A DNA stretch of 64,000 bases, taken from Chryseobacterium sp. FP211-J200. Its GTDB lineage: Bacteria > Bacteroidota > Bacteroidia > Flavobacteriales > Weeksellaceae. The notes beneath the pieces are model-generated. The model was not told where the DNA came from and did no database searches. It was given only the letters and a program-made list of their open reading frames with translations. The DNA lies in NCBI RefSeq assembly GCF_001643375.1, contig NZ_LSHB01000001.1:1-64000 (forward strand), in the 5' to 3' direction. A program made the position numbers and the translations under genes. The stretch's first letter is position 1. Each line of letters starts with the position of its first letter. Shown one piece after another: positions 1 through 64,000 of the stretch.

Positions 1-38
1 TTTCTTCCGACCATGACTAAAGAAATTCGGTCTTTTTT
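1..38 (+). terminator. possible terminator of an upstream gene
   Basis: Short complementary arms (GACC at 10-13 and GGTC at 29-32) are followed by a run of seven T. The stem is only four pairs around a long loop and the upstream gene is outside the window, so this is a weak call. Confidence 0.3.
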
Positions 39-61
39 TATTTGAAATTGTAATTTAGAAT

Positions 62-709
62 ATGAGTAAAATTTATATTTTTAGCGGTCTTGGCGTTGAC
101 AGAAGAGTTTTTGATAATATTGATTTCGGAAACTTGGATGTAGAATTTGTTGATTGGATCGATCCGTTGAAAAATGAACCTTTGGAAAATTATACTAAAA
201 GAATTTCACAAAAAATAACCCATGATAATCCAATTTTAATAGGTTTGTCCTTTGGTGGAATGGTTGCTGTTGAGATTTCTAAAATTATCAAAACAGAAAA
301 AATCATTCTCATTGGTTCTGCTAAAAATAAATTTGAACTCCCAAAATTCAATCGAATCTCTGGAAAGTTGAAGCTAAATAAACTGATTCCAAAATCGATT
401 TTCAAAAAGCAAAACTTAGTTACCAATTGGATATTCGGGATTGAAACTGATTCTGAAAAACAATTATTGAAAGAGATTCTAAAAGATACTGATCCAAACT
501 TTTTCTCTTGGGCAATCAATGAAATTGTGAATTGGAAAAATCATACAATTCCAGAAAACGTCATTCACATTCACGGGAACAAAGACCGGATCATTCCTTT
601 TAAAAATGTGAAAGCTGATTTTGTGATTGAAGGTGGTGGACATTTTATGACTGTGAATCGCTCAAAGGAAATTCAAGAAATCATACTTCATTCCGTTCCC
701 ATGGCGTAA
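62..709 (+). CDS. alpha/beta-fold hydrolase
   Basis: This is a 215-residue cytoplasmic protein of the alpha/beta hydrolase fold with no signal peptide. The nucleophile elbow GLSFGG places the catalytic serine at residue 63. The acid is probably Asp175 in HGNKDRIIP, and the base is His194 in GGGHFM. The cap region (about residues 85-150) is short and lysine-rich, so the protein is at the small end of the family. The substrate cannot be told from sequence; esterase, thioesterase or lactonase activities are all possible. It stands alone, with a 112-base gap before the next gene on the same strand. Confidence 0.8.
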   Translation: MSKIYIFSGLGVDRRVFDNIDFGNLDVEFVDWIDPLKNEPLENYTKRISQKITHDNPILIGLSFGGMVAVEISKIIKTEKIILIGSAKNKFELPKFNRISGKLKLNKLIPKSIFKKQNLVTNWIFGIETDSEKQLLKEILKDTDPNFFSWAINEIVNWKNHTIPENVIHIHGNKDRIIPFKNVKADFVIEGGGHFMTVNRSKEIQEIILHSVPMA

Positions 710-821
710 TAATTGACGACTAAAAAATTAACAATATGCAATGAGAAGATTGTTTTCATAATGTTGATGTAAAAACAATATTTCATTTGGATTAGAGTTT
801 AATAATCATTCGCACTCCAAG

Positions 822-2273
822 ATGCTCAAGTTATTTTGTTTTTGTCTGTTGATCTTCTGTTTTTTCAAAATTGCAGCACAAAACAATTTGACCTTCCTCA
901 ATGATAATTACAGCGGTATCAATTCTGCAGTATTGTCACCAACGCAACCTTTTTTTAATCAGCATCCATGGGACATCAACCTGGTTTCTGCAGACGTCTT
1001 TCTCCAAAACGATTATGCCTACATTTCTAAACAAAGCCTTTTAGGATTGACCGGAACTCCCATAGAATCTGCAAATCCGAAAAAAAATATCACAGGAGAA
1101 AATCAAGCCAACGTTTTTGATTTTTACAACAAAGGAAAAGCTGACCTTCTGGTTGCCTCAGATATTTTGGGACCTTCATTTTATATGAAAGCCATGATCA
1201 GAGATAAAAAATATGTCTTTGGATTGTTCAGTAGGATGAGGACACAGAACTCTTTTTTGGATTTTGATAATTATTTGCGTTATGGCAACGAGATGGTTCC
1301 ACAGCCTGATGATTACAAAATGAAACCTTTCTCCACCAATTTGATGAATTGGAATGAGGTCGGTCTAAATGCAGCAACCACTATTTTTCCTTATTCAGAT
1401 AAGCAATGGATTTTAGGTATTAATTTGAAATATGAAATAGGATTGGACGCTGCTAACATCATCAGCCATAATGATATTGAACTGATTTCCACTGAACCGT
1501 CAATTGATGAAAACCCTGACCTTCGCAATATCTACGCTTCCAATTATAATATCGCTGCAAGTTATATCACGAATTATAACTTCGAAACTAAAACCTATGA
1601 ATACAAACAAAATGGTTCTGGACTAGGCTTGGATATTGGAATTGCAATGGTAAATCAGAATCATCGGGAAGACGAATATAATTCTAAATTTTCTTTCAAT
1701 ATTGTTGATCTGGGCTATGTTAATTTCAAAGAGGGAATCAACCACGTTTTCAATAATGGGAATACGGTTTGGCTGCAAAATAATCCGAATTTTGAAGATG
1801 CTGAATTTGAAAGTCCGGAGCAGTATCTCAAATTATTAAGCCAAGAAGCTTACGGCAATGAGAATGCTTCATTGGCTGGCTACGGTTTCAAAATAGGTTT
1901 ACCAACGAGCATCAATGTCAATTATAGTCAGAGAATCAAAGAACACTATTTTTTCAACGTTAATTGGATCCAGCGTGTTCCTGTCTTCGAAAATTCTTTG
2001 AAACGGAATAATATCATCAACGCCAATTATTCTATCCAGAAGGAAGGAATTGGTTATGGAATTTCTACAACTTTATCAGAATATAAAAGCCTGCAATTTG
2101 GCGGTTACGTTAGACTTGGACCATTGATTCTTGGAAGTGAAAATGCCTTCCCGATTTTATTCAAACAGAAAAAACTTCATGCTGCCAACATCTATTTGGC
2201 GATAAAGCTCTATCCATTCTGGGACAACGCTTTCAAACGTTACAGGAGAGAACAGTGTGATTGCGAAAAATGA
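822..2273 (+). CDS. DUF5723 family outer-membrane protein
   Basis: This 483-residue protein starts with a clear Sec signal peptide (hydrophobic to about residue 17, cleavage after IAAQ). The body has alternating short hydrophobic and aromatic strands typical of an outer-membrane beta-barrel, and the N-terminal LNDNYSGINSAVLSP stretch resembles the DUF5723 proteins of Bacteroidota. The C-terminus is short and charged (CDCEK). Such proteins are exported and presumed to sit in the outer membrane, but no function is established. The gene converges on the helicase gene with only 5 bases between the stops and no obvious terminator. Confidence 0.75.
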   Translation: MLKLFCFCLLIFCFFKIAAQNNLTFLNDNYSGINSAVLSPTQPFFNQHPWDINLVSADVFLQNDYAYISKQSLLGLTGTPIESANPKKNITGENQANVFDFYNKGKADLLVASDILGPSFYMKAMIRDKKYVFGLFSRMRTQNSFLDFDNYLRYGNEMVPQPDDYKMKPFSTNLMNWNEVGLNAATTIFPYSDKQWILGINLKYEIGLDAANIISHNDIELISTEPSIDENPDLRNIYASNYNIAASYITNYNFETKTYEYKQNGSGLGLDIGIAMVNQNHREDEYNSKFSFNIVDLGYVNFKEGINHVFNNGNTVWLQNNPNFEDAEFESPEQYLKLLSQEAYGNENASLAGYGFKIGLPTSINVNYSQRIKEHYFFNVNWIQRVPVFENSLKRNNIINANYSIQKEGIGYGISTTLSEYKSLQFGGYVRLGPLILGSENAFPILFKQKKLHAANIYLAIKLYPFWDNAFKRYRREQCDCEK

Positions 2274-2278
2274 TGATT

Positions 2279-3421
2279 TTAATAGCCGTGAAGATCAATT
2301 CCTTCTGTTCTTTGCAAGGTTACTTTCTTGCCCATTTTCTTTTGAATTACTCGGAAATGTTGTAGTTCGTCATCCGTCAAAATATTGATGGCTGTTCCTT
2401 TTTCGCCGGCACGACCAGTTCTACCAATCCTGTGAATATAATCCAAAGGCGAACGCGGTAATTCGTAATTGATGACGCAAGGCAAAGAATCGATGTGGAT
2501 CCCACGACCAAGCAGGTCCGTTGCTACCAAGATTTGAGCGCCATTGACTTTGAATTCCTCCAAATTATTTCGTCTCGCACCTTGTGATTTCTGACCGTGG
2601 ATGGCCACAGCTTTGATCTTGTTTTTCTTAAGTTTCTCAACCAGATTATCTGCAGAACGGGTAGAAGAAACGAAGATCAATGCTTTCTCCACCTTTTTTT
2701 CTTTGATCAAATATCTCAAAAATGGACCTTTATTTTCAGGTGAAACGTGGTAGGCGAGTTGTTCAATATCATCGATTTGAACTTCCTCTTTTTTTATTTC
2801 AATCAAAATTGGATTGATGGAAAGACGTTCTTTCATCTCAGAAACTTTATCATCCAGAGTTGCAGAAAACAAAGTCACTTGTTTCATGACAGGCATTAGT
2901 CCAAAAAGCTTATTCATCTCCTCACCAAAACCCAGTTGGAACATCTTGTCAGCCTCGTCTATGACCAAATGCTGGATTCCTGAGATACTCAAAGCATTAT
3001 GGTCGATCAAGTCTAATAATCGGCCTGGCGTTGCAATCAGAACTTCTACACCAAACATGCCTTTCATCTGTGGATTGATGGAAACACCACCATAGACTGC
3101 CATTGTACGGATGTCGCGCTTCAAAGTATCCGTAAAAGCCCGGAAAACTTCATCGATCTGGATGGCCAATTCTCGTGTCGGAACCAATATCAAAACCTGA
3201 ACATTTCGGTCTTTTTTTACTTCTGTATTTTGCAATTTCTCTAAGATTGGCATCACAAAGCAAGCCGTTTTTCCAGAACCTGTCTGCGCAATTCCCATCA
3301 GGTCTTTTCCTTCCAGAATCACAGGAATCGCCTGTTCCTGGATTGGAAACGGCTTCAGGTAACCTAATTTTTTGACAGAATTGATGATATTGCTTGATAA
3401 TCCTAACGACTCAAATGACAT
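2279..3421 (-). CDS. rhlE: DEAD-box ATP-dependent RNA helicase (RhlE-like)
   Basis: This 380-residue protein is little more than the two-domain RecA core of a DEAD-box helicase. In order it has the Q motif (FPIQEQAIP, near residue 25), Walker A AQTGSGKT (near 45), PTRELA, TPGRLLD, the DEAD box (IDEADKM, near 155), SAT, ATDLLGRGIHID and the arginine-finger motif HRIGRTGRAG. It would unwind short RNA duplexes, for example in ribosome assembly or RNA decay. The basic C-terminal tail of many RhlE/DeaD proteins is absent. It has its own upstream -7-like box (3439-3446), so it is probably transcribed separately from mepB. Confidence 0.88.
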   Translation of the reverse strand: MSFESLGLSSNIINSVKKLGYLKPFPIQEQAIPVILEGKDLMGIAQTGSGKTACFVMPILEKLQNTEVKKDRNVQVLILVPTRELAIQIDEVFRAFTDTLKRDIRTMAVYGGVSINPQMKGMFGVEVLIATPGRLLDLIDHNALSISGIQHLVIDEADKMFQLGFGEEMNKLFGLMPVMKQVTLFSATLDDKVSEMKERLSINPILIEIKKEEVQIDDIEQLAYHVSPENKGPFLRYLIKEKKVEKALIFVSSTRSADNLVEKLKKNKIKAVAIHGQKSQGARRNNLEEFKVNGAQILVATDLLGRGIHIDSLPCVINYELPRSPLDYIHRIGRTGRAGEKGTAINILTDDELQHFRVIQKKMGKKVTLQRTEGIDLHGY

Positions 3422-3438
3422 AAAATAATGATTTGCTG

Positions 3439-3446
3439 CAAAGATA
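3439..3446 (-). promoter_or_regulatory. -7 box upstream of the DEAD-box helicase
   Basis: On the minus strand this reads TATCTTTG, an exact match to the Bacteroidota TAnnTTTG -7 element, 17 bases before the helicase ATG. I do not see a convincing TTTG -33 box at the usual distance. Confidence 0.45.
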
Positions 3447-3464
3447 AGTTATTGAGATTGGTTT

Positions 3465-3971
3465 CTACCGATTTTTGGAATTCAAGATGGTTTCGAATTT
3501 CTCAGTGATTGAACTTTTTTGATCAGAGAGATCAATGAAATATTGGGTTTGCCAAAGTTTGGTTTTCTCAGCTTGTTTGTTGGTTGGACAATGCCAGTCT
3601 GAATAGATACGGAAACCACGTTTTCCAGTTTTTAATTGACTGGAAATCAAATTTTCCTTCTCTAAAATCAATTTCGGTAAAATGAAAAATCCCGAGTTTT
3701 CACTTTCTTCAGTTAAAATAATATAGAAATTAAAATCATCATTAATATCAAAAGGAACTGTTTTCTTATCTTGATCTCGCTTCCATAACGTGACGAATTG
3801 TCCAATTTTCTTAGGCGTTAATTTGGACTTCCTGAATTTGATCTTAACATCATTGATTTTAAAATTAAATCCAAAATATTCTTCAGATCCCGGGTCTGGA
3901 ATTACTTCAGAAAGATTCAAGTTCAAAGGTTTGAAGACTAGATCATCAAGTTTCTTGATTTCATTGGTCAT
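3465..3971 (-). CDS. MepB family protein
   Basis: This 168-residue cytoplasmic protein matches the MepB family in length and in landmarks: an N-terminal FGFNF segment, the TPKKIGQFVTLW motif near residue 55, and GKRGFRIYSDW near residue 120. MepB is named from the Staphylococcus mepRAB operon, and its biochemical role is unknown. It is the last gene of a minus-strand group with a GNAT acetyltransferase (9 bases upstream) and a polysaccharide deacetylase. No drug efflux gene is adjacent, so the name should not be read as a resistance function. Confidence 0.7.
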   Translation of the reverse strand: MTNEIKKLDDLVFKPLNLNLSEVIPDPGSEEYFGFNFKINDVKIKFRKSKLTPKKIGQFVTLWKRDQDKKTVPFDINDDFNFYIILTEESENSGFFILPKLILEKENLISSQLKTGKRGFRIYSDWHCPTNKQAEKTKLWQTQYFIDLSDQKSSITEKFETILNSKNR

Positions 3972-3980
3972 TGTAGTAAT

Positions 3981-5051
3981 TTAAGTAAATGAAAAATCGC
4001 CATCGCCATCTTTAAAATCATAATTGAAATTTTCTCCAATTCTTTCTTTTAGATCTTTATGAATGAGATATTTTCTCACAAGTTGACGTTTGTAAATAGC
4101 GCATGGAGATTTGTTTTTATCAATGGAATCATTTAGTTTATCATCAAATATCGTCATCATTTTTACTTTATATTTTTTGATGATCTTTGGAAGTATATCT
4201 GAAATCAAATTCTCATTTCCAAAATAATAGAGCACTTTTAAATGAGTATTTCGAACCGAACAAAGCATGGTCGCAACAATCTCCTGTTGCTGATAAACAC
4301 TGACCCAAAACATCTCATAATCTTTCGAAAATGATGAAAACAGATAATTTGGTTGTTCTCTTTCTCGGGAAAGCCATGGGGAATCTAGAATCCAGCGGAA
4401 TTCTGAAGAGCTTCTTCCAATTGGATTTGTTTTCTGTTGGTTGATGAATTTCTCAAGATCTTTATCAAAAGTTTTCGTGATTTTATAAAGATGATTCTTT
4501 CCATTGCTGAGATACGGAATGAAAATATTGATAAAATGATCCAATCGCTTCAGCCATTTTTTGTTGTCCTCAAAAAAAGGTTTTTTGGTGGGTAAAAGTT
4601 CTGCTAGATTGGATTTAAAATAATATCGGACCGCTTTCTTTGGATCCAGATAATCAAAGAATCCTAGTTTGTTGTACAATCCTTCCGCACTTGCAGTGAA
4701 TTCTGTGATCATAAGACTTTTATCATAAGAATCTTCTGCGGCGTAGAGTAATTTTTGGGCTATTTGCTTCCCTCGGAATTTTTCGCTTACAGACAAGGTG
4801 GAAAGCCAGCCAAAGTGAAATTTTTCTCCATTGCGAGCCGTAATGTCATCTGGTAAAATTCCCAAATATCCAGCCAGGTCGTTCCCCGAATATGCTAAAA
4901 ACAGTAGAATATCTTCAGGATTGGCACGTGGATTTTTAATGTGAGAAACCTCTCTTAGTTCGGAGATCGGTGCAAATGGAAATTTTTGAAAATCTTCTGA
5001 GCTTGTAAATCCTTTGAGTTGTTCTTTGTTGAGTCCTACGATATTGATCAC
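3981..5051 (-). CDS. GNAT family N-acetyltransferase
   Basis: This is a protein of about 356 residues. Its N-terminal half carries a GNAT fold: the acetyl-CoA loop is in SEKFRGKQIAQKLL near residue 98, followed by YNKLGFFDY. The C-terminal half (after about residue 180) is a second, degenerate GNAT-like or FemAB-like half of unknown function. The reading frame is open upstream to a TTG at 5069, but a TATATTTG promoter box overlaps that position, so I prefer the GTG at 5051. It lies 31 bases downstream of a polysaccharide deacetylase gene and 9 bases upstream of mepB, suggesting co-transcription and perhaps modification of a surface glycan, which is inference. Confidence 0.7.
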   Translation of the reverse strand: MINIVGLNKEQLKGFTSSEDFQKFPFAPISELREVSHIKNPRANPEDILLFLAYSGNDLAGYLGILPDDITARNGEKFHFGWLSTLSVSEKFRGKQIAQKLLYAAEDSYDKSLMITEFTASAEGLYNKLGFFDYLDPKKAVRYYFKSNLAELLPTKKPFFEDNKKWLKRLDHFINIFIPYLSNGKNHLYKITKTFDKDLEKFINQQKTNPIGRSSSEFRWILDSPWLSREREQPNYLFSSFSKDYEMFWVSVYQQQEIVATMLCSVRNTHLKVLYYFGNENLISDILPKIIKKYKVKMMTIFDDKLNDSIDKNKSPCAIYKRQLVRKYLIHKDLKERIGENFNYDFKDGDGDFSFT

Positions 5052-5066
5052 AAAAAATAGTTTCAA

Positions 5067-5074
5067 CAAATATA
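5067..5074 (-). promoter_or_regulatory. -7 box before the GNAT gene
   Basis: The minus strand reads TATATTTG, a full match to TAnnTTTG. A TTTG lies 14 bases upstream, shorter than the usual 17-20. If used, transcription would start close to the GTG at 5051, giving a very short leader and an internal promoter within the deacetylase-GNAT-mepB group. Confidence 0.4.
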
Positions 5075-5100
5075 AGCAACACTTTATTCAAAGCATAATT

Positions 5101-6120
5101 TCAACTTCTGATAATCCTATTTTTATTGAATTTCTTTAAAAATTGATAGTATAGAATCTCATTCTTCAAAATCTCTTCCGCAGAATAATTTCCAATCTCA
5201 ACCGGAATTCTTTGCAGGTTTTTTGGATTGGAATCCAGTTTAAGTCCAGCAGCTCCGAAAGTAAATTTCAAATCAGTGTTTTGCCTGAAAATTGAATCGA
5301 AAAATTGATTTTCAACCAAATGATCGGTGAACGGAAAGGCAAAAGAGTCATTTAGAAAATGGTTCTCTGTCATGTAATCCAAAGATTGTTGTGTGTTTGC
5401 CAACTGATTCTCCACTGATAACTGGTTGTAGAGCGGATGGTCCCAACCGTGAGAACTGATCCCAAAACCATCATTTTTTAATTTTAATAATTGTTCGGTT
5501 GTCAGGTAAACTGGTTTGTTTTTCAAATAAATATCGAACTCAATCTCTAAATGATCAGCAATAATATTAAGCCGATCTCGATTTTTATAATTGATTTTCA
5601 GAATCGAATCTAAATTAATTTTCAAATCATTTCCAAAGTTTGGAAATTGACTTACTTTACTTTGAAGTTCTTTATTTTCAAGGATTTTTGAAATGATTAG
5701 ACTCGCTTTGTTTCGCCACATCAACTCTTTATTATCAATAAATTTTGGGTTGATAAAGTTGATGGCGTAGATTCCTTTACGTTTTAGAATAGGATAGATG
5801 ATATCATAAAATTCTGAGTAACCATCATCGAAGGTCAAAAGAATTGTGGGCTTTTTGGTCGTTAGTTTTTCTGTTTTATTTTTTACAAAAGTGTCCCAAG
5901 AGATGAAGTCAAAATGCATTGATAAAAAACCCAGATCACGTTCAAATTGCTTCACAGAACGATAAGGAAACAAATGTTTTGCGTGTTTTAAATCCGCATC
6001 GGAAACCAAATGATAAACCAAGATTTGATTACCAAACGGCAACAAATTAGAAAATCTACCGAAAGAAAAATTCTTGGTAATTGGATTTGATATTTTGAAA
6101 AATTTAGTTTTAAAACTCAA
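5101..6120 (-). CDS. polysaccharide deacetylase family protein (NodB homology)
   Basis: This 339-residue protein contains a carbohydrate esterase 4/NodB domain. The metal- and catalysis-associated motif LTFDDGY is near residue 95, the second motif SHGWDHP (His-x3-His) is near residue 220, and an FPFTDH segment is near 263. No clear signal peptide or membrane anchor is seen, so it may act inside the cell or on lipid-linked sugar. Family members remove N-acetyl or O-acetyl groups from glycans. It heads a minus-strand group with a GNAT protein and MepB; an acetyltransferase beside a deacetylase suggests glycan acetyl editing, though that is inferred from proximity. Confidence 0.8.
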   Translation of the reverse strand: MSFKTKFFKISNPITKNFSFGRFSNLLPFGNQILVYHLVSDADLKHAKHLFPYRSVKQFERDLGFLSMHFDFISWDTFVKNKTEKLTTKKPTILLTFDDGYSEFYDIIYPILKRKGIYAINFINPKFIDNKELMWRNKASLIISKILENKELQSKVSQFPNFGNDLKINLDSILKINYKNRDRLNIIADHLEIEFDIYLKNKPVYLTTEQLLKLKNDGFGISSHGWDHPLYNQLSVENQLANTQQSLDYMTENHFLNDSFAFPFTDHLVENQFFDSIFRQNTDLKFTFGAAGLKLDSNPKNLQRIPVEIGNYSAEEILKNEILYYQFLKKFNKNRIIRS

Positions 6121-6198
6121 TGTTTATAATATTAAAAAAAAACTTTGCCAAAGTTCTGGACTCTGGCAAAGTTAATATTTTAAAAATGTTTTGAAGTA

Positions 6199-8334
6199 TT
6201 ACTTCACGATTTTCATCTCGTTCAGCAACCATTTTGAATCTGCATATTTGTCGATCACAAAAAGGATATACTTCGTATCTACCATGATATTTCTACACAA
6301 TTTTGGGTCATAATTGATGTCACTCATCGTACCTTCCCATTGTCTGTCGAAGTTAAGTCCGATCAGGTTTCCGTAAGCATCCAGTGCTGGACTTCCAGAG
6401 TTTCCGCCAGTGGTGTGGTTGGTCGCTGTGAAATTCACCGGAACATCACCCGTTTTATCTTTGTAGATCCCGTAATCTTTGCTGTTGTAAAGACTGATCA
6501 ATTTCTTCGGAACATCGAACTCATAATCTCCCGGAACATATTTTTCCATCACACCGGCAAGGTGCGTCTGGTAGCCGTAAGAAACAGCGTCTCTAGGTTC
6601 AGAACCTTTCACTTTTCCGTAAGTTACACGTAGAGTAGAGTTTGCATCGGGGAAGAATTTTCTGTCCTTGTCGGTTTCCATTTGTTGTGCCATGAATTTC
6701 TTTTGCAACGCGTCGATATCCGTTTGTAATGCCGTCACTTTTGCATCTGTTGTTTCCAGATACGAAGTTTTGAAAGCGCCATACATCTGTACCAATGGAT
6801 CTTTTTTCAAATTCTCCACCAGTACTTTTTGGTCTGCGAACAATTTATTGACATCTGTTGCCTTAGTTCCGTTCAGGTTTCCCCTTCCTGTGATGATGGA
6901 CATTTTTGAGACGGTCTCAAACATACCGAGGTTTTTATTAACATCTTTCAGCTGTCCAAAATCTTTTGGTAAAAATTGTTCCGGCGTTTTATTGGCATAC
7001 AAGGCCATTATTTTCGCTGTTACTTTGGCGTCCAATTCTGCGTCGTAATCTTTATAAACTTCTGATAATCTAGATTTCAAACCTTCTAGATTTTTCGCAT
7101 CCATTTTCCCTTCTTCGTAAGCTTTGATGTAATTGCTGTAGATTCCGGCAAGGGTAAATGTCTCAGAGTTTCTTACGATTTCGGAATAGTAAGCTTTGTG
7201 AAGGTTGTAAGTCGCCTGCTCATTATATTTTTGACTCAGTCCGTCGATGGTCGGTTTGATGGCTGGATTTTTTGAGATCAATGTCTGCTCATACTGCTTC
7301 TTTTTCTCAACAGCGTTGGACTTTTTCAGACCTTCAACTTCACCGATCCATTTTTTCCAGTAGTTGGCAACTCTTGCGTATTTGGAAGCGTATTGGATCT
7401 TTGTTGCAGCATTGGTTCTCATTTTTTCGTCCAGTGTTTTCAAAGCTACATCACGTACAGCGATCATAGCTGGATCCGTTTCTGTCATGATCTTTTCCAC
7501 CGCGATTGCAGGTAGATATTCCGTAGTTCTTCCAGGAAAACCGAATACAAATGTGAAATCATCTTCTTTCTTATCTTTCACGGAAATTGGAAGGAAATGT
7601 TTTGGTGTGTAAGGGATGTTGTCTTTGGAATATTCTGCAGGCTTATTGTTCTTGTCGGCATAAATTCTGAACATCGAGAAATCTCCCGTATGTCTTGGCC
7701 AAACCCAATTATCTGTGTCAGATCCATATTTTCCGATTGCGGATGGTGGTGCTCCAACCAGTCTGATATCTTTGAAAGTCTCGATCACATAAGCATAAAA
7801 CTTATTCCCATAATACATCGATCTTACAGAAATGGCCTGGTAAGATTCTGTTTTCTGAGCTTTTTTATAAGCTTCGATATTCTCATTGATTTTCTTAGTT
7901 AAGTCTGCACCAGTAAGGTTTTCTGTTCCTGGAAGGATCTGAGCAGTTACTTCTTTGATGTCTGTGATGAAGTCAACGGTAACGCCAGGATTTGGCAATT
8001 CCCCGGTCATGTCTTTAGCCCAGAAACCATTGGTCAAAAGGTCATTTTCAACCGTGGAGTGGGCTTGGATGTTGTCATAACCACAATGATGGTTGGTCAA
8101 CAACAGTCCTTTTGGGGAAATCACTTCAGCTGTGCATCCACCATCGAATTGCACCACGGCATCTTTGATACTCGCTTTGTCAGGATTGAAGATGTCTTTT
8201 GCAGAGATCTTCATTCCCAGATCTTTCATTTCTTTTTCATTAAGTTCCGTCGGGATCCACATTCCGCCGTATTGCTGGCCAAAAGCCATGACAGCCGGAA
8301 GAAATAGGGCTGATAGAAGAATTTTTCTTTTCAT
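6199..8334 (-). CDS. S46 family dipeptidyl-peptidase, DPP11 type (Asp/Glu-specific)
   Basis: This 711-residue exported serine peptidase has a Sec signal peptide (cleavage near MAFGQ). The chymotrypsin-like S46 hallmarks are present: the catalytic His in LLTNHHCGYD (residues 82-83) and Ser646 in GNSGSP. Family knowledge: the residue 18 positions after the catalytic serine fixes specificity, Gly in DPP7 (hydrophobic P1) and Arg in DPP11 (acidic P1). Here it is Arg664 in NFDRQWEG, so I assign the DPP11 type. It would release dipeptides with Asp/Glu at the second position from oligopeptides in the periplasm, feeding an amino-acid-consuming metabolism. It is monocistronic, with a 430-base upstream gap that contains a 21-bp repeat array. 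Confidence 0.92.
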   Translation of the reverse strand: MKRKILLSALFLPAVMAFGQQYGGMWIPTELNEKEMKDLGMKISAKDIFNPDKASIKDAVVQFDGGCTAEVISPKGLLLTNHHCGYDNIQAHSTVENDLLTNGFWAKDMTGELPNPGVTVDFITDIKEVTAQILPGTENLTGADLTKKINENIEAYKKAQKTESYQAISVRSMYYGNKFYAYVIETFKDIRLVGAPPSAIGKYGSDTDNWVWPRHTGDFSMFRIYADKNNKPAEYSKDNIPYTPKHFLPISVKDKKEDDFTFVFGFPGRTTEYLPAIAVEKIMTETDPAMIAVRDVALKTLDEKMRTNAATKIQYASKYARVANYWKKWIGEVEGLKKSNAVEKKKQYEQTLISKNPAIKPTIDGLSQKYNEQATYNLHKAYYSEIVRNSETFTLAGIYSNYIKAYEEGKMDAKNLEGLKSRLSEVYKDYDAELDAKVTAKIMALYANKTPEQFLPKDFGQLKDVNKNLGMFETVSKMSIITGRGNLNGTKATDVNKLFADQKVLVENLKKDPLVQMYGAFKTSYLETTDAKVTALQTDIDALQKKFMAQQMETDKDRKFFPDANSTLRVTYGKVKGSEPRDAVSYGYQTHLAGVMEKYVPGDYEFDVPKKLISLYNSKDYGIYKDKTGDVPVNFTATNHTTGGNSGSPALDAYGNLIGLNFDRQWEGTMSDINYDPKLCRNIMVDTKYILFVIDKYADSKWLLNEMKIVK

Positions 8335-8508
8335 AAGTAGATTCTATTATTTTTCAAAGGTCTTATGTTATCGCTCAGTATTCATCGATGCTTGATTTTC
8401 AAACGATGGCGATTTCATTATATCAATTTATAAAACGTGACGAATTTAAAGAAAATTTTCTGAACGGTAATGATAACGGAAGATTGGTTGATCGACTTTG
8501 TTGTCGCG

Positions 8509-8693
8509 TCAACCTATCACTTTACTATGTCGACCTACCAGTTTCACAGATCGACTTACCTTTTTACTAGGTGGAGCTACCATTTTTGTAGGTGAGCCTA
8601 CCAATTTCGTAGGCTGACTTACCATTTTGGTAGGTGGAACTATTTTTTTTGGCTAGCTATGTTTTGCACATTCTGACCTACTATTGCGGGTGT
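8509..8693. repeat. degenerate 21-bp tandem repeat array with internal inverted arms
   Basis: Seven consecutive units of exactly 21 bp start at 8509, 8530, 8551, 8572, 8593, 8614 and 8635, followed by a 17-bp slipped unit and a further unit at 8673-8693. The core of the unit is CCTACCATTTTGGTAGG, so each unit carries a short inverted repeat (CTACC/GGTAG). Units differ at several positions but keep the spacing. There are no unique spacers, so it is not a CRISPR. The array lies between the 3' end of the thioesterase gene and the 5' side of the S46 peptidase gene, both on the minus strand. Bases 8335-8508 hold nothing else that I can recognise. Confidence 0.8.
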
Positions 8694-8721
8694 GGACCCC
8701 TAATTGCGTTACAAATAGAAA

Positions 8722-8745
8722 CGTCCCGAAATCAATTTCGGGACG
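8722..8745 (-). terminator. rho-independent terminator of the thioesterase gene
   Basis: The arms CGTCCCGAAAT and ATTTCGGGACG form a perfect 11-bp stem with a two-base loop, followed on the minus strand by a T-rich stretch (TTTCTATTTG). It lies 20 bases past the thioesterase stop. Confidence 0.75.
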
Positions 8746-8764
8746 CTGTTATTTTATCGATTTT

Positions 8765-9181
8765 TTAAAGACTTTCAGGCGAAGTGTTTTTGACATTCAG
8801 TCGGTCTTCGACGTATTCAATCGTTGTTTTACCGTGCGGTTTCGGATTTCCATCTTCGTCCAAGGCTACGAAAACCAATCTTTCGATGGTGATGATCTTT
8901 TGGTGTGTCATTTTGTTTCGGACTTCGCAACGAAGTGTTAAAGATGACCTTCCAAACTCAACCGCTTCGATTCCAATCTCTATGATATCACCTTGTTTAG
9001 CCGAACTTACAAAGTTGATCTCCGAGATATATTTTGTGACAGTCCTAGAATTTTCTAATTGAATGATTGCGTAAAGCGCCGCCTCTTCATCGATCCATTG
9101 CAACAATCTTCCTCCGAAAAGTGAATGATTTGGGTTTAGGTCTTCTGGTTTTATCCATTTTCTGGTGTGGTAATTCATCAT
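8765..9181 (-). CDS. acyl-CoA thioesterase (hotdog fold, YciA/BFIT-like)
   Basis: This 138-residue single hotdog-domain protein has landmarks of the cytoplasmic acyl-CoA hydrolase family: NPNHSLFGGRLLQWIDE near residue 18, where the Asp/Glu lie in the thioesterase active-site region, then INFVSSAKQGD and the GRSSLTL strand near residue 78. It would hydrolyse acyl-CoA to free acid and CoA, and a hexamer is usual for the family. Two adjacent ATG codons exist (9181 and 9178). A -7 box lies at 9207-9214 and a strong terminator follows, so it is probably a one-gene unit. Confidence 0.85.
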   Translation of the reverse strand: MMNYHTRKWIKPEDLNPNHSLFGGRLLQWIDEEAALYAIIQLENSRTVTKYISEINFVSSAKQGDIIEIGIEAVEFGRSSLTLRCEVRNKMTHQKIITIERLVFVALDEDGNPKPHGKTTIEYVEDRLNVKNTSPESL

Positions 9182-9206
9182 GGCTCTGTACTATTTTAAG
9201 ATGCTG

Positions 9207-9214
9207 CAAAGGTA
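9207..9214 (-). promoter_or_regulatory. -7 box of the thioesterase gene
   Basis: The minus strand reads TACCTTTG, an exact TAnnTTTG match, 25 bases before the first ATG. I do not see a clear -33 TTTG. Confidence 0.45.
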
Positions 9215-9309
9215 AGGATTTAGTATAAAATGGAGGGTGTGAGACTATAGAAAATATGGATGATGAAATTAATTTTTCGAAATATACTGGCAAATTCTTT
9301 GGTGGGATT

Positions 9310-9338
9310 TTTGATTCGCTAGAATCTTAGTATTTTTG
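9310..9338 (+). promoter_or_regulatory. Bacteroidota-type promoter for the aguB operon
   Basis: TTTG at 9310-9313 and TATTTTTG at 9331-9338 are separated by 17 bases, fitting the TTTG-N17-20-TAnnTTTG consensus used by the primary sigma factor of Bacteroidota. The aguB ATG is 15 bases beyond the -7 box, so the leader is very short. Confidence 0.65.
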
Positions 9339-9353
9339 TAAAAATTTTTAGAA

Positions 9354-10229
9354 ATGTCAAAAGTTAAAATCGGAACTGTTCAGATGTCTTGCGTTGCAGA
9401 CAAACAGCAAAACCTGGACAAAGCCATTGAAAAAATAAGAGAGGCCGCAGCAAAAGGCGCACAGATCGTTTGTTTGCAAGAGCTTTTCACATCTTTATAT
9501 TTCTGCGATGTCGAAGATTATGATAACTTCGACTTGGCAGAACCAATCCCAGGACCTTCGACAGATGCTTTATCACCTATAGCAAAGGAATTAGGGGTTG
9601 TCATCATCGCTTCATTATTCGAAAAAAGGACACAAGGTCTTTATCACAATACAACTGCAGTGATTGATGCTGATGGAGCTTACCTTGGAAAATACCGAAA
9701 AATGCACATTCCGGATGATCCTGCTTTCTATGAGAAATTCTATTTCACACCAGGTGATCTAGGTTATAAAATTTTTCCTACAAAATTTGGAAAGGTTGGT
9801 GTCTTGATCTGTTGGGACCAATGGTATCCGGAAGCGTCAAGAATCACAGCTTTAATGGGTGCTGATATCATGTTCTATCCAACCGCAATTGGCTGGGACA
9901 CAACTCAGGACGAAGAAACAAACCAAGATCAATACAACGCTTGGCAAACCATCCAGCGTTCTCACTCAGTTGCTAATGGACTTCCCGTAGTTTCTGTGAA
10001 TAGAGTGGGCTTTGAACAAGATGGTGCGATGAAATTCTGGGGCGGAAGTTTTGTGACGAACGCTCAAGGAAAGTTATTGTATCTGGCTTCTCACGACCAA
10101 GAAGAAGTTGTTGTAACAGAAGTTGATCTGGCACAGACAGATTATATGAGAAAGCACTGGCCATTCCTAAGAGACAGAAGGATCGAAACTTATTCGCCGA
10201 TTACAAAACGTTTTATTGACGAGGATTAA
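9354..10229 (+). CDS. aguB: N-carbamoylputrescine amidohydrolase
   Basis: This 291-residue carbon-nitrogen hydrolase of the nitrilase superfamily carries the Glu-Lys-Cys triad: Glu43 in LQELFTS, Lys116 in KYRKMHIP and Cys153 in LICWDQWYPE. The Cys motif and the full-length similarity to plant and bacterial AguB point to N-carbamoylputrescine as substrate, giving putrescine, CO2 and ammonia. The partner enzyme, agmatine deiminase, is encoded two genes downstream, which supports the assignment. A promoter with correct spacing lies just upstream, and a nuclease gene follows after 24 bases. Confidence 0.92.
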   Translation: MSKVKIGTVQMSCVADKQQNLDKAIEKIREAAAKGAQIVCLQELFTSLYFCDVEDYDNFDLAEPIPGPSTDALSPIAKELGVVIIASLFEKRTQGLYHNTTAVIDADGAYLGKYRKMHIPDDPAFYEKFYFTPGDLGYKIFPTKFGKVGVLICWDQWYPEASRITALMGADIMFYPTAIGWDTTQDEETNQDQYNAWQTIQRSHSVANGLPVVSVNRVGFEQDGAMKFWGGSFVTNAQGKLLYLASHDQEEVVVTEVDLAQTDYMRKHWPFLRDRRIETYSPITKRFIDED

Positions 10230-10253
10230 TCCCTAATTTTTCGAGACCAATTG

Positions 10254-11285
10254 ATGGAACTTAATATTTACAAAAATCTTTTCTCAGACATAAAACAAAG
10301 AATCCTGAGCTCACAGCTAAAGGCTGCTTTGTCTGTGAATGCAGAGATGATCTTTTTGTATTGGCAAATTGGTAATTCTATCGCTCAGAAACAAAATGAG
10401 CAAGGCTGGTCTTCTGGCGTCATTCCACAATTAGCAAAGGATTTGAAAATAGAATTCCCAAATTCCAAAGGTTATTCGGAGAGAAATCTTGGTAGAATGC
10501 TGGCGTTTTATCGTGAATATCCAGACGAATCAATTTTGCCACAAGCTGTGGCAAAATTACCGTGGGGTCATAATATTTTACTGATTGAGAAAATCAAAGA
10601 CCAGCAAAAAAGATTTTGGTATGCGGAAAAGTGCATAGAAAATAACTGGAGCAGAGACGTTTTGGATCTGCAGATAAAAAACAGTCTCATCGATAGACAA
10701 GGAAGATCTATCAACAATTTTGAAAGCACTCTGCCAAAACCACTTTCGGACTTGGCCAATCAAACTTTAAAAGATCCTTACATTTTTGATTTTCTGACTT
10801 TAGATCAGGATTTTCGAGAAAAGGATGTAGAGAAGCAGTTGACGCATCATATTACGAAGTTCCTTTTAGAACTAGGAAAAGGATTTTCATTTCTCGGAAA
10901 TCAATATCATCTCGAAGTTACCAATAAGGATTATTACCTGGATCTGCTTTTTTACCACATCAAACTCAAGTGTTACATCGTGATCGAACTCAAGAATACG
11001 AAGTTCAAACCCGAATATACGGGAAAACTGAATTTTTACTTGTCCGCCGTTGACAGTTTGATAAAAGATGAGTCCGAAAATCCAACCATCGGCATTTTAC
11101 TTTGTAAAGACAAAAATAATATCGAGGCAGAATTTGCATTAAGAGACATCAACAAACCAATTGGCATCAGTGAGATCCAGTTTGTGGAAAAACTTCCGGA
11201 TAACCTCAAAAGTTCTCTTCCAACCATCGAAGAGATAGAAAACGAACTTAAAAACTTTGGAAACAAACAAAATGAACAACAATAG
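10254..11285 (+). CDS. YhcG/DUF1016-type PD-(D/E)XK nuclease domain protein
   Basis: This 343-residue protein has an N-terminal DUF1016 helical domain (about residues 5-170; YWQIGNSI, GYSERNLGRM and WGHNILL are typical) and a C-terminal PD-(D/E)XK nuclease fold. Visible catalytic positions are Asp230 in YYLDLLF and Glu245-x-Lys247 in VIELKNTKF. Homologues such as E. coli YhcG are uncharacterised or linked to mobile elements, restriction or defence loci. ATG at 10254 is preferred over the preceding TTG. Oddly, it sits inside the agmatine pathway: 24 bases after aguB and overlapping the aguA start by 14 bases, so it is co-transcribed and probably translationally coupled to aguA. Confidence 0.88.
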   Translation: MELNIYKNLFSDIKQRILSSQLKAALSVNAEMIFLYWQIGNSIAQKQNEQGWSSGVIPQLAKDLKIEFPNSKGYSERNLGRMLAFYREYPDESILPQAVAKLPWGHNILLIEKIKDQQKRFWYAEKCIENNWSRDVLDLQIKNSLIDRQGRSINNFESTLPKPLSDLANQTLKDPYIFDFLTLDQDFREKDVEKQLTHHITKFLLELGKGFSFLGNQYHLEVTNKDYYLDLLFYHIKLKCYIVIELKNTKFKPEYTGKLNFYLSAVDSLIKDESENPTIGILLCKDKNNIEAEFALRDINKPIGISEIQFVEKLPDNLKSSLPTIEEIENELKNFGNKQNEQQ

Positions 11286-12333
11286 TAACCCTGAAAATAT
11301 CAAACTTTCCGATTACACATTCCCTGCAGAATGGGAAGAACACGAAGCAACATGGCTTTCGTGGCCTCATAAAGAAGAATCCTGGCCAGAAAGAATCGAT
11401 CTGATCTATCCTGCTTACGCCAAATTCATTGCGGAAATCACGAAAGGTGAATTCGTTTGCATCAATGTAAAAGATCAGGAAATGCAGGCTTTCGCAATGG
11501 AACATATTTCCAAAGCCGGCGCAGATATTTCGAAAGTTGAATTTTATTTCCACGAAACGAATGACGCGTGGTGCAGAGATCACGGTCCTGCTTTTTTAAT
11601 TAATAAAAACGGAGAAGAACCGCAGAAGATTATTGTAGATTGGGGTTTCAACGCGTGGGGTGGAAAATATCCACCATTCGAATTGGACGATGTGATTCCG
11701 ACAAAAATTGCTGACGAGAAAGGACTTCCGGTGCTTTATCCAGGAATTATCATGGAAGGTGGTTCAGTGGAATTCAACGGTGCTGGAACGGTTTTGACTT
11801 CGAAATCCTGTTTGCTTAATGAAAACAGAAATCCACATCTTTCTCAGGAAGAAGTTGAGGAATTCTTGAAAAAATATTATGGACAAAAACAAGTGCTTTG
11901 GGTAGATGACGGCATTGTGGGAGACGATACAGACGGACACGTAGACGACACAATCCGTTTCGTAAATGAAGACACAGTTTTGACAGTAATCGAGGATAAT
12001 AAAGAAGATGACAATTACGAGATCCTACAAACCAATCTCCGTCAATTAAAAGAAATGAAATTGTTGGACGGAAGACCTCTCAATATCATCGAACTGCCAA
12101 TGCCACACCCAGTTTATTGCGACGGACAAAGATTGCCAGCATCTTACGCTAATTTCTACATTGCAAACAAATCGGTCATTGTTCCCACTTACAATTGCGA
12201 TAAAGATCAAATTGCTTTGGATATTATCCAAAAATGTTTCCCGGAAAGGGAAGTGGTCGGCATAGATTCTACCGATATTATTTGGGGCTTGGGAAGTTTT
12301 CACTGCCTCAGCCAACAAGAACCTTTGGTTTAA
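11272..12333 (+). CDS. aguA: agmatine deiminase
   Basis: This 353-residue enzyme of the peptidyl-arginine-deiminase-type (AguA) family converts agmatine to N-carbamoylputrescine and ammonia. It has the substrate-binding segment WCRDHGP near residue 105, EGGSVEFNG, DDGIVGDDTDGHVDD and the catalytic Cys345 in GSFHCLSQQE at the C-terminus. The reading frame is open to a TTG at 11257, but ATG 11272, inside the end of the YhcG gene, is the natural start. With aguB it makes a complete agmatine-to-putrescine route. No arginine decarboxylase gene is in the window. A terminator follows at once. Confidence 0.93.
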   Translation: MNNNSNPENIKLSDYTFPAEWEEHEATWLSWPHKEESWPERIDLIYPAYAKFIAEITKGEFVCINVKDQEMQAFAMEHISKAGADISKVEFYFHETNDAWCRDHGPAFLINKNGEEPQKIIVDWGFNAWGGKYPPFELDDVIPTKIADEKGLPVLYPGIIMEGGSVEFNGAGTVLTSKSCLLNENRNPHLSQEEVEEFLKKYYGQKQVLWVDDGIVGDDTDGHVDDTIRFVNEDTVLTVIEDNKEDDNYEILQTNLRQLKEMKLLDGRPLNIIELPMPHPVYCDGQRLPASYANFYIANKSVIVPTYNCDKDQIALDIIQKCFPEREVVGIDSTDIIWGLGSFHCLSQQEPLV

Positions 12334-12341
12334 AAATAAAG

Positions 12342-12366
12342 ATCCGCACACAAGCGGATTTTTTTA
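12342..12366 (+). terminator. terminator of the aguB-yhcG-aguA operon
   Basis: ATCCGC and GCGGAT pair around a 6-base loop, with a T-run immediately after, 9 bases past the aguA stop. Confidence 0.85.
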
Positions 12367-12384
12367 ATCAATTAAATTTAAACA

Positions 12385-13782
12385 ATGAGTGACATACAAG
12401 CTACCGATCAAGTCAAAAAGTTTCTGCCATTTATATTGGGAACTGCCATTTTTATGCAAATGCTGGATTCCACAATTCTAAACACTTCATTACCTTCAAT
12501 CGCTAGAGACTTGCAGGAATCGCCGCTTGATATGCAGAACGCGATCATCAGTTATGTTTTGACATTGGCTTTGTTTATGCCGGTCAGCGGATTTTTGGCA
12601 GACAAGTTTGGTACCAAGAAGATCTTTATTCTTTCACTCGTTATATTTTCTTTGGGATCATTATTCTGTTCTTTATCACAGGATCTAACGCAGTTGGTGA
12701 TCTCTAGAATTATTCAAGGGATTGGTGGAAGTTTGATGACGCCTGTTGGGAAATTGGCTTTGATCAGGGCTTTCAACAAAAATGAACTTTTGAAGGCAAT
12801 GAATTTTGCTATTATCCCAGCCTTGATCGGACCAGTGATGGGACCTTTGGTTGGCGGTTATATGGTTGATTATTTGAGTTGGCACTGGATCTTTCTCATC
12901 AATATTCCAATCGGAGTGTTAGGGATTTTTTTAAGTTTAAAATATATGCCCAATTTCAAATCACCCGTCATCGATTTTGACCTGAAGGGATTTCTCATCT
13001 TCGCAATGGCTTCATTATTACTTTCAGTTTCTTTGGAATTGTTGGGAAATGCTCAGAATATCACGCCAGTTCTTTTGGTTTTGGTCTTAGGATTTTTGAT
13101 GTTGTATTTTTATTACAAACATGCAAAAACAGATAATAATCCGATTTTTCCACTGAATCTTTTTCAAGTTAGAACGTTCCGTGTTGGGATTTTAGGAAAT
13201 CTTGCGACAAGGTTGGGAGTAAGTTCTATTCCGCTTTTAGTTCCGTTGATGATCCAGATCGCATACGGACAATCGGCGCTTACTTCGGGTTGGATCGTTG
13301 CACCGATGGCCTTAACCGCGATGTTCGGGAAATCCTATGTTATTGGGATCTTGGATAGATTTGGTTATCGTAAAACTTTGATGACCAACACGTTTGTGAT
13401 TGGTGTTTTGATATGTTGTCTGGCAATTCCAACTATTCAAAGTTCAATTTATTGGTACATTCCGATCTTGTTGGTTTTAGGATTTTTCAATTCCATCCAG
13501 TTTACTTCGATGAACACGATTTCGATTGCGGACTTGCGACCTTACCAGAACAGCAGTGGAAATTCTTTGGTTTCTGTCAATCAGCAGTTTGCGGTCGGAT
13601 TTGGGATTGCGTTTGGTTTGATCGTTTTGAAATTGTTCGAAGGTGATACAACATTCATAAAAAACGAAGTTCACAATGCTTTCCGATACACCTTTTTGAT
13701 TGTCGGATCTCTCACGATTCTCTCTGGTTTCGTTTTCCGGAGACTCAATTTCCGGGATGGCGACAATATGAAATCGGTTTAA
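12385..13782 (+). CDS. MFS transporter, DHA2 (EmrB/QacA-like) drug:proton antiporter family
   Basis: This 465-residue inner-membrane protein has about 13-14 hydrophobic helices. The signature at the first helix (MLDSTILNTSLPSIA, near residue 26) and motif A (GFLADKFGTKKIF, near 73) are those of the DHA2 family, as is motif C-like GPVMGPLVGGYM near 150. Relatives export hydrophobic toxic compounds in exchange for protons, and the substrate cannot be told. No membrane-fusion partner or outer-membrane channel gene is adjacent, so it may act alone or with unlinked partners. It follows the aguA terminator, so it probably has its own promoter. Confidence 0.87.
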   Translation: MSDIQATDQVKKFLPFILGTAIFMQMLDSTILNTSLPSIARDLQESPLDMQNAIISYVLTLALFMPVSGFLADKFGTKKIFILSLVIFSLGSLFCSLSQDLTQLVISRIIQGIGGSLMTPVGKLALIRAFNKNELLKAMNFAIIPALIGPVMGPLVGGYMVDYLSWHWIFLINIPIGVLGIFLSLKYMPNFKSPVIDFDLKGFLIFAMASLLLSVSLELLGNAQNITPVLLVLVLGFLMLYFYYKHAKTDNNPIFPLNLFQVRTFRVGILGNLATRLGVSSIPLLVPLMIQIAYGQSALTSGWIVAPMALTAMFGKSYVIGILDRFGYRKTLMTNTFVIGVLICCLAIPTIQSSIYWYIPILLVLGFFNSIQFTSMNTISIADLRPYQNSSGNSLVSVNQQFAVGFGIAFGLIVLKLFEGDTTFIKNEVHNAFRYTFLIVGSLTILSGFVFRRLNFRDGDNMKSV

Positions 13783-13795
13783 ATTGATATGATTT

Positions 13796-13879
13796 GGGCA
13801 ACTTTTCCGCCTTCCGTTCCCGCTTTTTTTGCCAAGCCTTTCCCAATACAAAAAAGAGCTCCACTCAAGTCGGGTTGCA
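13796..13879 (-). repeat. dispersed ~80-bp structured element, copy A
   Basis: Read on the minus strand it starts GCAACCCGACTTGAGTGG and ends AAGTTGCCC. It matches the element at 63330-63409 almost base for base outside the apical loop. The terminal arms GCAAC/GTTGC pair, and an inner stem TTTTTTG/CAAAAAA closes a variable loop. Relative to the other copy the terminal arms and the inner AC/GT pair have compensatory changes. It lies 13 bases after the MFS stop and 72 bases before the DUF1801 gene, reading antisense to both. Confidence 0.75.
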
Positions 13880-13951
13880 GGTTTGTTACAAGAAATAACG
13901 ATTGGTTTTAAATTGAAATTTTCTATCTTTAAAAATTAAAAACTTCTCAAG

Positions 13952-14368
13952 ATGGCAAAAAATAAAACCACCGAAAACGACCTTTCCGTAGAAGATCACA
14001 TCAACAATATTGCGGATGAAAATCGGCAAAAAGATGTCAGAGAATTGGTGAAAATTTTCAAAGAAACATCAGGATTTCCACCTAAAATGTGGGGCGAGGC
14101 CATCATCGGATTTGGAAATTACCATTACAAATATGAAAGCGGTCACGATGGCGACGCACCTTTGGCTGGACTTTCCAATCGTGTTGCTCAAATCTCGCTC
14201 TATGTTTATCAGGATATTGATGACAAAGAAAATCTGTTTTCACAATTAGGAAAAGTCAAAACAGCGAAAGCTTGTATTTACATCAAAAAACTGGAAGATA
14301 TTAACACTGATATTTTGAAAACGATCATCACCAATTCCATCAAAACCATTCAAAATATTTACGGATAA
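13952..14368 (+). CDS. DUF1801 domain-containing protein
   Basis: This 138-residue cytoplasmic protein has the DUF1801 (YdhG-like) landmarks MWGEAIIGFGNYHYKY near residue 50 and an SNRVAQISLYV strand. A CIYIKKLEDI segment near residue 110 is the usual end of the domain. The fold resembles the iron-sulphur chaperone frataxin-like/YdhG group but no function is established. Its stop codon directly abuts the ATG of the following methyltransferase gene, so the two are translationally linked. Confidence 0.8.
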   Translation: MAKNKTTENDLSVEDHINNIADENRQKDVRELVKIFKETSGFPPKMWGEAIIGFGNYHYKYESGHDGDAPLAGLSNRVAQISLYVYQDIDDKENLFSQLGKVKTAKACIYIKKLEDINTDILKTIITNSIKTIQNIYG

Positions 14369-15532
14369 ATGGATTTTACAAACTTGCTTGCTCCGGAAGT
14401 TCAAGCTTTCATCAACCAAAATATTGACAGTGACATCACTAGATTATTATTAAAAAAATCACCGTTTCCAAATGTGACGATGCAGGAAATCATTCAACAG
14501 ATCAAAGGTAAAAAAGTTGCGCAGAGAAAGTTTGCATTTTTATTGAAAGATAATCTTGTTTTTCCGCCAAACCTCAATCTGGAACAAGCTTCTTCACAAT
14601 CCACAGCAGAATACAAAGCTCAGACTTTGAAAGGCAACTCATTTCTCGACTTGACCTCAGGTTTCGGAATCGACGCGTATTTTCTATCTCAAAATTTCGA
14701 AGAAGTGACTTTAGTTGAACAAAATCCTGGCTTGATAAAAATCGTCGAACACAATTGGAAGACTTTAAACAGAGAAGCAAATTTCATCAATCAAAACCTT
14801 GAAGAATTTTTAGAATTTAATAAAGAAAAATTCGATGTCATTTATCTGGATCCTGCAAGGCGAGATCAGAATAACAAAAAGAAATTCCTGCTCGAAGACC
14901 TTTCACCAAATCTTTTAGAAATCCAGGAAAAACTTAGTTCAATTTCAGATAAGATCATTGTGAAATTGTCGCCCTTGATTGATATTTCATATCTGGTTTC
15001 GGAACTTCAAAACATTAATGAAGTTAAAATTATTGCTGTCAGAAATGAAGTGAAGGAATTGGTTTTAATAATTGATACTAAAAAAGAAAGAGAAAAGAGT
15101 AAAGACACAAAAATCACTTGTGTCAACTTGGAATCAGACGAGCCAGAATTTTCTTTCTATATTAATGAAGAGAAGATTGCCACATCAGAATTCTCCGAAA
15201 GTCTGAATTATCTTTATATTCCAAACAATTCAATTCTAAAAGCGGGAGCATTCAATATCATATCAGAAAAATTCGGATTGAAGAAACTTCATCCAAACAC
15301 GCATTTTTATACTTCAGAAAATAAAATAGAACACTTTCCCGGAAGGATTTTGCAAGTTGAAAAGATCGATGGAAAAGAATTAAAAAAGAATGATCAGTTC
15401 AATATCATTTCCAAGAATTATCCTTTGAAACCTGACGAGATCAAGAAAAAGTACAAATTGAAAGATGGTGGAAACCGTTATCTTATTTTCACGCAAAGCA
15501 TTATCGGAAAAGAGATTTTGAGGAGTAGGTAA
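14369..15532 (+). CDS. class I SAM-dependent methyltransferase with THUMP-like C-terminal domain
   Basis: This 387-residue protein is related to the PG_1098-type methyltransferases of Bacteroidota. The N-terminal about 90 residues form a helical domain. The SAM-binding motif LDLTSGFGIDAYF is near residue 92, the acidic residue binding the ribose is in TLVEQNP, and motif IV is YLDPARRD near residue 152. The C-terminal about 130 residues (FPGRILQVEK onward) resemble a THUMP-like, RNA-binding module. The domain set suggests an RNA methyltransferase but the target is unknown. It starts immediately after the DUF1801 stop with no spacer. Confidence 0.82.
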   Translation: MDFTNLLAPEVQAFINQNIDSDITRLLLKKSPFPNVTMQEIIQQIKGKKVAQRKFAFLLKDNLVFPPNLNLEQASSQSTAEYKAQTLKGNSFLDLTSGFGIDAYFLSQNFEEVTLVEQNPGLIKIVEHNWKTLNREANFINQNLEEFLEFNKEKFDVIYLDPARRDQNNKKKFLLEDLSPNLLEIQEKLSSISDKIIVKLSPLIDISYLVSELQNINEVKIIAVRNEVKELVLIIDTKKEREKSKDTKITCVNLESDEPEFSFYINEEKIATSEFSESLNYLYIPNNSILKAGAFNIISEKFGLKKLHPNTHFYTSENKIEHFPGRILQVEKIDGKELKKNDQFNIISKNYPLKPDEIKKKYKLKDGGNRYLIFTQSIIGKEILRSR

Positions 15533-15683
15533 ATCTGGGGGAAATCTAACTTCTAAACTTTTACAGCTAACATCTATTCCATTTTTAAATTAATGATACT
15601 TTGCGGATATATTAAATATAGTTTCAATTTATCAATAATTTGAAAATTCATCAAAAATCTGGTGAAATTTGTGAAAAAATCAT

Positions 15684-15691
15684 TACATTTG
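15684..15691 (+). promoter_or_regulatory. -7 box of typA
   Basis: TACATTTG is an exact TAnnTTTG match 18 bases before the typA ATG. The nearest TTTG upstream (15668-15671) is only 12 bases away, so the -33 element is uncertain. Confidence 0.45.
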
Positions 15692-15709
15692 CACGCGTAA
15701 AAATTTGGA

Positions 15710-17518
15710 ATGCAAAATATTAGAAACATAGCGATTATCGCACACGTTGACCACGGAAAAACGACTTTGGTTGACAAAATTATCCACGCCACAAACATCT
15801 TCCGTGAAAATCAGGAGAGTGGTGATCTGATCATGGATAACAACGATCTTGAAAGAGAAAGAGGGATTACCATTTTATCAAAAAATATCTCTGTAACTTA
15901 CAAAGACGTAAAGATCAACGTTATTGATACTCCTGGTCACGCCGATTTTGGTGGAGAGGTAGAAAGAGTATTGAAAATGGCTGATGGCGTTGTTTTGTTG
16001 GTGGATGCCTTCGAAGGACCAATGCCACAGACAAGATTTGTACTTCAGAAAGCTTTGGACCTTGGATTGAGACCTCTTGTAGTTATCAATAAAGTGGATA
16101 AGCCAAACTGTCGTCCAGAAGAAGTTCATGATAAAGTATTTGATCTTTTCTTTGCACTTGATGCTACAGAAGAGCAGTTGGATTTCCCAACGTTCTACGG
16201 TTCATCTAAACAAGGATGGTTCAACACTTCATTAGAAGAAACTGATAATATCTTCCCATTATTGGACGGTATTTTACAATATGTTCCGGAACCGAAAGTA
16301 GAGGAAGGTAACCTTCAGATGCAGATCGTTTCTCTAGATTTCTCTTCTTTCTTAGGAAGAATTGCGATCGGGAAAGTGATCAGAGGTGAGATCAAAGAAT
16401 CTCAGTGGATCGGATTGGCACAAGCTGACGGAAAGATATTGAAAGGAAAAGTAAAAGAACTTTACGTTTTCGAAGGTCTTGGAAAGAAAAAAGTATCAGA
16501 GGTTAAAGCTGGAGATATCTGTGCTGTTGTAGGTTTCGATGCTTTCCAGATTGGAGATTCTTTCGTAGATCTAGAAAATCCAGAACCATTGGAAAGAACT
16601 TCTATTGATGAGCCAACGTTGAACATGACGTTCTCTATCAACAATTCACCTTTCTTCGGAAAAGATGGTAAATATGTAACTTCTAACCACCTGAAAGAAA
16701 GATTATACAAAGAATTAGAGAAAAACCTTGCATTGAGAGTTGAACAAACTGGTGATGCAAACACTTTCCTAGTTTTCGGTAGAGGTATTCTTCACTTGTC
16801 AGTTCTAATTGAAACAATGAGAAGAGAAGGTTACGAAATGACCATCGGTCAGCCACAAGTAATCTTGAGAGAAGACGAAAGTGGACAAAAATTGGAGCCT
16901 TACGAATCTTTGGTTGTTGACGTTCCAGAAGAATTTGCTTCAAAAGTGATTGATTTGGCGACTCAGAGAAAAGGAGATCTTCACATCATGGAAACTAAAG
17001 GTGAGATGCAACATATGGAATTCGAGATTCCTTCAAGAGGTTTGATCGGATTGCGTTCTCAGATGTTGACTGCAACTGCCGGTGAAGCTATCATGGCACA
17101 CCGTTTCACAGAATACAAACCTTTCAAAGGCGCAATTCCTGGAAGAAGTAATGGTGTTTTGGTAAGTAAAGGTCAGGGTCCAGCGACTGAATATTCTATT
17201 GCGAAACTACAAGATAGAGGTAAGTTCTATGTTGATCCGGGCGAGGAGATCTACGCAGGGATGATCATTGGTGAGCAAAACAAACCAGGCGATCTAGTTA
17301 TCAATGTTGTTGAAGCAAAACAGTTGAACAATATCCGTGCTGCAGGTAAAGATAAAGATGGTGGCGTTGCTCCAAAGATCTTGTTCTCTCTTGAAGAATG
17401 TATGGAATATATCCAAGGTGATGAAGCGATCGAGGTAACTCCAAACTTCATCCGTATGAGAAAGAAAGTACTTTCTGAAGAAGAAAGAAGAAGAATCGAA
17501 AGAGGCGCTAAGTCTTAA
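15710..17518 (+). CDS. typA: translational GTPase TypA/BipA
   Basis: This 602-residue ribosome-associated GTPase is full length. G1 [10 protein letters not shown] begins near residue 10, switch II is [11 protein letters not shown] near 76, G4 is NKVDKP near 130, followed by EF-G-like domain II, the [11 protein letters not shown] domain III segment and the TypA-specific C-terminal domain. The family assists late assembly of the large ribosomal subunit and is important in stress and cold. Codon use looks biased, as expected for a well-expressed gene. It is a single-gene unit with its own -7 box and a strong terminator. Confidence 0.96.
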
Positions 17519-17538
17519 TCTATTTCAAATAAATATTT

Positions 17539-17568
17539 AAAGTCCTCAGAAATGGGGACTTTTTTTAT
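17539..17568 (+). terminator. terminator of typA
   Basis: AAAGTCC and GGACTTT pair around a 10-base loop and a run of T follows, about 20 bases past the typA stop. Confidence 0.8.
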
Positions 17569-17613
17569 TATATTCGATTTTCAAATTTCAAAATCATATT
17601 TAGATTTCATTTT

Positions 17614-19191
17614 ATGAATCATAAACGCCAGTTCCAATTTTTTTGGTTGATATTAATTTCTGTTTTAATATACAATTGTTCTCCTCAGAAGAAGCAAGTT
17701 AGTAAGATCAAAACGCCACCATCAAAACCAATTATCAAATCAGTTCCGACAAAGGTAAAAGTTGAAGAAAATTTCCGCGTAGATCTGCCAGCGATCGATA
17801 GAGAATTTCGTGGTGCTTGGATCGCATCAGTTGCAAATATCAATTGGCCTTCGAGAACAAATCTCACATCAGAACAACAGAAATCAGAAGCTATTGAAAT
17901 GTTGAATATGCTTCAAAATAATAATTTTAATGCGGTGATATTACAAGTGCGTCCGTCCGGAGATGCTTTGTACAAAAGTTCTCACGAGCCTTGGTCTTAT
18001 TTTATGACAGGCGAGATCGGTAGGGAACCTTATCCTTATTATGACCCTTTAGAATTTTGGGTTGAAGAAGCCCACAAGCGTGGAATAGAACTTCACGTTT
18101 GGCTGAATCCTTACAGAGCGCATCACTCCAACGGAGGGAAAATCACGTCGCAATCTTTGGCTAATAAATTTTCGGACGTCACTTACAGACTGAGAAACGG
18201 AATGTACTGGTTCGATCCAGCAAGTCCTGTGATCCAAGATCATGTTTCTAAAGTTGTAAATGAATTGGTGAAAAATTATGATATCGACGCTGTTCACTTC
18301 GATGATTATTTTTATCCTTACGCAACTTACAATGGTGGTGCAGATTTTCCAGATTCTAAAACCTGGAATGCATACAGAAACTCTGGCGGAAATCTTTCCA
18401 GAGCCGATTGGAGAAGAGATAACGTGAATCGTTTCGTGGAAAGGATTTATAAAGAGATCAAAAACGAAAAGAATTATGTTAAGTTCGGAATCAGTCCGTT
18501 TGGGATTTGGAAACCGGATTATCCTACGGGCATCAAAGGTTCCTCACAATACGACGAACTTTACGCCGACGCAAAACTATGGCTCAACAAAGGCTGGGTG
18601 GATTATTTCGCACCGCAGTTGTATTGGCCGGTCAATTCTACAGGACAGAGTTTCCCAAAACTTTTGGAATGGTGGAAAACCGAAAACAATTTTAACCGAC
18701 ATCTTTGGCCAGGACTCAACACAGTTGAAATCAAAGTATCTGACAAACCTTCCGAGATCGTCAATCAAATCGAATTAAGCAGACAAATTTTAAAAGATGA
18801 CACTGGCGAGATCCATTGGAGTATTGCGGGCCTTACAAAAAGTTGGAGTATGCAGGATGCAATCAAAACCAGAGTTTATCAGGATAAAGTTTTGATCCCA
18901 AGAAGCCCTTGGTTGAAAATCGATAAGGAACTTTCGCAACCAAAATTAAACTTGAAAAATAATGGAGGCAATATCTTCGCAAGTTGGAATTTATCCAACA
19001 GTGAAAAGGCTTTCCAATGGGTTCTATTCACAAGATATGGCAATGAATGGCGAATTCAGATCTTGAATCCTGATATTCAGAATATGGAGATCATAAAGTT
19101 TTATAATGGAAAAACTCTTAATGCTGTTGCCATCAAAGCAATTGACAGATTAGGAAACGAAAGCGATTATAAAGCTGAGAAAGTAAAGTAA
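17614..19191 (+). CDS. glycoside hydrolase family 10-like (GHL10) lipoprotein
   Basis: This 525-residue protein is a lipoprotein: its N-terminal hydrophobic segment ends in IYNC, with Cys22 as the lipid-modified residue. After a lysine/proline-rich linker, the catalytic (beta/alpha)8 domain begins at EFRGAWIASV (near residue 65), with VILQVRPSGDALY, LHVWLNPYR, FDDYFYPY and FAPQLYWP typical of GHL10/DUF187-type proteins. These probably cleave glycans, and peptidoglycan-related substrates are proposed for some relatives. The last about 95 residues look like a fibronectin-type-III or Ig-like beta domain. It stands alone between two terminators or gaps. Confidence 0.85.
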   Translation: MNHKRQFQFFWLILISVLIYNCSPQKKQVSKIKTPPSKPIIKSVPTKVKVEENFRVDLPAIDREFRGAWIASVANINWPSRTNLTSEQQKSEAIEMLNMLQNNNFNAVILQVRPSGDALYKSSHEPWSYFMTGEIGREPYPYYDPLEFWVEEAHKRGIELHVWLNPYRAHHSNGGKITSQSLANKFSDVTYRLRNGMYWFDPASPVIQDHVSKVVNELVKNYDIDAVHFDDYFYPYATYNGGADFPDSKTWNAYRNSGGNLSRADWRRDNVNRFVERIYKEIKNEKNYVKFGISPFGIWKPDYPTGIKGSSQYDELYADAKLWLNKGWVDYFAPQLYWPVNSTGQSFPKLLEWWKTENNFNRHLWPGLNTVEIKVSDKPSEIVNQIELSRQILKDDTGEIHWSIAGLTKSWSMQDAIKTRVYQDKVLIPRSPWLKIDKELSQPKLNLKNNGGNIFASWNLSNSEKAFQWVLFTRYGNEWRIQILNPDIQNMEIIKFYNGKTLNAVAIKAIDRLGNESDYKAEKVK

Positions 19192-19275
19192 TTTGAAAGC
19201 AAATGTTTTAATTTAATTAATCTTTAAATTATAGAATCAAGTACATTTATATCTAAATTTGATAAAAACTAAACG

Positions 19276-20106
19276 ATGAATTTCACTTTCAAAATCACCT
19301 GTACCGACGAAAAAGGTCTGGTTTACAGGATTTCCGAAGTCCTTTTGGAAAACGGTCTCAACATCATCAAAAATGACGAATTCGTGGACAGCGAAAAGTC
19401 CTTATTCTTTATGAGAACCGAAGTTGCCGGAATTGCTGATCCTCAAAAAGTGATTGCCCAGCTCAAAGATCAATTAGGCGATTGCGAAATAGAACTGAGC
19501 AATAACAAACCAAAAGATGTCGTTGTTTTCGTAACGAAGGAACATCATTGTTTATCAGACTTATTGATCAGGAATCAGTTTAAAGACCTTAATTTTAATA
19601 TTCTCGCAGTTGTTGGGAATTATGAAAATCTAAGAGAATTAACAGAGAAATTTGATATTCCGTTTCATTTTATCTCGACTGAAAATATCACAAGAGACGA
19701 GCACGAAAACCTGATTAAAGAAACACTCAAGAATTACGGGTTTGATTATTTGGTTTTGGCCAAGTTTATGAGAATTCTGTCTTCGGATTTTGTGGCGGAT
19801 TTTAAAGGGAAAATAATCAATATTCACCACTCATTTTTACCAGCTTTTATTGGCGCCAATCCTTACAAACAGGCTTTCGAAAGAGGTGTGAAGATCATCG
19901 GCGCAACAGCACATTTTGTGACAAACGATTTGGATGAAGGTCCAATCATCTACCAAGATATTATTAAAGTGACGCATTCCAAAACGGCAAAAGATCTGGC
20001 GAAATTAGGAAGAGATGTTGAGAAGAATGTTCTGGCAAATGCTTTGAAATTGGTCTTTGAAGACAAGGTTTTTATTGATGGGAATAAGACGATTATTTTT
20101 GAGTAG
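19276..20106 (+). CDS. purU: formyltetrahydrofolate deformylase
   Basis: This 276-residue enzyme hydrolyses 10-formyl-THF to formate and THF. The N-terminal 80 residues are an ACT domain (CTDEKGLVYRISEVL at the start). The C-terminal formyltransferase-like domain has the catalytic Asn-x-His in INIHHSFLP, the conserved Asp in LDEGPI and the substrate loop GANPYKQAF. Presence of the ACT domain separates it from PurN. It supplies formate and rebalances one-carbon pools, and purL and purB lie at the far end of the window. It converges with a minus-strand gene 12 bases away. Confidence 0.93.
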   Translation: MNFTFKITCTDEKGLVYRISEVLLENGLNIIKNDEFVDSEKSLFFMRTEVAGIADPQKVIAQLKDQLGDCEIELSNNKPKDVVVFVTKEHHCLSDLLIRNQFKDLNFNILAVVGNYENLRELTEKFDIPFHFISTENITRDEHENLIKETLKNYGFDYLVLAKFMRILSSDFVADFKGKIINIHHSFLPAFIGANPYKQAFERGVKIIGATAHFVTNDLDEGPIIYQDIIKVTHSKTAKDLAKLGRDVEKNVLANALKLVFEDKVFIDGNKTIIFE

Positions 20107-20118
20107 GAATTTTTATTT

Positions 20119-20502
20119 TTAATCTTTAGAAGTTAAAGTGTTGATTGTCCTTTCAAACTTTCCATTTTTGAAAACTAAAATGTAAACAGAATTCTTTTGC
20201 TTGATAATACTATCATTTAAATTAAGTGTTTCAAATTGCTTTTCTAAAGGAAAATAAACATAGATGGTTTTCCCATTTGATAATTTTGCCTTGTAACTAC
20301 TATGATCTTTGTGGTCGTGAAATAATTCGATTACTTTTCCGGAATATTCTTCTGCTAAAACGGTATCTCTTTCTTGATTATTAAAATATCCGAAAAATCC
20401 GAGAGTTGCAATTAATCCAAAAATAAATATGAAGAAAATCAAAATGATTGATTTATCTATTTTACTAATTTGTATTTCTTCGTTATGTTTAATATTCATC
20501 AT
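20119..20502 (-). CDS. small single-pass membrane protein of unknown function
   Basis: This is about a 127-residue protein if the ATG at 20502 is used; a TTG at 20523 would add seven residues. It has one strong transmembrane segment near residues 20-40 (IILIFFIFIFGLIATLGFF) followed by a soluble, lysine-rich domain with YSGKVIEL and GKTIYVYFP strands, which would lie outside the cytoplasmic membrane. I do not recognise the family. It follows the LytTR response-regulator gene on the same strand by about 34 bases, so it may be part of that operon. Confidence 0.6.
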   Translation of the reverse strand: MMNIKHNEEIQISKIDKSIILIFFIFIFGLIATLGFFGYFNNQERDTVLAEEYSGKVIELFHDHKDHSSYKAKLSNGKTIYVYFPLEKQFETLNLNDSIIKQKNSVYILVFKNGKFERTINTLTSKD

Positions 20503-20536
20503 TTCGTTTTTCCAATCAACCAAACTTACTAAAAAA

Positions 20537-21244
20537 TCACCTAATCCCCAACAACTGAAACAATTCCTCTTTCTTGTTCAGCGCAATCGAAATACTTTTT
20601 CCATTCACAAGTTCCACCATATTTCCACTGATACTTCGGATGGCTTCAAGATTGATGATAAATGAACGCTGAACCCGGAAGAATTTTGGTAAAGTCAAAA
20701 CTTCATCCATCGATTTCAAAGTTGCTAGAGTATTGTAAGTTCCATTTTGGATGACAATTTTAAGGTAATCGCCTTGCGCTTCTACATAAAGGATTTCGTC
20801 CAAAAGGATTTTCGTGAGTTTCCCATCAGACTTAATGAAAATCCGGTCAGAATTAACTTGATGAACGGTTGATTTTTGTTTTAGATTAATATAATCTTTC
20901 GCTTTATTAACTGCTTTCAGAAAACGGTCAAATCGAACAGGTTTTACCAAATAATCTGTCGCTCCAGTTTCAAAACCATCCAAAGCAAAATCTCTGTGAG
21001 CCGTGATAAAGATAATGACAGGCGGATTTTCCAGACTTTTCACCAGGTCCAAACCATTGATCTTCGGCATTTGAATATCACTGAAAATTAAATCAACTTT
21101 ATTACTTTCCAAAAACATAATAGCTTTCACCGGATCTTCAAATGAATCCACAAGTTCCAGAAAATCAATTTCTTTCACGAAGTTTTCTATGATCTCTCTT
21201 CCGATCGGTTCGTCGTCCAAAACGATGCAACGCAGTTTTTCCAT
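20537..21244 (-). CDS. LytTR-type response regulator
   Basis: This 235-residue regulator has an N-terminal receiver domain (acidic pocket in LDDEPIG, phospho-acceptor Asp in FSDIQMP near residue 56, conserved Lys in YLVKPVRFD) and a C-terminal LytTR DNA-binding domain (IFIKSDGKL, DEILYVEAQGDY, FFRVQRSFIINL). It would be phosphorylated by the histidine kinase encoded 2 bases upstream and bind direct repeats in target promoters. Bacteroidota have several such pairs, and targets cannot be inferred here. Confidence 0.92.
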   Translation of the reverse strand: MEKLRCIVLDDEPIGREIIENFVKEIDFLELVDSFEDPVKAIMFLESNKVDLIFSDIQMPKINGLDLVKSLENPPVIIFITAHRDFALDGFETGATDYLVKPVRFDRFLKAVNKAKDYINLKQKSTVHQVNSDRIFIKSDGKLTKILLDEILYVEAQGDYLKIVIQNGTYNTLATLKSMDEVLTLPKFFRVQRSFIINLEAIRSISGNMVELVNGKSISIALNKKEELFQLLGIR

Positions 21245-21246
21245 TT

Positions 21247-22392
21247 CTATAAATTGATTTTCAGTTCTACTTTGAAACTATTTTCGAAGGTTGATATTTT
21301 CAGATCGTGTTGGTTTGGATATAATAACTGAAGTCGTTTTTTGATGTTTTCCAATCCAATTCCACCAAATTCTTTTTTGATCTCTGACTTGTCAAAATCA
21401 TTTTCCAAAACAAAATAAAAGGTTTTATTTTCAATCTTAATTTTCTGATCAATAAATTGATTTTTCGAATGCTTCAATCCATATTTGAAAGTATTTTCGA
21501 TGAAGGTAAAGGTCAAAAGTGGCGCGATATAAAGTCCATTGAGTTGATTGCCGCCTAAAATCTCCAGCTGGATATTTTTGTCTTTCGGATAACGCATTTT
21601 CTCAAGCTCAAAATAATTTTTGATAAAGTCTAACTCCTTTTCCAAAGCCACTTTTTCAGAATTGGATTCGTAAAGTGTGTAACTCATGATCTCTGACAGA
21701 TTCAGGATGACTTCGGGTGCAGAATCATCTTTTTTCACACTCAGGCCATACAGATTATTCAAGGTGTTGAAGAGGAAATGTGGATTGAGTTGCGATTTCA
21801 GAAAATCTTTTTCTATGTTGATATTCTGTATCTCGACTTCGAGTTTGTTTTTTTGAAGTTTTAAATTTCTGTTGTAAAGTTTGAAAATTTCAAACAAAAT
21901 TTTCAAAAAGAAAAATGGGGATAAAATCGATATGATTATAATGGACTGAGAAAGCATTCTCTTTGGTGAAACAGCTTCCAAAAAACTTTGATCTGCGCTC
22001 ATTTTTATTGCTCCCTTCAGTTCTCCATTCAGTATTTCAAATCCTAAATGATAATATAATAATGATATTAAATGTGTAATGGCGAGCCAACAAAAAACCG
22101 AAAGAGGAAAACTAATTAATAATATAAATAAGGCTTTTATTTTATTAGAATTTAGAACAAAAGGTAATACTTTGTAAAAAAAACTGTAAAATACAAACAT
22201 ATTGACCACAGCCATTCTTACTGTGAGTAGCAAACTATTGACAAGTGTTAATTGATAAGCAATTCGATAACTCAAAAAAAGAAGAACAGAAAGAAATAAC
22301 CACATTGAGAAATGTAATGTTAGTCTTTTTTTATACGTTATTTTCTCAAAATCAAATAGTAAGAAAACTTGCGAAAAATAGTCTTTCATCAT
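21247..22392 (-). CDS. LytS/YehU-type sensor histidine kinase
   Basis: This is a protein of about 381 residues (ATG at 22392 preferred to TTG at 22401). The first about 150 residues contain four hydrophobic membrane segments without a recognisable extracellular sensor. A short coiled-coil leads to the His_kinase motif SQLNPHFLFNTLN (phospho-accepting His) near residue 205 and an ATP-binding domain ending in GGIGLENIKKRL. It forms a pair with the LytTR regulator gene immediately downstream. A CPBP protease gene lies about 31 bases upstream on the same strand. Confidence 0.9.
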   Translation of the reverse strand: MMKDYFSQVFLLFDFEKITYKKRLTLHFSMWLFLSVLLFLSYRIAYQLTLVNSLLLTVRMAVVNMFVFYSFFYKVLPFVLNSNKIKALFILLISFPLSVFCWLAITHLISLLYYHLGFEILNGELKGAIKMSADQSFLEAVSPKRMLSQSIIIISILSPFFFLKILFEIFKLYNRNLKLQKNKLEVEIQNINIEKDFLKSQLNPHFLFNTLNNLYGLSVKKDDSAPEVILNLSEIMSYTLYESNSEKVALEKELDFIKNYFELEKMRYPKDKNIQLEILGGNQLNGLYIAPLLTFTFIENTFKYGLKHSKNQFIDQKIKIENKTFYFVLENDFDKSEIKKEFGGIGLENIKKRLQLLYPNQHDLKISTFENSFKVELKINL

Positions 22393-22423
22393 AGTAGCCA
22401 AAGGTAAATATTATTTAAGTTTA

Positions 22424-23158
22424 TTAAAGAATTCTGATGATGGCATTCATCACATTGATAACGTTGTGACCAAGGATCGGGTAGATAAGATTTCCAGTGC
22501 ATTTTCTCAAGATTCCGACACTTAAAGAAGAAATCAATGTCAGATATACGATGGTGACAATATCAAATTTGAATTGATGATCTGCTGTTAAAACGATGCC
22601 GTGACCAATTGCGAAGAGAAGTGTGACGATGACAAATCCCCAACCAAATTGTATTCCTTTGAAGTTCCAATTGGGCAGAAATACCTTGTCAAAAATCCAA
22701 AAATAGATTCCTCGGTACAATAATTCTTCCGTCAAACCTGGCATTGTCGCTTGGAAGGCAAACGTTTCCATATCGAATGCGCCGCCTTTCGGAAATAATA
22801 TCAATTTGAAAATGAAATCGAAGATCAAGAATCCAAGGAAAACCAAAACACCATATTTTACCTGGCTTTTTGTGTTGGTGGATGTGGTGAACCCAATTTC
22901 TTTTCGCTCGTTTTTGTCCACGTAAAATATAAATCCTAATGACAAGGCCAGACTCAAGAATTTCCCGACCCAAGCGAATTTGAGTCCCATAATATTAGGG
23001 ATCAGTTCTTTGCTGAAGATCTGAAGATAATTATCTACCAAGAATAAAATAATGAATAGCAAAAGGAATTTCAGGTTTCCTTTTTTAGATTTGAAGAAAG
23101 CGATGATAAAGATTGGAGACATTACCAAAAGCCAAATGAGTGGAGTAAATAGAGACAT
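22424..23158 (-). CDS. CPBP family intramembrane metalloprotease
   Basis: This 244-residue polytopic membrane protein has about seven hydrophobic segments and the three CPBP (Abi) motifs: EELLYRG near residue 140, FAIGHG near 183 and the His-x3-Asn motif in GHNVINVM near 227. These residues form the metalloprotease active site of type II CAAX-prenyl endopeptidase-like proteins; bacterial substrates are largely unknown. It lies just upstream of a LytS/LytR pair on the same strand, so membrane proteolysis and the sensor could be functionally coupled, which is inference from position only. Confidence 0.88.
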   Translation of the reverse strand: MSLFTPLIWLLVMSPIFIIAFFKSKKGNLKFLLLFIILFLVDNYLQIFSKELIPNIMGLKFAWVGKFLSLALSLGFIFYVDKNERKEIGFTTSTNTKSQVKYGVLVFLGFLIFDFIFKLILFPKGGAFDMETFAFQATMPGLTEELLYRGIYFWIFDKVFLPNWNFKGIQFGWGFVIVTLLFAIGHGIVLTADHQFKFDIVTIVYLTLISSLSVGILRKCTGNLIYPILGHNVINVMNAIIRIL

Positions 23159-23323
23159 ATTTTGATCGTTTTAATTTCTGATTCAAAAATATACTGGAAA
23201 AAGGAGGATTTCAATTCTAATCGGTGAAATGGAAATTTTTTCGGTCAAACGATTAATTTTATTCGACGAAGAGATGTGATCATTAGAAAATCATTATTTT
23301 TATCGGGAAATAAATCAAAAACT

Positions 23324-24427
23324 ATGTCGATCAACAGACGAGACTGGCTGAAAACTGCTTTCCTTGGAAGTGCTGCGCTCACACTTTCCCCACTTGAATT
23401 CCTTGCGAAGAATACCCCTAATTTTCACGAATTGAAGAACGATGACAAAACCATCCGACTTTGTTTCAACGAGAATCCGTTTGGCGTTTCCCCAAAAGCT
23501 TTGGAAGCAATGCAGAAAAGCCTGAGTCTATCATCAATGTATGATTTCAAATTTGCCGATACTTTGAGTGCGAAATTAGCGGAGAAAAACCAGTTGAAGC
23601 AAGAAAATATTCTAGTGGCTGCAGGTTCATCTTTTCTTTTGGAATTGATGATCAAATATGTGTCGTTGGATAAAGGACATTTTATCATTCCTGATCCGTC
23701 TTTCACAATTTTTGAACCAATTGGCGAATTCCTTGGAATGTCAAAAACTGTGGTTCCTTTGAATGAACAAAAGAGAATTGACCTTGGTAAAATGAAAGGC
23801 TCAATCCGAAAAGATACAAAACTGATTTACATCTGCAATCCGAATAATCCGACTGGAGATTTGCTATCAAGAGCAGAAATTGAAAATTTCATCAAATCTG
23901 TTCCTGACAATATCACCATTTTGGTTGATGAAGCTTACATAGAATTTACCAATCAGAAATCTTTGAGCGATCTGGTCAATACTTATCAAAATCTTGTTGT
24001 GACGAGAACATTTTCCAAACTTTATGGATTTGCCGGCGCAAGATTGGGTTACGCAATTGGAAATCCTACATTGATCAAAGGACTTAAGAAACTTCAAAGC
24101 TGGAGTGGTGCGGAAATCAGCGTGACGACTATGGCTGGCGCGATTGCTGCGGTGGAAGATCAGGAATTCATTTCCAAGGTTTTGGACAACAATCAAAAAG
24201 TGAAAGATTTTACTGTTGCGGAATTCCAAAAAAGAGGAATCAAAACTATTCCATCTGCTGCCAATTTCGTTTATTTTTCTTTGGAAAATTACAAGGATAA
24301 TTATTTCAAAAAGTTGAAAGATGCCAAAATCCTTGGCGGAAAAACCTATGAGCAAACTGGAAAATGGACTAGGATTAGTTTGGGGACGATGGAGGAGATG
24401 AAGAGTTATTTTGGGGCAATTTCGTGA
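23324..24427 (+). CDS. histidinol-phosphate aminotransferase-like PLP enzyme with Tat signal
   Basis: This is a protein of about 367 residues. The preferred start ATG 23324 gives an N-terminus with a twin-arginine motif (NRRDWLK) followed by a hydrophobic stretch, a good Tat signal; a GTG at 23276 would add 16 residues. The rest is a fold-type I aminotransferase: NENPFGVSPKALEAM, ICNPNNPTGD, DEAYIEF, and the PLP-binding lysine in RTFSKLYGFAGARLGYAI. Similarity is to the HisC/cobalamin CobD-like group, but there is no his operon nearby. Export of a folded, cofactor-loaded aminotransferase is odd and its substrate is unknown. Confidence 0.85.
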   Translation: MSINRRDWLKTAFLGSAALTLSPLEFLAKNTPNFHELKNDDKTIRLCFNENPFGVSPKALEAMQKSLSLSSMYDFKFADTLSAKLAEKNQLKQENILVAAGSSFLLELMIKYVSLDKGHFIIPDPSFTIFEPIGEFLGMSKTVVPLNEQKRIDLGKMKGSIRKDTKLIYICNPNNPTGDLLSRAEIENFIKSVPDNITILVDEAYIEFTNQKSLSDLVNTYQNLVVTRTFSKLYGFAGARLGYAIGNPTLIKGLKKLQSWSGAEISVTTMAGAIAAVEDQEFISKVLDNNQKVKDFTVAEFQKRGIKTIPSAANFVYFSLENYKDNYFKKLKDAKILGGKTYEQTGKWTRISLGTMEEMKSYFGAIS

Positions 24428-24447
24428 TTTTATCAAATAATAATCAA

Positions 24448-24999
24448 ATGAAATTGTTCCCGTTTTTTAATAAAAAAGAAAAAAAAGTAGCATACAAGTG
24501 TTCTTGCTGTGGTAAGGTTTATGATGAGTTACCACTTTGTTTTGGCTCAGATTATCCTAATTATTACTTTTCTATTCCTTCTGATGAAAGAGAAACTCGC
24601 ATTGAACTTAAAGAAAGTTTATGTGTAGTTGATGAAAAATGTTTTTTTCATCGTGGTAGATTAACAATTCCTATTATCGATTACAATGAAAATCTGATAT
24701 TTAATGTTTGGACTTCTATTAGTGAAGATAATTTCGGCAAGCGTATGGATTTATGGGAAAATCCTAATAGAGTAAATGAAGAACCATATTTTGGTTGGTT
24801 GCAAACAAACGTTTCCACTTATGGTGAAACGTTAAATATAAAAACGATTGCAATTGAACAAAATGTTGGATTAATTCCCGAAATTAAGTCTATTGAAGAA
24901 GGACATCTTTTGACAATTGACCAAGAAAACGGAATTACATATAAAAGAGCAGTAGAAATAGTTGATGAAATAATGAAGTATCAACATAGTTTAAACTAA
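24448..24999 (+). CDS. DUF2199 domain-containing protein
   Basis: This is a protein of about 183 residues (ATG 24448 chosen over the GTG at 24424 that overlaps the previous stop). It begins with a CxxC pair (YKCSCCGK) near residue 13, followed by DELPLCFGSDYP, the ESLCVVDEKCFFHRG segment and GWLQTNV, all landmarks of DUF2199. Function is unknown. Family members are small cytoplasmic proteins. It follows the aminotransferase by about 20 bases. Its lower GC content than its neighbour suggests a separate, perhaps acquired, origin. Confidence 0.75.
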   Translation: MKLFPFFNKKEKKVAYKCSCCGKVYDELPLCFGSDYPNYYFSIPSDERETRIELKESLCVVDEKCFFHRGRLTIPIIDYNENLIFNVWTSISEDNFGKRMDLWENPNRVNEEPYFGWLQTNVSTYGETLNIKTIAIEQNVGLIPEIKSIEEGHLLTIDQENGITYKRAVEIVDEIMKYQHSLN

Positions 25000-25872
25000 T
25001 CAAGCCAAAATATTACTAAACTCCTTCCGATACTGCGACGGACTTTGTTTTGTATGTTCCTTAAAAGTCTTGTTGAAATAACTGAAATTGTTGAAACCAC
25101 TTTCAAAGCAGATCTCCGTAATGCTCATCGGTTGTTCGGCCAAAAGTTTCAGTGAGTGCGTGATGCGATATTCGTTCACAAATTGTGTGAAGGTTTTGTT
25201 CGTGATCTTCTTGAAATATCTACAAAACGAAGGAACCGTCATCGTTGCCAATCCTGCAACTTCTTCCAAACTGATCTGGTTTTTGAAATTATCCTTCACA
25301 TGGTTGAAGATCAGATTGATCCTGTCATTATCTTCCTTTTGCGTTTGCAGATAATATTTTGCAGCGTTGAGGATTTTAAAGTCATTGGTGTGAGCGAGTT
25401 CATCTAGAATCTCTATCAACTTCAGAAGTTTGTCCAAATAAGAGGATTCTGACAAAGCTTTGATTTTAGGTTCCAATGTTTTCTTTACATTTTCTCCGAA
25501 TACGATTCCGCTTTTTGCCGCTTGCAACATTTGGAAGATCCGGTTCATTTCTGGTGCATTCCAAAGTTCGGTTCCAAGGAAATCCTGGGAAAACTGGATC
25601 ACGACTTCATATTCGTTGTTCGTATTTTCATTCGTCATGCCGCAATGTGGTAAGTTGCTGCCGATCAGAATCAAATCACCATCTGAGAAATAAGAAATAT
25701 TACTTCCAATTTGTCTTTTCCCCGAACCGCCACAAACAAAGATCAGTTCAATTTCTGGATGATAGTGCCAAACATGCGATTTGATGTTCTCACTCTTAGT
25801 GAAGTGAAGACATGTAAAACTGCTTCCAATATTGGGTTTTATGGATTCGAAGGAAGGACTGTGGTGTTTCAT
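25000..25872 (-). CDS. AraC family transcriptional regulator
   Basis: This 290-residue protein has an N-terminal cupin-like sensing domain (HYHPEIELIFV, DLILIGSNLPHCG) and a C-terminal AraC DNA-binding domain with two helix-turn-helix units: VAGLATMTVPSFCRYFKK near residue 215 and ITEICFESGFNNFSYFNKTFK near 260. Cupin-AraC regulators usually sense sugars or related small molecules. No sugar-utilisation genes flank it. The closest divergently read gene is the small secreted protein at 26036, a possible target. Confidence 0.88.
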   Translation of the reverse strand: MKHHSPSFESIKPNIGSSFTCLHFTKSENIKSHVWHYHPEIELIFVCGGSGKRQIGSNISYFSDGDLILIGSNLPHCGMTNENTNNEYEVVIQFSQDFLGTELWNAPEMNRIFQMLQAAKSGIVFGENVKKTLEPKIKALSESSYLDKLLKLIEILDELAHTNDFKILNAAKYYLQTQKEDNDRINLIFNHVKDNFKNQISLEEVAGLATMTVPSFCRYFKKITNKTFTQFVNEYRITHSLKLLAEQPMSITEICFESGFNNFSYFNKTFKEHTKQSPSQYRKEFSNILA

Positions 25873-25999
25873 TTGTCAAAATTACAAAATCCAAAGCACA
25901 TATTCAATATTATCTTTAATATGTAGTTAATATTTAATTAATGTTAATATAGGACATGTTTGTGAAAATCAGAATGTATTATTTCTTTGTTTTCAGATA

Positions 26000-26007
26000 T
26001 ACATTTG
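26000..26007 (+). promoter_or_regulatory. -7 box of the secreted protein gene
   Basis: TACATTTG is an exact TAnnTTTG match 28 bases before the ATG at 26036. The nearest TTTG is only 10 bases upstream, so the -33 element is unclear and an activator may be needed. Confidence 0.5.
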
Positions 26008-26035
26008 CATAGTAAAACAATTAAAAAGAAACATC

Positions 26036-26626
26036 ATGAATAAGTTTATAAAATTAAGTTTTCTTGCGGCGTTGACATTCATCTCTGCAAATGTTTTTGG
26101 AAAGGATAAAGATTTTTCTCTTTCTATCGGAGAGGTAAAACAGAAGACAGTCCATTTTGGGATCTCCAATGCGAAAAATGTTTCTATCTATGTTTACAAC
26201 GATGATAAAAATGAATTGTTCTCAGAAAGAATTAATGTAGAGACTGCAGAGAAGTCTTATAATATGAGCAATATGGCTGCTGGAAATTATTTCTTGGTTG
26301 CTGAATCTGACGGTAAAATTGAAAAATACAAGATCACAGTAGATGCGAATCAAGTGGTTGTAGACCAGTCTCCAATTTCTGCGATGACGAAGCCTTCTTA
26401 TACTGTGGACAAAAATATTGTAAAGTTAAAAATGAATGATGTAATTGGTGACGTGAGAGTTTCTATCTACGATACGGCAAACAACACTTATTATTCTAAT
26501 GACAATGCAGTGAAAAACGGACTGATCGACCTAACATTTGATCTGAATCCGGAAAATGCAGAAACATACATCATCAGTGTTGAAAAAGGCGACGACAGCT
26601 TCAGCAGGATGATCACTTTGAAATAG
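26036..26626 (+). CDS. small secreted beta-rich protein of unknown function
   Basis: This 196-residue protein has a Sec signal peptide (cleavage near NVFGK, residue 22). The mature part looks like two similar beta-sandwich repeats, each with a phrase resembling an Ig or DUF3244-type fold: VSIYVYNDDKN ... ERINVETAE, and VRVSIYDTANN ... NGLIDLTFDL. There is no sorting tail or lipobox, so it is probably periplasmic. I do not recognise a specific family. It has its own promoter box and a strong terminator, and lies opposite an AraC regulator gene. Confidence 0.75.
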   Translation: MNKFIKLSFLAALTFISANVFGKDKDFSLSIGEVKQKTVHFGISNAKNVSIYVYNDDKNELFSERINVETAEKSYNMSNMAAGNYFLVAESDGKIEKYKITVDANQVVVDQSPISAMTKPSYTVDKNIVKLKMNDVIGDVRVSIYDTANNTYYSNDNAVKNGLIDLTFDLNPENAETYIISVEKGDDSFSRMITLK

Positions 26627-26661
26627 TTTCTTTAAACTAAGGTTATATATATTATTTTCTA

Positions 26662-26691
26662 AAAGCTTCACATTGTGTGAAGCTTTTTTTG
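26662..26691 (+). terminator. terminator of the secreted protein gene
   Basis: AAAGCTTCACA and TGTGAAGCTTT form an 11-bp stem with a 3-base loop and a T-run of seven follows. Confidence 0.88.
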
Positions 26692-26710
26692 TTTACGATC
26701 AATGAAATAA

Positions 26711-26737
26711 AAAAGCCCAATTCAAAATTGGGCTTTT
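26711..26737 (-). terminator. terminator of the pyruvate oxidase gene
   Basis: AAAAGCCCAATT and AATTGGGCTTTT form a perfect 12-bp stem with a CAA loop. On the minus strand it is followed by TTTTTTATTT, and it lies 9 bases past the PoxB stop. The symmetry allows action in both directions. Confidence 0.82.
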
Positions 26738-26745
26738 CGTTTGTT

Positions 26746-28482
26746 TTAAAGAACTTCTTTGATGTGTCTGTAATTGCTGGAGATCGTGTCCGCCACTTCT
26801 TTGAAATTACCGTCCAGCATCATTCTCGTCATCGCGATTCCCATTCCTTTCATCTGGTCCCAGCCAACTTTCGGTGGCATCGCAAGAGCATTTGGATCGG
26901 TGAAAACATTCACCAGAACTGGACCTTTGGTCTGCAATGCATCATCGATCGCTTCTTCCACTTTTTCCGGGTCAGTTACATTGATTCCTTTGATCCCGAA
27001 AGCTTGAGCCAACAGTCCAAAATCTGGATTGATCATATCTGTTTCGTTATCTGGTATTCCGTTTACTTCCATTTCCAATTTTACCATTCCCAATGAACGG
27101 TTGTTGAAAACAATGATCTTGATTGGTAAGTTGTATTGTTTTATCGTTGCGATATCGCCCAACAACATAGAAAGTCCACCGTCTCCGCAAAGCGCAATCA
27201 CTTGTTTGTCTGGGTTGGATAATTGAGCGCCGATAGCCATTGGCATTGCGTTCGCCATCGTTCCGTGACTGAAGGAACCAAGAAGTTTTCTCTCACCCGT
27301 TGCTTCCAGATATCTTGCACCCCAAACGCAGCACATTCCTGTGTCGACTGTGAAGATTGTGTCTTTATTGGCTTTAAGGTTCAAAGTTTCGGCAACAAAT
27401 TCTGGTGAGATATGACTTTCTTTTCCTCTGTCTTCGATGTAAGATCTGAGATTATCTTTTACAGTTTGATAGAATTCCAATTGTTTATCAAGGAATTTCC
27501 TGTCATCATTAATTTTAATTAATGGTAAAATATTGACCAATGAATCTTTGATCTTTCCGGCAAATCCTCTCGTCAATTGCGCGCGTCTTCCCAAGCGTTC
27601 CGGCTTGTCATCAATCTGAATAATTACTTTATCCACAGGCATAAATTTCACGTAAGGAAAATCTGTTCCGAGTAATAAAATAATATCGGCCTCATGCATC
27701 GCTTTGAAGGCGGAAGGCAAACCCAAAAGTCCGGTCATTCCCACTTCGTAAGGATTGTTGTACTGAATTCCCATTTTCCCTCGGAAAGAATATCCTATTG
27801 GTGCTTTCAGTTTTTCTGCTAGAGCAATCACTTCAGGATGTGCTTCAGATGCACCAATTCCACAATAGATCGCTACTTTTTTCCCTGAATTCAAATGTTC
27901 TGCGATCCAATTTGTTTCTTCATCTGAAGGTATTATTCTTGGATTGGTCTTAAAGACAAGATCAGAACTGATGTTTTTCACAGAATCGGCTTCGAAAAGA
28001 TCACCAGGCATTCCCAAAACGGCCACACCTTTTTGAGAAATCGCATGCTGCAAAGCAGCTTGTAGCATTCTTGGTGCTTGTTCGGGCGTTGTTGCAATTT
28101 GATTGTAAACGGAACAGTCATCAAACAGTTTGATCGTATTGGTTTCCTGAAAATAGGAGGTCCCGAATTCTGAACTTTCACAAGTTGAAGCAATAGCCAA
28201 AACCGGAACGTTGCCACGGTTAGCTTCGTAAAGTCCGTTGATGAGATGAACGTGGCCTGGGCCAGAACTTCCTGCGCAAACGGCAAGACCTTCCAATTCG
28301 GCTTCGGCAGCGGCAGCGAAAGCGCCAACTTCCTCGTGTCTTACATGAATCCATTTGATAGAACCTTCACGTTTGATAGCGTCATTTAAAAAATTAAGGC
28401 TGTCACCAGTGACAGCATATATGCGTTTAACTCCTGTTTTTACAAGGATCTCAACGAATTGGTCAGCGATATTTTTTGACAT
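26746..28482 (-). CDS. poxB: thiamine-diphosphate pyruvate oxidase / quinone-dependent pyruvate dehydrogenase (PoxB-like)
   Basis: This 578-residue enzyme has the length and segment order of E. coli PoxB: the ThDP pyrimidine-binding domain with catalytic Glu in RHEEVGAFAAAAEA near residue 49, GSSGPGHVHLINGLYEA, the central FAD-type domain, then the pyrophosphate-binding domain with GDGGLSMLLGDI near residue 435 and the NNRSLGMVKLE metal loop. PoxB decarboxylates pyruvate to acetate and CO2 and passes electrons to quinone at the membrane. The C-terminal tail is present but does not show an obvious amphipathic membrane helix, so the electron acceptor is not certain. It is a single-gene unit with a strong terminator. 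Confidence 0.87.
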   Translation of the reverse strand: MSKNIADQFVEILVKTGVKRIYAVTGDSLNFLNDAIKREGSIKWIHVRHEEVGAFAAAAEAELEGLAVCAGSSGPGHVHLINGLYEANRGNVPVLAIASTCESSEFGTSYFQETNTIKLFDDCSVYNQIATTPEQAPRMLQAALQHAISQKGVAVLGMPGDLFEADSVKNISSDLVFKTNPRIIPSDEETNWIAEHLNSGKKVAIYCGIGASEAHPEVIALAEKLKAPIGYSFRGKMGIQYNNPYEVGMTGLLGLPSAFKAMHEADIILLLGTDFPYVKFMPVDKVIIQIDDKPERLGRRAQLTRGFAGKIKDSLVNILPLIKINDDRKFLDKQLEFYQTVKDNLRSYIEDRGKESHISPEFVAETLNLKANKDTIFTVDTGMCCVWGARYLEATGERKLLGSFSHGTMANAMPMAIGAQLSNPDKQVIALCGDGGLSMLLGDIATIKQYNLPIKIIVFNNRSLGMVKLEMEVNGIPDNETDMINPDFGLLAQAFGIKGINVTDPEKVEEAIDDALQTKGPVLVNVFTDPNALAMPPKVGWDQMKGMGIAMTRMMLDGNFKEVADTISSNYRHIKEVL

Positions 28483-28566
28483 AGTTTTATGAATTTAATT
28501 AAAAATGAAAATTCACAAAAGATGTTCCAATCAGCAATATCTACTTATAATTAAATGTTAATTAAA

Positions 28567-29562
28567 TCAATGAAAATGTTTAGGGAAAGCTTCTTCTGGA
28601 GATTGTTTCAGAATGTTGATGAGAAACCAAGATTTCAGAAAACCATAACCGTAAGAAAACATTTGGATGTAAGTTGAGATGACAGCCATCGAAGCAATAC
28701 TGATATTCCTTGTTACAACCATTGCATGGAAAAGAACAAGAAATGTGTAAAGTCCGTATAAAGCGAGGATCAATCCATTTCCCCAAACGAAATAGTGGAT
28801 GATTCCAACCATATAGCCTAAGAGAAATACACTTGGAAACCAAAAAGTCAGTTTGGTATATTTTGGATGTCTATGATTCAAAATCGGTCTCGCACAACCG
28901 AATTGATAAACCTGTTTTGAGAATTTTCCAAAGTCTGTTCTGCGTTTGTGGTAAACACCAATGTTGTCGTAAAACATTGTCGTGTAGCCACTTTCCCAAA
29001 GCGTCATAGAAAGATCCGGATCTTCGCCAATTCGCATTTCTGAAAAGCCACCAACTTTTAGGAAAATCGCTTTGTTGACGCCCATATTGAAACTTCTCGG
29101 CTGAAATTTGGTAACTGCATTTTTCTTTCCTCGGATTCCGCCTGTTGTGAAAACCGAGGTCATAGAGTAGGAGATGGCCTTCTGCATTAGATTGAAACCC
29201 TTGTGCGCTTTGTCTGCACCACCAAAAGCATCGCAAGGATTTTCAATAAGATTTCTTTTGATATTTTCGATGTAATCTGTTTCAACAATCACATCGGAAT
29301 CTACGAAGACCAACCAATCATTTTTTGCTCGTTTCGCTCCGTAATTTCGGGAAAGTCCAGGTCCTGAATTATCTTTTCGGAAGAATTTGATATCAAGCTG
29401 TTCTTCAAATAACTCTACTGTTGGCAGAAGCGCAATCTTGGAACCATCATCCACGATTATGACTTCGAAATCCTTGTCGGTTTGATGAGACAGAGAATTA
29501 AGAAGCTCGAACAATTCGTCTTTTCTGTTGAAGATGGCGATGATGATGGAGATTGTTGTCAT
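28567..29562 (-). CDS. family 2 glycosyltransferase, membrane-associated
   Basis: This 331-residue protein has a GT-A domain: ISIIIAIFNRKDEL at the N-terminus, VDDGSK near residue 38 and the metal-binding FVDSDVIVE (DxD) near 92, then GEDPDLSM near 183. Two to three hydrophobic segments follow (about residues 240-310), as in membrane-bound GT2 enzymes that act on lipid-linked or surface glycans. Donor and acceptor are unknown. Its ATG overlaps the stop of a 38-codon gene (ATGA overlap), indicating translational coupling. Confidence 0.87.
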   Translation of the reverse strand: MTTISIIIAIFNRKDELFELLNSLSHQTDKDFEVIIVDDGSKIALLPTVELFEEQLDIKFFRKDNSGPGLSRNYGAKRAKNDWLVFVDSDVIVETDYIENIKRNLIENPCDAFGGADKAHKGFNLMQKAISYSMTSVFTTGGIRGKKNAVTKFQPRSFNMGVNKAIFLKVGGFSEMRIGEDPDLSMTLWESGYTTMFYDNIGVYHKRRTDFGKFSKQVYQFGCARPILNHRHPKYTKLTFWFPSVFLLGYMVGIIHYFVWGNGLILALYGLYTFLVLFHAMVVTRNISIASMAVISTYIQMFSYGYGFLKSWFLINILKQSPEEAFPKHFH

Positions 29563-29675
29563 TTTAGATTTTTGAAATGTTCTCTTGCTTCTTTGTCAGT
29601 ATTGTTTTTCTCTTTTCCATTTCCGAACACATGAAAAATAGATACAAAATCAAATAAAAATTCAAGAAAATTCAT
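29559..29675 (-). CDS. 38-residue small protein gene between the rRNA methyltransferase and glycosyltransferase genes
   Basis: An ATG at 29675 opens a 38-codon frame ending in a TGA at 29559 that overlaps the ATG of the glycosyltransferase gene by the ATGA arrangement. It starts 3 bases after the upstream methyltransferase stop, and the purine-rich end of that gene (AGGAGGAGG) sits just before the ATG as a Shine-Dalgarno-like sequence. The product is a hydrophobic N-terminal half (FLEFLFDFVSIFHVFG) followed by a charged tail (KEKNNTDKEAREHF), so perhaps a peripheral or short membrane protein. The tight packing argues it is translated; no homologue is recognised. Confidence 0.6.
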   Translation of the reverse strand: MNFLEFLFDFVSIFHVFGNGKEKNNTDKEAREHFKNLK

Positions 29676-29678
29676 TAT

Positions 29679-30848
29679 TTATTCCTCCTCCTTATTCATG
29701 TATTTCCCTTTCTTAGATCCATCATACATTTCATATTGCAAAAATCTCGTTTCCAATTTTCCGTTGAACAATTTAATTCTTCTTGAAGGTCTTAATCCAA
29801 TTTTCTTCGGCGCATCAAGGTCTGCAGAAATCAGCCAAGCTAAGGTGTTTGGATAATGTTGTTTGAACGTGTCGCCGATCTTTTTGTAGAAATCATCATC
29901 ATTAATGGAGATTCTCTCGTCATAAGGCGGATTGAAAACCATCAATAACGGGAACAAATCTTTCTCAGATTCGAAGAAATTTTTGTTTCTTAGTGTGATG
30001 ACATCATCCATTTCAGCTGCTTCTATATTAATGTGCGCAATGTCCAAAGCTTCAGAATCAATATCATAACCTACGATTTTTCCAGTGAATTCTCTCACAC
30101 GATTCAATCGTACATCTTTGATGGTTTCGAATAATTCAGAGTCGTAGTTTTTCCAGTTCTGGAAACCGAAATTTCTTCTGAAAGTCTGTGCCGGAAGATC
30201 CATTGCGATCATCGCCGCTTCTATCAATAATGTTCCGGAACCACACATTGGATCGAGGAAATTTCCTTTTCCGTCCCAACCTGCGAGTTGCAACATTCCC
30301 GAAGCCAAAACTTCGTTGATTGGTGCAATGGTCTGCTCTTTTCTGTAACCACGCTTGAAAAGCGGATCACCAGAACTGTCGATAGAGATCGTTACCAATT
30401 CCCTGTCGATATGAAGGTGGAATTTGATGTCTGGATTGTCCTTGTTGACGCTTGGTCTCATCTTATATTTGTCTTGGAAATAATCGACGATGGCGTCTTT
30501 CATTTTCAAGGTCATAAATTGAGAATGGTGGAATCTTTCAGAATTTACAGTCGCATCGATGGCAAAGGTCTGGTTTTTGTCCAGGAACTCATCCCATTCA
30601 AACTTGAACAGTTTATCGTAATATTTGCTTTCGTTGTAAGCCTTGAATTCCATGATTGGAATGATGATCTTAACGGCTGTTCTGCAAGAATAATTAAGCT
30701 TGTAAAGAAACCCCAAATCGCCTTCGCAGGTGACTGCGCGGTTTTTGACCTCTACATTTTTGCCACCTAATTTCTTGATTTCTTCTGCCAAAATCTGTTC
30801 TAATCCGAAAAAAGTTTTGACCTGTATCTGAAGATTTTCTATATCCAT
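29679..30848 (-). CDS. THUMP domain class I SAM-dependent RNA methyltransferase (RlmL N-terminal half-like)
   Basis: This 389-residue protein carries an N-terminal THUMP RNA-binding domain (about residues 40-160) and a Rossmann methyltransferase domain with DPMCGSGTLLIEAA near residue 200, the acidic ribose-binding residue in VGYDIDSEAL, and the adenine N6/guanine N2 motif IV NPPYDERI near 315. It matches the RlmL/TrmN-type enzymes (m2G of 23S rRNA at G2445 in E. coli RlmL), but it is only the RlmL half, without the RlmK fusion. The C-terminus is acidic (NKEEE), and those codons double as the ribosome-binding site of the next small gene. Confidence 0.88.
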   Translation of the reverse strand: MDIENLQIQVKTFFGLEQILAEEIKKLGGKNVEVKNRAVTCEGDLGFLYKLNYSCRTAVKIIIPIMEFKAYNESKYYDKLFKFEWDEFLDKNQTFAIDATVNSERFHHSQFMTLKMKDAIVDYFQDKYKMRPSVNKDNPDIKFHLHIDRELVTISIDSSGDPLFKRGYRKEQTIAPINEVLASGMLQLAGWDGKGNFLDPMCGSGTLLIEAAMIAMDLPAQTFRRNFGFQNWKNYDSELFETIKDVRLNRVREFTGKIVGYDIDSEALDIAHINIEAAEMDDVITLRNKNFFESEKDLFPLLMVFNPPYDERISINDDDFYKKIGDTFKQHYPNTLAWLISADLDAPKKIGLRPSRRIKLFNGKLETRFLQYEMYDGSKKGKYMNKEEE

Positions 30849-30916
30849 TCTGCAAAATTAATGAATGATAATCGATAAATGATAATTGATTTGAAAAATC
30901 TATCATCTATATTCTA

Positions 30917-30946
30917 TTTGTCTCACGTCTATTTTCACTATTTTTG
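30917..30946 (+). promoter_or_regulatory. Bacteroidota-type promoter giving a probably leaderless mRNA
   Basis: TTTG at 30917-30920 and TATTTTTG at 30939-30946 are 18 bases apart, matching the consensus. The ATG of the methyltransferase gene is only 4 bases after the -7 box, so transcription should begin at or very near the start codon. Confidence 0.6.
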
Positions 30947-30950
30947 CAAA

Positions 30951-31679
30951 ATGCAATGGTTCGAAGAATGGTTTGATACGCCATATTATCACATACTTTA
31001 CAAAAATCACGATTACAAGGAAGCGGAAGATTTTCTCAATCTTTTAACAGATTACGTGAAACTTGAGAAAAATTCAAAAATAATCGATCTGGCTTGCGGA
31101 AAAGGCAGACATTCTATTTATCTGAACAAATTAGGTTACGATGTTTTAGGTCTTGACCTTTCAGAACAAAGTATCAATTTTGATAGACAATTTGAGACCG
31201 AGACTTTGAAGTTTCAGGTTCACGATATGCGAAATAAAATTGAAAGCGAACCTGTGGATGCAGTTTTCAATCTGTTCACCAGTTTCGGTTATTTTGAGAC
31301 GGAAGAAGAAGACAAGCGTGTATTTAGTTCTGTTTCATATGTGTTGAAAGATGAAGGTTATTTTGTCCTCGATTTTCTGAATGCAGAATATGTCAAAAGT
31401 GTTATTACACCAACAGCTTCTATTGAAAGAGAAAATATTGTCTTTAATATCAAGAAACATATTGAAGGGGAATACATCATGAAGGAAATTGATTTTGAAG
31501 ATCAAGGCAAAAAGTTTCATTTCTTTGAAAGAGTAAAACTGACACGTCCAGAAAAAATATTGCAATATGCAAAAGAGTTTGGTTTTGAATTGGTCAAGAG
31601 ATGGGGCGATTATCAATTGAATGATTTTGATGAGAATAGTTCACTGCGTTGTATTAATTTGTTTAAGATCAAAAAATGA
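30951..31679 (+). CDS. class I SAM-dependent methyltransferase
   Basis: This 242-residue cytoplasmic protein starts at ATG 30951; an upstream in-frame ATG at 30879 would lie before the promoter and is rejected. The SAM motif IIDLACGKGRHSIYL is near residue 43, followed by LGLDLSEQSI and VFNLFTSFGYFE. The later beta domain (about residues 170-215) is typical of methyltransferase type 25/Tehb-like small-molecule enzymes. The substrate is unknown. The stop overlaps the start of the ZIP transporter gene (ATGA), so the two are coupled. Confidence 0.85.
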   Translation: MQWFEEWFDTPYYHILYKNHDYKEAEDFLNLLTDYVKLEKNSKIIDLACGKGRHSIYLNKLGYDVLGLDLSEQSINFDRQFETETLKFQVHDMRNKIESEPVDAVFNLFTSFGYFETEEEDKRVFSSVSYVLKDEGYFVLDFLNAEYVKSVITPTASIERENIVFNIKKHIEGEYIMKEIDFEDQGKKFHFFERVKLTRPEKILQYAKEFGFELVKRWGDYQLNDFDENSSLRCINLFKIKK

Positions 31680-32371
31680 TTATAATTTTACTACTCATAT
31701 TAAGCGTCTTAATCGGTGTTTTTCTCGGGAAATACTTCGGGAGCAAACAACAATTTGCTAAAAATCTTCTGATATTAAGTGCTGGTTTTCTGATCACGAT
31801 CTGCCTTAATGAGGTTTTTCCAGAAGTCTACGAATTTGGTGGACATAATATTGGAATCTTTGTGATTCTGGGCGTGTTGATCCAGATGTTATTGGAGAAT
31901 CTGACCAAAGGATTTGAACACGGGCACGTTCATCATCATTCCGATGACCATTCGATCATTCCGATTGCATTGATTGCTGGATTGTTTGTTCATGCTTTTA
32001 TAGAAGGCATTCCTTTGTCTCACGAGAAAGAAACATTCTCGCCATATCTTTTGGGGATTTTGTTCCATAATATCCCGATTTCATTTGTTTTGGGAAGTTT
32101 CCTCGCGCATAGCAAGAATTTCTCAACCAAATTTTGGGTCATCGTTATGGTTTTTGCTTTGGCTTCACCACTTGGAATGTTATTAGGGAAATATTTTGAT
32201 GAAGATCTGAAAGTCTATTTCTTAGCTGTTGTTGGTGGGATATTCCTGCATATTTCAAGCGTCATCATTTTTGAGAGCAATAAGAATCACAAGATGGATT
32301 GGCAAAAGATCATTCTTGTAATGGTTGGGGTCGCGCTTGCCTTGACAGGACATCTTTTTCATCATCATTAA
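31676..32371 (+). CDS. ZIP family divalent metal transporter
   Basis: This 231-residue inner-membrane protein has about seven to eight hydrophobic segments. The cytoplasmic loop between the early helices is histidine-rich (HGHVHHHSDDHS, near residue 82), and the core helices carry the metal-site motifs HAFIEGIPL near residue 105 and FHNIPISF near 130. ZIP proteins import zinc or iron. It ends with a further histidine cluster (HLFHHH). The 4-base overlap with the methyltransferase gene implies co-translation. Confidence 0.88.
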   Translation: MIIILLLILSVLIGVFLGKYFGSKQQFAKNLLILSAGFLITICLNEVFPEVYEFGGHNIGIFVILGVLIQMLLENLTKGFEHGHVHHHSDDHSIIPIALIAGLFVHAFIEGIPLSHEKETFSPYLLGILFHNIPISFVLGSFLAHSKNFSTKFWVIVMVFALASPLGMLLGKYFDEDLKVYFLAVVGGIFLHISSVIIFESNKNHKMDWQKIILVMVGVALALTGHLFHHH

Positions 32372-32373
32372 AA

Positions 32374-32405
32374 AAGTATTTTCTAATCAATAAGAAAATC
32401 TTATT
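32374..32405 (+). terminator. possible terminator after the ZIP gene
   Basis: AAGTATTTTCT and AGAAAATCTT pair with one bulge around an 8-base AT-rich loop, followed by ATTTTT. The stem has few GC pairs, so efficiency is doubtful. Confidence 0.4.
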
Positions 32406-32423
32406 TTTACTCAAATTAATTTG

Positions 32424-32801
32424 ATGGGATTTTTAGACCAATTATTCGGAAAGAAAGAAGAGCAAGATCAAACCAAAACGCTTTGGAAAAAGATCGAGAC
32501 TCAGAAAGATCTTGACCTGGCTGTAGAAAAGTCATTTCAGCAAAAAGTATTGATATTCAAACATTCGACGCGGTGTTTTATCAGCAAGACGGTTTTGAAA
32601 TCTTTCGAAAAGCAAATGGAGAATTCTGATAAAGACCAGACTTACTATTTCCTCGATTTGATCGCGCATCGTGATATTTCCAATGAAATTGAAAGCCGTT
32701 TTGATATCACACATCAAAGTCCGCAACTGATCGCTTTGGAAAATGGAAAAGCTTTTTACAATGCTTCGCACCAGAGTATTGATCTGGACAATATCAAATA
32801 A
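32424..32801 (+). CDS. ytxJ: bacillithiol system redox-active protein YtxJ
   Basis: This 125-residue thioredoxin-like protein of the YtxJ/DUF2847 family has its single active-site cysteine in the family motif KHSTRCFIS near residue 50. A second landmark, QSPQLIALENGKA, is near 99 (the cis-proline region of the fold). YtxJ-type proteins occur with bacillithiol, the low-molecular-weight thiol of Firmicutes and many Bacteroidota, and are thought to be monothiol bacilliredoxins. ATG 32424 is preferred over the adjacent TTG. It lies upstream of a Crp/Fnr regulator gene on the same strand. Confidence 0.85.
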   Translation: MGFLDQLFGKKEEQDQTKTLWKKIETQKDLDLAVEKSFQQKVLIFKHSTRCFISKTVLKSFEKQMENSDKDQTYYFLDLIAHRDISNEIESRFDITHQSPQLIALENGKAFYNASHQSIDLDNIK

Positions 32802-32830
32802 CCTTTTTTCATTAAACACAATTAAAACAG

Positions 32831-33424
32831 ATGGAATATCATAATTTCCGCAATCACCTTTCACAAATATTAGGCGTTCCTATCACCAGTCTCGAGTTCT
32901 GTTCTACTTTTTACGAAATAAAAGAAGTGAAAAAACATGAGATCATTCTAAGGGAAGGAGAGATCTCTGATTCTACATTTTTTGTGGAAAAAGGCTTGTT
33001 GCGAATGTATTCTATTGATAAAGCTGGCAAAGAGCACGTCATTCAATTTGCACCTGAAAATTGGATCATCTCTGATACAACAAGTCAATTGTTGAATGAA
33101 AAATCGAGGTTTTACATCGAAGCGATAGAGGAAAGTACCATCATTGTTACCAAAGAAGGTTTTTTTGAAAACTTGTCGAAGATCTATCCCGATGTTGCCG
33201 AGAAAAACCAGAGATTGATGTTCAATCATATCAAAAGTTTACAAAACCGTGTGAACGCTTTGATCAGTACAACTGCGGAAGAACGCTATATGGATTTCCT
33301 GAAAAAATATCCGAGTCTCATGCTTAGAGCGCCGCAATGGATGGTTGCTTCATATCTTGGAATAACACCTGAAAGTTTGAGCAGAGTACGAAAAGAATTG
33401 GCGAAGAAAAAATTTGAGATCTAA
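32831..33424 (+). CDS. Crp/Fnr family transcriptional regulator
   Basis: This 197-residue protein has an N-terminal cyclic-nucleotide-binding-like beta-roll (LREGEISDSTFFVEKGLLRMY near residue 40) and a C-terminal winged helix (APQWMVASYLGITPESLSRVRKEL). The effector pocket lacks the conserved Arg/Ser pair of CRP and there are no Fnr-type cysteines, so it is the common Bacteroidota type with unknown effector. It sits 29 bases after ytxJ and 8 bases before a nuclease gene, so all three may be co-transcribed. Confidence 0.88.
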   Translation: MEYHNFRNHLSQILGVPITSLEFCSTFYEIKEVKKHEIILREGEISDSTFFVEKGLLRMYSIDKAGKEHVIQFAPENWIISDTTSQLLNEKSRFYIEAIEESTIIVTKEGFFENLSKIYPDVAEKNQRLMFNHIKSLQNRVNALISTTAEERYMDFLKKYPSLMLRAPQWMVASYLGITPESLSRVRKELAKKKFEI

Positions 33425-33432
33425 TATTCTTA

Positions 33433-33930
33433 ATGCGATACTTTCTTTTTCTAATTTTATTTTCTGCTCAGGTATTTTCGCAAACTCAACATTCAGAAAA
33501 GCTTTCCAATAGAACATTCTCAGCGAAAGTCATTGGCATTTCAGATGGCGACACGATGGAAATCCTTTATAAAAATGTTCCCATAAAAATCCGTTTAGCG
33601 CATATTGATTGTCCCGAAAAAAGAGGAAAACAGCCTTTTGGTAATAATGCGAAAGTGGCGTTGTCTGATCTTTGTTTTGGAAGAATCGTTACTGTCAAAG
33701 GTGAGAAATATGACCGATACAGACGATTGATCGCAGTCGTCATCAATGATAAAAATCAAAATGTCAATCAGGAAATGGTAAAGCTGGGAATGGCCTGGCA
33801 TTTTACAAAATATTCCAAAGATCCTATTTATGCGAAACTGGAAAAAACTGCCAGAAAAAATAGAGTAGGACTTTGGCAAGATAAGAATCCGATTGCGCCT
33901 TGGCTTTGGCGAGAAAAAAAGAAAAAATGA
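33433..33930 (+). CDS. secreted thermonuclease (SNase-like) family protein
   Basis: This 165-residue protein begins with a Sec signal peptide (cleavage after FSQ, residue 17) followed by a single staphylococcal-nuclease OB-fold domain. Active-site landmarks are ISDGDTMEI (near residue 38), IRLAHIDCPE (first catalytic Arg and Asp, near 58) and the KYDRYRRLIAVV strand with the second Arg. It would cut DNA and RNA in the periplasm or outside the cell with Ca2+. Its TGA overlaps the ATG of the following acetyltransferase gene. Confidence 0.88.
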   Translation: MRYFLFLILFSAQVFSQTQHSEKLSNRTFSAKVIGISDGDTMEILYKNVPIKIRLAHIDCPEKRGKQPFGNNAKVALSDLCFGRIVTVKGEKYDRYRRLIAVVINDKNQNVNQEMVKLGMAWHFTKYSKDPIYAKLEKTARKNRVGLWQDKNPIAPWLWREKKKK

Positions 33931-34373
33931 ACCACGAAATTATAAAATCAACGCTTTCCGATATTCCAGAATTGTCTCAAATGATGCGGGATTTCTACGC
34001 CATCGACTTTTATCCTTTTGATGAAAAAGTGACGAATGAAAACTTTGCTAAATTCATTAATGAAGAAAAATATGGCGGTTGTTTCAAGATTGTTTTTGAA
34101 GGTCAAATTGCTGGCTACATTATCCTAGTTAAATATTTCAGTTTTGAATTTGGTGGTGAGATTTTGTTTTTGGATGAGTTGTATGTCAAACCAGAATTTC
34201 AAGGGAAATCGCTGGGGAAAAAAGCTTTGGAATTTGTTAAGGATTATTCGGTTGAAAATAACTTCAAAGTTGTGCTTCTGGAAATCGAAAACCACAATGA
34301 CAAAGCGAAAAAACTCTATGAACATTATGGTTTTCAAAATCATAAAAGGAGTTTGATGATCCTTAAAAATTAA
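33927..34373 (+). CDS. GNAT family N-acetyltransferase
   Basis: This 148-residue single-domain GNAT protein has the acetyl-CoA pyrophosphate loop in PEFQGKSLGKKAL near residue 93 and the C-terminal NDKAKKLYEHYGF motif. ATG 33927 overlaps the nuclease stop by 4 bases (ATGA), so they are coupled. A TTG at 33900 lies further inside that gene and is rejected. The acceptor substrate is unknown. The 3' end overlaps the convergent HAD gene by 11 bases. Confidence 0.83.
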   Translation: MNHEIIKSTLSDIPELSQMMRDFYAIDFYPFDEKVTNENFAKFINEEKYGGCFKIVFEGQIAGYIILVKYFSFEFGGEILFLDELYVKPEFQGKSLGKKALEFVKDYSVENNFKVVLLEIENHNDKAKKLYEHYGFQNHKRSLMILKN

Positions 34374-34971
34374 TTCCTAAATTTTTCAATTCTTCTCCAA
34401 GATCCGTTTCCGGCTTGATATGAATTGTTATAAAACCTAAAGATTTCGCGGTGGCAATATTTTTTGCATTGTCATCTATGAAAACAGATTCTTCAGCTTT
34501 CAGGTCATAACGCGACAGTAAAACCTCGAAGATCTCTTTGTCTGGTTTGATCAGTTTTTCTGTTCCTGACACCACGATCTTCCCTTCGAAAATTTTGAAG
34601 AAATCGTAGTTTTCCAAAGCAAAGGGAAATGTTTCCTCTGACCAATTCGTCAATCCGTAAAGATGGAACTTGCCTTCCAATTTTCTCAGAACTTCAACAT
34701 TTTTTGGAATGTCACTTTTTAGCATTGTGGTCCAATTGTCGTAATATGCACGGATCTCTTTTTCCCATTCCGGATGTTGCTTGACAAGAATCTCTGTGCC
34801 GTCCTTCAAAGTTCTTCCACGGTCTTGTTCTATATTCCATTCGTCAACGGCGATGTTCTTTAGGAAAAACTCCATTTTCTCATCGTCATTGAAATAGGTT
34901 TTGAAGTAATATCTCGGATCCCAATCCATTACCACGCCTCCGAAATCGAAGATTATATTTTTGATTTTCAT
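34363..34971 (-). CDS. HAD family hydrolase (YihX-like phosphatase)
   Basis: This 202-residue HAD-superfamily protein has motif I IIFDFGGVVMDWD at residues 6-18, an alpha-helical C1 cap after about residue 20, motif II around LYGLTNWS, the conserved Lys in KLIKPDKEIF and motif III SVFIDDNAKNI. It resembles small sugar-phosphate phosphatases such as YihX. Its start is 2 bases from the stop of the upstream deaminase gene, so the two are co-transcribed; a nucleotide or ribose-phosphate substrate would be logical but is inference. Confidence 0.83.
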   Translation of the reverse strand: MKIKNIIFDFGGVVMDWDPRYYFKTYFNDDEKMEFFLKNIAVDEWNIEQDRGRTLKDGTEILVKQHPEWEKEIRAYYDNWTTMLKSDIPKNVEVLRKLEGKFHLYGLTNWSEETFPFALENYDFFKIFEGKIVVSGTEKLIKPDKEIFEVLLSRYDLKAEESVFIDDNAKNIATAKSLGFITIHIKPETDLGEELKNLGINF

Positions 34972-34973
34972 TC

Positions 34974-35984
34974 TTAACTATTAAATTCATTAACAACTTC
35001 ATACACTTTTTCTAAATAAATTTTCTTCTGTTCATATGTGGCAAACGAATAATTGAAGGAGTTTTTTACTAAGGTTAAAATATCTTCTTTGGAAAGATTA
35101 AGAGCTTCCTGAACGGCGACGAAATTAGCATTCATGTAACCTCCAAAATAAGCTGGGTCATCAGAATTAACTGTTGCTTTGATACCTTTATCCAAAAGCT
35201 TTTTTAAAGGATGATTGGTCATCACATCCGTGTTTCTCAACTCAAGATTGGAAAGTGGACAAACAGTTAAAGCCAGATCTCTTTTGACGATTTCATTAAC
35301 CAGATTTTCATCTTCCAAACATCTGTTTCCGTGATCGATCCTTGCAACCTTTAAAACGTCGATAGCTTCCCAAATATATTCTGTTGGACCCTCCTCGCCA
35401 GCATGAGCAACCGGAATGTAGCCTTCTTTGACAGACGCTTCAAACACATTTTTGAATTTGATTGGTGGATTTCCCATTTCGGAAGAATCTAAACCGACAG
35501 AAGTGATCAGATCTTTGTAAGGAAGTGATTGCTTCAAAGTTTCAAACGCTGATTCCTCGGACAAATGACGCAAATAACTCATGATGAATAAAGAATTGAT
35601 TCCCCATTTTTCTTTAGCTTCAAGTCTCGCTTTTTGTAATCCATTGATCACGGTTTCGAATGCAATTCCACGTTCTGTATGAGTTTGCGGGTCGAACATG
35701 ATCTCGGTGTGTATCACATTGTTCTCATAACATTTTTGATAATAGGCCATCGCCAGATCATAGAAATCTTGCTCGTGAATCAGAACGCCAGCTCCAGCGT
35801 AATAAATATCCAGAAAATCCTGAAGGCAAGAGAATTGATAGGCTTTTTTGACTTCGTCGATTGTTTTGTAAGGAATCTCGATCTGGTTTCTTTGGGCAAT
35901 TTCGAACATCAATTCGGGTTCAAAACTTCCTTCGATATGGAGATGCAATTCTGCCTTTGGAAGTGCTGCGATAAAATCGTTCAT
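34974..35984 (-). CDS. adenosine/adenine deaminase family; adenine-type signature
   Basis: This 336-residue zinc amidohydrolase starts at ATG 35984; an upstream TTG at 36002 sits against a terminator and is rejected. Zinc ligands are in HLHIEGS near residue 13, the later HAGEEGP, and the SDDPAYFGGY segment near 285. The signatures HLHIEGSxEPELMF, GLDSSEMGNPP and IDHGNRC are those of the adenine deaminase branch (yeast Aah1, Pseudomonas PA0148) rather than classical adenosine deaminase, so adenine-to-hypoxanthine conversion is the better guess. Such genes are often labelled adenosine deaminase. It acts in purine salvage together with the HAD gene downstream. Confidence 0.82.
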   Translation of the reverse strand: MNDFIAALPKAELHLHIEGSFEPELMFEIAQRNQIEIPYKTIDEVKKAYQFSCLQDFLDIYYAGAGVLIHEQDFYDLAMAYYQKCYENNVIHTEIMFDPQTHTERGIAFETVINGLQKARLEAKEKWGINSLFIMSYLRHLSEESAFETLKQSLPYKDLITSVGLDSSEMGNPPIKFKNVFEASVKEGYIPVAHAGEEGPTEYIWEAIDVLKVARIDHGNRCLEDENLVNEIVKRDLALTVCPLSNLELRNTDVMTNHPLKKLLDKGIKATVNSDDPAYFGGYMNANFVAVQEALNLSKEDILTLVKNSFNYSFATYEQKKIYLEKVYEVVNEFNS

Positions 35985-36007
35985 AGTTTTTGATTTATTC
36001 AAATTTA

Positions 36008-36040
36008 ATAAAAAAGGCTTTAGAAATGATTCTAAAGCCT
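36008..36040 (-). terminator. terminator of the peroxiredoxin-thioredoxin-DUF6952 set
   Basis: AGGCTTTAGAA and TTCTAAAGCCT form an 11-bp stem with a 4-base loop and are followed on the minus strand by TTTTTTATT. It lies between DUF6952 and the deaminase gene. Confidence 0.82.
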
Positions 36041-36063
36041 CGATATACTATAAAAGTTAACTT

Positions 36064-36312
36064 TTATTTATCAATGGATCCCATTACTTTTTGAGCAAAT
36101 GAGTTAAGCGCATCTTTTTCGCTCATTCCATTGTTGACGTTTGCGTGAACTTCTAGCGCACCGCAAATGTTGGTTATCAATTCTCCTGCAACATTCAGAT
36201 CTTCTTCGGAAACATTACGGAATTCTGAAAAACTTTCCAAAACTTCCAAAGTCGCTTCCAGATTTTCTGGCGTTTGGTTTTGATAAAACTGTCTTATGAT
36301 GGGTAATTTCAT
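36064..36312 (-). CDS. DUF6952 family protein
   Basis: This 82-residue helical cytoplasmic protein has a PENLEATLEVLE region and a C-terminal NSFAQKVMGSI. It is the DUF6952 type found downstream of thioredoxin and peroxiredoxin genes in Flavobacteriia. No function is known, and the conserved gene order suggests a link to peroxide defence. It is the last gene before a strong terminator. Confidence 0.72.
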   Translation of the reverse strand: MKLPIIRQFYQNQTPENLEATLEVLESFSEFRNVSEEDLNVAGELITNICGALEVHANVNNGMSEKDALNSFAQKVMGSIDK

Positions 36313-36350
36313 TTTGTATAAATTAAAAAATTAAATGATTAAAAAATTAA

Positions 36351-36662
36351 TTAATTCTTAATTTCTGAAAATAATGTAGTCAAGCTGTCAGCCTTGTTGG
36401 TTTGAACTTGGCTCTTCAAAGTGCCGCCTTCAAATACTGCGAATGTTGGCAAATTGTCAACTGTCGCCAACTTTCTACTTTCCGGTAATTTTTCTGCATC
36501 TACATAATAGAAAGGAATCTCGTCATTTTCTGAAGCCAATTTCTTGAATTTCGGTTTCATGATTCTGCAGTTTCCACACCACGTTGCACCATACTGAACC
36601 ATCACTTTATCATTTTCACTTACGATCTGTTGTAAGTTGTCTTCTGTAAGTTCTATGTACAT
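36351..36662 (-). CDS. thioredoxin family protein
   Basis: This 103-residue thioredoxin-fold protein has the active-site dithiol WCGNC (near residue 28) and the cis-proline region DNLPTFAVF near 70. The GN between the cysteines differs from the classical CGPC, which shifts redox potential and fits a partner-specific reductase. With the peroxiredoxin gene upstream and DUF6952 downstream it probably reduces that peroxiredoxin. A large inverted repeat separates it from the peroxiredoxin gene. Confidence 0.88.
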   Translation of the reverse strand: MYIELTEDNLQQIVSENDKVMVQYGATWCGNCRIMKPKFKKLASENDEIPFYYVDAEKLPESRKLATVDNLPTFAVFEGGTLKSQVQTNKADSLTTLFSEIKN

Positions 36663-36679
36663 AATTTCAATTTTTATAA

Positions 36680-36731
36680 TGTATCAGTGTAACAGTTTAA
36701 CAATGATTTGAAATATTGTTACACTGGTACA
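36680..36731. repeat. 15-bp-arm inverted repeat between the peroxiredoxin and thioredoxin genes
   Basis: Arms at 36680-36694 (TGTATCAGTGTAACA) and 36717-36731 (TGTTACACTGGTACA) are complementary with a single T-G wobble and enclose a 22-base AT-rich loop. No T-run follows on either strand, so it is not a standard terminator. It may be an mRNA processing or stability hairpin between two co-transcribed genes, or a palindromic mini-element. Confidence 0.7.
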
Positions 36732-36757
36732 TTGTTCAATTGTTAGATTAAAAAATA

Positions 36758-37390
36758 TTAGTTTTTGCTGAAGTATTCTGCAACGCCAGTTCTGTTAGCG
36801 TTCATTGCTTCTTTACCTTCTTCCCAGTTTGCAGGACAAACTTCACCGTGTTTTTGAACGTGAGTATAAGCATCGATCAAACGAAGATATTCTTTCACAT
36901 TTCTTCCAAGTGGCATATCATTTACAGACTCGTGGAACACTTTTCCAGTTTCGTCGATCAAATAAGTAGCTCTGTAAGTTACGTTTGAACCTGTGTAAAC
37001 TTCGTTTCCTTCCTCATCGTAATCCAAATCTTGGTCTACAATTCCAAGGATGTTTGCCAATTGTCTGTGCGTGTCTGCAAGAATTGGGTAAGTTACACCT
37101 TCGATTCCGCCGTTGTCTTTTGGTGTGTTCAACCAAGCGAAATGAACCTCGTTCGTATCGCAAGATGCACCAATTACAATTGTATTTCTTTTTTGAAATT
37201 CTGGTAAAGCTTCTTGGAATGCGTGCAATTCTGTAGGGCAAACAAAAGTGAAATCTTTTGGATACCAGAACAAAATAACCTTTTGCTGATTGTTTAAAGC
37301 TTCTTCAAAAACATTGATCTTAAGGTCGTCACCCATTTCGCTCATTGCATCAATCGCAACATTTGGGAATAATTTACCTACTAATGACAT
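36758..37390 (-). CDS. peroxiredoxin (AhpC/Prx1-type, 2-Cys)
   Basis: This 210-residue peroxiredoxin has its peroxidatic cysteine in FTFVCPTELHAF near residue 50 and a resolving cysteine in GEVCPANW near residue 180, as in typical 2-Cys enzymes. It reduces hydrogen peroxide and organic peroxides in the cytoplasm and is re-reduced by a thioredoxin-like partner, probably the protein encoded just downstream. The ahpF flavoprotein is not here. Confidence 0.93.
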   Translation of the reverse strand: MSLVGKLFPNVAIDAMSEMGDDLKINVFEEALNNQQKVILFWYPKDFTFVCPTELHAFQEALPEFQKRNTIVIGASCDTNEVHFAWLNTPKDNGGIEGVTYPILADTHRQLANILGIVDQDLDYDEEGNEVYTGSNVTYRATYLIDETGKVFHESVNDMPLGRNVKEYLRLIDAYTHVQKHGEVCPANWEEGKEAMNANRTGVAEYFSKN

Positions 37391-37740
37391 AATATTTAAG
37401 TTTAAATTGTTATTTTTAATAGTGCGAAATTACAAAGATTTTGTGAATTGAATATTAATAATCGATTTATAAAATCTATCAATACGAAAGATTGGAAACT
37501 AACAGTGTTATCAAGGAACTATGACATGTTTGATTGCTAAATAAAATGATGACTTCCAAATTCTTCCAGAAATATGAATCAAATCTCAAACAAATCATTA
37601 ACTAAAAAATAATTCTACTCAGACTTTTCTAAATAATTTCAAATGGAAAATTCTTAGTCAAGCTTTGATAGGTTTGCATTTTTTTTAATAATTTCGCTCA
37701 ATTGAAAAGCATAAGCTAAAAAAAAACACGATGAGCGAAA
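37391..37740. other. long AT-rich intergenic region between divergent genes
   Basis: About 350 bases separate the peroxiredoxin (minus) and the AlgI-type gene (plus). It is very AT-rich and has no open frame worth calling. The peroxiredoxin promoter should lie at its left edge, but I do not find a clean TAnnTTTG there; a TAATTTCG near 37424-37431 on the minus strand is a one-mismatch candidate. A further -7 box for the AlgI gene lies immediately right of this stretch. Confidence 0.5.
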
Positions 37741-37748
37741 TATATTTG
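37741..37748 (+). promoter_or_regulatory. -7 box of the AlgI-type gene
   Basis: TATATTTG is an exact TAnnTTTG match, 19 bases before the ATG at 37768. No clear TTTG lies 17-20 bases upstream. Confidence 0.45.
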
Positions 37749-37767
37749 AAAACTAGAGACCAGAAGA

Positions 37768-39222
37768 ATGCTTTTTAATTCTGTCAGTTTTGCGGTTTTT
37801 CTGCCTATCGTATTCGTTCTGTATTGGTTTTTCACCAACAGAAATTTAAAACTTCAAAATGGTTTGCTACTCGTCTCCAGCTATTTTTTCTATGCTTGCT
37901 GGGATTGGCGTTTTATGTTCTTGCTATTGTTTTCGACATTGCTTGATTATTTTACTGGTCTGAAGATGCAGGATTCACAAAATCAAAAGCATCGAAAAAT
38001 CTGGTTTTGGCTGAGCATTATTATCAATCTTGGTTTTCTGGGCGTTTTCAAATATTATAATTTCTTCGCGGAATCATTTGCAGAAAGCGTTTCGCATTTT
38101 GGTTGGCAAGTGAGTCCGTTGATGTTGAGCGTAATTTTGCCAGTTGGAATATCGTTCTACACTTTCCATGGACTTTCTTACGTCATCGATATTTATAAAA
38201 ACAGAATAAAGGCCGAACGCAATTTTGTGGATTATGCAGTTTTTGTCAGCTTTTTTCCATTGCTTGTTGCAGGTCCGATCGAGCGGGCGACGCATCTTTT
38301 ACCTCACATCAAAAAGCAAAGAACCTTTGATTATGCAAAAGCTGCGGATGGTCTCAGGCAAATACTTTGGGGATTATTCAAAAAAATCGTGATTGCTGAC
38401 AATTGTGCAGAATATGCCAATTATATATTCAACAATTCTGCGGATATGAACGGAAGCACTTTGGTTTTGGGCGCTTTGTTTTTCACATTCCAGATCTATG
38501 GGGATTTTTCGGGTTACTCGGACATCGCATTGGGAACTGCACGTTTATTTGGAATCGAATTATTAAGAAATTTTGCATTCCCATACTTCTCAAGAGATAT
38601 TGCTGAGTTCTGGAGACGCTGGCATATCTCGCTTTCATCATGGTTCAAGGATTATTTGTACATTCCTCTTGGTGGCAGCAAAGGTGGAAATTGGATGAGG
38701 ATCCGGAATACATTTATCATTTTTCTCGTCAGCGGATTCTGGCATGGTGCGAATTGGACATTTATCGTTTGGGGACTTTTGCACGCCTTATTTATATTAC
38801 CGTCCATCATTATGAAAACCAATCGAAACAATTTGGAAATTGTTGCGCACGGTAGAATATTTCCAACACTGAAAGAATTTTTGCAAATTTTCATCACATT
38901 TTCTTTGGCCGTATTTGCATGGATATTTTTTCGAGCAGAGAATATAGAACACGCTATCAGTTATATTAATGGAATTTTTAGTCCTTCCATCTTTAGCTAT
39001 CCAAAATTTGAGGGAATGGAAAATGCATGGACAAAGCTGGTATTGATTTTATTATTTTTATTGATTGAATGGCAAGGTCGTGAGAACCAGTACGCTTTGG
39101 AAGGCATGAAAAGGATCAGTTCAAAATCCGCGCGGTGGTTTAGTTACATCATCATTCTTTTGATCATCTATTTCTATGGCAATTTTGGTGAAACGGTGGA
39201 GTTTATCTATTTTCAATTTTAA
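37768..39222 (+). CDS. MBOAT family O-acyltransferase (AlgI-like)
   Basis: This 484-residue polytopic inner-membrane protein has about eleven hydrophobic segments. The AlgI landmarks are PVGISFYTFHGLSYVIDIY near residue 125, the EFWRRWHISLSSWFKDYLYIPLG block split around residue 285, and the catalytic His of SGFWHGANWTF near residue 330. MBOAT proteins of this type move acetyl groups from cytoplasmic acetyl-CoA across the membrane for O-acetylation of surface or periplasmic glycans. The gene for an SGNH-type partner follows after 11 bases, an arrangement like AlgI with AlgJ/AlgX. Confidence 0.9.
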   Translation: MLFNSVSFAVFLPIVFVLYWFFTNRNLKLQNGLLLVSSYFFYACWDWRFMFLLLFSTLLDYFTGLKMQDSQNQKHRKIWFWLSIIINLGFLGVFKYYNFFAESFAESVSHFGWQVSPLMLSVILPVGISFYTFHGLSYVIDIYKNRIKAERNFVDYAVFVSFFPLLVAGPIERATHLLPHIKKQRTFDYAKAADGLRQILWGLFKKIVIADNCAEYANYIFNNSADMNGSTLVLGALFFTFQIYGDFSGYSDIALGTARLFGIELLRNFAFPYFSRDIAEFWRRWHISLSSWFKDYLYIPLGGSKGGNWMRIRNTFIIFLVSGFWHGANWTFIVWGLLHALFILPSIIMKTNRNNLEIVAHGRIFPTLKEFLQIFITFSLAVFAWIFFRAENIEHAISYINGIFSPSIFSYPKFEGMENAWTKLVLILLFLLIEWQGRENQYALEGMKRISSKSARWFSYIIILLIIYFYGNFGETVEFIYFQF

Positions 39223-39233
39223 AGATATCAGAT

Positions 39234-40094
39234 ATGAAAAAGTTTATTTCTAATCTCGTTATTTTTTTGATCATTGTATTCTTATTCAATGTTGTCGTGT
39301 TTGTGTTTGCGAATGATAACTATTACAAAGGGTACAAAGAGTTTCCCAATAAAAAATATCACTCATTCATCATGGCGGACTCACATGGAATGCCTCTTGA
39401 TCAATTTGCGGAGAAATTTGAAGTTTACAATTTCTCGTCGAACAGTGATTCTTATTTTGACATGAAGAGGAAAATCAACTATCTGATAGAAAATGATTAC
39501 AAGGTAAAAACGATTTACATCACGGTTGATGGTCATACGCTAAGTCCTTACAGAGATGCTAATAACAATACAGATAAAAGCATCATTTATACTTCGGAGA
39601 TTAATCCTGATTATATCAAAGAGAAATATTTGAAATATTATTTTCCTATTTTCCAATTGAAGGTCAATCCATTATTCAGAAGTTATATGGAGCACAAGAT
39701 CAAAAATATTTTTACTGATAAATCCGAAACTTCAACTGATATCATCTGGAGCAAATTACCGAAAAGTGAACAAGTAAAAAGGTCTGAAGAAAGAGTAATG
39801 GGACAATTCCCAACAAAAAATAAAAGTCTTAAGCTCGAAAAGACCTTATTGGAAATCATCGACCTGTGCAAAACGAATGGCATTGAATTGATAGGAATAA
39901 AATTTCCAGTGTCAGATACTTATCTAAAAATACTAGGCTGCAAAAATTACGGCGCCGACCAATTATTCATTTCCAATGGTTTGAAAGTCATTGACAATGA
40001 ATCAACTTTTATCAAAAATGATGATTATTTTGGAGATCAGGACCATCTCAATCCAAAAGGTGGCGAAGCGTTTGTCGAAAAATTATTAAAATAA
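39234..40094 (+). CDS. SGNH-type membrane-anchored partner of the AlgI-like acyltransferase
   Basis: This 286-residue protein has an N-terminal signal anchor (hydrophobic residues 8-26) and a periplasmic SGNH-hydrolase-like domain. The catalytic block I serine is Ser50 in MADSHGMP, and the C-terminal Asp268-x-x-His271 in DQDHLNPKG matches block V. This is the AlgJ/AlgX or PatB-like role, in which an acetyl group delivered by the MBOAT protein is moved to a glycan. The recipient is unknown because no glycan synthase is nearby. Confidence 0.75.
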   Translation: MKKFISNLVIFLIIVFLFNVVVFVFANDNYYKGYKEFPNKKYHSFIMADSHGMPLDQFAEKFEVYNFSSNSDSYFDMKRKINYLIENDYKVKTIYITVDGHTLSPYRDANNNTDKSIIYTSEINPDYIKEKYLKYYFPIFQLKVNPLFRSYMEHKIKNIFTDKSETSTDIIWSKLPKSEQVKRSEERVMGQFPTKNKSLKLEKTLLEIIDLCKTNGIELIGIKFPVSDTYLKILGCKNYGADQLFISNGLKVIDNESTFIKNDDYFGDQDHLNPKGGEAFVEKLLK

Positions 40095-40097
40095 AAA

Positions 40098-40119
40098 AAC
40101 ACCACTTAAAAGTGATGTT
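40098..40119 (-). terminator. convergent terminator between the SGNH and aminotransferase genes
   Basis: AACACCACTT and AAGTGATGTT pair (G-T wobble on the minus strand) around a 2-base gap, and the minus strand continues with a run of seven T. It therefore best serves the aminotransferase gene. Confidence 0.7.
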
Positions 40120-40160
40120 TAATTTTATTTAATGTCTTCGAGAATCTCAGACTGACAATT

Positions 40161-41351
40161 TTAAAACTTCTCTACACAATCTTTAATTCGTTTCATAGCT
40201 TCTCTCAGGTCATCTTCAGACGCTGCATAAGAAAAACGGATACATTCAGGACTTCCAAAACTTACACCGCCAACGCAACCGACGTGTGCATTTTCCAAAA
40301 GGAACATTGCGAAGTCGTCAGCGTCTTTGATCTCGGTCCCGTTCAGATTTTTTCCGATGAAATATGAGATGTCCGGGAAGAAATAGAAAGCACTTTTCGG
40401 AAGGTTGCATTTGAAACCTTTGATGTCTTTCATCAATTCGAAAACCAGGTCACGTCTTTTATGGAACTCTGTGATCATATATTGCAGCTCCAATGGGTCC
40501 ATTTGCAAAGCAGTGATAGAAGCACGCTGAGCAACTGTATTGGCACCGCTGGTCATTTGACCTTGAACTTTGTCGCAAGCACTTGCCAACCAATCTGGAC
40601 AAGCAGAATAACCAATTCTCCAACCCGTCATCGCAAAAGCCTTGCTCATCCCGTTGATCACAGCTGTCTGCTCATAAACTTGTGGGAAACTAGCAATAGA
40701 AACGTGCTCACCTTCGTAATTGATGAATTCGTAGATCTCATCTGAGATGATGGTAACGTGAGGATATTTGGCCACCACATTTGCGATAGCTTCCAATTCT
40801 TCTTTCGTATAATAACTTCCGGAAGGATTACAAGGTGAACTGTAAAGTAGAGCTTTGGTTTTTGGCGTAATTGCTTTTTCTAATTGCTCGGCTGTGAATT
40901 TGAATTCTGTGTCAATAGAAGTTTCTATGAAGACTGAAGTTCCACCAACCAATTTTACCATCTCATCATAACTTACCCAGTAAGGAGCAGGCAAGATCAC
41001 CTCGTCGCCGTCATTTACAATGGCAAGCAGGACATTCATTATAGATTGTTTGGCACCATTGGCAACACAGATCTGTGAAGGTTTATAATCAAGATCGTTA
41101 TCTCTTTTCAGTTTTGCAGAAACGGCTTGCCTCAATTCTAGAAACCCAGGAACAGGCGAGTAGTGGCTGTAATTTTCATTGATGGCATCAAAAGCTGCCT
41201 GTTTGATCTTTTGAGGAACATCGAAGTCTGGTTCACCCAATGTCAAGCTGATGACATCTATGCCAGCGGCTTTCATATCGCGCGCCTTGTTACTCATTAC
41301 AAAGGTTTGAGAATAACTCAGTCTGTTCAGCCTGTCGGAAATTTTACTCAT
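40161..41351 (-). CDS. aspC: aspartate aminotransferase (class I, Ib-type)
   Basis: This 396-residue cytoplasmic PLP enzyme has SLTLGEPDFDVP near residue 36, YSSPCNPSGSYY near residue 170, SDEIYEFI and the PLP lysine in MSKAFAMTGWRIGY near residue 237. This is the AAT-Ib group, typified by thermophile aspartate aminotransferases, which interconverts aspartate and oxaloacetate with 2-oxoglutarate/glutamate; some members also use prephenate or aromatic amino acids. It is a single-gene unit with its own terminator. Confidence 0.9.
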   Translation of the reverse strand: MSKISDRLNRLSYSQTFVMSNKARDMKAAGIDVISLTLGEPDFDVPQKIKQAAFDAINENYSHYSPVPGFLELRQAVSAKLKRDNDLDYKPSQICVANGAKQSIMNVLLAIVNDGDEVILPAPYWVSYDEMVKLVGGTSVFIETSIDTEFKFTAEQLEKAITPKTKALLYSSPCNPSGSYYTKEELEAIANVVAKYPHVTIISDEIYEFINYEGEHVSIASFPQVYEQTAVINGMSKAFAMTGWRIGYSACPDWLASACDKVQGQMTSGANTVAQRASITALQMDPLELQYMITEFHKRRDLVFELMKDIKGFKCNLPKSAFYFFPDISYFIGKNLNGTEIKDADDFAMFLLENAHVGCVGGVSFGSPECIRFSYAASEDDLREAMKRIKDCVEKF

Positions 41352-41524
41352 GAAACTTAATTAAATTAGATTTAGACACAAATATAATTTTTTAATCTAA
41401 AATGAATGGTTTGTTTTTCAAATATTATTCAGGAATTTTTATTTAAAATAGACTTTTACTGAATTTGATGCATACAATTATACAAATAAGTATTTATACT
41501 CAATGATGTATCTCGATAATTGAT

Positions 41525-41532
41525 TATTTTTG
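41525..41532 (+). promoter_or_regulatory. -7 box of the LuxR-type regulator gene
   Basis: TATTTTTG is an exact TAnnTTTG match upstream of the regulator gene. An mRNA starting about 7 bases later would contain the ATG at 41572 as its first start codon. Confidence 0.45.
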
Positions 41533-41593
41533 CACATCAATTTTTCTAGTAAAACATCATTTCAAAAAGTTATGGTTTTTCAAAAGAATTTTT

Positions 41594-42856
41594 TTGGATG
41601 CACTCATAAATAAAAATTTTACCCGTTACTTAACCTTAATTACATTAGTATCTATCAGTTTTCTTAACGCCAAAGGACTTAATCTTGAATCCCTGGAAAA
41701 GGAGATCGTTACCTATAATAGAGCGGGAAAGCACATGGTTTCCCAAAAGAAACTATCAGAAATTTTACTTACGAATGACCTCTCTGCCGAAGAGCGGGCC
41801 AACATACTTTATCTAATGGCCACAACTTATCGCAGTGTGAACGATTATCTGATGTGCATAGATTATCTGGAGCGTTCGCAGGCTATTGCCAAAAAATTGC
41901 CCAATGAGAATACATTGCTAATGCGAATCGATCATGAGTTTGCTTTTGTCTACTTCGATACCAAAGATTACGAAAAGTCTGGTGAGGCCATGAGACATAT
42001 TGCTGAGCAAAATTATAAGACGATCGATCCTGAGGATAAAGCCTATATCCTGATGCAGGAGGGTTTTCTTCTACTAAAGGAGAATAGATACGGAGAAACC
42101 GAAAAAAAATACACCGAGGCACTTGCAATCATGGAAAAGGTAAGTCATTGTAATCTGCCTATGGCCTATGGTAAAATGATGGAACTTTACGGTCGTAAAA
42201 AAGAGATCAGTAAGGTTGAAGGTATATATGATCAGGCTTACAAAATTGCAGACGACTGTGGCATTTTGAAATACAAGGTCTTTTTGGCTGCCGAGTTGGA
42301 AAGTATCTACAAGGAAAATGATCTTTTCACTCAAGCTTATGAAATGGGTCTTAAAGCCGATTCTTTGAGAAAATTGGAAGATCAGGGCAACGTGATCTCG
42401 GAAATGCATATCATAGATAAAGCGTACATCGAAAAAGGAACCTTGCAGGAAGAAGAAGAAATTGTCGCCCATGAAAAAATTGGCGCAATAATTGTTGCTG
42501 CGATGCTGTTGTCATTTATCGTTTACTCTGTTCTACGAAGCAGAAGACTAAAAAAAGACAAGATAAGAATGGAAGAAGAAATAGAACAGATGAAGGAAGA
42601 TCTACATTCTTATTCTCAAAATACTCATTCGAATGAAAAAAATGTAGATCCGGAAAATGAGATCTTCAATTCGGACAAACTTACGGAGCGTCAAAAAGAG
42701 CTTCTAAAACTGATGGCAGATGGGTCATCCAACCGAGAGATCGCAGAAAAACTATTCATTACTGAGAGTACAGTAAAATATCATATCAAAAATATTTATA
42801 GCGTTCTAGAGCTAAAAGACAGAAGGGACTTATTTAAAAAAATAAGCAACAGCTAG
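41594..42856 (+). CDS. membrane-bound LuxR-type regulator with TPR-like sensor region
   Basis: This is about a 420-residue protein with an N-terminal signal/anchor (residues about 12-27), an extracytoplasmic helical TPR-like region (about 30-285, with YLERSQAIAKK and KYTEALAIMEK), a transmembrane segment (about 297-315, IGAIIVAAMLLSFIVYS), a coiled-coil, and a C-terminal LuxR helix-turn-helix (LTERQKELLKLMADGSSN ... STVKYHIKNIYSVL). It should transmit a periplasmic signal to DNA. The frame has no ATG; TTG 41594 is the only evident start. An ATG at 41572 would read in frame if one T were missing from the T7 run just before it. A surface-protein gene follows. Confidence 0.8.
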   Translation: MDALINKNFTRYLTLITLVSISFLNAKGLNLESLEKEIVTYNRAGKHMVSQKKLSEILLTNDLSAEERANILYLMATTYRSVNDYLMCIDYLERSQAIAKKLPNENTLLMRIDHEFAFVYFDTKDYEKSGEAMRHIAEQNYKTIDPEDKAYILMQEGFLLLKENRYGETEKKYTEALAIMEKVSHCNLPMAYGKMMELYGRKKEISKVEGIYDQAYKIADDCGILKYKVFLAAELESIYKENDLFTQAYEMGLKADSLRKLEDQGNVISEMHIIDKAYIEKGTLQEEEEIVAHEKIGAIIVAAMLLSFIVYSVLRSRRLKKDKIRMEEEIEQMKEDLHSYSQNTHSNEKNVDPENEIFNSDKLTERQKELLKLMADGSSNREIAEKLFITESTVKYHIKNIYSVLELKDRRDLFKKISNS

Positions 42857-42889
42857 ACCTTACATACCTACAACACCGCATGAACACTG

Positions 42890-42914
42890 ACTATCCCGAG
42901 GGATAGTTTTTTCG
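42890..42914 (+). terminator. first of two tandem terminators after the LuxR-type gene
   Basis: ACTATCC and GGATAGT pair around a CGAG-type loop and TTTTTT follows, about 35 bases past the stop. Confidence 0.75.
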
Positions 42915-42927
42915 TTTATATGTCTAT

Positions 42928-42953
42928 ACTATCCCGAAGGATAATTCTTTTTT
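42928..42953 (+). terminator. second tandem terminator
   Basis: ACTATCC and GGATAAT repeat the same hairpin 38 bases further on, with a CGAA tetraloop and a T-rich run. It is nearly a copy of the first, so it arose by local duplication. The stem has one weaker end pair. Confidence 0.6.
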
Positions 42954-43088
42954 ATAATATTTGTAATAATATTGCCCTATCATTATTCAAATGACAATTG
43001 GTTTCTATTGAGGATCTTACAGGATCAAGGAGCCATTTTCGTAAATTCTTAAAAGCTTATGTACCGGTTTTCTTATCATATATCAAGA

Positions 43089-43117
43089 TTTGATAGTTAA
43101 ACAAGTGTTTAAATTTG
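43089..43117 (+). promoter_or_regulatory. Bacteroidota-type promoter for the large surface protein
   Basis: TTTG at 43089-43092 and TAAATTTG at 43110-43117 are separated by 17 bases, the best match to the consensus in the window. The ATG is 28 bases downstream. Confidence 0.7.
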
Positions 43118-43145
43118 CAATGTTAATTATTATAAGCAACAACTG

Positions 43146-46100
43146 ATGAAAAAAAATTTTTATTTTCTATTTGCAATTTTCATTGCAAACATTTTCTCTG
43201 CGCAATCTGATTTGGTAACATGGGGTTTGACCTCAAATGGAGGTGTAAAGTACTCGGACAGTAGAATCGTTGCAACACCAATTACTACAAGTGAAAATCC
43301 AATCTCCTATGACGCACAAGGTATGAAGGTCACAGGTTGGAACAATGGGAATGTTGAACACTATCGTTATTTTGGATTCTCTGTAGGCTCGAGTGATGGA
43401 AATCCTGTTAACTTATCCAATTTAGCTTTCGAGCAAGAAAGTTTAAATGCTAGTGTCAAAAATTATACCGTTCGATATTATATAGCACCGGATGGCAATA
43501 ATGTGGATGATTGGAACTTCTTTTACAGCGTCAATGCTCCAATCTTGGTGAATAACGAATCCATTAGCAGTAATTCTGTTAAGAACATACCTCTTAACGT
43601 CACCATTTCCGGAACCAAAAGACTGATCGTTAGATTCTACACATCTGGAAATGATTGGGGTGCAGGCTGGCGGATCAAAGTCAATTCTTTGAAGATTACC
43701 AATGCACAGCAAGTTGCACCCGTTGCCAACAACGATACTTTCACAGCATACAAAAACATCGAGACAGACCTTGACATATTTGCGAACGATGTCCCTTCAA
43801 CAAACCTTAGTTCAGTCACTGTAACACAGCAGCCAAGCCACGGAACATTGACTATAAATGGCATGACAAATGTCACCTACAAACCTACAACAGGCTACAC
43901 AGGCTCAGATAGTTTCAAATATAAGACCAGCAATGCTGTAGGGATTTCTAATGAGGCTACTGCTAATATCAATGTAGTGGAAAGTGTAAATGCACCTTTG
44001 GTAAGATGGAACAATTCCAATTATCAGCCTACAGCCTACAACAGCTATATTACCGTTGGCGATGTTACATCGACTGCGAATCTTTCATATACTGAAAATG
44101 TTTCAGTCAATGGCGTTAGTTACAACGCCTTTCAAACCACTGGATGGCCAGATAAAAATGCACAGACAATAGATACATCAAAATATGTACAATTCACGAT
44201 CAGTCCAAAGGTTGGTTACAAACTTAATTTGTCAGAATTCAATTTTCTGTGTGCGATGCAGGGCGGCGATGCAAATATCAGAATCGATTACTCTTTGAAA
44301 CCTGATTTCTCAGATCCAGTTACAATCCTTCCACAAACGACGATCAACGGTAACCTGTCGACAATTTCTCTTACAAATTTTTCCAAGCCAATAGCAACAG
44401 ATGGTCAAGTCGTATTTTTGAGGGTGTATGTCTACAATACTTGGAATGCAATGCAAATTTTGCTTCGAAATGGACAAAGTGTAGGGCCGATATTCAATGG
44501 TACTGTGGAATATAGTAGTACGGTTCCTCTTGCATATAATGACACGATCACAAACATCGTAAATAATGATATCGATATCAATGTCCTAGTGAATGATGAT
44601 TACAGTAATAAGATCACATCACTCACTTACACACAGCCTGCACATGGAACAACGCTGATCAATGCCGATAGAACGATTAACTATATTCCAGCAAAGGATT
44701 ATGTGGGTTCAGACTCTTTCACTTACTATATTACAAACCAATATGGTGTGTCCAATGTAGCAATGGTTAATATCACTAATAATGTTAACAGTACCTCACC
44801 ACTGGTGAGATGGGATAAGACAGATTTTACTCCAACCACCTTCCAATCATTCATTGGATCGACGCCTGTGACAACAAAAGGTGGTCTGAACATTAAAGTT
44901 GGTGGAGAAACCAATCCTAGAACTTACTATGTAGAGACCAATGGAAACAATACAACATTCAATAGTTCAAGATATGTCCAGTTTGTATTAGACAATACAA
45001 GTACCAAAAAGACTGTGGAACCAAAGACTTTCACCTATGTTGCCAAAGGAACTGCTGGTGCAAAATATGAGATCAGATATTCCAAGGATGCTAATTTTTC
45101 CAATGAAGTTGTACTTTCCAGTGGCTTGGTCCCAACGGACTATACGCTTCAAAGTTTCAATTTTGATGAGGGTCTCAAATTGGAACCTGGTGAAAAGGTT
45201 TATATCAGACTATTCCTTTACAACAGTTTCTACGTACAATTCGTAATGCAGTTCATTACTGGAGGCATGGGACCACAGACCGATGGTTTATATTACAACA
45301 GCGTGTACTCTCCAAACAGTACCATCTGGTTGAACCCTACCAATCCACATTGGAGCAACGGGATCCCAACAGCGACTAAAAATGCAATTGTCGATACCAA
45401 TTATAACACTTCTGTATATGGCAACTTCGAAAGCAAAGATCTGACGATCAATGCTGGTGCTAGCATCACAATCAACGCGGGAGGCTCTGTTACAGTGAAG
45501 GGACAGGTCATCAACAATGCAAACGCTGCTGACTTCACTATCGAAAATGAAGGGAATCTATTACAAACTAGCAATAGTCCAAATACAGGGAAAATAACGG
45601 TCAAGAAGTCCGCAGTAATTCCAAAAATGGGTTACAACTATTGGTCATCACCAGTTTCTGGGCAAAATCTTTATCAATTCTCGGAAGGTTACAATCAAGC
45701 AACTACAACAGGTACAGGAACGCCTTGGAACAGATTCTATGTCTACAACGAGTCCAACGATTATTTCGTAACTTCGATAGCCAATGAGATTACTGTGAAT
45801 TCTACATCTGTATTTCAACCAGCAAGAGGTTATGCGATCAGAGGTAAGAATAGTTTTCCAGACAAAATTACGAGCACTTCTCCAGCTTCAGTGTTTGAGT
45901 TTGTAGGAACGCCTCAGAATGGAGATTTCTCTTACACTTTGAAATATACGAACGCTGCACACGGATACAATATGGTGGGTAATCCTTATCCTTCAAATCT
46001 TAGTTTTGATGACCTCTTTGCAGTCAACAGTACAAAGATCAATGGTGTTGCATATTGCTGGACAAACAATGATGGTCAAGTAATAGCACAGCAAAGTAGC

Positions 46101-46973
46101 AACTATAAAGGTAACAACTATGCGATATACAATGGGTCTGGTGGAGTTTCTGCAACTTATTATGGCAGCAACAATAGAAAGCCTACTGGTGTCGTATCAG
46201 TTGGTCAGGGTTTTATAGTTCTTGCCAAAGCAGCAGGTAAGAACCAGCCTTTGATCTTCAACAACACAATGAGGTCTGGTGAGAAAGCCAACTTCTACAA
46301 CAAAAGTAATAAGAAAGATAGATTTTGGTTAGAACTGAAATCGCCTACAGATGCCAATAATGAGATATTGCTAGGTTACATCGAGAATGCTACAAACAAT
46401 TTCGAAACGAACTTTGACACAGAATTATTAGCCGTTGGAAATGATTCTTTCTGGAGTATCTTGGATACTAAAAAATTAGGCATCCAGGCAAGACAGGCAC
46501 CTTTGTACAATGATGACGTTATCAAACTAGGCTTCAAAGCTTCAGTATCGGGTAATTATACAATCACTATCACAGATAAAGAAGGTGTTTTCTCAGAGTC
46601 ACAAACGGTTTACTTAAAAGATAGATATTTAAATAAGGTTACAAATATTAGCACTGAATCCTATGTTTTTGCAACCAACGAAGGACAATATGAAGATAGA
46701 TTCGAGATCATCTACAGGTTTACAGAAACTTTAGGAACAGATAATTCTGTTAAAAAAGGAATCGAGATCTACAAAGACACACAAAACTTCATTGTCAGGT
46801 CAGACGAAAACCTTGAAAATATAAGTGTTTATGATGCTGTTGGAAGATTGATATTCAATATAAAAAATGCCAAGAAAGAAGTTTTGATCAATAAAACAGA
46901 TCTTTCAGAAGGCATGTATATCATAAAAGCGAATTCTAGAAATACAACGATGACAAAGAAAGTTTTAAAATAA
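43146..46973 (+). CDS. large T9SS-secreted, Ig/cadherin-like repeat surface protein
   Basis: This 1275-residue protein has a Sec signal peptide (cleavage after FSAQ, residue 20). The body alternates three copies of a carbohydrate-binding-like module (near residues 23, 283 and 555, each starting with a V-x-W and containing S-x-Y-V-Q-F or Y-F-G-F strands) with two cadherin-like Ig modules (about residues 195-275 and 460-545; NDTFTAYKN, YTGSDSFKY, YVGSDSFTY). From about residue 725 comes a further beta-rich region with GYNYWSSPV near 835. The last about 75 residues (ISVYDAVGRLIFN ... DLSEGMYIIKAN) are a type A T9SS sorting domain. It is probably an adhesin or glycan-binding surface protein. Confidence 0.88.
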   Translation: MKKNFYFLFAIFIANIFSAQSDLVTWGLTSNGGVKYSDSRIVATPITTSENPISYDAQGMKVTGWNNGNVEHYRYFGFSVGSSDGNPVNLSNLAFEQESLNASVKNYTVRYYIAPDGNNVDDWNFFYSVNAPILVNNESISSNSVKNIPLNVTISGTKRLIVRFYTSGNDWGAGWRIKVNSLKITNAQQVAPVANNDTFTAYKNIETDLDIFANDVPSTNLSSVTVTQQPSHGTLTINGMTNVTYKPTTGYTGSDSFKYKTSNAVGISNEATANINVVESVNAPLVRWNNSNYQPTAYNSYITVGDVTSTANLSYTENVSVNGVSYNAFQTTGWPDKNAQTIDTSKYVQFTISPKVGYKLNLSEFNFLCAMQGGDANIRIDYSLKPDFSDPVTILPQTTINGNLSTISLTNFSKPIATDGQVVFLRVYVYNTWNAMQILLRNGQSVGPIFNGTVEYSSTVPLAYNDTITNIVNNDIDINVLVNDDYSNKITSLTYTQPAHGTTLINADRTINYIPAKDYVGSDSFTYYITNQYGVSNVAMVNITNNVNSTSPLVRWDKTDFTPTTFQSFIGSTPVTTKGGLNIKVGGETNPRTYYVETNGNNTTFNSSRYVQFVLDNTSTKKTVEPKTFTYVAKGTAGAKYEIRYSKDANFSNEVVLSSGLVPTDYTLQSFNFDEGLKLEPGEKVYIRLFLYNSFYVQFVMQFITGGMGPQTDGLYYNSVYSPNSTIWLNPTNPHWSNGIPTATKNAIVDTNYNTSVYGNFESKDLTINAGASITINAGGSVTVKGQVINNANAADFTIENEGNLLQTSNSPNTGKITVKKSAVIPKMGYNYWSSPVSGQNLYQFSEGYNQATTTGTGTPWNRFYVYNESNDYFVTSIANEITVNSTSVFQPARGYAIRGKNSFPDKITSTSPASVFEFVGTPQNGDFSYTLKYTNAAHGYNMVGNPYPSNLSFDDLFAVNSTKINGVAYCWTNNDGQVIAQQSSNYKGNNYAIYNGSGGVSATYYGSNNRKPTGVVSVGQGFIVLAKAAGKNQPLIFNNTMRSGEKANFYNKSNKKDRFWLELKSPTDANNEILLGYIENATNNFETNFDTELLAVGNDSFWSILDTKKLGIQARQAPLYNDDVIKLGFKASVSGNYTITITDKEGVFSESQTVYLKDRYLNKVTNISTESYVFATNEGQYEDRFEIIYRFTETLGTDNSVKKGIEIYKDTQNFIVRSDENLENISVYDAVGRLIFNIKNAKKEVLINKTDLSEGMYIIKANSRNTTMTKKVLK

Positions 46974-46996
46974 CACATTAAAACTTGGAAATTTCA

Positions 46997-47028
46997 AAAC
47001 CATCAGAATTATTTTTGATGGTTTTTTG
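46997..47028 (+). terminator. terminator of the T9SS surface protein gene
   Basis: AAACCATCA and TGATGGTTT pair around a 10-base AT-rich loop and a T-run follows. Confidence 0.85.
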
Positions 47029-47061
47029 TTTATAATCTATTAAAATTCATAATTTCGCTCT

Positions 47062-47697
47062 ATGTCATTAGAATTAGTTTTAAAATATTTTCCCGATATC
47101 ACCAGCGAGCAAAAAGACCAGTTCGCCGAATTAGAAACCTTATACAAAGATTGGAATGAGAAGATCAACGTCATCTCCAGAAAAGATACAGACAGTCTCT
47201 ATGAAAAGCACATTCTCCATTCTTTAGGCATTGCAAAGATCATGGAATTTGCAGACAACACAAAGGTCCTAGACATTGGTACTGGTGGCGGTTTTCCAGG
47301 AATTCCATTAGCGATTTTATTTCCAAATGCACAATTCACATTAGTCGATAGTATTGGTAAAAAGATCACCGTTGTAAAAGGTGTTGCAGAAAGTCTGGGC
47401 TTGAAGAATGTGACGGCGCATCATATGCGAGCGGAACAGTTGAAAGAGAAATTTCATTTTGTGGTAAGCAGAGCTGTGACGCAAATGCCGATTTTTCTGA
47501 CTTGGTTGCGGGGAAAATTCGAGAAAGAGCAATTCAATCCAAAGCACAATGGCGTCATTTATCTCAAAGGTGGTGACCTTGGTGAAGAGCTAGCCGGAAT
47601 CAAATGCGAGATCTTCCAACTGAAAAATTATTTCGAAGAGGAATTCTTTGACACCAAAAAAGTCGTATATCTATCAAAAGGTAATTTTAATAATTAA
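47062..47697 (+). CDS. rsmG: 16S rRNA (guanine(527)-N7)-methyltransferase
   Basis: This 211-residue enzyme is full length. Landmarks are the N-terminal YKDWNEKINVISRKD near residue 29, the SAM motif VLDIGTGGGFPGIPLAI near residue 69, FTLVDSIGKK and VVSRAV near 136. It makes m7G527 in helix 18 of 16S rRNA; loss of this enzyme gives low-level streptomycin resistance in other bacteria. It is not next to parA/parB or gid genes here, unlike the classical arrangement. Confidence 0.93.
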   Translation: MSLELVLKYFPDITSEQKDQFAELETLYKDWNEKINVISRKDTDSLYEKHILHSLGIAKIMEFADNTKVLDIGTGGGFPGIPLAILFPNAQFTLVDSIGKKITVVKGVAESLGLKNVTAHHMRAEQLKEKFHFVVSRAVTQMPIFLTWLRGKFEKEQFNPKHNGVIYLKGGDLGEELAGIKCEIFQLKNYFEEEFFDTKKVVYLSKGNFNN

Positions 47698-47708
47698 AAG
47701 AAACGATC

Positions 47709-48128
47709 ATGAAGAAAGTATTTATCTTATCAATGATGGCGGTTTTTGCCAGAGCAGTTACATCTTGTAACGACAATGATGATTACACGCAGATCACAGA
47801 AGTGTATGCATCAAAGGTTGATAGCGTACAAATTCCATTGGATACGATGGCTGTAGGAGTTACTCAGGAATTGAGGGTTTATTCTACATTTACTAAAACT
47901 TGTGAAGGGATCTATAGCTATGATTACAACTACACCAATGACTCCGTGAGAACAGTGGCCAACTTTGGTTTCAAGACCAATGAAGCTTGTGGCGACGGAA
48001 CTTATGTGGATGGCAGCCGTATCAATTTCAAACCAGTGAAGACAGGAACTTACACTTTCAAATTCTGGACAGGAAAAGATGCTGCAGGAGCCAATACCTA
48101 TATTGAGAAGAAAGTAGCGGTATTGTAG
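47709..48128 (+). CDS. putative lipoprotein of unknown function
   Basis: This 139-residue protein has a lipoprotein signal: after a hydrophobic stretch, the lipobox AVTSC puts Cys20 as the lipid-modified residue, followed by an acidic NDNDD that favours outer-membrane sorting in many Gram-negatives. The mature part is short and beta-rich with two further cysteines (TKTCEGIYSY, NEACGDGTY) that could form a disulphide. I do not recognise a family. It follows rsmG after 11 bases on the same strand. Confidence 0.72.
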   Translation: MKKVFILSMMAVFARAVTSCNDNDDYTQITEVYASKVDSVQIPLDTMAVGVTQELRVYSTFTKTCEGIYSYDYNYTNDSVRTVANFGFKTNEACGDGTYVDGSRINFKPVKTGTYTFKFWTGKDAAGANTYIEKKVAVL

Positions 48129-48166
48129 GTTTCAATGAATTTTCAATTTCAAAAAAACAATTATAA

Positions 48167-48676
48167 GTGAGACTTCTTATTTCAATTTTATTAATGACAA
48201 TTTTCTGTTCTTGTTCGGAATATGTCAAGCAGGAAAATTATATTAGCAAAGACATTGAAATTGATTTCCCTGTTGGTTGGAACATGACTGATAATGAAGA
48301 TTTCGGTGCTGGAAAATACTTTGCGATCGAAAAAAGTGGATTAAGTTCCAGTGGCCTGGTAACAATTTCTTTCGTGGAAAAAGATTACGACCTGCAAGAG
48401 TAGATCAATCTTAATATTAAAGAGATACAGTCGAATCTTATCTTACAAAAAGCAGATGTGAAATTTGAAAAAATAGAAAAAAGTAAATTTCAAAATACAG
48501 ATGCACTTTCTGCTAATTATAAAATGAAATTATTGGGTCTTGCACATAGCGGCAAAATATATGCATTTGCCAAAAATGGAAAAGTGTTTGCGTTTATACA
48601 ACAAGGTGCTGACGAAGATAGTTCCGGAAATATAGAAGGTTTTGATCATCTTCAAAATAATCTAAAAATCAAATGA
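48167..48676 (+). pseudogene. lipoprotein gene interrupted by one in-frame amber codon
   Basis: A GTG at 48167 opens a frame coding for a lipoprotein signal (TIFCSC) and a domain beginning IEIDFPVGWNM. It meets a TAG at 48401-48403 and then continues in the same frame without any other stop to TGA at 48674-48676 (KFEKIEKSKFQN ... FAFIQQGADED). The two parts together make about 169 residues, like a PsbP/DUF1795-type lipoprotein. A single base change explains the break (CAG/GAG/AAG-type codon to TAG). Either it is a recent pseudogene, a sequencing error, or a read-through case. Confidence 0.7.
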
Positions 48677-48748
48677 CATATTGTCAAAAAAAATCATTGT
48701 AAACTTTGCGTTAAAAATTCAGATTCAACCAAAAAAATAATTAAATTG

Positions 48749-48774
48749 AGCCTTTACTTCAAAAGGCTTTTTTT
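48749..48774 (+). terminator. terminator-like hairpin abutting the addB-like start codon
   Basis: AGCCTTT and AAAGGCT pair around a 6-base loop and a run of seven T ends directly at the ATG of the next gene. It can be the terminator of the broken lipoprotein gene, but any transcript entering the addB-like gene from upstream must also pass it. Confidence 0.7.
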
Positions 48775-51468
48775 ATGCAGTTTCTCCACAGGATCATCTC
48801 AGAATTATTAGAAAATTACAAAGACCTTTCAGCGTTGGACATCGTCTTACCTGGAAAGCGTCCAATGGTCTTCATCAAAAGGATTTTGCAGGAAAAGCAG
48901 TACCAAGGCCTTCTTCCTAATTTCGTGACGATAGACGAACTCATCGCAGAACTTTCTGAAGATCTTGAAATCAAGGGAATCGCACTTTGGCTTTTCGCTT
49001 ATCGAACTTATCAAAAAGTAGATTCTTCCGAAGATTTTTCCGGCTTCCTCAAATGGTTTCCAACCTTGCAAAAAGATTGGGACGATATGATGAAGTTCTC
49101 AGAAAATGACCAAAAGATCCTCGAATGGATGTTGGACGAAGAGCGCATCAAAAACTGGGGCGAAGACCTTGGCGACGAGGATAACGCTAGAAAGAGAAAC
49201 CTCAATTTCTGGCGAAAAATGAACGAGTTTCTGCCACTTCTCAAATCAGACTTAAGGAAAGAAAATCTCGCAACTTCCGGAATGATCTATCAGGAAGCAT
49301 TTTCAAAATTAGAAACTTTTGCAAAGTCAACTCAAAATCACTTTGTTTTCTGTGGTTTTAACGCATTATCTCGAGTTGAGGAACAGCTCGTCCGCAAACT
49401 TTTGCAATGGAACAAAGCTGAAACCTATTTCCAGGCAGACAAATATTACATTGATGATGCAAGACAGGAATCCGGAAAATTCCTCAGAGAAACCATCAAG
49501 TGGAAAGAATTCGACCTATACAGAAACTTCAACTGGATCGATGACCAATTCTCTCAACCAAAAAATATCAAAACCTACGAAGTTTCCGGAAACATCGTTC
49601 AGGCAAAGGTTTTACCAGAACTTCTGAAAAAAATTCCAAAAGAAGAATTGTCAGAAACAGCTTTGGTCTTGTTGGACGAAAATCTTCTGCCAGCCGTTCT
49701 GGACAGCTTGACTTCCGTGGAAAGCGTGAACATTACGATGGGATTTCCGTTGAAGAATCTGTCATTCAGCAACGCGATCAAAAAACTATTTTACCTTCAA
49801 AAACAACAAGAGAAAAAGTCGTCCAGCTACTATTACGCCGATGTTTTACCAATCCTGGAAGAACTTCCGAATGACGAGATAGATGGCGCAATCATTCAGG
49901 AATTCATTGCAAAGATCGAGGAACGGAATATCGTCTATATCTCAAAAAATCTCTTAGCAGAATTACTCGGAAACTTGAGTTATTTTCAGCTTCTTCAAAA
50001 ACCAGAATCAACACAGGACTTTTTAGATCTGTTAATTAAATTCTGTTACGAATTGAAATTCAAAGAACTGGATGACATCCAATATGAGAATGTGGCACAT
50101 TTTGAAAAGGTTTTCAAAGTCATCAAAAACCAGTTGTTGCCTTATAAAATTGAGATCAAGATCGAGACTTTGGAAGTCCTCATCAATCAATTGGTGAACA
50201 CAGAAAGTATTGATTTCGTGGGCGAACCATTGGCAGGATTTCAAATTATGGGACTTTTGGAAACACGACTTTTGAACTTCAAAAACATCATTCTCCTTTC
50301 AGTCAACGAGGGGAAATTGCCATTAGGTAATACTCAAAATACTTACATACCATTCGATGTCCGCAAGAATTTTGGATTGAACACTTTCCTTGAAAATGAC
50401 AGCATCTACGCTTATCATTTTTATAGATTAATTCGAGATTCTCAAAATGTCCATCTACTTTACAACGCTTTGAGTTCGGGCGTAAATACAGGCGAAAAAA
50501 GCCGATTCATCACTCAACTTGAAATGGAAAGTCCACACCGGATCGAACATATCATTATAGAAAATACCTCTGAACCTATCTCTCAAGAGTTGATGAAAAT
50601 CGAGAAAAATGAAGCGGTGATACAACTTTTAAACGAATGGAAAAACCGCGTTTCTGCGTCGCATCTCGTCACTTATCTTTACAATCCAATTGATTTTTAT
50701 CTCAATCAAATCCTTAAAACGAGAGAAACCAACGAGATCGAAGAAGAACTTTCGCAAAGAAATTACGGGAATCTCGTCCATTATGCCTTACAATTTTTGC
50801 ACGAGCCAATCAAAGGTAGAATCCTATCAATTAAAGATTTGGAAGACTTACTTCAAAAAGTAGATGAATCGATAGAGGACGCCATCGAAAAGCTAAAACA
50901 CCAATCCGAATTCTATGAACGCGGAATGAATTTCATTCACAAAGAAATTGCAAAAAGAGTAGTGCGAAACATAGTCGAATACGATTTGGAATTAGTCAAA
51001 AATGGTTCAGCTCTAGAAATCATCGACCTCGAAAAAGAGATCAACTGTGATTTTTATCTTGACGAAAATCGAGAAGACAAAATCAGTTTCTACGGTTTCA
51101 TTGATAGGATTGACAAACTCGACGGAATCACGCGCGTCATTGATTATAAAACAGCGAAACCTAAAAATCTTACGGTTAATTTAGGAAAAAACAAAGAGGA
51201 AAAGTTGCCAGAATTATTCTTCCGAGACGATTACAAACAAGCTTTACAATTATCAATCTATAAGTTTTGCATCACCAATTCTTTAAACATCAAGCCAGAA
51301 AATGTGGAAACCGCAATCTGGTCTTTCGCAGAAGTGAAGAATGGTCCACAAAACCTTAATTTCATCGATATTGAAGATTCTGAAGTGGAAGATTCCATCA
51401 GAAATCTAATTGCGGAAATCTTGAATCCTGAAGTTCCTTTTGAGGAAAAAGAGAAAGTGAGTTGGTAA
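48775..51468 (+). CDS. PD-(D/E)XK nuclease family protein (AddB-like)
   Basis: This 897-residue protein matches the AddB/RecB-nuclease type of Bacteroidota. The N-terminal DIVLPGKRPMVFIKRIL is the family start, which fixes ATG 48775. A degenerate helicase-like middle region follows; Walker A is not intact. The C-terminal nuclease domain shows the NYGNLVHYALQFL helix with His near residue 665 and the metal-binding Asp...Asp-Tyr-Lys in GFIDRID and VIDYKTAK near residues 776-797. It should process DNA ends for recombination with an AddA helicase, whose gene is not in this window. An obvious four-cysteine Fe-S set is not seen. Confidence 0.85.
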   Translation: MQFLHRIISELLENYKDLSALDIVLPGKRPMVFIKRILQEKQYQGLLPNFVTIDELIAELSEDLEIKGIALWLFAYRTYQKVDSSEDFSGFLKWFPTLQKDWDDMMKFSENDQKILEWMLDEERIKNWGEDLGDEDNARKRNLNFWRKMNEFLPLLKSDLRKENLATSGMIYQEAFSKLETFAKSTQNHFVFCGFNALSRVEEQLVRKLLQWNKAETYFQADKYYIDDARQESGKFLRETIKWKEFDLYRNFNWIDDQFSQPKNIKTYEVSGNIVQAKVLPELLKKIPKEELSETALVLLDENLLPAVLDSLTSVESVNITMGFPLKNLSFSNAIKKLFYLQKQQEKKSSSYYYADVLPILEELPNDEIDGAIIQEFIAKIEERNIVYISKNLLAELLGNLSYFQLLQKPESTQDFLDLLIKFCYELKFKELDDIQYENVAHFEKVFKVIKNQLLPYKIEIKIETLEVLINQLVNTESIDFVGEPLAGFQIMGLLETRLLNFKNIILLSVNEGKLPLGNTQNTYIPFDVRKNFGLNTFLENDSIYAYHFYRLIRDSQNVHLLYNALSSGVNTGEKSRFITQLEMESPHRIEHIIIENTSEPISQELMKIEKNEAVIQLLNEWKNRVSASHLVTYLYNPIDFYLNQILKTRETNEIEEELSQRNYGNLVHYALQFLHEPIKGRILSIKDLEDLLQKVDESIEDAIEKLKHQSEFYERGMNFIHKEIAKRVVRNIVEYDLELVKNGSALEIIDLEKEINCDFYLDENREDKISFYGFIDRIDKLDGITRVIDYKTAKPKNLTVNLGKNKEEKLPELFFRDDYKQALQLSIYKFCITNSLNIKPENVETAIWSFAEVKNGPQNLNFIDIEDSEVEDSIRNLIAEILNPEVPFEEKEKVSW

Positions 51469-51485
51469 TTTTTAGTAGCACTAAG

Positions 51486-51563
51486 ACTTCGACTCCGCTC
51501 AGCCTGAAACTGTTAAAAATAAACGATTAGTATTAGAGTTGTCACACTGAGCGGAGTCAAAGT
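51486..51563. repeat. GACTCCGCTCAG inverted repeat between convergent genes
   Basis: Arms at 51486-51502 and 51547-51563 share GACTCCGCTCAG and flanking ACTT on one side, in opposite orientation, with 44 bases between. The outer sequence TGTCACACTGAGCGGAGTC has the form of a short intergenic repeat I associate with many Flavobacteriia genomes (memory, not checked here). It lies between the stops of the addB-like and amidase genes and could serve as a bidirectional transcription end. Confidence 0.65.
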
Positions 51564-51590
51564 GTTCTGTATTCGCGATAAGTTCAGAAT

Positions 51591-52241
51591 TTATGGCTGA
51601 CTTTTCAATTTCAAATCCGTCACTTTCGCTCTCACTTTTTTCATAAAATCATCGCCTGGATCAGCTTTTCCAGTGAAATATTTCGGATCAGATTCCTTCC
51701 AAAGTTTTGAATTTCGGAAAACACCATATTCCGAATGTCCGATAAGATATTCAATCGGATATTTTTTGGTTAAATATCTTACCAGTTCGGCGTTGGCTTC
51801 CACTTGTTTGTCGGTCAACGGTTGCGCTTTGCTTCCGATATTCTCAACGCCAATGGCACAATAATTCAGGCCGATCGTGTGTCTGGCAAATAGTTCTGGG
51901 TCTACCAATTGATAAATCGTTCCGTCCCTGTCGATGATGAAGTGAGAAGAGACATTCAGTGAACTTTGCTTTTTCAGCGTGGATCTTTGATTCTCAAGAT
52001 GCAGATTGTTAAAATATCTAAAGTTGGATTCGACTGTTCCACCAGCTGTGTAATGCAATACGATTATTTTCGGCGTGATTTTCGGGGTTTTCTGATTTAG
52101 ACCATGATGTTCCTTCATGTAGTCCACACTCAGCTTGATCTTTTCTTTAGAATAATCGATCGGTTTCTGTATGATCTTTATATTCTGAGCCTGCAATAGA
52201 AAGCAAGAACTCAGAAATAATATTTGCAAAAGTTTAGTCAT
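51591..52241 (-). CDS. N-acetylmuramoyl-L-alanine amidase (Amidase_2 type)
   Basis: This 216-residue secreted protein has a Sec signal (cleavage after LQAQ, residue 19) and a zinc amidase domain. The first ligand is His in IIVLHYTAGG near residue 62, the second is in IGHSEYG near 168, and the third is the Asp of KADPGDDF near 196. Members cut the bond between muramic acid and L-Ala in peptidoglycan, often on released or anhydro-muropeptides. The DUF1287 gene lies about 60 bases upstream on the same strand, and both are exported envelope enzymes. Confidence 0.88.
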   Translation of the reverse strand: MTKLLQILFLSSCFLLQAQNIKIIQKPIDYSKEKIKLSVDYMKEHHGLNQKTPKITPKIIVLHYTAGGTVESNFRYFNNLHLENQRSTLKKQSSLNVSSHFIIDRDGTIYQLVDPELFARHTIGLNYCAIGVENIGSKAQPLTDKQVEANAELVRYLTKKYPIEYLIGHSEYGVFRNSKLWKESDPKYFTGKADPGDDFMKKVRAKVTDLKLKSQP

Positions 52242-52303
52242 AAATATTTTAAATCACAAAAGTCACAATTTTTTTTAATTAATCAATTATCATTCATCGA
52301 TTA

Positions 52304-52873
52304 TCATTGATAAGAATAATGTCCAGTGATCGGCCAACTAAACAGACAATCCTGCAAAACCTGTCCAGCGCCGATGTTATGAACGATCATAAAACGTTTG
52401 CCATCGGGCGATTTTTGATTGACAACGATTCCAATATGTGTCAGATTTTTCGGCAGATTCCAAGTTACGATATCGCCGGGAACATAATCTTTTGCATCAT
52501 TTGAAATTCCTTTGACTTTTCCAAATCTTGAGAAAAATACCTGCAGGTTCGGAACTCTGCGATGGTCGATATTGGAATCCGGTCTTTTCAGTCCCCATTT
52601 TTTAGGATATTTTGAGAAATTCTTCACCATATCTTCATGAACTTCCTTCTGCAGATCAATTCCTAATTTTCTGTAAGCACGAATCACAACATCGGTGCAG
52701 ACACCTTTGTCAGCGGGAACATCGCCGTTTGGATATTTCAAAACGAAATAGGCTGGGTCATAAACCACTTTATCTTTAGTCAGGCTGATTGAAGCATTTG
52801 AAAGTTTGGTAGGGAAATTTTGGCTAAAACCTAAACCAGAAATTAGAATAAATAGGAAAAAATATTTTCTCAT
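52304..52873 (-). CDS. DUF1287 domain-containing secreted protein
   Basis: This 189-residue protein has a Sec signal (cleavage after GFSQ, residue 18) and the DUF1287 landmarks YPNGDVPADKGVCTDVVIRA, with the single cysteine of the NlpC/P60-like active site near residue 58, then RPDSNIDHRRVPNL and GDIVTWNL, THIGIVV and HNIGAG containing the likely His. The fold is probably a papain-like cell-wall amidase/peptidase. Function is not shown. The amidase gene downstream supports a cell-wall role. Confidence 0.82.
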   Translation of the reverse strand: MRKYFFLFILISGLGFSQNFPTKLSNASISLTKDKVVYDPAYFVLKYPNGDVPADKGVCTDVVIRAYRKLGIDLQKEVHEDMVKNFSKYPKKWGLKRPDSNIDHRRVPNLQVFFSRFGKVKGISNDAKDYVPGDIVTWNLPKNLTHIGIVVNQKSPDGKRFMIVHNIGAGQVLQDCLFSWPITGHYSYQ

Positions 52874-52897
52874 CTGAATATTTATATGTTATGAACG

Positions 52898-52926
52898 TAA
52901 AAACCTACGAAAATATTCCGTAGGTT
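52898..52926 (-). terminator. terminator of the glutaryl-CoA dehydrogenase gene
   Basis: AACCTACG and CGTAGGTT pair around a 9-base AT loop and the minus strand continues with TTTTTACG. It lies about 32 bases after the gcdH stop. Confidence 0.7.
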
Positions 52927-52957
52927 TCTGTTAAAAATATATAAGATTGATTTGGTC

Positions 52958-54139
52958 TTATCCAAAGGCATTGATGCCTGTAATATCCATTCCTGTTATC
53001 AGTAAATGAATATCGTGTGTTCCTTCGTAAGTGATCACAGATTCCAGATTGGCGGCGTGGCGCATCATCGGGAATTCGCCCATGATCCCCATTCCACCAA
53101 GCATTTGTCTCGATTCTCTGGCAATCTCGATAGCCATTTTGACGTTATTTCTTTTCGCCATAGAGATCTGTGCTGGCGAAGCTTTATTTTCGTTTTTAAG
53201 ATTTCCTAACTGGTAACAAAGCAATTGCGACTTGGTGATCTCTGTCAGGAATTCAGCTAATTTCTTTTGCTGAAGCTGGAATCCACCAATGGGTTTTCCA
53301 AATTGTTTTCTTTCTTTCGAATATTGAACACCTGTACAATAACAGTCAATCGCTGCGCCAATTACGCCCCAAGAAATGCCATATCTGGCAGAATTAAGAC
53401 AAGAAAGTGGTCCTTTCAAACCTTCAACATTTGGAAGTAGATTTTCTTTCGGGACTTTCACATTATTGAAAACCAATTCTCCGGTTTTAGAAGCTCGTAA
53501 ACTCCATTTGTTATGCGTAGTTGGTGTGGTGAAGCCTTCCATTCCGCGCTCAAGAATCATTCCTCGTACTTTTCCGTCTTCGCCTTTTGCCCAAACTACA
53601 GCAATGTCTGCAATAGGAGAATTCGTGATCCACATTTTGGCACCATTCAAAAGATAATGGTCGCCTTGGTCTGTGAATTTGGATTCCATGGATGAAGGAT
53701 CAGAACCGTGGTTGGGCTCTGTCAATCCGAAACAGCCGATCAAATCGCCTGATGCTAATTTTGGTAGATATTTATGCTTTTGTTCTTCAGATCCGAATTC
53801 AAAAATAGGGAACATTACCAATGAAGATTGTACAGAAGCTGCTGAACGAACCGCCGAATCGCCTCTTTCCAATTCCTGCATGATCAATCCGTAAGAGATC
53901 TGATCCAATCCGGGTCCACCATATTCCTCGGGAATGTAAGGCCCCAAAGCGCCAATGTTGCCCAATTCCTTCATCAACCCCGGAATATCCGTATGATCTT
54001 GCGCTGCTTGATCAATTTTCGGCATGACGAAACTCTCGACCCAGCTACGCACAGATTCGCGGATAAGCTTGTGTTCTTCGGTTAACAGGGTGTCTATTGA
54101 GTAATAATCGGGTATGCTGGTGAGTGGATAATATGACAT
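52958..54139 (-). CDS. gcdH: glutaryl-CoA dehydrogenase (acyl-CoA dehydrogenase family)
   Basis: This 393-residue FAD enzyme follows human GCDH closely. It has FGLTEPNHGSDPSSM, WITNSPIADI, CLNSARYGISWGV, and the catalytic base Glu372 in ITYEGTHDIH. Arg98 in VRSAASVQSSLV corresponds to the residue that binds the distal carboxylate of glutaryl-CoA, which separates it from short-chain acyl-CoA dehydrogenases. It converts glutaryl-CoA to crotonyl-CoA and CO2 in lysine, tryptophan or glutarate breakdown. No other pathway gene is adjacent. A repeat array lies upstream in the divergent gap. Confidence 0.92.
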   Translation of the reverse strand: MSYYPLTSIPDYYSIDTLLTEEHKLIRESVRSWVESFVMPKIDQAAQDHTDIPGLMKELGNIGALGPYIPEEYGGPGLDQISYGLIMQELERGDSAVRSAASVQSSLVMFPIFEFGSEEQKHKYLPKLASGDLIGCFGLTEPNHGSDPSSMESKFTDQGDHYLLNGAKMWITNSPIADIAVVWAKGEDGKVRGMILERGMEGFTTPTTHNKWSLRASKTGELVFNNVKVPKENLLPNVEGLKGPLSCLNSARYGISWGVIGAAIDCYCTGVQYSKERKQFGKPIGGFQLQQKKLAEFLTEITKSQLLCYQLGNLKNENKASPAQISMAKRNNVKMAIEIARESRQMLGGMGIMGEFPMMRHAANLESVITYEGTHDIHLLITGMDITGINAFG

Positions 54140-54308
54140 TGTTTTGTTTTGCCTAAAAATAAAGCTTTTCTTGAATTACCAAAAAGTTTTGTTCACAAAT
54201 AATTCATTTTCTGATTTTATACATTGTTCTCATTTAGAACTTCGGAATAAATCGCTACAATGCTCATCAATACTCAGCATTCTTATAAATGCAAAATTCT
54301 GAGGGGGT

Positions 54309-54569
54309 GGTTCAGGAGGGGGGTACCCCCGGTTCCGAACCACCCTTTACCCGGTTTTGAAATGGTCGCAACTGGTTCGGAACTACCCTTAAGCCGGTTC
54401 TTAAATGGTCATAGCCCCTTAACCAACCACCTTTGGGTGGTCAAGGACCGCCCGAGACCACTTGGGTAACCGCCTGCGACCAGTTGGTGAAGTGGTCATA
54501 GGTGGTCCGGAACCGGTTTTGACCATTTGACCAACCAGTTTTTGCCAGTTCTGAATCAGGTGGTGGCGG
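54309..54569. repeat. degenerate 21-22-bp repeat array, GC-rich
   Basis: By eye this divides into twelve units, of 22, 22, 21, 22, 22, 21, 22, 22, 21, 22, 22 and 22 bases, beginning at 54309. Most begin GGTT or GGTC (or the complement AACC), contain a central GAA(C/A) or ACC and end CC/CCA. Arms such as GGTTCCGAACC and GGTGGTC...GACCACC form short inverted repeats. GC content is much higher than in the flanks. There are no unique spacers. It fills most of the divergent gap between gcdH and the next plus-strand gene; bases 54140-54300 and 54570-54662 are plain AT-rich sequence. Confidence 0.7.
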
Positions 54570-54662
54570 TTTTTGTTGATGGTGTTGGAAATAATGTTAC
54601 TTTTATGACTCAAAAATTGCATTTATTGAATAATGTGTAAAAAAATGAAATGAGAATATATT

Positions 54663-54935
54663 ATGAAAACATCACAGACAGAAAAAATCTTTGATTATTT
54701 AATGGTTGAATTTCGTATAGATAAAACTCAAATCGTTAATTTTTGGGATGCTGATGATTGCGCTTTTGGTATTACTAATGTGGATAAAACAATTTTGATT
54801 TATATCTCTACCTTCAACAAGGAAGTTGATGAGTATTATTTAGAAATTGAATGTCAAAATCAAGAAAATCAAATCTTAGAAAATATAAATCTCGAATGCT
54901 TGGTAAATACTATTAAACCTATTTTATGTGCTTAA
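54663..54935 (+). CDS. small acidic protein of unknown function
   Basis: This 90-residue soluble protein has no signal peptide. It is acidic, with a DADDCAFGI segment and a VDKTILIYIST strand, and looks like an alpha/beta domain. I do not recognise the family; size and acidity recall small immunity or adaptor proteins. Its stop is 3 bases before the ATG of the DUF2314 lipoprotein gene, so they form a two-gene unit. The frame is preceded by the repeat array. Confidence 0.6.
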   Translation: MKTSQTEKIFDYLMVEFRIDKTQIVNFWDADDCAFGITNVDKTILIYISTFNKEVDEYYLEIECQNQENQILENINLECLVNTIKPILCA

Positions 54936-54938
54936 ATT

Positions 54939-55448
54939 ATGAGATTTAAATATTTAAACTATTTGATATTTTTTTTAATATTAAATAGTTGCCAAAAAAA
55001 AGATGCAGTTGTTAAAAGAGAAAATGAGCCAGATATTCATCTTCTTAAAAATGAAGATGAAGAAATGAATATTGCCATCGAAAATGCACAAAAATCACTT
55101 CATAAATTTAAAGAAGCAATAACAAGTGAGAATCCAAATTACTATAATTTCGCGCTAAAAGCAAGGTTTGCTGTTGATGATGGTGGAGGTGAGCATATTT
55201 GGATCAGTGATGTTCAATATGACGACAACAAATTTTATGGAGTTGTAGATGGAAAACCAATTTCTACACACGAAGTGAAATTTGGGGATACAATTGAAGT
55301 GAGATATGAAAATATAACGGACTGGATGTATTTTGATAAAAATATAGTAAAGGGAGCATTTACAACCAGGGTTTTACGAAAACGAATGTCTCAGGAAGAA
55401 CGCAATGCAATGGATACAGAAAGTGGTGTGAAATTCGAGAATGAATAA
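54939..55448 (+). CDS. DUF2314 domain-containing lipoprotein
   Basis: This 169-residue protein has a lipobox (ILNSC, Cys18) after a hydrophobic signal. The mature domain matches DUF2314: IAIENAQKSLHKF, YYNFALKARF, GGGEHIWISDVQ, GDTIEVRYENITDWMYF. E. coli YegJ is a relative of unknown function. The C-terminal RKRMSQEERNAMD tail is charged. It is likely anchored to the outer or inner membrane facing the periplasm, and is coupled to the 90-residue protein gene 3 bases upstream. Confidence 0.8.
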   Translation: MRFKYLNYLIFFLILNSCQKKDAVVKRENEPDIHLLKNEDEEMNIAIENAQKSLHKFKEAITSENPNYYNFALKARFAVDDGGGEHIWISDVQYDDNKFYGVVDGKPISTHEVKFGDTIEVRYENITDWMYFDKNIVKGAFTTRVLRKRMSQEERNAMDTESGVKFENE

Positions 55449-55526
55449 GAATATCTATCCAAATATTTTAAAAATGCTCCAAACAAAAAAGATACGAGTG
55501 AGAGGCTCGCACTAACAACAAAAATA

Positions 55527-55552
55527 AAAGCTCCAATTATAACTGGAGCTTT
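55527..55552. terminator. bidirectional terminator between the DUF2314 and AsmA genes
   Basis: AAAGCTCCA and TGGAGCTTT form a 9-bp stem with an 8-base loop. It lies between two convergent genes and is A/T-flanked on both sides, so it can act in both directions. Confidence 0.7.
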
Positions 55553-55556
55553 CACT

Positions 55557-58454
55557 TTATTTCTCTTTCACATCTCTACTAACCTGCTTCTCCGCATTCT
55601 CAGCCTTCCTTTCCTGCGCACGTTTGTCTTTTCGTTGTTGCGCTCGGGATTTTTTCTCAGCCCGTTTTTCTTCACGGATGACTTTGTTGGATTTGGTATT
55701 GTAAAGCGCATCCATAATGCCTTGTCCGGTTTTGCTGAAGATTTTGATTTTCGGTTTCTCGTGTGTTCCTGTTACCACAACAGGGAAACCGATCCATCCG
55801 CCTGGTGGCAAACCAACTCTGATTCGGAAATCGAGCAGGCCGTTGAAACTGGTCGTCCCGCTAATTGACGGTCTCAAAACTGAGACTTTGAAAGTAAATG
55901 GATCCACGTGAATCAAATTGTTTTTGATGTTCGTTTTGATGTCAACCCCCTTCATATCGGGATTGTTGAAGGCATCTGCGCCAATACCGTTTCCGACTGC
56001 GGAAAGCATTTTTAGGTTTTTGACTTCGACATCTTTTAGATTGACGTTTCCGCCTCCTTCAAGAGATGGGTAGATCGGTTTCATATTCCCGTCAAAATCG
56101 CCTTTCAATTTATAATCAAGAGAAACAATTCCCTTCACATCTTTGGCTGCAGTTGCCATTTCGCGAATCATATCGATTTCTTTGTAAGCTCTCTGAACAT
56201 CGAAGTTATCAACTTTCAAAGCGACATCGTAATTGGCCGTGATCGGTGACTCGTTTTGATATCTTGCATCTATTCCCATTCTGCTTCCGACAATGTCGAA
56301 GCTTGTATTCTTCAGGTAAACTTCGCCTTTGTTGACAGACGCCAATCCCACAAGATTATTCAATCCAAGTCCTTTGAATTCTACCTTTTTAGCATTCGCT
56401 TCCAGAGAAACATCCAGATTTGTTGGAACAATCACAACGCCGCTGCTTTTCGGATTTTCTTCTTTCGCATATTCTACAGCTAGCGATTTGTCTTTGTTGT
56501 CGCCTTCTTTCAACGCCATAAATTCATCAACCAAAATGTAATTAGATTTAAGATGGAATTTACCGTGCAAAGTTCCTTTTCTCTCGATGAAATAATTAAT
56601 AGTATTTAAAAGATAGCCATTCAAGGCGAAATCAGATTTTCCATAAGTCGCATAGAATTTTCTAAACCACATTTTCTCATTTTCAAATTCGAAATTTCCT
56701 TCTTTGATAAAAAATGATTTTGGGAGATATTCAGTGGTGGCTTTGATATTTTTTAAGATTAAGTTTCCTCGGTTGTCCAATCTGCTGTATTGTCCTGTTG
56801 TCGCGTAACTTTGACGACCATTCAAAGATAAATCTGCCATTATCAGACCACTGACATCAAATCCTTCTTTCCTGAAAACCTGATAGATTCGGCCAATGTT
56901 CAAAACGCCTTTTGCTCTGATTTTATATAACAGATCTTCGAAGTTTTGAAGGTCTGCATTCACAAATACAGGATTTCCTTCAAAATCAAATTTGAACGGA
57001 TCAAGTTTCACACCCAGACTTTTGAAGGTCCCATCTGTATTATAAATATTCGCTAAAATATTGATGTTCTGAATCGCATTCGGATAATATTTCGTTTTCA
57101 GCCAGCCATTTTTCAGATTAAAATAACCTTTCGTCTTTGGGAATAATTTTTTATCCAAATTGAAAATACCATTCGATTGAATATCCGTATTCATAAGACC
57201 TTTCAGTTCAATATCTTTCAATCCCAAAGCTGAATCCAAGGTGGCCAGATCAATTCCACCTTTGATGTTGGCATTGATTTTCATTTCGTCCATTCCCTGA
57301 GTTCTTACAACGGCTCGGAACTTATTATTTTTACCCAGATCAAAACTCAGATTTCGAAGGTCGAGTAGGAGTTTGTTGGTGTCCAATGATGGTAGATCCA
57401 CATTCAGATCCATATTCAAATTGTTCATTGGAACTGGCGCATTGCTGTTGGAAACCGAACCATTATTGATTTTAAGACTGGCTTTCAAATCGGGTTTCTG
57501 GTTTTTCGGCTCACTGAATCTACCTTTTAAACTGAAGAACAAATCACTATTTCCCTCGATTTTCGTGTCTTTCACCCAACTTAAATATTGCGGTGGCAAA
57601 ACGGACAACATATCTTTAATCGTCGTTTTTTCCGACGCCGCATTGATATTCAAATTATAACCATCCTTCAAAATACTCACAAAACCGGTGAATTTCAAAG
57701 GCAGTTCATTGATTCTCAACTCATTTTTTCTCAAAACAAAAGTCAAGGCATTGGTGTTGATTCTCGTAATCAAATCGGCGTGAAGTGACTTTTCTTTGGC
57801 GTACCAAATTCTATTTAATGCAAAATCAAGTTTGTCGATTCCAAGGTCGGTTTCGAGGTCGAAAATATCTTCGCTTAATCCGCCTTTTCCTGTATAGTTA
57901 AGACCTTTCGCATTTACCAAAACATTGGCTGCGTGGTCATTGTATTTGATGTTCCAGTTTTTCAGTTTAATTAAATCTAATTTGATTGAAGCGCCAGCTT
58001 CCGTCGTGTCTTTTGGTTTTTCCGAAGGTTTGGAAACGTAAACATTGTAATTTGCCTGACCTTTGGAATTGACGAAAACGTTTGCTACAGCATCATTCAC
58101 ATATATCTCATCAATTTTGATTTCTTGGTCAAAAATTAAATTTTTAAGATTGATTCCGACTGAAACGTCTTTTGCCGCGAGCAATGTATCTTGTTCAAAT
58201 GGCTTGGAGCCTTTGAGTAAAAAATCGTCCACAGAAACCGTCAGAGAAGGGAAGTGGCGGAAAAATGTAAGGTGTGTTTTCTTATAATCGAGTTTGCCAG
58301 CCAAATGTTTGTTAGCAAATATCTTTACCTGATTCGAAATCTGTCCGGGAAAAAGAATCGGAATAATGAACATTAGAAATAGGATAGAAGCAATCGTAAT
58401 TCCCAGCCATTTTAATATTTTCAGCAACACTGATGTTATATTTCCCGCACTCAT
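55557..58454 (-). CDS. AsmA family protein
   Basis: This 965-residue protein has an N-terminal membrane anchor (hydrophobic residues about 15-35) and a very long beta-rich body typical of AsmA/TamB-like proteins. The KIFANKHLAGKLDYKKTHLTFFRHFPSLTVSV start near residue 40, written here in parts (HLAGKLDYKKTHL; FRHFPSLTVSV), is the AsmA hallmark, and the AsmA_2 C-terminal region (FGVKVSVLRPSISGTTSF-like) is near 890. The last about 45 residues are very rich in Lys, Arg and Glu. Such proteins bridge the envelope and are thought to move phospholipid to the outer membrane. Confidence 0.83.
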   Translation of the reverse strand: MSAGNITSVLLKILKWLGITIASILFLMFIIPILFPGQISNQVKIFANKHLAGKLDYKKTHLTFFRHFPSLTVSVDDFLLKGSKPFEQDTLLAAKDVSVGINLKNLIFDQEIKIDEIYVNDAVANVFVNSKGQANYNVYVSKPSEKPKDTTEAGASIKLDLIKLKNWNIKYNDHAANVLVNAKGLNYTGKGGLSEDIFDLETDLGIDKLDFALNRIWYAKEKSLHADLITRINTNALTFVLRKNELRINELPLKFTGFVSILKDGYNLNINAASEKTTIKDMLSVLPPQYLSWVKDTKIEGNSDLFFSLKGRFSEPKNQKPDLKASLKINNGSVSNSNAPVPMNNLNMDLNVDLPSLDTNKLLLDLRNLSFDLGKNNKFRAVVRTQGMDEMKINANIKGGIDLATLDSALGLKDIELKGLMNTDIQSNGIFNLDKKLFPKTKGYFNLKNGWLKTKYYPNAIQNINILANIYNTDGTFKSLGVKLDPFKFDFEGNPVFVNADLQNFEDLLYKIRAKGVLNIGRIYQVFRKEGFDVSGLIMADLSLNGRQSYATTGQYSRLDNRGNLILKNIKATTEYLPKSFFIKEGNFEFENEKMWFRKFYATYGKSDFALNGYLLNTINYFIERKGTLHGKFHLKSNYILVDEFMALKEGDNKDKSLAVEYAKEENPKSSGVVIVPTNLDVSLEANAKKVEFKGLGLNNLVGLASVNKGEVYLKNTSFDIVGSRMGIDARYQNESPITANYDVALKVDNFDVQRAYKEIDMIREMATAAKDVKGIVSLDYKLKGDFDGNMKPIYPSLEGGGNVNLKDVEVKNLKMLSAVGNGIGADAFNNPDMKGVDIKTNIKNNLIHVDPFTFKVSVLRPSISGTTSFNGLLDFRIRVGLPPGGWIGFPVVVTGTHEKPKIKIFSKTGQGIMDALYNTKSNKVIREEKRAEKKSRAQQRKDKRAQERKAENAEKQVSRDVKEK

Positions 58455-58556
58455 AAATTTAGATTTTTATGATTAATTCAAAGACTGTGCTAAAAATCAA
58501 TTCACAAAAAAACTTCCTCGTTTTGAGAAAGGTTTTGAAGCTTTATTTATGAATGT

Positions 58557-59186
58557 TTATAAATATTTTTCGATGATCGGAAGGGCGCTTTCAGCCATCA
58601 TTTTGTAACCCTTTTCGTTGGGGTGAACGCCGTCTTTGGAAAGTAAAATCTCTTTGTTTTCTAAAAACGCGGAATGAAAATCGATGTAAGTTAAAACGTT
58701 TTCAGTTGCAATATCTTTAAGGATCTGATTGTATACCAAAACATCTTCGTTTGTTCTGATCTTTCCAGTTGCTGAGATCTTAGAATCAATTTTCTCAGAA
58801 ATTGGAAGAATGCTGACCAAATAAATATCGTCTGAATAAAGCTTTGCATCTTGAATTGCAGTTTTAATATTTACCTTAAACTGTGATTGATTTACTATTT
58901 GATTTCCATCTTTTACAGCCAGATCATTGGCACCATAACCGATGAATACGATATTTCCGTCAGCTGAATTTCTGGCTTTCATCTCGTGCGGAATCCTTTT
59001 GACCAGACCTTCCGACGTTTCGCCACCAATTCCGAGATTGAAAAGAATCAGTTCATTCGAACTTCCTTCATTATATTTCTGTAGCGCATATCTTTTCAGA
59101 ATATCTACCCAACCACCAAAAATACCATCATATTCTCCGTAAGTAATACTGTCACCGAAGAATAACCCGTAAATCATTTTCTTCAT
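58557..59186 (-). CDS. SGNH/GDSL-type esterase
   Basis: This 209-residue cytoplasmic SGNH hydrolase has block I FFGDSITYG with catalytic Ser13, block II Gly in GIGGETS, block III GYGAND with Asn, and block V Asp185-x-x-His188 in DGVHPNEKGY. It lacks a signal peptide. Substrates in the family vary (lipids, acetylated sugars, lysophospholipids). It follows the barstar gene by 11 bases on the same strand and so belongs to the purL-barstar unit. Confidence 0.87.
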   Translation of the reverse strand: MKKMIYGLFFGDSITYGEYDGIFGGWVDILKRYALQKYNEGSSNELILFNLGIGGETSEGLVKRIPHEMKARNSADGNIVFIGYGANDLAVKDGNQIVNQSQFKVNIKTAIQDAKLYSDDIYLVSILPISEKIDSKISATGKIRTNEDVLVYNQILKDIATENVLTYIDFHSAFLENKEILLSKDGVHPNEKGYKMMAESALPIIEKYL

Positions 59187-59197
59187 TTCCTTTTAAA

Positions 59198-59590
59198 TCA
59201 ATCTAAAATTAAAGTAATGTTCTGATGCGATTCTAGAATCTCAATTAAGATTTCGAATAAGGTTTGTCCGTTTCCATCAATCAAATCATCCAGTTTTTGT
59301 TGTATCAATTCAACATTAAAAGGCTTTCCTTGCTTGATTTTGTTTTCGTAAAAAATTTTGGTCGCTTCAAAACCCAGATCCTGCTTTGATTTCTCAGATT
59401 CTCTCCAAATAATTTCACCTTCAAATCCATAAAGAATATCATCAAAACCATCCAAAGTCCCGACTTTCCAATCCGCATCTTTCATCAAGACATCAGAAAC
59501 TTCTTCATAGAATCCTAATAAATCAGAAAAATGGCTGCCATTGATGACAGCCGATTTCTTGTTATTTTTATTTGAAGTATTCGACTCCAT
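59198..59590 (-). CDS. barstar family ribonuclease inhibitor-like protein
   Basis: This 130-residue protein resembles the barstar family: AVINGSHFSDLLGFYEEV near residue 14 corresponds to the start of barstar, WKVGTLDGFDDILYG contains the acidic loop that binds barnase-type RNases, and a C-terminal LILD strand closes the fold. The predicted ATG at 59590 lies inside the 3' end of purL (23-base overlap), so it is translationally coupled. No barnase-type RNase gene is present in the window, so this is an orphan antitoxin-like gene in a housekeeping operon. Confidence 0.75.
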   Translation of the reverse strand: MESNTSNKNNKKSAVINGSHFSDLLGFYEEVSDVLMKDADWKVGTLDGFDDILYGFEGEIIWRESEKSKQDLGFEATKIFYENKIKQGKPFNVELIQQKLDDLIDGNGQTLFEILIEILESHQNITLILD

Positions 59591-62500
59591 TTTTAAAGAT
59601 GTTGTGATAATTCGCAGTTGGAATATTTTTCATCAAACCTTCTGCAAAACGTTCAGGATGTCCCATTCTGCCATAGATTTTTCCACACGGACTTGTGATT
59701 CCTTCTATTCCGAACAAAGAATTATTAGGATTGAAAGGCATTCCGTGAGCAACGTTTCCGTCTAAATCTAAATATTGAGTCGCAATCTGTCCGTTCTCAT
59801 ACAACTTCTGAATTTCCGCTTCTGAAGCCATAAAACGACCTTCACCATGAGAAATTGGAATAGTATAAACCTGGTCTTTCATTCCTTTCAACCAAGGCGA
59901 TTCGTCGTTTAGAACTTTCACGTTGACCATCTGAGAAATATGTCTTCTGATTGCGTTGTGAGCCAAGGTCGGAGAATTTTCGTCCAAGTCCTTAATTCTT
60001 CCGTAAGGCAACAATCCTGACTTGACCAAAGCCTGAAAACCGTTACAGATTCCGATGATCATTCCGTCTCTGTCGAGTAATTCGTGAACAGCATTTCGCA
60101 TTTTTTCGTTCTTCAGAACATTCACGATGAATTTCGCAGAACCATCCGGCTCATCACCCGCAGAGAAACCTCCTGAGAATGCTAAAATCTGTGACGTTTT
60201 GATTTCTTCTACCCACGCATCAATACTTTCGTCCAATAATTGGTGGTTGATATTGATCAAAGGCAAACTGCTTACAATTGCGCCTTCTTTTTGGAAAGCG
60301 TTCAGCGTATCGTATTCGCAATTTGTTCCCGGAAAAATCGGTGCAAATACTTTTGGCTGAGCGATTCCGTGTTTCTTGATGATGATATTTCTTGGGTTGA
60401 TTGAGTTCAGTTTTGAATCTAATTCAACCACTATTTTTTCTCTTTCTACTGTTGAGAAAAGGTTTTCAAATGTATTGGTATTGGCTGCTAATAATTTTTC
60501 AATTGCAAATTCAGAGTCATTGATTTTAAGAACATTAGAATCTTTAACTTCTCCGATGAATTGAAGTGTTACAGTGCTTAATTCTTCTTTGGATTCGATG
60601 ATTAAGCTGCCGACATTTTTCGTTAATAATGATTTTTCTTCAACTGTAATCTCAGCACCCAATCTATTTCCGAAACTCATTTTAGCTAGAGCAACTGCAA
60701 CACCGCCTTCTTTCACGGTCTTCACAGAAACAATTTTGCCGGCTTTGATATTTTCAAAAATCAATTCAAAAACACTCTTTAAATTATCATAGTTTGGAAG
60801 TCCGTTTTCCTGTGGAATATGATTGAAGAAATAGATTTTATTTCCTGCATGTTTAAATTCCGGAGAGATTACATTTTTCTTTTCTCCATTAGCACAAGCG
60901 AAAGAAATCAACGTTGGCGGAACATTCAGATCCTGATACGTTCCACTCATCGAATCCTTACCTCCGATGGCTGCTAAACCAAGGTTAATCTGCGCATCAT
61001 AAGCTCCCAAAAGAGAAGCCAGAGGCTTGCCCCATTTCTCAGGATTCTGACCTAATTTCTCAAAATATTCCTGAAAACTTAATCTTACATTTTTATAATC
61101 GCCACCCATCGCAACGATTTTTGCAACGCTTTCAACGACGGCATAAGATGCTCCCAATAACGAGTTTTGCTTTGAAATTTCAGCATCAAATCCCCAACTT
61201 GCAAAAGAAACTGTTTCAATATTTTTTGCACCTAAAATCGGTAAGGTTTGAGCGCTTCCCTCCATCAAAGTCTGCTGATATTTTCCACCCAAAGGCATCG
61301 CAACCGTAGTCGCACCGATGGATGAATCAAACATTTCTAACAAACCTTTTTGAGAAGCAACGTTTTTATCTGCAAGAATTTTTAAGAAATTCTCTTCGTT
61401 GAAAGTCTGAGTTTCTTCTTTCAATTCATTAAGATGCGTAATCTTAACTTCCTGACTTTTAGAACAACCGTTGGTATCCAGGAATTCTCTTGAAAGATCA
61501 ACAATTTTATCGCCTTTCCAGAACATCTGCATTCTTCCGGAATCTGTCACTTTCGCCACTTCAACAGCGACAATATTTTCAGCTTCACAGAATTTGATGA
61601 ACTGCTCTTTATCTTTTGGTTCAACCACAACCGCCATTCTTTCCTGAGATTCAGAAATGGCAAGCTCAGTTCCGTTCAAACCTTCATATTTTAAAGGTAA
61701 AACATCCAGATTAACTTCCAAAGAATCAGCGATTTCACCGATGGCTACAGAAACACCTCCAGCCCCAAAATCATTTGATTTCTTGATTAGTCTCGTCACT
61801 TCAGGATTTCTGAATAATCTCTGGATTTTACGTTCTTCAACGGCGTTTCCTTTCTGAACTTCAGAACTCATTGTGTGAATCGAAGTTTCGTCCTGTTCTT
61901 TCGAACTTCCGCTTGCTCCACCAACACCATCACGACCCGTTGCACCACCTAAAATGATGATAGAATCGCCAGCTTCAGGCTTTTCACGTCTTACCCAATC
62001 CACTGGAACGGCACCGGTAACGAAACCAACTTCCATTCTTTTTGCTTTGTAGCCTTCATCGTAGATTTCAGAAACCATGGTAGTTGCCAAACCAATTTGG
62101 TTACCATAAGAAGAATATCCGTTTGCCGCCTGTTTTGTGATTGTTTTTTGAGGTAACTTACCAGGTAACGTTTTATCAACAGATTCCAAAACATCAGCAG
62201 CACCCGTCAATCTCATCGCCTGGAATACGAAAGAACGTCCGGACAAAGGATCTCTGATCGCACCACCTAAACACGTTGAAGCACCTCCAAAAGGTTCAAT
62301 TTCAGTTGGGTGATTGTGCGTTTCATTTTTGAATAATAAATACCACGGTTCTTTTTTACCATCATATTCAGCTTCGATCTGGATCGTACAGGCGTTGATT
62401 TCATCAGAAACCACCAAGTTATCCAGGTTACCTGTTTTATGGAAATATCTTCCGCAAACCGTTGCCAAATCCATTAAAGAGATCGGTTTCAATTCGCGTC

Positions 62501-63263
62501 CTAAGAATTTTCTTTTTTCGATATAATCATTGAAAATGGTTTCCAATGTATGTTTAAACTGTCCTTCAAACTCTATATTTGATAGTTCCGTTTCAAAAGT
62601 TGTGTGACGGCAATGATCACTCCAATACGTGTCTAAAACTTTCAGTTCAGTTTCTGTAGGATTTCTCTTCTCAGTTTTAAAATAGTCCTGAATGAATTTT
62701 AAATCATCCAAACCTAATGCAAAACCGTGTGAATTGTAAAAATCGTTAAGCTGTGAATCTGTAAAATCGTTAAAACCTTCATGAATCAAAACTTGTGACG
62801 GCGTTTCTTCTGCTGGAATATTTAAAATTGATAAATCTTTTTCTTGAGATTCCACCTTGTTGATGAGAAGATCTTTGATTTTTGTCAAATCAGATTCAGA
62901 AACACCTTCAAACTCGATGAGTTTACCGCTTCTTACTTTAGATTTCTCATTTTCAGTCAGCAAAGCAATACACTGTTGCGCAGAATCTGCACGTTGGTCG
63001 TATTGTCCGGGCAAAAATTCTAATGCGAAATAAACTCCTACTGCAGGATTTTCTTCGATTAAAATATCAGTAACCGGATCCACGAAAGTACTGTTGACTA
63101 CCTTTTCGAACTCACCATCGTTCAAATTGAAAATATCGTACACATTGTACACTTTTACATTTTTGACCGACGGAACCACCGCTTTTACTTCATCAAAAAT
63201 CTTTGGACTTTCTACATCGAAAATTCCTCTTTTTTCTACGAAAATTCTTTTGTTTTGAGACAT
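59568..63263 (-). CDS. purL: phosphoribosylformylglycinamidine synthase, large single-chain type
   Basis: This 1231-residue enzyme of purine synthesis converts FGAR, glutamine and ATP to FGAM. It is the fused form: an N-terminal PurS-like domain, two AIRS-type synthase halves (NPTEIEPFGGASTCLGGAIRD region near residue 320, written here as NHPTEIEPFGGAST, and GGKDSMSGTY near 770) and a C-terminal class I glutamine amidotransferase with the nucleophile in GICNGFQAL near residue 1090. Residues from there to the C-terminus include the His and Glu of the triad. The 3' end overlaps barstar, and the purB gene lies upstream. Confidence 0.95.
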   Translation of the reverse strand: MSQNKRIFVEKRGIFDVESPKIFDEVKAVVPSVKNVKVYNVYDIFNLNDGEFEKVVNSTFVDPVTDILIEENPAVGVYFALEFLPGQYDQRADSAQQCIALLTENEKSKVRSGKLIEFEGVSESDLTKIKDLLINKVESQEKDLSILNIPAEETPSQVLIHEGFNDFTDSQLNDFYNSHGFALGLDDLKFIQDYFKTEKRNPTETELKVLDTYWSDHCRHTTFETELSNIEFEGQFKHTLETIFNDYIEKRKFLGRELKPISLMDLATVCGRYFHKTGNLDNLVVSDEINACTIQIEAEYDGKKEPWYLLFKNETHNHPTEIEPFGGASTCLGGAIRDPLSGRSFVFQAMRLTGAADVLESVDKTLPGKLPQKTITKQAANGYSSYGNQIGLATTMVSEIYDEGYKAKRMEVGFVTGAVPVDWVRREKPEAGDSIIILGGATGRDGVGGASGSSKEQDETSIHTMSSEVQKGNAVEERKIQRLFRNPEVTRLIKKSNDFGAGGVSVAIGEIADSLEVNLDVLPLKYEGLNGTELAISESQERMAVVVEPKDKEQFIKFCEAENIVAVEVAKVTDSGRMQMFWKGDKIVDLSREFLDTNGCSKSQEVKITHLNELKEETQTFNEENFLKILADKNVASQKGLLEMFDSSIGATTVAMPLGGKYQQTLMEGSAQTLPILGAKNIETVSFASWGFDAEISKQNSLLGASYAVVESVAKIVAMGGDYKNVRLSFQEYFEKLGQNPEKWGKPLASLLGAYDAQINLGLAAIGGKDSMSGTYQDLNVPPTLISFACANGEKKNVISPEFKHAGNKIYFFNHIPQENGLPNYDNLKSVFELIFENIKAGKIVSVKTVKEGGVAVALAKMSFGNRLGAEITVEEKSLLTKNVGSLIIESKEELSTVTLQFIGEVKDSNVLKINDSEFAIEKLLAANTNTFENLFSTVEREKIVVELDSKLNSINPRNIIIKKHGIAQPKVFAPIFPGTNCEYDTLNAFQKEGAIVSSLPLININHQLLDESIDAWVEEIKTSQILAFSGGFSAGDEPDGSAKFIVNVLKNEKMRNAVHELLDRDGMIIGICNGFQALVKSGLLPYGRIKDLDENSPTLAHNAIRRHISQMVNVKVLNDESPWLKGMKDQVYTIPISHGEGRFMASEAEIQKLYENGQIATQYLDLDGNVAHGMPFNPNNSLFGIEGITSPCGKIYGRMGHPERFAEGLMKNIPTANYHNIFKNGVEYFK

Positions 63264-63329
63264 TAGATGTCGGATATTTATTAGATTTATTTTAATTTTT
63301 TCTGAAATTTATTTTGGCATCGAATCTCT

Positions 63330-63409
63330 GCAGCCCGACTTGAACGGAGCTCTTTTGCCGCAACGAAGTGGAGGCAAAAAGCGGGAGTGGAAGGCGGATT
63401 AAGCTGCCC
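63330..63409 (+). repeat. dispersed ~80-bp structured element, copy B
   Basis: The element runs from GCAGCCCGACTTGAACGG to AAGCTGCCC. Terminal arms GCAGC (63330-63334) and GCTGC (63403-63407) pair; AC at 63344-63345 faces GT at 63387-63388; the inner stem TTTTGCC (63353-63359) and GGCAAAA (63373-63379) closes a 13-base loop. Copy A at 13796-13879 (minus strand) shows G-C changed to A-T in the terminal stem and AC/GT changed to GT/AC. It lies between purB and purL and reads antisense to both. Confidence 0.8.
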
Positions 63410-63495
63410 AAAAAATTAAATTTCAATGATCAATACTTTATTCAAACATTAATTGAACAAAGTAAAAAATGCAGCCCAAAAGACTGCATATCATT

Positions 63496-64000
63496 TTATA
63501 CTTTGAGGTCAGACTCCAAACCGATCAACTCGTTGTTCACATCCAAAATTGGCTGAACTTCATTGGCAATGAATTCCTCCGTTTGAATTGGTGCAAAACC
63601 GATGAAGTTTTTCGGGTCAAGAACTTCTTTTAATTTTGATTTATCTAGCTTTAATGAGTCGTCATTCAGGATTCTTTCGATAAGGTCGTTTTCTTTACCT
63701 TCCTCTTTCACTTTTTTAGACGCTTCCATAGAATGAACTCTGATTACTTCGTGGATTTCCTGACGGTCACCACCAGCTTTCACCTCTTCCATAATAATGT
63801 ATTCTGTCGCCATAAAAGGAAGTTCTTCCATAATATGCTTGTTGATCCTGTTTGGATAAACCACGATTCCATTCATGATGTTATTCCAGATCAGTAAGAT
63901 TGCATCAACGGCTAAAAATGCCTGTGGAATTGTTAATCTCTTGTTTGCAGAATCGTCCAATGTTCTTTCAAACCATTGTGTTGAAGCTACCATTGCAGAA
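63496..64000 (-). CDS. purB: adenylosuccinate lyase, C-terminal part (cut by window end)
   Basis: About 168 residues of the C-terminal half are present, and the gene continues past 64000. QWFERTLDDSANKRLTIPQAF is characteristic of the fumarase/aspartase-type lyase fold of PurB (two strings: QWFERTLDDSANKR and TIPQAF), followed by MEELPFMATEYIIM and the helical C-terminal domain. The enzyme cleaves SAICAR and adenylosuccinate, giving fumarate. About 230 bases containing the structured repeat separate it from purL on the same strand. Confidence 0.88.
   Translation of the reverse strand, partial: SAMVASTQWFERTLDDSANKRLTIPQAFLAVDAILLIWNNIMNGIVVYPNRINKHIMEELPFMATEYIIMEEVKAGGDRQEIHEVIRVHSMEASKKVKEEGKENDLIERILNDDSLKLDKSKLKEVLDPKNFIGFAPIQTEEFIANEVQPILDVNNELIGLESDLKV

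Follow-up and report, generated by a model that had tools for sequence, protein, structure and literature searches.

Flavo-1 hairpins in a Chryseobacterium genome: dispersed, oriented and covarying elements with features of a REP-like DNA repeat

Among the described systems closest to the element considered here, the end hairpins of IS200/IS605 show a replication-strand bias, and integron attC sites resemble it as hairpins with unpaired bases and a variable tip. Some REP elements of E. coli lie within 15 nt of stop codons, for which a stop-codon effect is described (PMC12306157, in the part of that article available), and motifs have been assigned to Y1 subclasses 1.2 and 2.6, YIHQNP being that of the Bacteroidetes subclass 2.6 (available part of PMC6006769). 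Flavo-1 was listed in 2010 as a probable RNA (PMC2864571), was described in 2021 as having matches that run in either direction relative to transcribed regions, without distinction, and in many cases lie outside them (PMC9723704), and was still among the most abundant small RNAs in a 2022 review (PMC9029176), as far as the accessible portions of these three publications go. A literature search that covered few subscription journals found no title or abstract describing Flavo-1 as a dispersed DNA repeat.

The window, that is, the whole 64,000-nt stretch of the Chryseobacterium sp. FP211-J200 genome analysed here, contains two copies of one hairpin, A and B, and their neighbouring genes:

12385..13782, + strand: MFS transporter gene (Pfam MFS_1), its stop codon facing copy A
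13797..13878, − strand: copy A, of the same class as copy B (R1 91.9 bits; RF01705 30.9 bits, model 1-76/76)
59568..63263, − strand: purL-like gene (Pfam GATase_5, AIRS_C, FGAR-AT_linker), its start facing the left end of copy B
63330..63408, + strand: copy B, class-1 Flavo-1-like hairpin (R1 81 bits; RF01705 28.2 bits, model 1-76/76)
63409..63420, + strand: AT-rich right extension of copy B (from the base composition of 24 nt beside the element in 161 copies)
63496..64000, − strand: 3' part of the second neighbour of copy B (ORF L112:4497-5924), putatively purB by the label of the sequence-only reading

Copy A follows the MFS stop codon at a distance of 14 bp. Copy B is flanked on one side by the start of the purL-like gene and on the other by the stop of a second gene; the 475-aa ORF of this second gene continues beyond the window end and faces copy B with its stop at 87 bp. 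From the outside in, copy B consists of a GCAGC/GCTGC outer stem, CCG/CGG, an A.G mismatch, CTT/AAG and a GA/GG internal loop, followed further inward by AC/GT, a GGA/GGGA internal loop, GCT/AGC, a bulged C, a T-run facing an A-run, and the variable loop. The class consensus keeps this order from the outer GCAGC/GCTGC through CCG/CGG, CTT/AAG and GA/GG, with an A.G or G.A mismatch, a two-pair stem of AC/GT, GT/AC or GC/GC before the GGA/GGGA internal loop, and at the apex a three-pair stem of GCT/AGC or AAT/ATT, the bulged C, a T-run facing an A-run and a loop very variable in length; the dozen bases adjoining the element on its right are also kept among copies (consensus CAAATAATTATT, 161 copies). 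The sequence-only reading had described A and B as a single hairpin with nearly all non-loop bases in common, and inspection of both copies bore this out, as it did the paired changes in the outer stem (GCAGC/GCTGC in B, GCAAC/GTTGC in A) and in the inner stem (AC/GT against GT/AC) and the unlike apical loops upon a conserved stem. Support for the A/B hairpin comes from covariation and not from stability, since single-sequence folds of either strand of copy A or B were no better than those of shuffles (z −0.41 to +0.61).

Both copies belong to the known bacterial hairpin family Flavo-1 (Rfam RF01705), whose model covers them over its whole length, yet with scores of 30.9 and 28.2 bits against a cut-off of 42. 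The window holds no Rfam match at the gathering threshold, so that the hairpin could look like a new family, a reading ruled out by the full-length match of both copies to a family already in Rfam. Some other R1-class copies (for example C24:49144 and C17:9405, 44.1 bits each) exceed the cut-off, but A and B differ from the high-scoring class in their outer stem and inner module. A BLAST search with copy B matched the genome 48 times, some of these matches being the two arms of a single copy, while R1, a covariance model built from 28 copies of the A/B class (class 1), gave at least 137. RF01705 itself matched at least 127 times, at least 73 of these above the cut-off; 15 of the 73 are also R1 matches, and the remaining 58 bring the genome total to at least 195 places. 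All genome copy counts are lower bounds, the searches detecting only fairly intact copies. Two more genomes of the genus contain at least 103 and at least 63 R1 matches, and a survey of 148 genomes of the family gave a match in at least 124 and one above the cut-off in at least 117, so the further copies sought in the genome and its relatives do exist. Among the matches listed, Flavo-1 was absent at E<=0.001 in 24 of the 148, and matches per relative genome ranged from 0 to at least 29. The element is largely extragenic, 86 of 107 copies having no overlap with a called ORF of at least 80 aa; some of the ORFs overlapped by the other 21 are perhaps chance ORFs.

Compared with REP/BIME (RAYT/REPIN), Flavo-1 is alike in consisting of numerous imperfect hairpins scattered outside genes, some of which lie within 15–20 nt of a stop (for REP, the available part of PMC12306157), but differs in its 80–120 bp, its internal purine loops, the lack of a linked Y1 gene in our searches and its unlike interiors at common sites. 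The 5' GT[AG]G foot of REP is also missing from Flavo-1, for which the left-foot consensus is GAATccGCAGCCC (151 copies). With MITEs and the IS200/IS605 end hairpins it shares a non-coding, oriented character and the replication-strand bias; it differs in that no inverted repeats were seen beyond the Flavo-1 stem, a comparison that on the IS side covers Y1_Tnp only.

Conservation of the pairing was followed in three alignments. The first (A1) comprised the 28 shorter-loop copies out of 44 found with a sequence pattern; all 531 of its 531 cells were paired and six pairs had changed on both sides, for a pattern that fixed many letters and gave covarying positions two letters per side independently. 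None of 500 shuffles reached its paired percentage or covariation score and 12 of 500 reached six both-side changes, but its pair-type count of 8 was below that of every shuffle (mean 10.4). The second (A2), with 134 copies from four genomes, was paired in 97.6% of 2490 cells with 14 pairs changed on both sides, and none of 500 shuffles was as high on any of five measures. The third (A3) comprised 85 copies from other genome records of Chryseobacterium, Kaistella, Halpernia, Flavobacterium and others, Epilithonimonas included, and came from 80 loci found by a 17-mer that fixes only part of the 5' arm; here 99.0% of 1595 cells were paired, 11 pairs had changed on both sides, and 1 of 500 shuffles reached the pair-type count while none reached the other measures. 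Because R1 served to align A2 and A3, both lean towards its structure; slid controls paired at 35–59% in the three alignments. The proposal that the fold is selected is thus supported by copies beyond A and B, in which pairs were kept rather than lost, and the alignments indicate that the hairpin is a real, selected, dispersed element. Covariation alone nevertheless needs care as a proof of selection, because block exchange counts one event many times.

The inner stem occurs in two main states, AT+AT in 65 and GC+CG in 58 of the 134 A2 copies, with six copies in other complete states and five gapped, and these joint counts, taken from the alignment, are free of the two-state limit of the pattern used for parsing modules. 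G-U cells are rare (2/531 in A1, 43/2509 in A2 and 6/1614 in A3); structured RNAs are usually much richer in such pairs. With RNA parameters the fold of the Rfam strand is better than that of its complement (mean −26.9 vs −21.9 kcal/mol, 134 copies), and this holds with DNA parameters too. A strand test on G-U versus A-C cells gave 43:15 in A2 but 6:6 in A3, and was dropped.

The antisense position noted for A and B proved to be general. With genes called by a simple longest-ORF script, and not taken from annotation, 48 copies of the source genome were antisense and 17 sense within tandem gene pairs, the remainder of the 107 copies of both classes being in divergent (21), convergent (20) or edge (1) contexts, and the one-contig genome G027 gave 40 antisense against 12 sense in tandem pairs among 81 copies. 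In G027, 73 of 103 copies are also opposite to the leading-strand sequence as defined by GC skew (p 2.7e-5). For this count the switches in skew were placed at 1.30 and 3.13 Mb; over 30 settings it ranged from 72 to 78 of 103. Antisense placement there was found for 28 of 31 copies with genes on the leading strand and 12 of 21 with genes on the lagging strand, and gene direction and replication strand both act on orientation. Strands in a further genome, G004, fall into two blocks, 7 + and 18 − at 0.6–1.8 Mb and 29 + and 9 − elsewhere, the blocks having been picked by eye. Opposition of most copies to tandem genes and, in one complete chromosome, to leading-strand sequence is new for Flavo-1.

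The position of the element relative to stop codons is equally one-sided. Gene context was obtained for 222 of 230 instances, and among the 161 class-1 copies of six genomes, which like the 52 ortholog pairs discussed below include several genomes per site and are not independent, a stop codon faces the right (3') end of 106. That end lies no more than 20 bp from the facing stop in 49 of these 106, against 16.6 expected from uniform placement in the gap, whereas the left end is within 20 bp of a facing stop in 3 of 42 (7.7 expected). A second set, with context for 71 of 85 matches, gave 20 of 42 within 20 bp (6.4 expected), and 16 of 30 (5.1 expected) outside Epilithonimonas; in the high-scoring Rfam class the effect is weak (8 of 41, 4.9 expected). 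Stop-to-element distances moreover tend to be multiples of three: up to 25 bp they are so in 37 of 53 copies, or in 28 of 43 when each slot is counted once, and by the latter count also in 11 of 17 at 26–60 bp and 13 of 23 at 61–130 bp. The second set showed the same phase in 25 of 40 copies up to 130 bp and in 18 of the 29 that come from outside Epilithonimonas; since by eye at least two gene families occur there more than once, not all of these are independent. No phase of three was seen in the stop distances of the high-scoring class. An AAT/ATT-rich right extension might lengthen in threes, which leaves the longer distances unaccounted for. Both the stop-codon placement and the phase of three are new for Flavo-1. 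Coding use was considered separately and rejected: element lengths by remainder of three number 67, 56 and 39 of 162, and no frame is open throughout.

Comparison across species gives a picture of stable sites with changing contents. None of the 11 same-genus relatives compared has copy B in its purL spacer, as judged by R1 and Rfam over these loci with the short ends of two covered by larger stretches, and spacers at purL are short in G001 and G003. This spacer (window 63264-63495 and orthologues) varies from ~64 bp to ~1.5 kb among relatives, and in G008 holds a Y1_Tnp match (C29:5546-5893). Copy A is common to the source genome and G003. Among the 230 instances, 52 cross-genome pairs occupy the same place by both flanks, all in the same orientation, with no flipped ortholog pair found. 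A comparison of 51 class-1 sites of the source genome with G027, covering 80 of the 103 copies there, showed 22 of the 51 to be occupied in G027. Fifteen G004 sites were placed in G006, three of them aligning poorly or on one side only; an R1 match is present at four of them in G006, and by eye a fifth, L266, is occupied by an element of a different class.

At such common sites the interiors are unlike while the pairs remain intact, a combination that is also new for Flavo-1. Modules could be parsed in 127 of 169 class-1 copies with a pattern allowing only two inner-stem states, which left out 26 of the 52 ortholog pairs; of the 26 parsed, 22 have at least one changed paired module, and 46 of the 48 changes touch both arms. 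Loops, parsed in 37 of the 52 pairs, are alike at four, copy A and L125 having been scored unlike where the eye finds them alike. The nearest loop was in the same genome for 71 of 140 copies, against 49.6 by label shuffling (p 0.002), and near-identical inner hairpins number 19 among 2524 same-genome pairs and 19 among 5477 cross-genome pairs. Three of the latter are at one slot and 16 at different sites, and homogenisation by genome is only partial, as near-identical inner hairpins join different sites across genomes. The 19 same-genome pairs, many of them around one G027 cluster, differ in the outer mismatch pair in 14 cases, 12 of them on both arms. We read the changed interiors as probable block exchange between sites; ectopic recombination through the arms, or partly independent paired substitutions, would be an alternative compatible with these comparisons. 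Two further ideas were rejected: a slot memory of the outer A.G/G.A pair, which has changed in 10 of 26 ortholog pairs (about chance by estimate), and a polar copying tract drawn from flank asymmetry (right flank alignable to a median of 3 bp, left of 41 bp), the right flank being more alignable because it is nearer to genes.

Occupied and empty sites were also compared directly. For two copies in G009 and one in G003, the other stretches compared gave no orthologous flank. In the best occupied/empty pair, L240/L267, the extra sequence amounts to ~157 bp and not to the 80-bp hairpin alone, and by eye comprises the element with its extensions between a stop and the next start, where G006 has only a few bases. 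Empty junctions thus exist, with flanks too diverged for placing ends or a target-site duplication.

The sequence-only reading had suggested a search for transposase-linked copies, which came out negative. The source genome has three Y1_Tnp genes, characterised by motif only as YIENQ and YILNQ (near the subclass 1.2 motif) and YIHQNP (as in subclass 2.6), and searches by motif, R1 and Rfam placed no element within 1.5 kb of any of the three. No transposase recurred at 30 loci from 14 low-copy genomes, where the first 90 residues of each ORF, examined by eye, pointed to ordinary neighbours. Copy B had no match among 72,556 records of plasmids and 50,697 of phages, and of three viral contigs holding a 17-mer of copy B none gave an R1 match; a class-2 pattern gave no match either. 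At L051:1290-2010 (G000:C23), a RAYT-like Y1 gene with YIHQNP is flanked on both sides by a different, GCGCGAGCTTCAAGCTCGTGC-like hairpin.

The best supported reading of these data, held at about an even chance, is that Flavo-1 is a REP-like, non-coding and non-autonomous hairpin that acts mainly as DNA; within this reading the same element also forms a 3'-UTR stem-loop, and in the choice between RNA and DNA, which the sequence-only reading had left undecided, we lean to DNA. It draws on the dispersal over at least 195 places, on conserved unpaired motifs within covarying stems with few G-U pairs, on the antisense bias, the opposition to leading-strand sequence (in one complete chromosome) and the preference for gene 3' ends, and on sites common to species whose interiors are unlike with pairs intact, with an excess of same-genome loops, an inner stem in two states and a copy B missing from 11 of 11 relatives. 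The folded single strand would be what a putative enzyme recognises, new copies would enter ssDNA exposed on the lagging-strand template or behind genes, and copies from other places in the genome would overwrite old sites; a stem-loop would then lie just behind the stop codon in the upstream gene's transcript, as with E. coli REP. Several points run against this REP-like reading: no mobilising enzyme was found at the Y1_Tnp genes and low-copy loci examined, L240/L267 offers no clean insertion with target duplication, and sites are stable across species, which those of a purely mobile element need not be. The antisense bias could reflect selection against the element in mRNA and not insertion, and the stop proximity with its phase of three could mean a host function. 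The merely partial homogenisation by genome and the A2 excess of G-U over A-C cells, not repeated in A3, also count against it. Should the REP-like reading with its own spreading hold, the annotation of many Bacteroidota genomes would change, and there would be an enzyme to discover that rewrites hairpins at fixed positions in the genome; stop-codon placement and reading-frame phase supply simple testable predictions. A possible though unlikely variant has Flavo-1 sites as fixed, oriented docking slots behind stops, their cassettes replaced as blocks from elsewhere in the genome by an ssDNA- or RNA-templated process for which the spacing in multiples of three suggests a link to translation or reading frame.

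Other explanations account for parts of the same evidence. Selection could keep the sites for a 3'-UTR stem-loop useful to the host, in which the complement folds just past the stop and delays ribosomes at termination or shields the end of the mRNA; stop proximity of one end only in two data sets, sites common to species and the precedent of E. coli REP within 15 nt of stops (PMC12306157, in its available part) agree with this, but the complement is the strand that folds less well, the right end of 55 of the 161 copies faces no stop codon, the phase of three persists at 26–130 bp, a range taken as beyond the terminating ribosome's reach, and relatives differ widely in their number of matches, and on balance we doubt it. 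Slightly more doubtful still is a functional RNA, a small RNA or cis-acting leader whose fold is selected in the Rfam-strand transcript, which the strong covariation in all three alignments, the better RNA fold of the Rfam strand, its Rfam type and the 2010 verdict of 'probably' RNA and not cis-regulatory (PMC2864571, available part) would all suit. Against it stand the opposition of most copies to neighbouring genes, the few G-U pairs, the genomes with no copy at E<=0.001 among the matches listed, the strand difference that persists under DNA parameters, and the matches reported as sense or antisense indistinctly and often outside transcribed regions (PMC9723704, in the accessible portion).

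Pairing might instead be kept by mutation rather than by selection, through template switching within an imperfect palindrome during replication. Such a process would give both the replication-strand bias and compensated changes in which G-U intermediates are few; internal mismatches are kept, however, and even swapped from A.G to G.A, while the bulged C and the GGA/GGGA loop persist, which speaks against it because template correction would remove them, and whole loops differ too, so that we regard template switching as improbable. Least probable, to a degree that makes it hardly credible, is mobilisation by a RAYT-type Y1 transposase as in REP/REPIN: the source genome does encode three Y1_Tnp proteins, one with the YIHQNP of subclass 2.6 (PMC6006769, available part), yet none of these genes neighbours an element, the third being flanked by the different hairpin seen by eye, and genomes G005 and G140, with at least 29 Flavo-1 matches each, have no Y1_Tnp match.

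Some copies depart from the two classes or contain other repeats. A third class (L086, L089, L090, L094, L098) has GGG/CCC instead of CCC/GGG in its stem, and its GCAAT/ATTGC-like outer stem seems to enclose a second hairpin after the first. A ~30-nt ACTTCGTCGAACCACTTCGTTAGGTTTG-like sequence, apparently another small repeat nested in Flavo-1 copies, is found within or beside one arm in L039, L044, L045, L110, L175 and L207, and the apical loops of L026, L030, L033, L040, L041 and L043 hold a nested repeat in the form of a GTCATTGCGA...CGCAATGAC-like hairpin.
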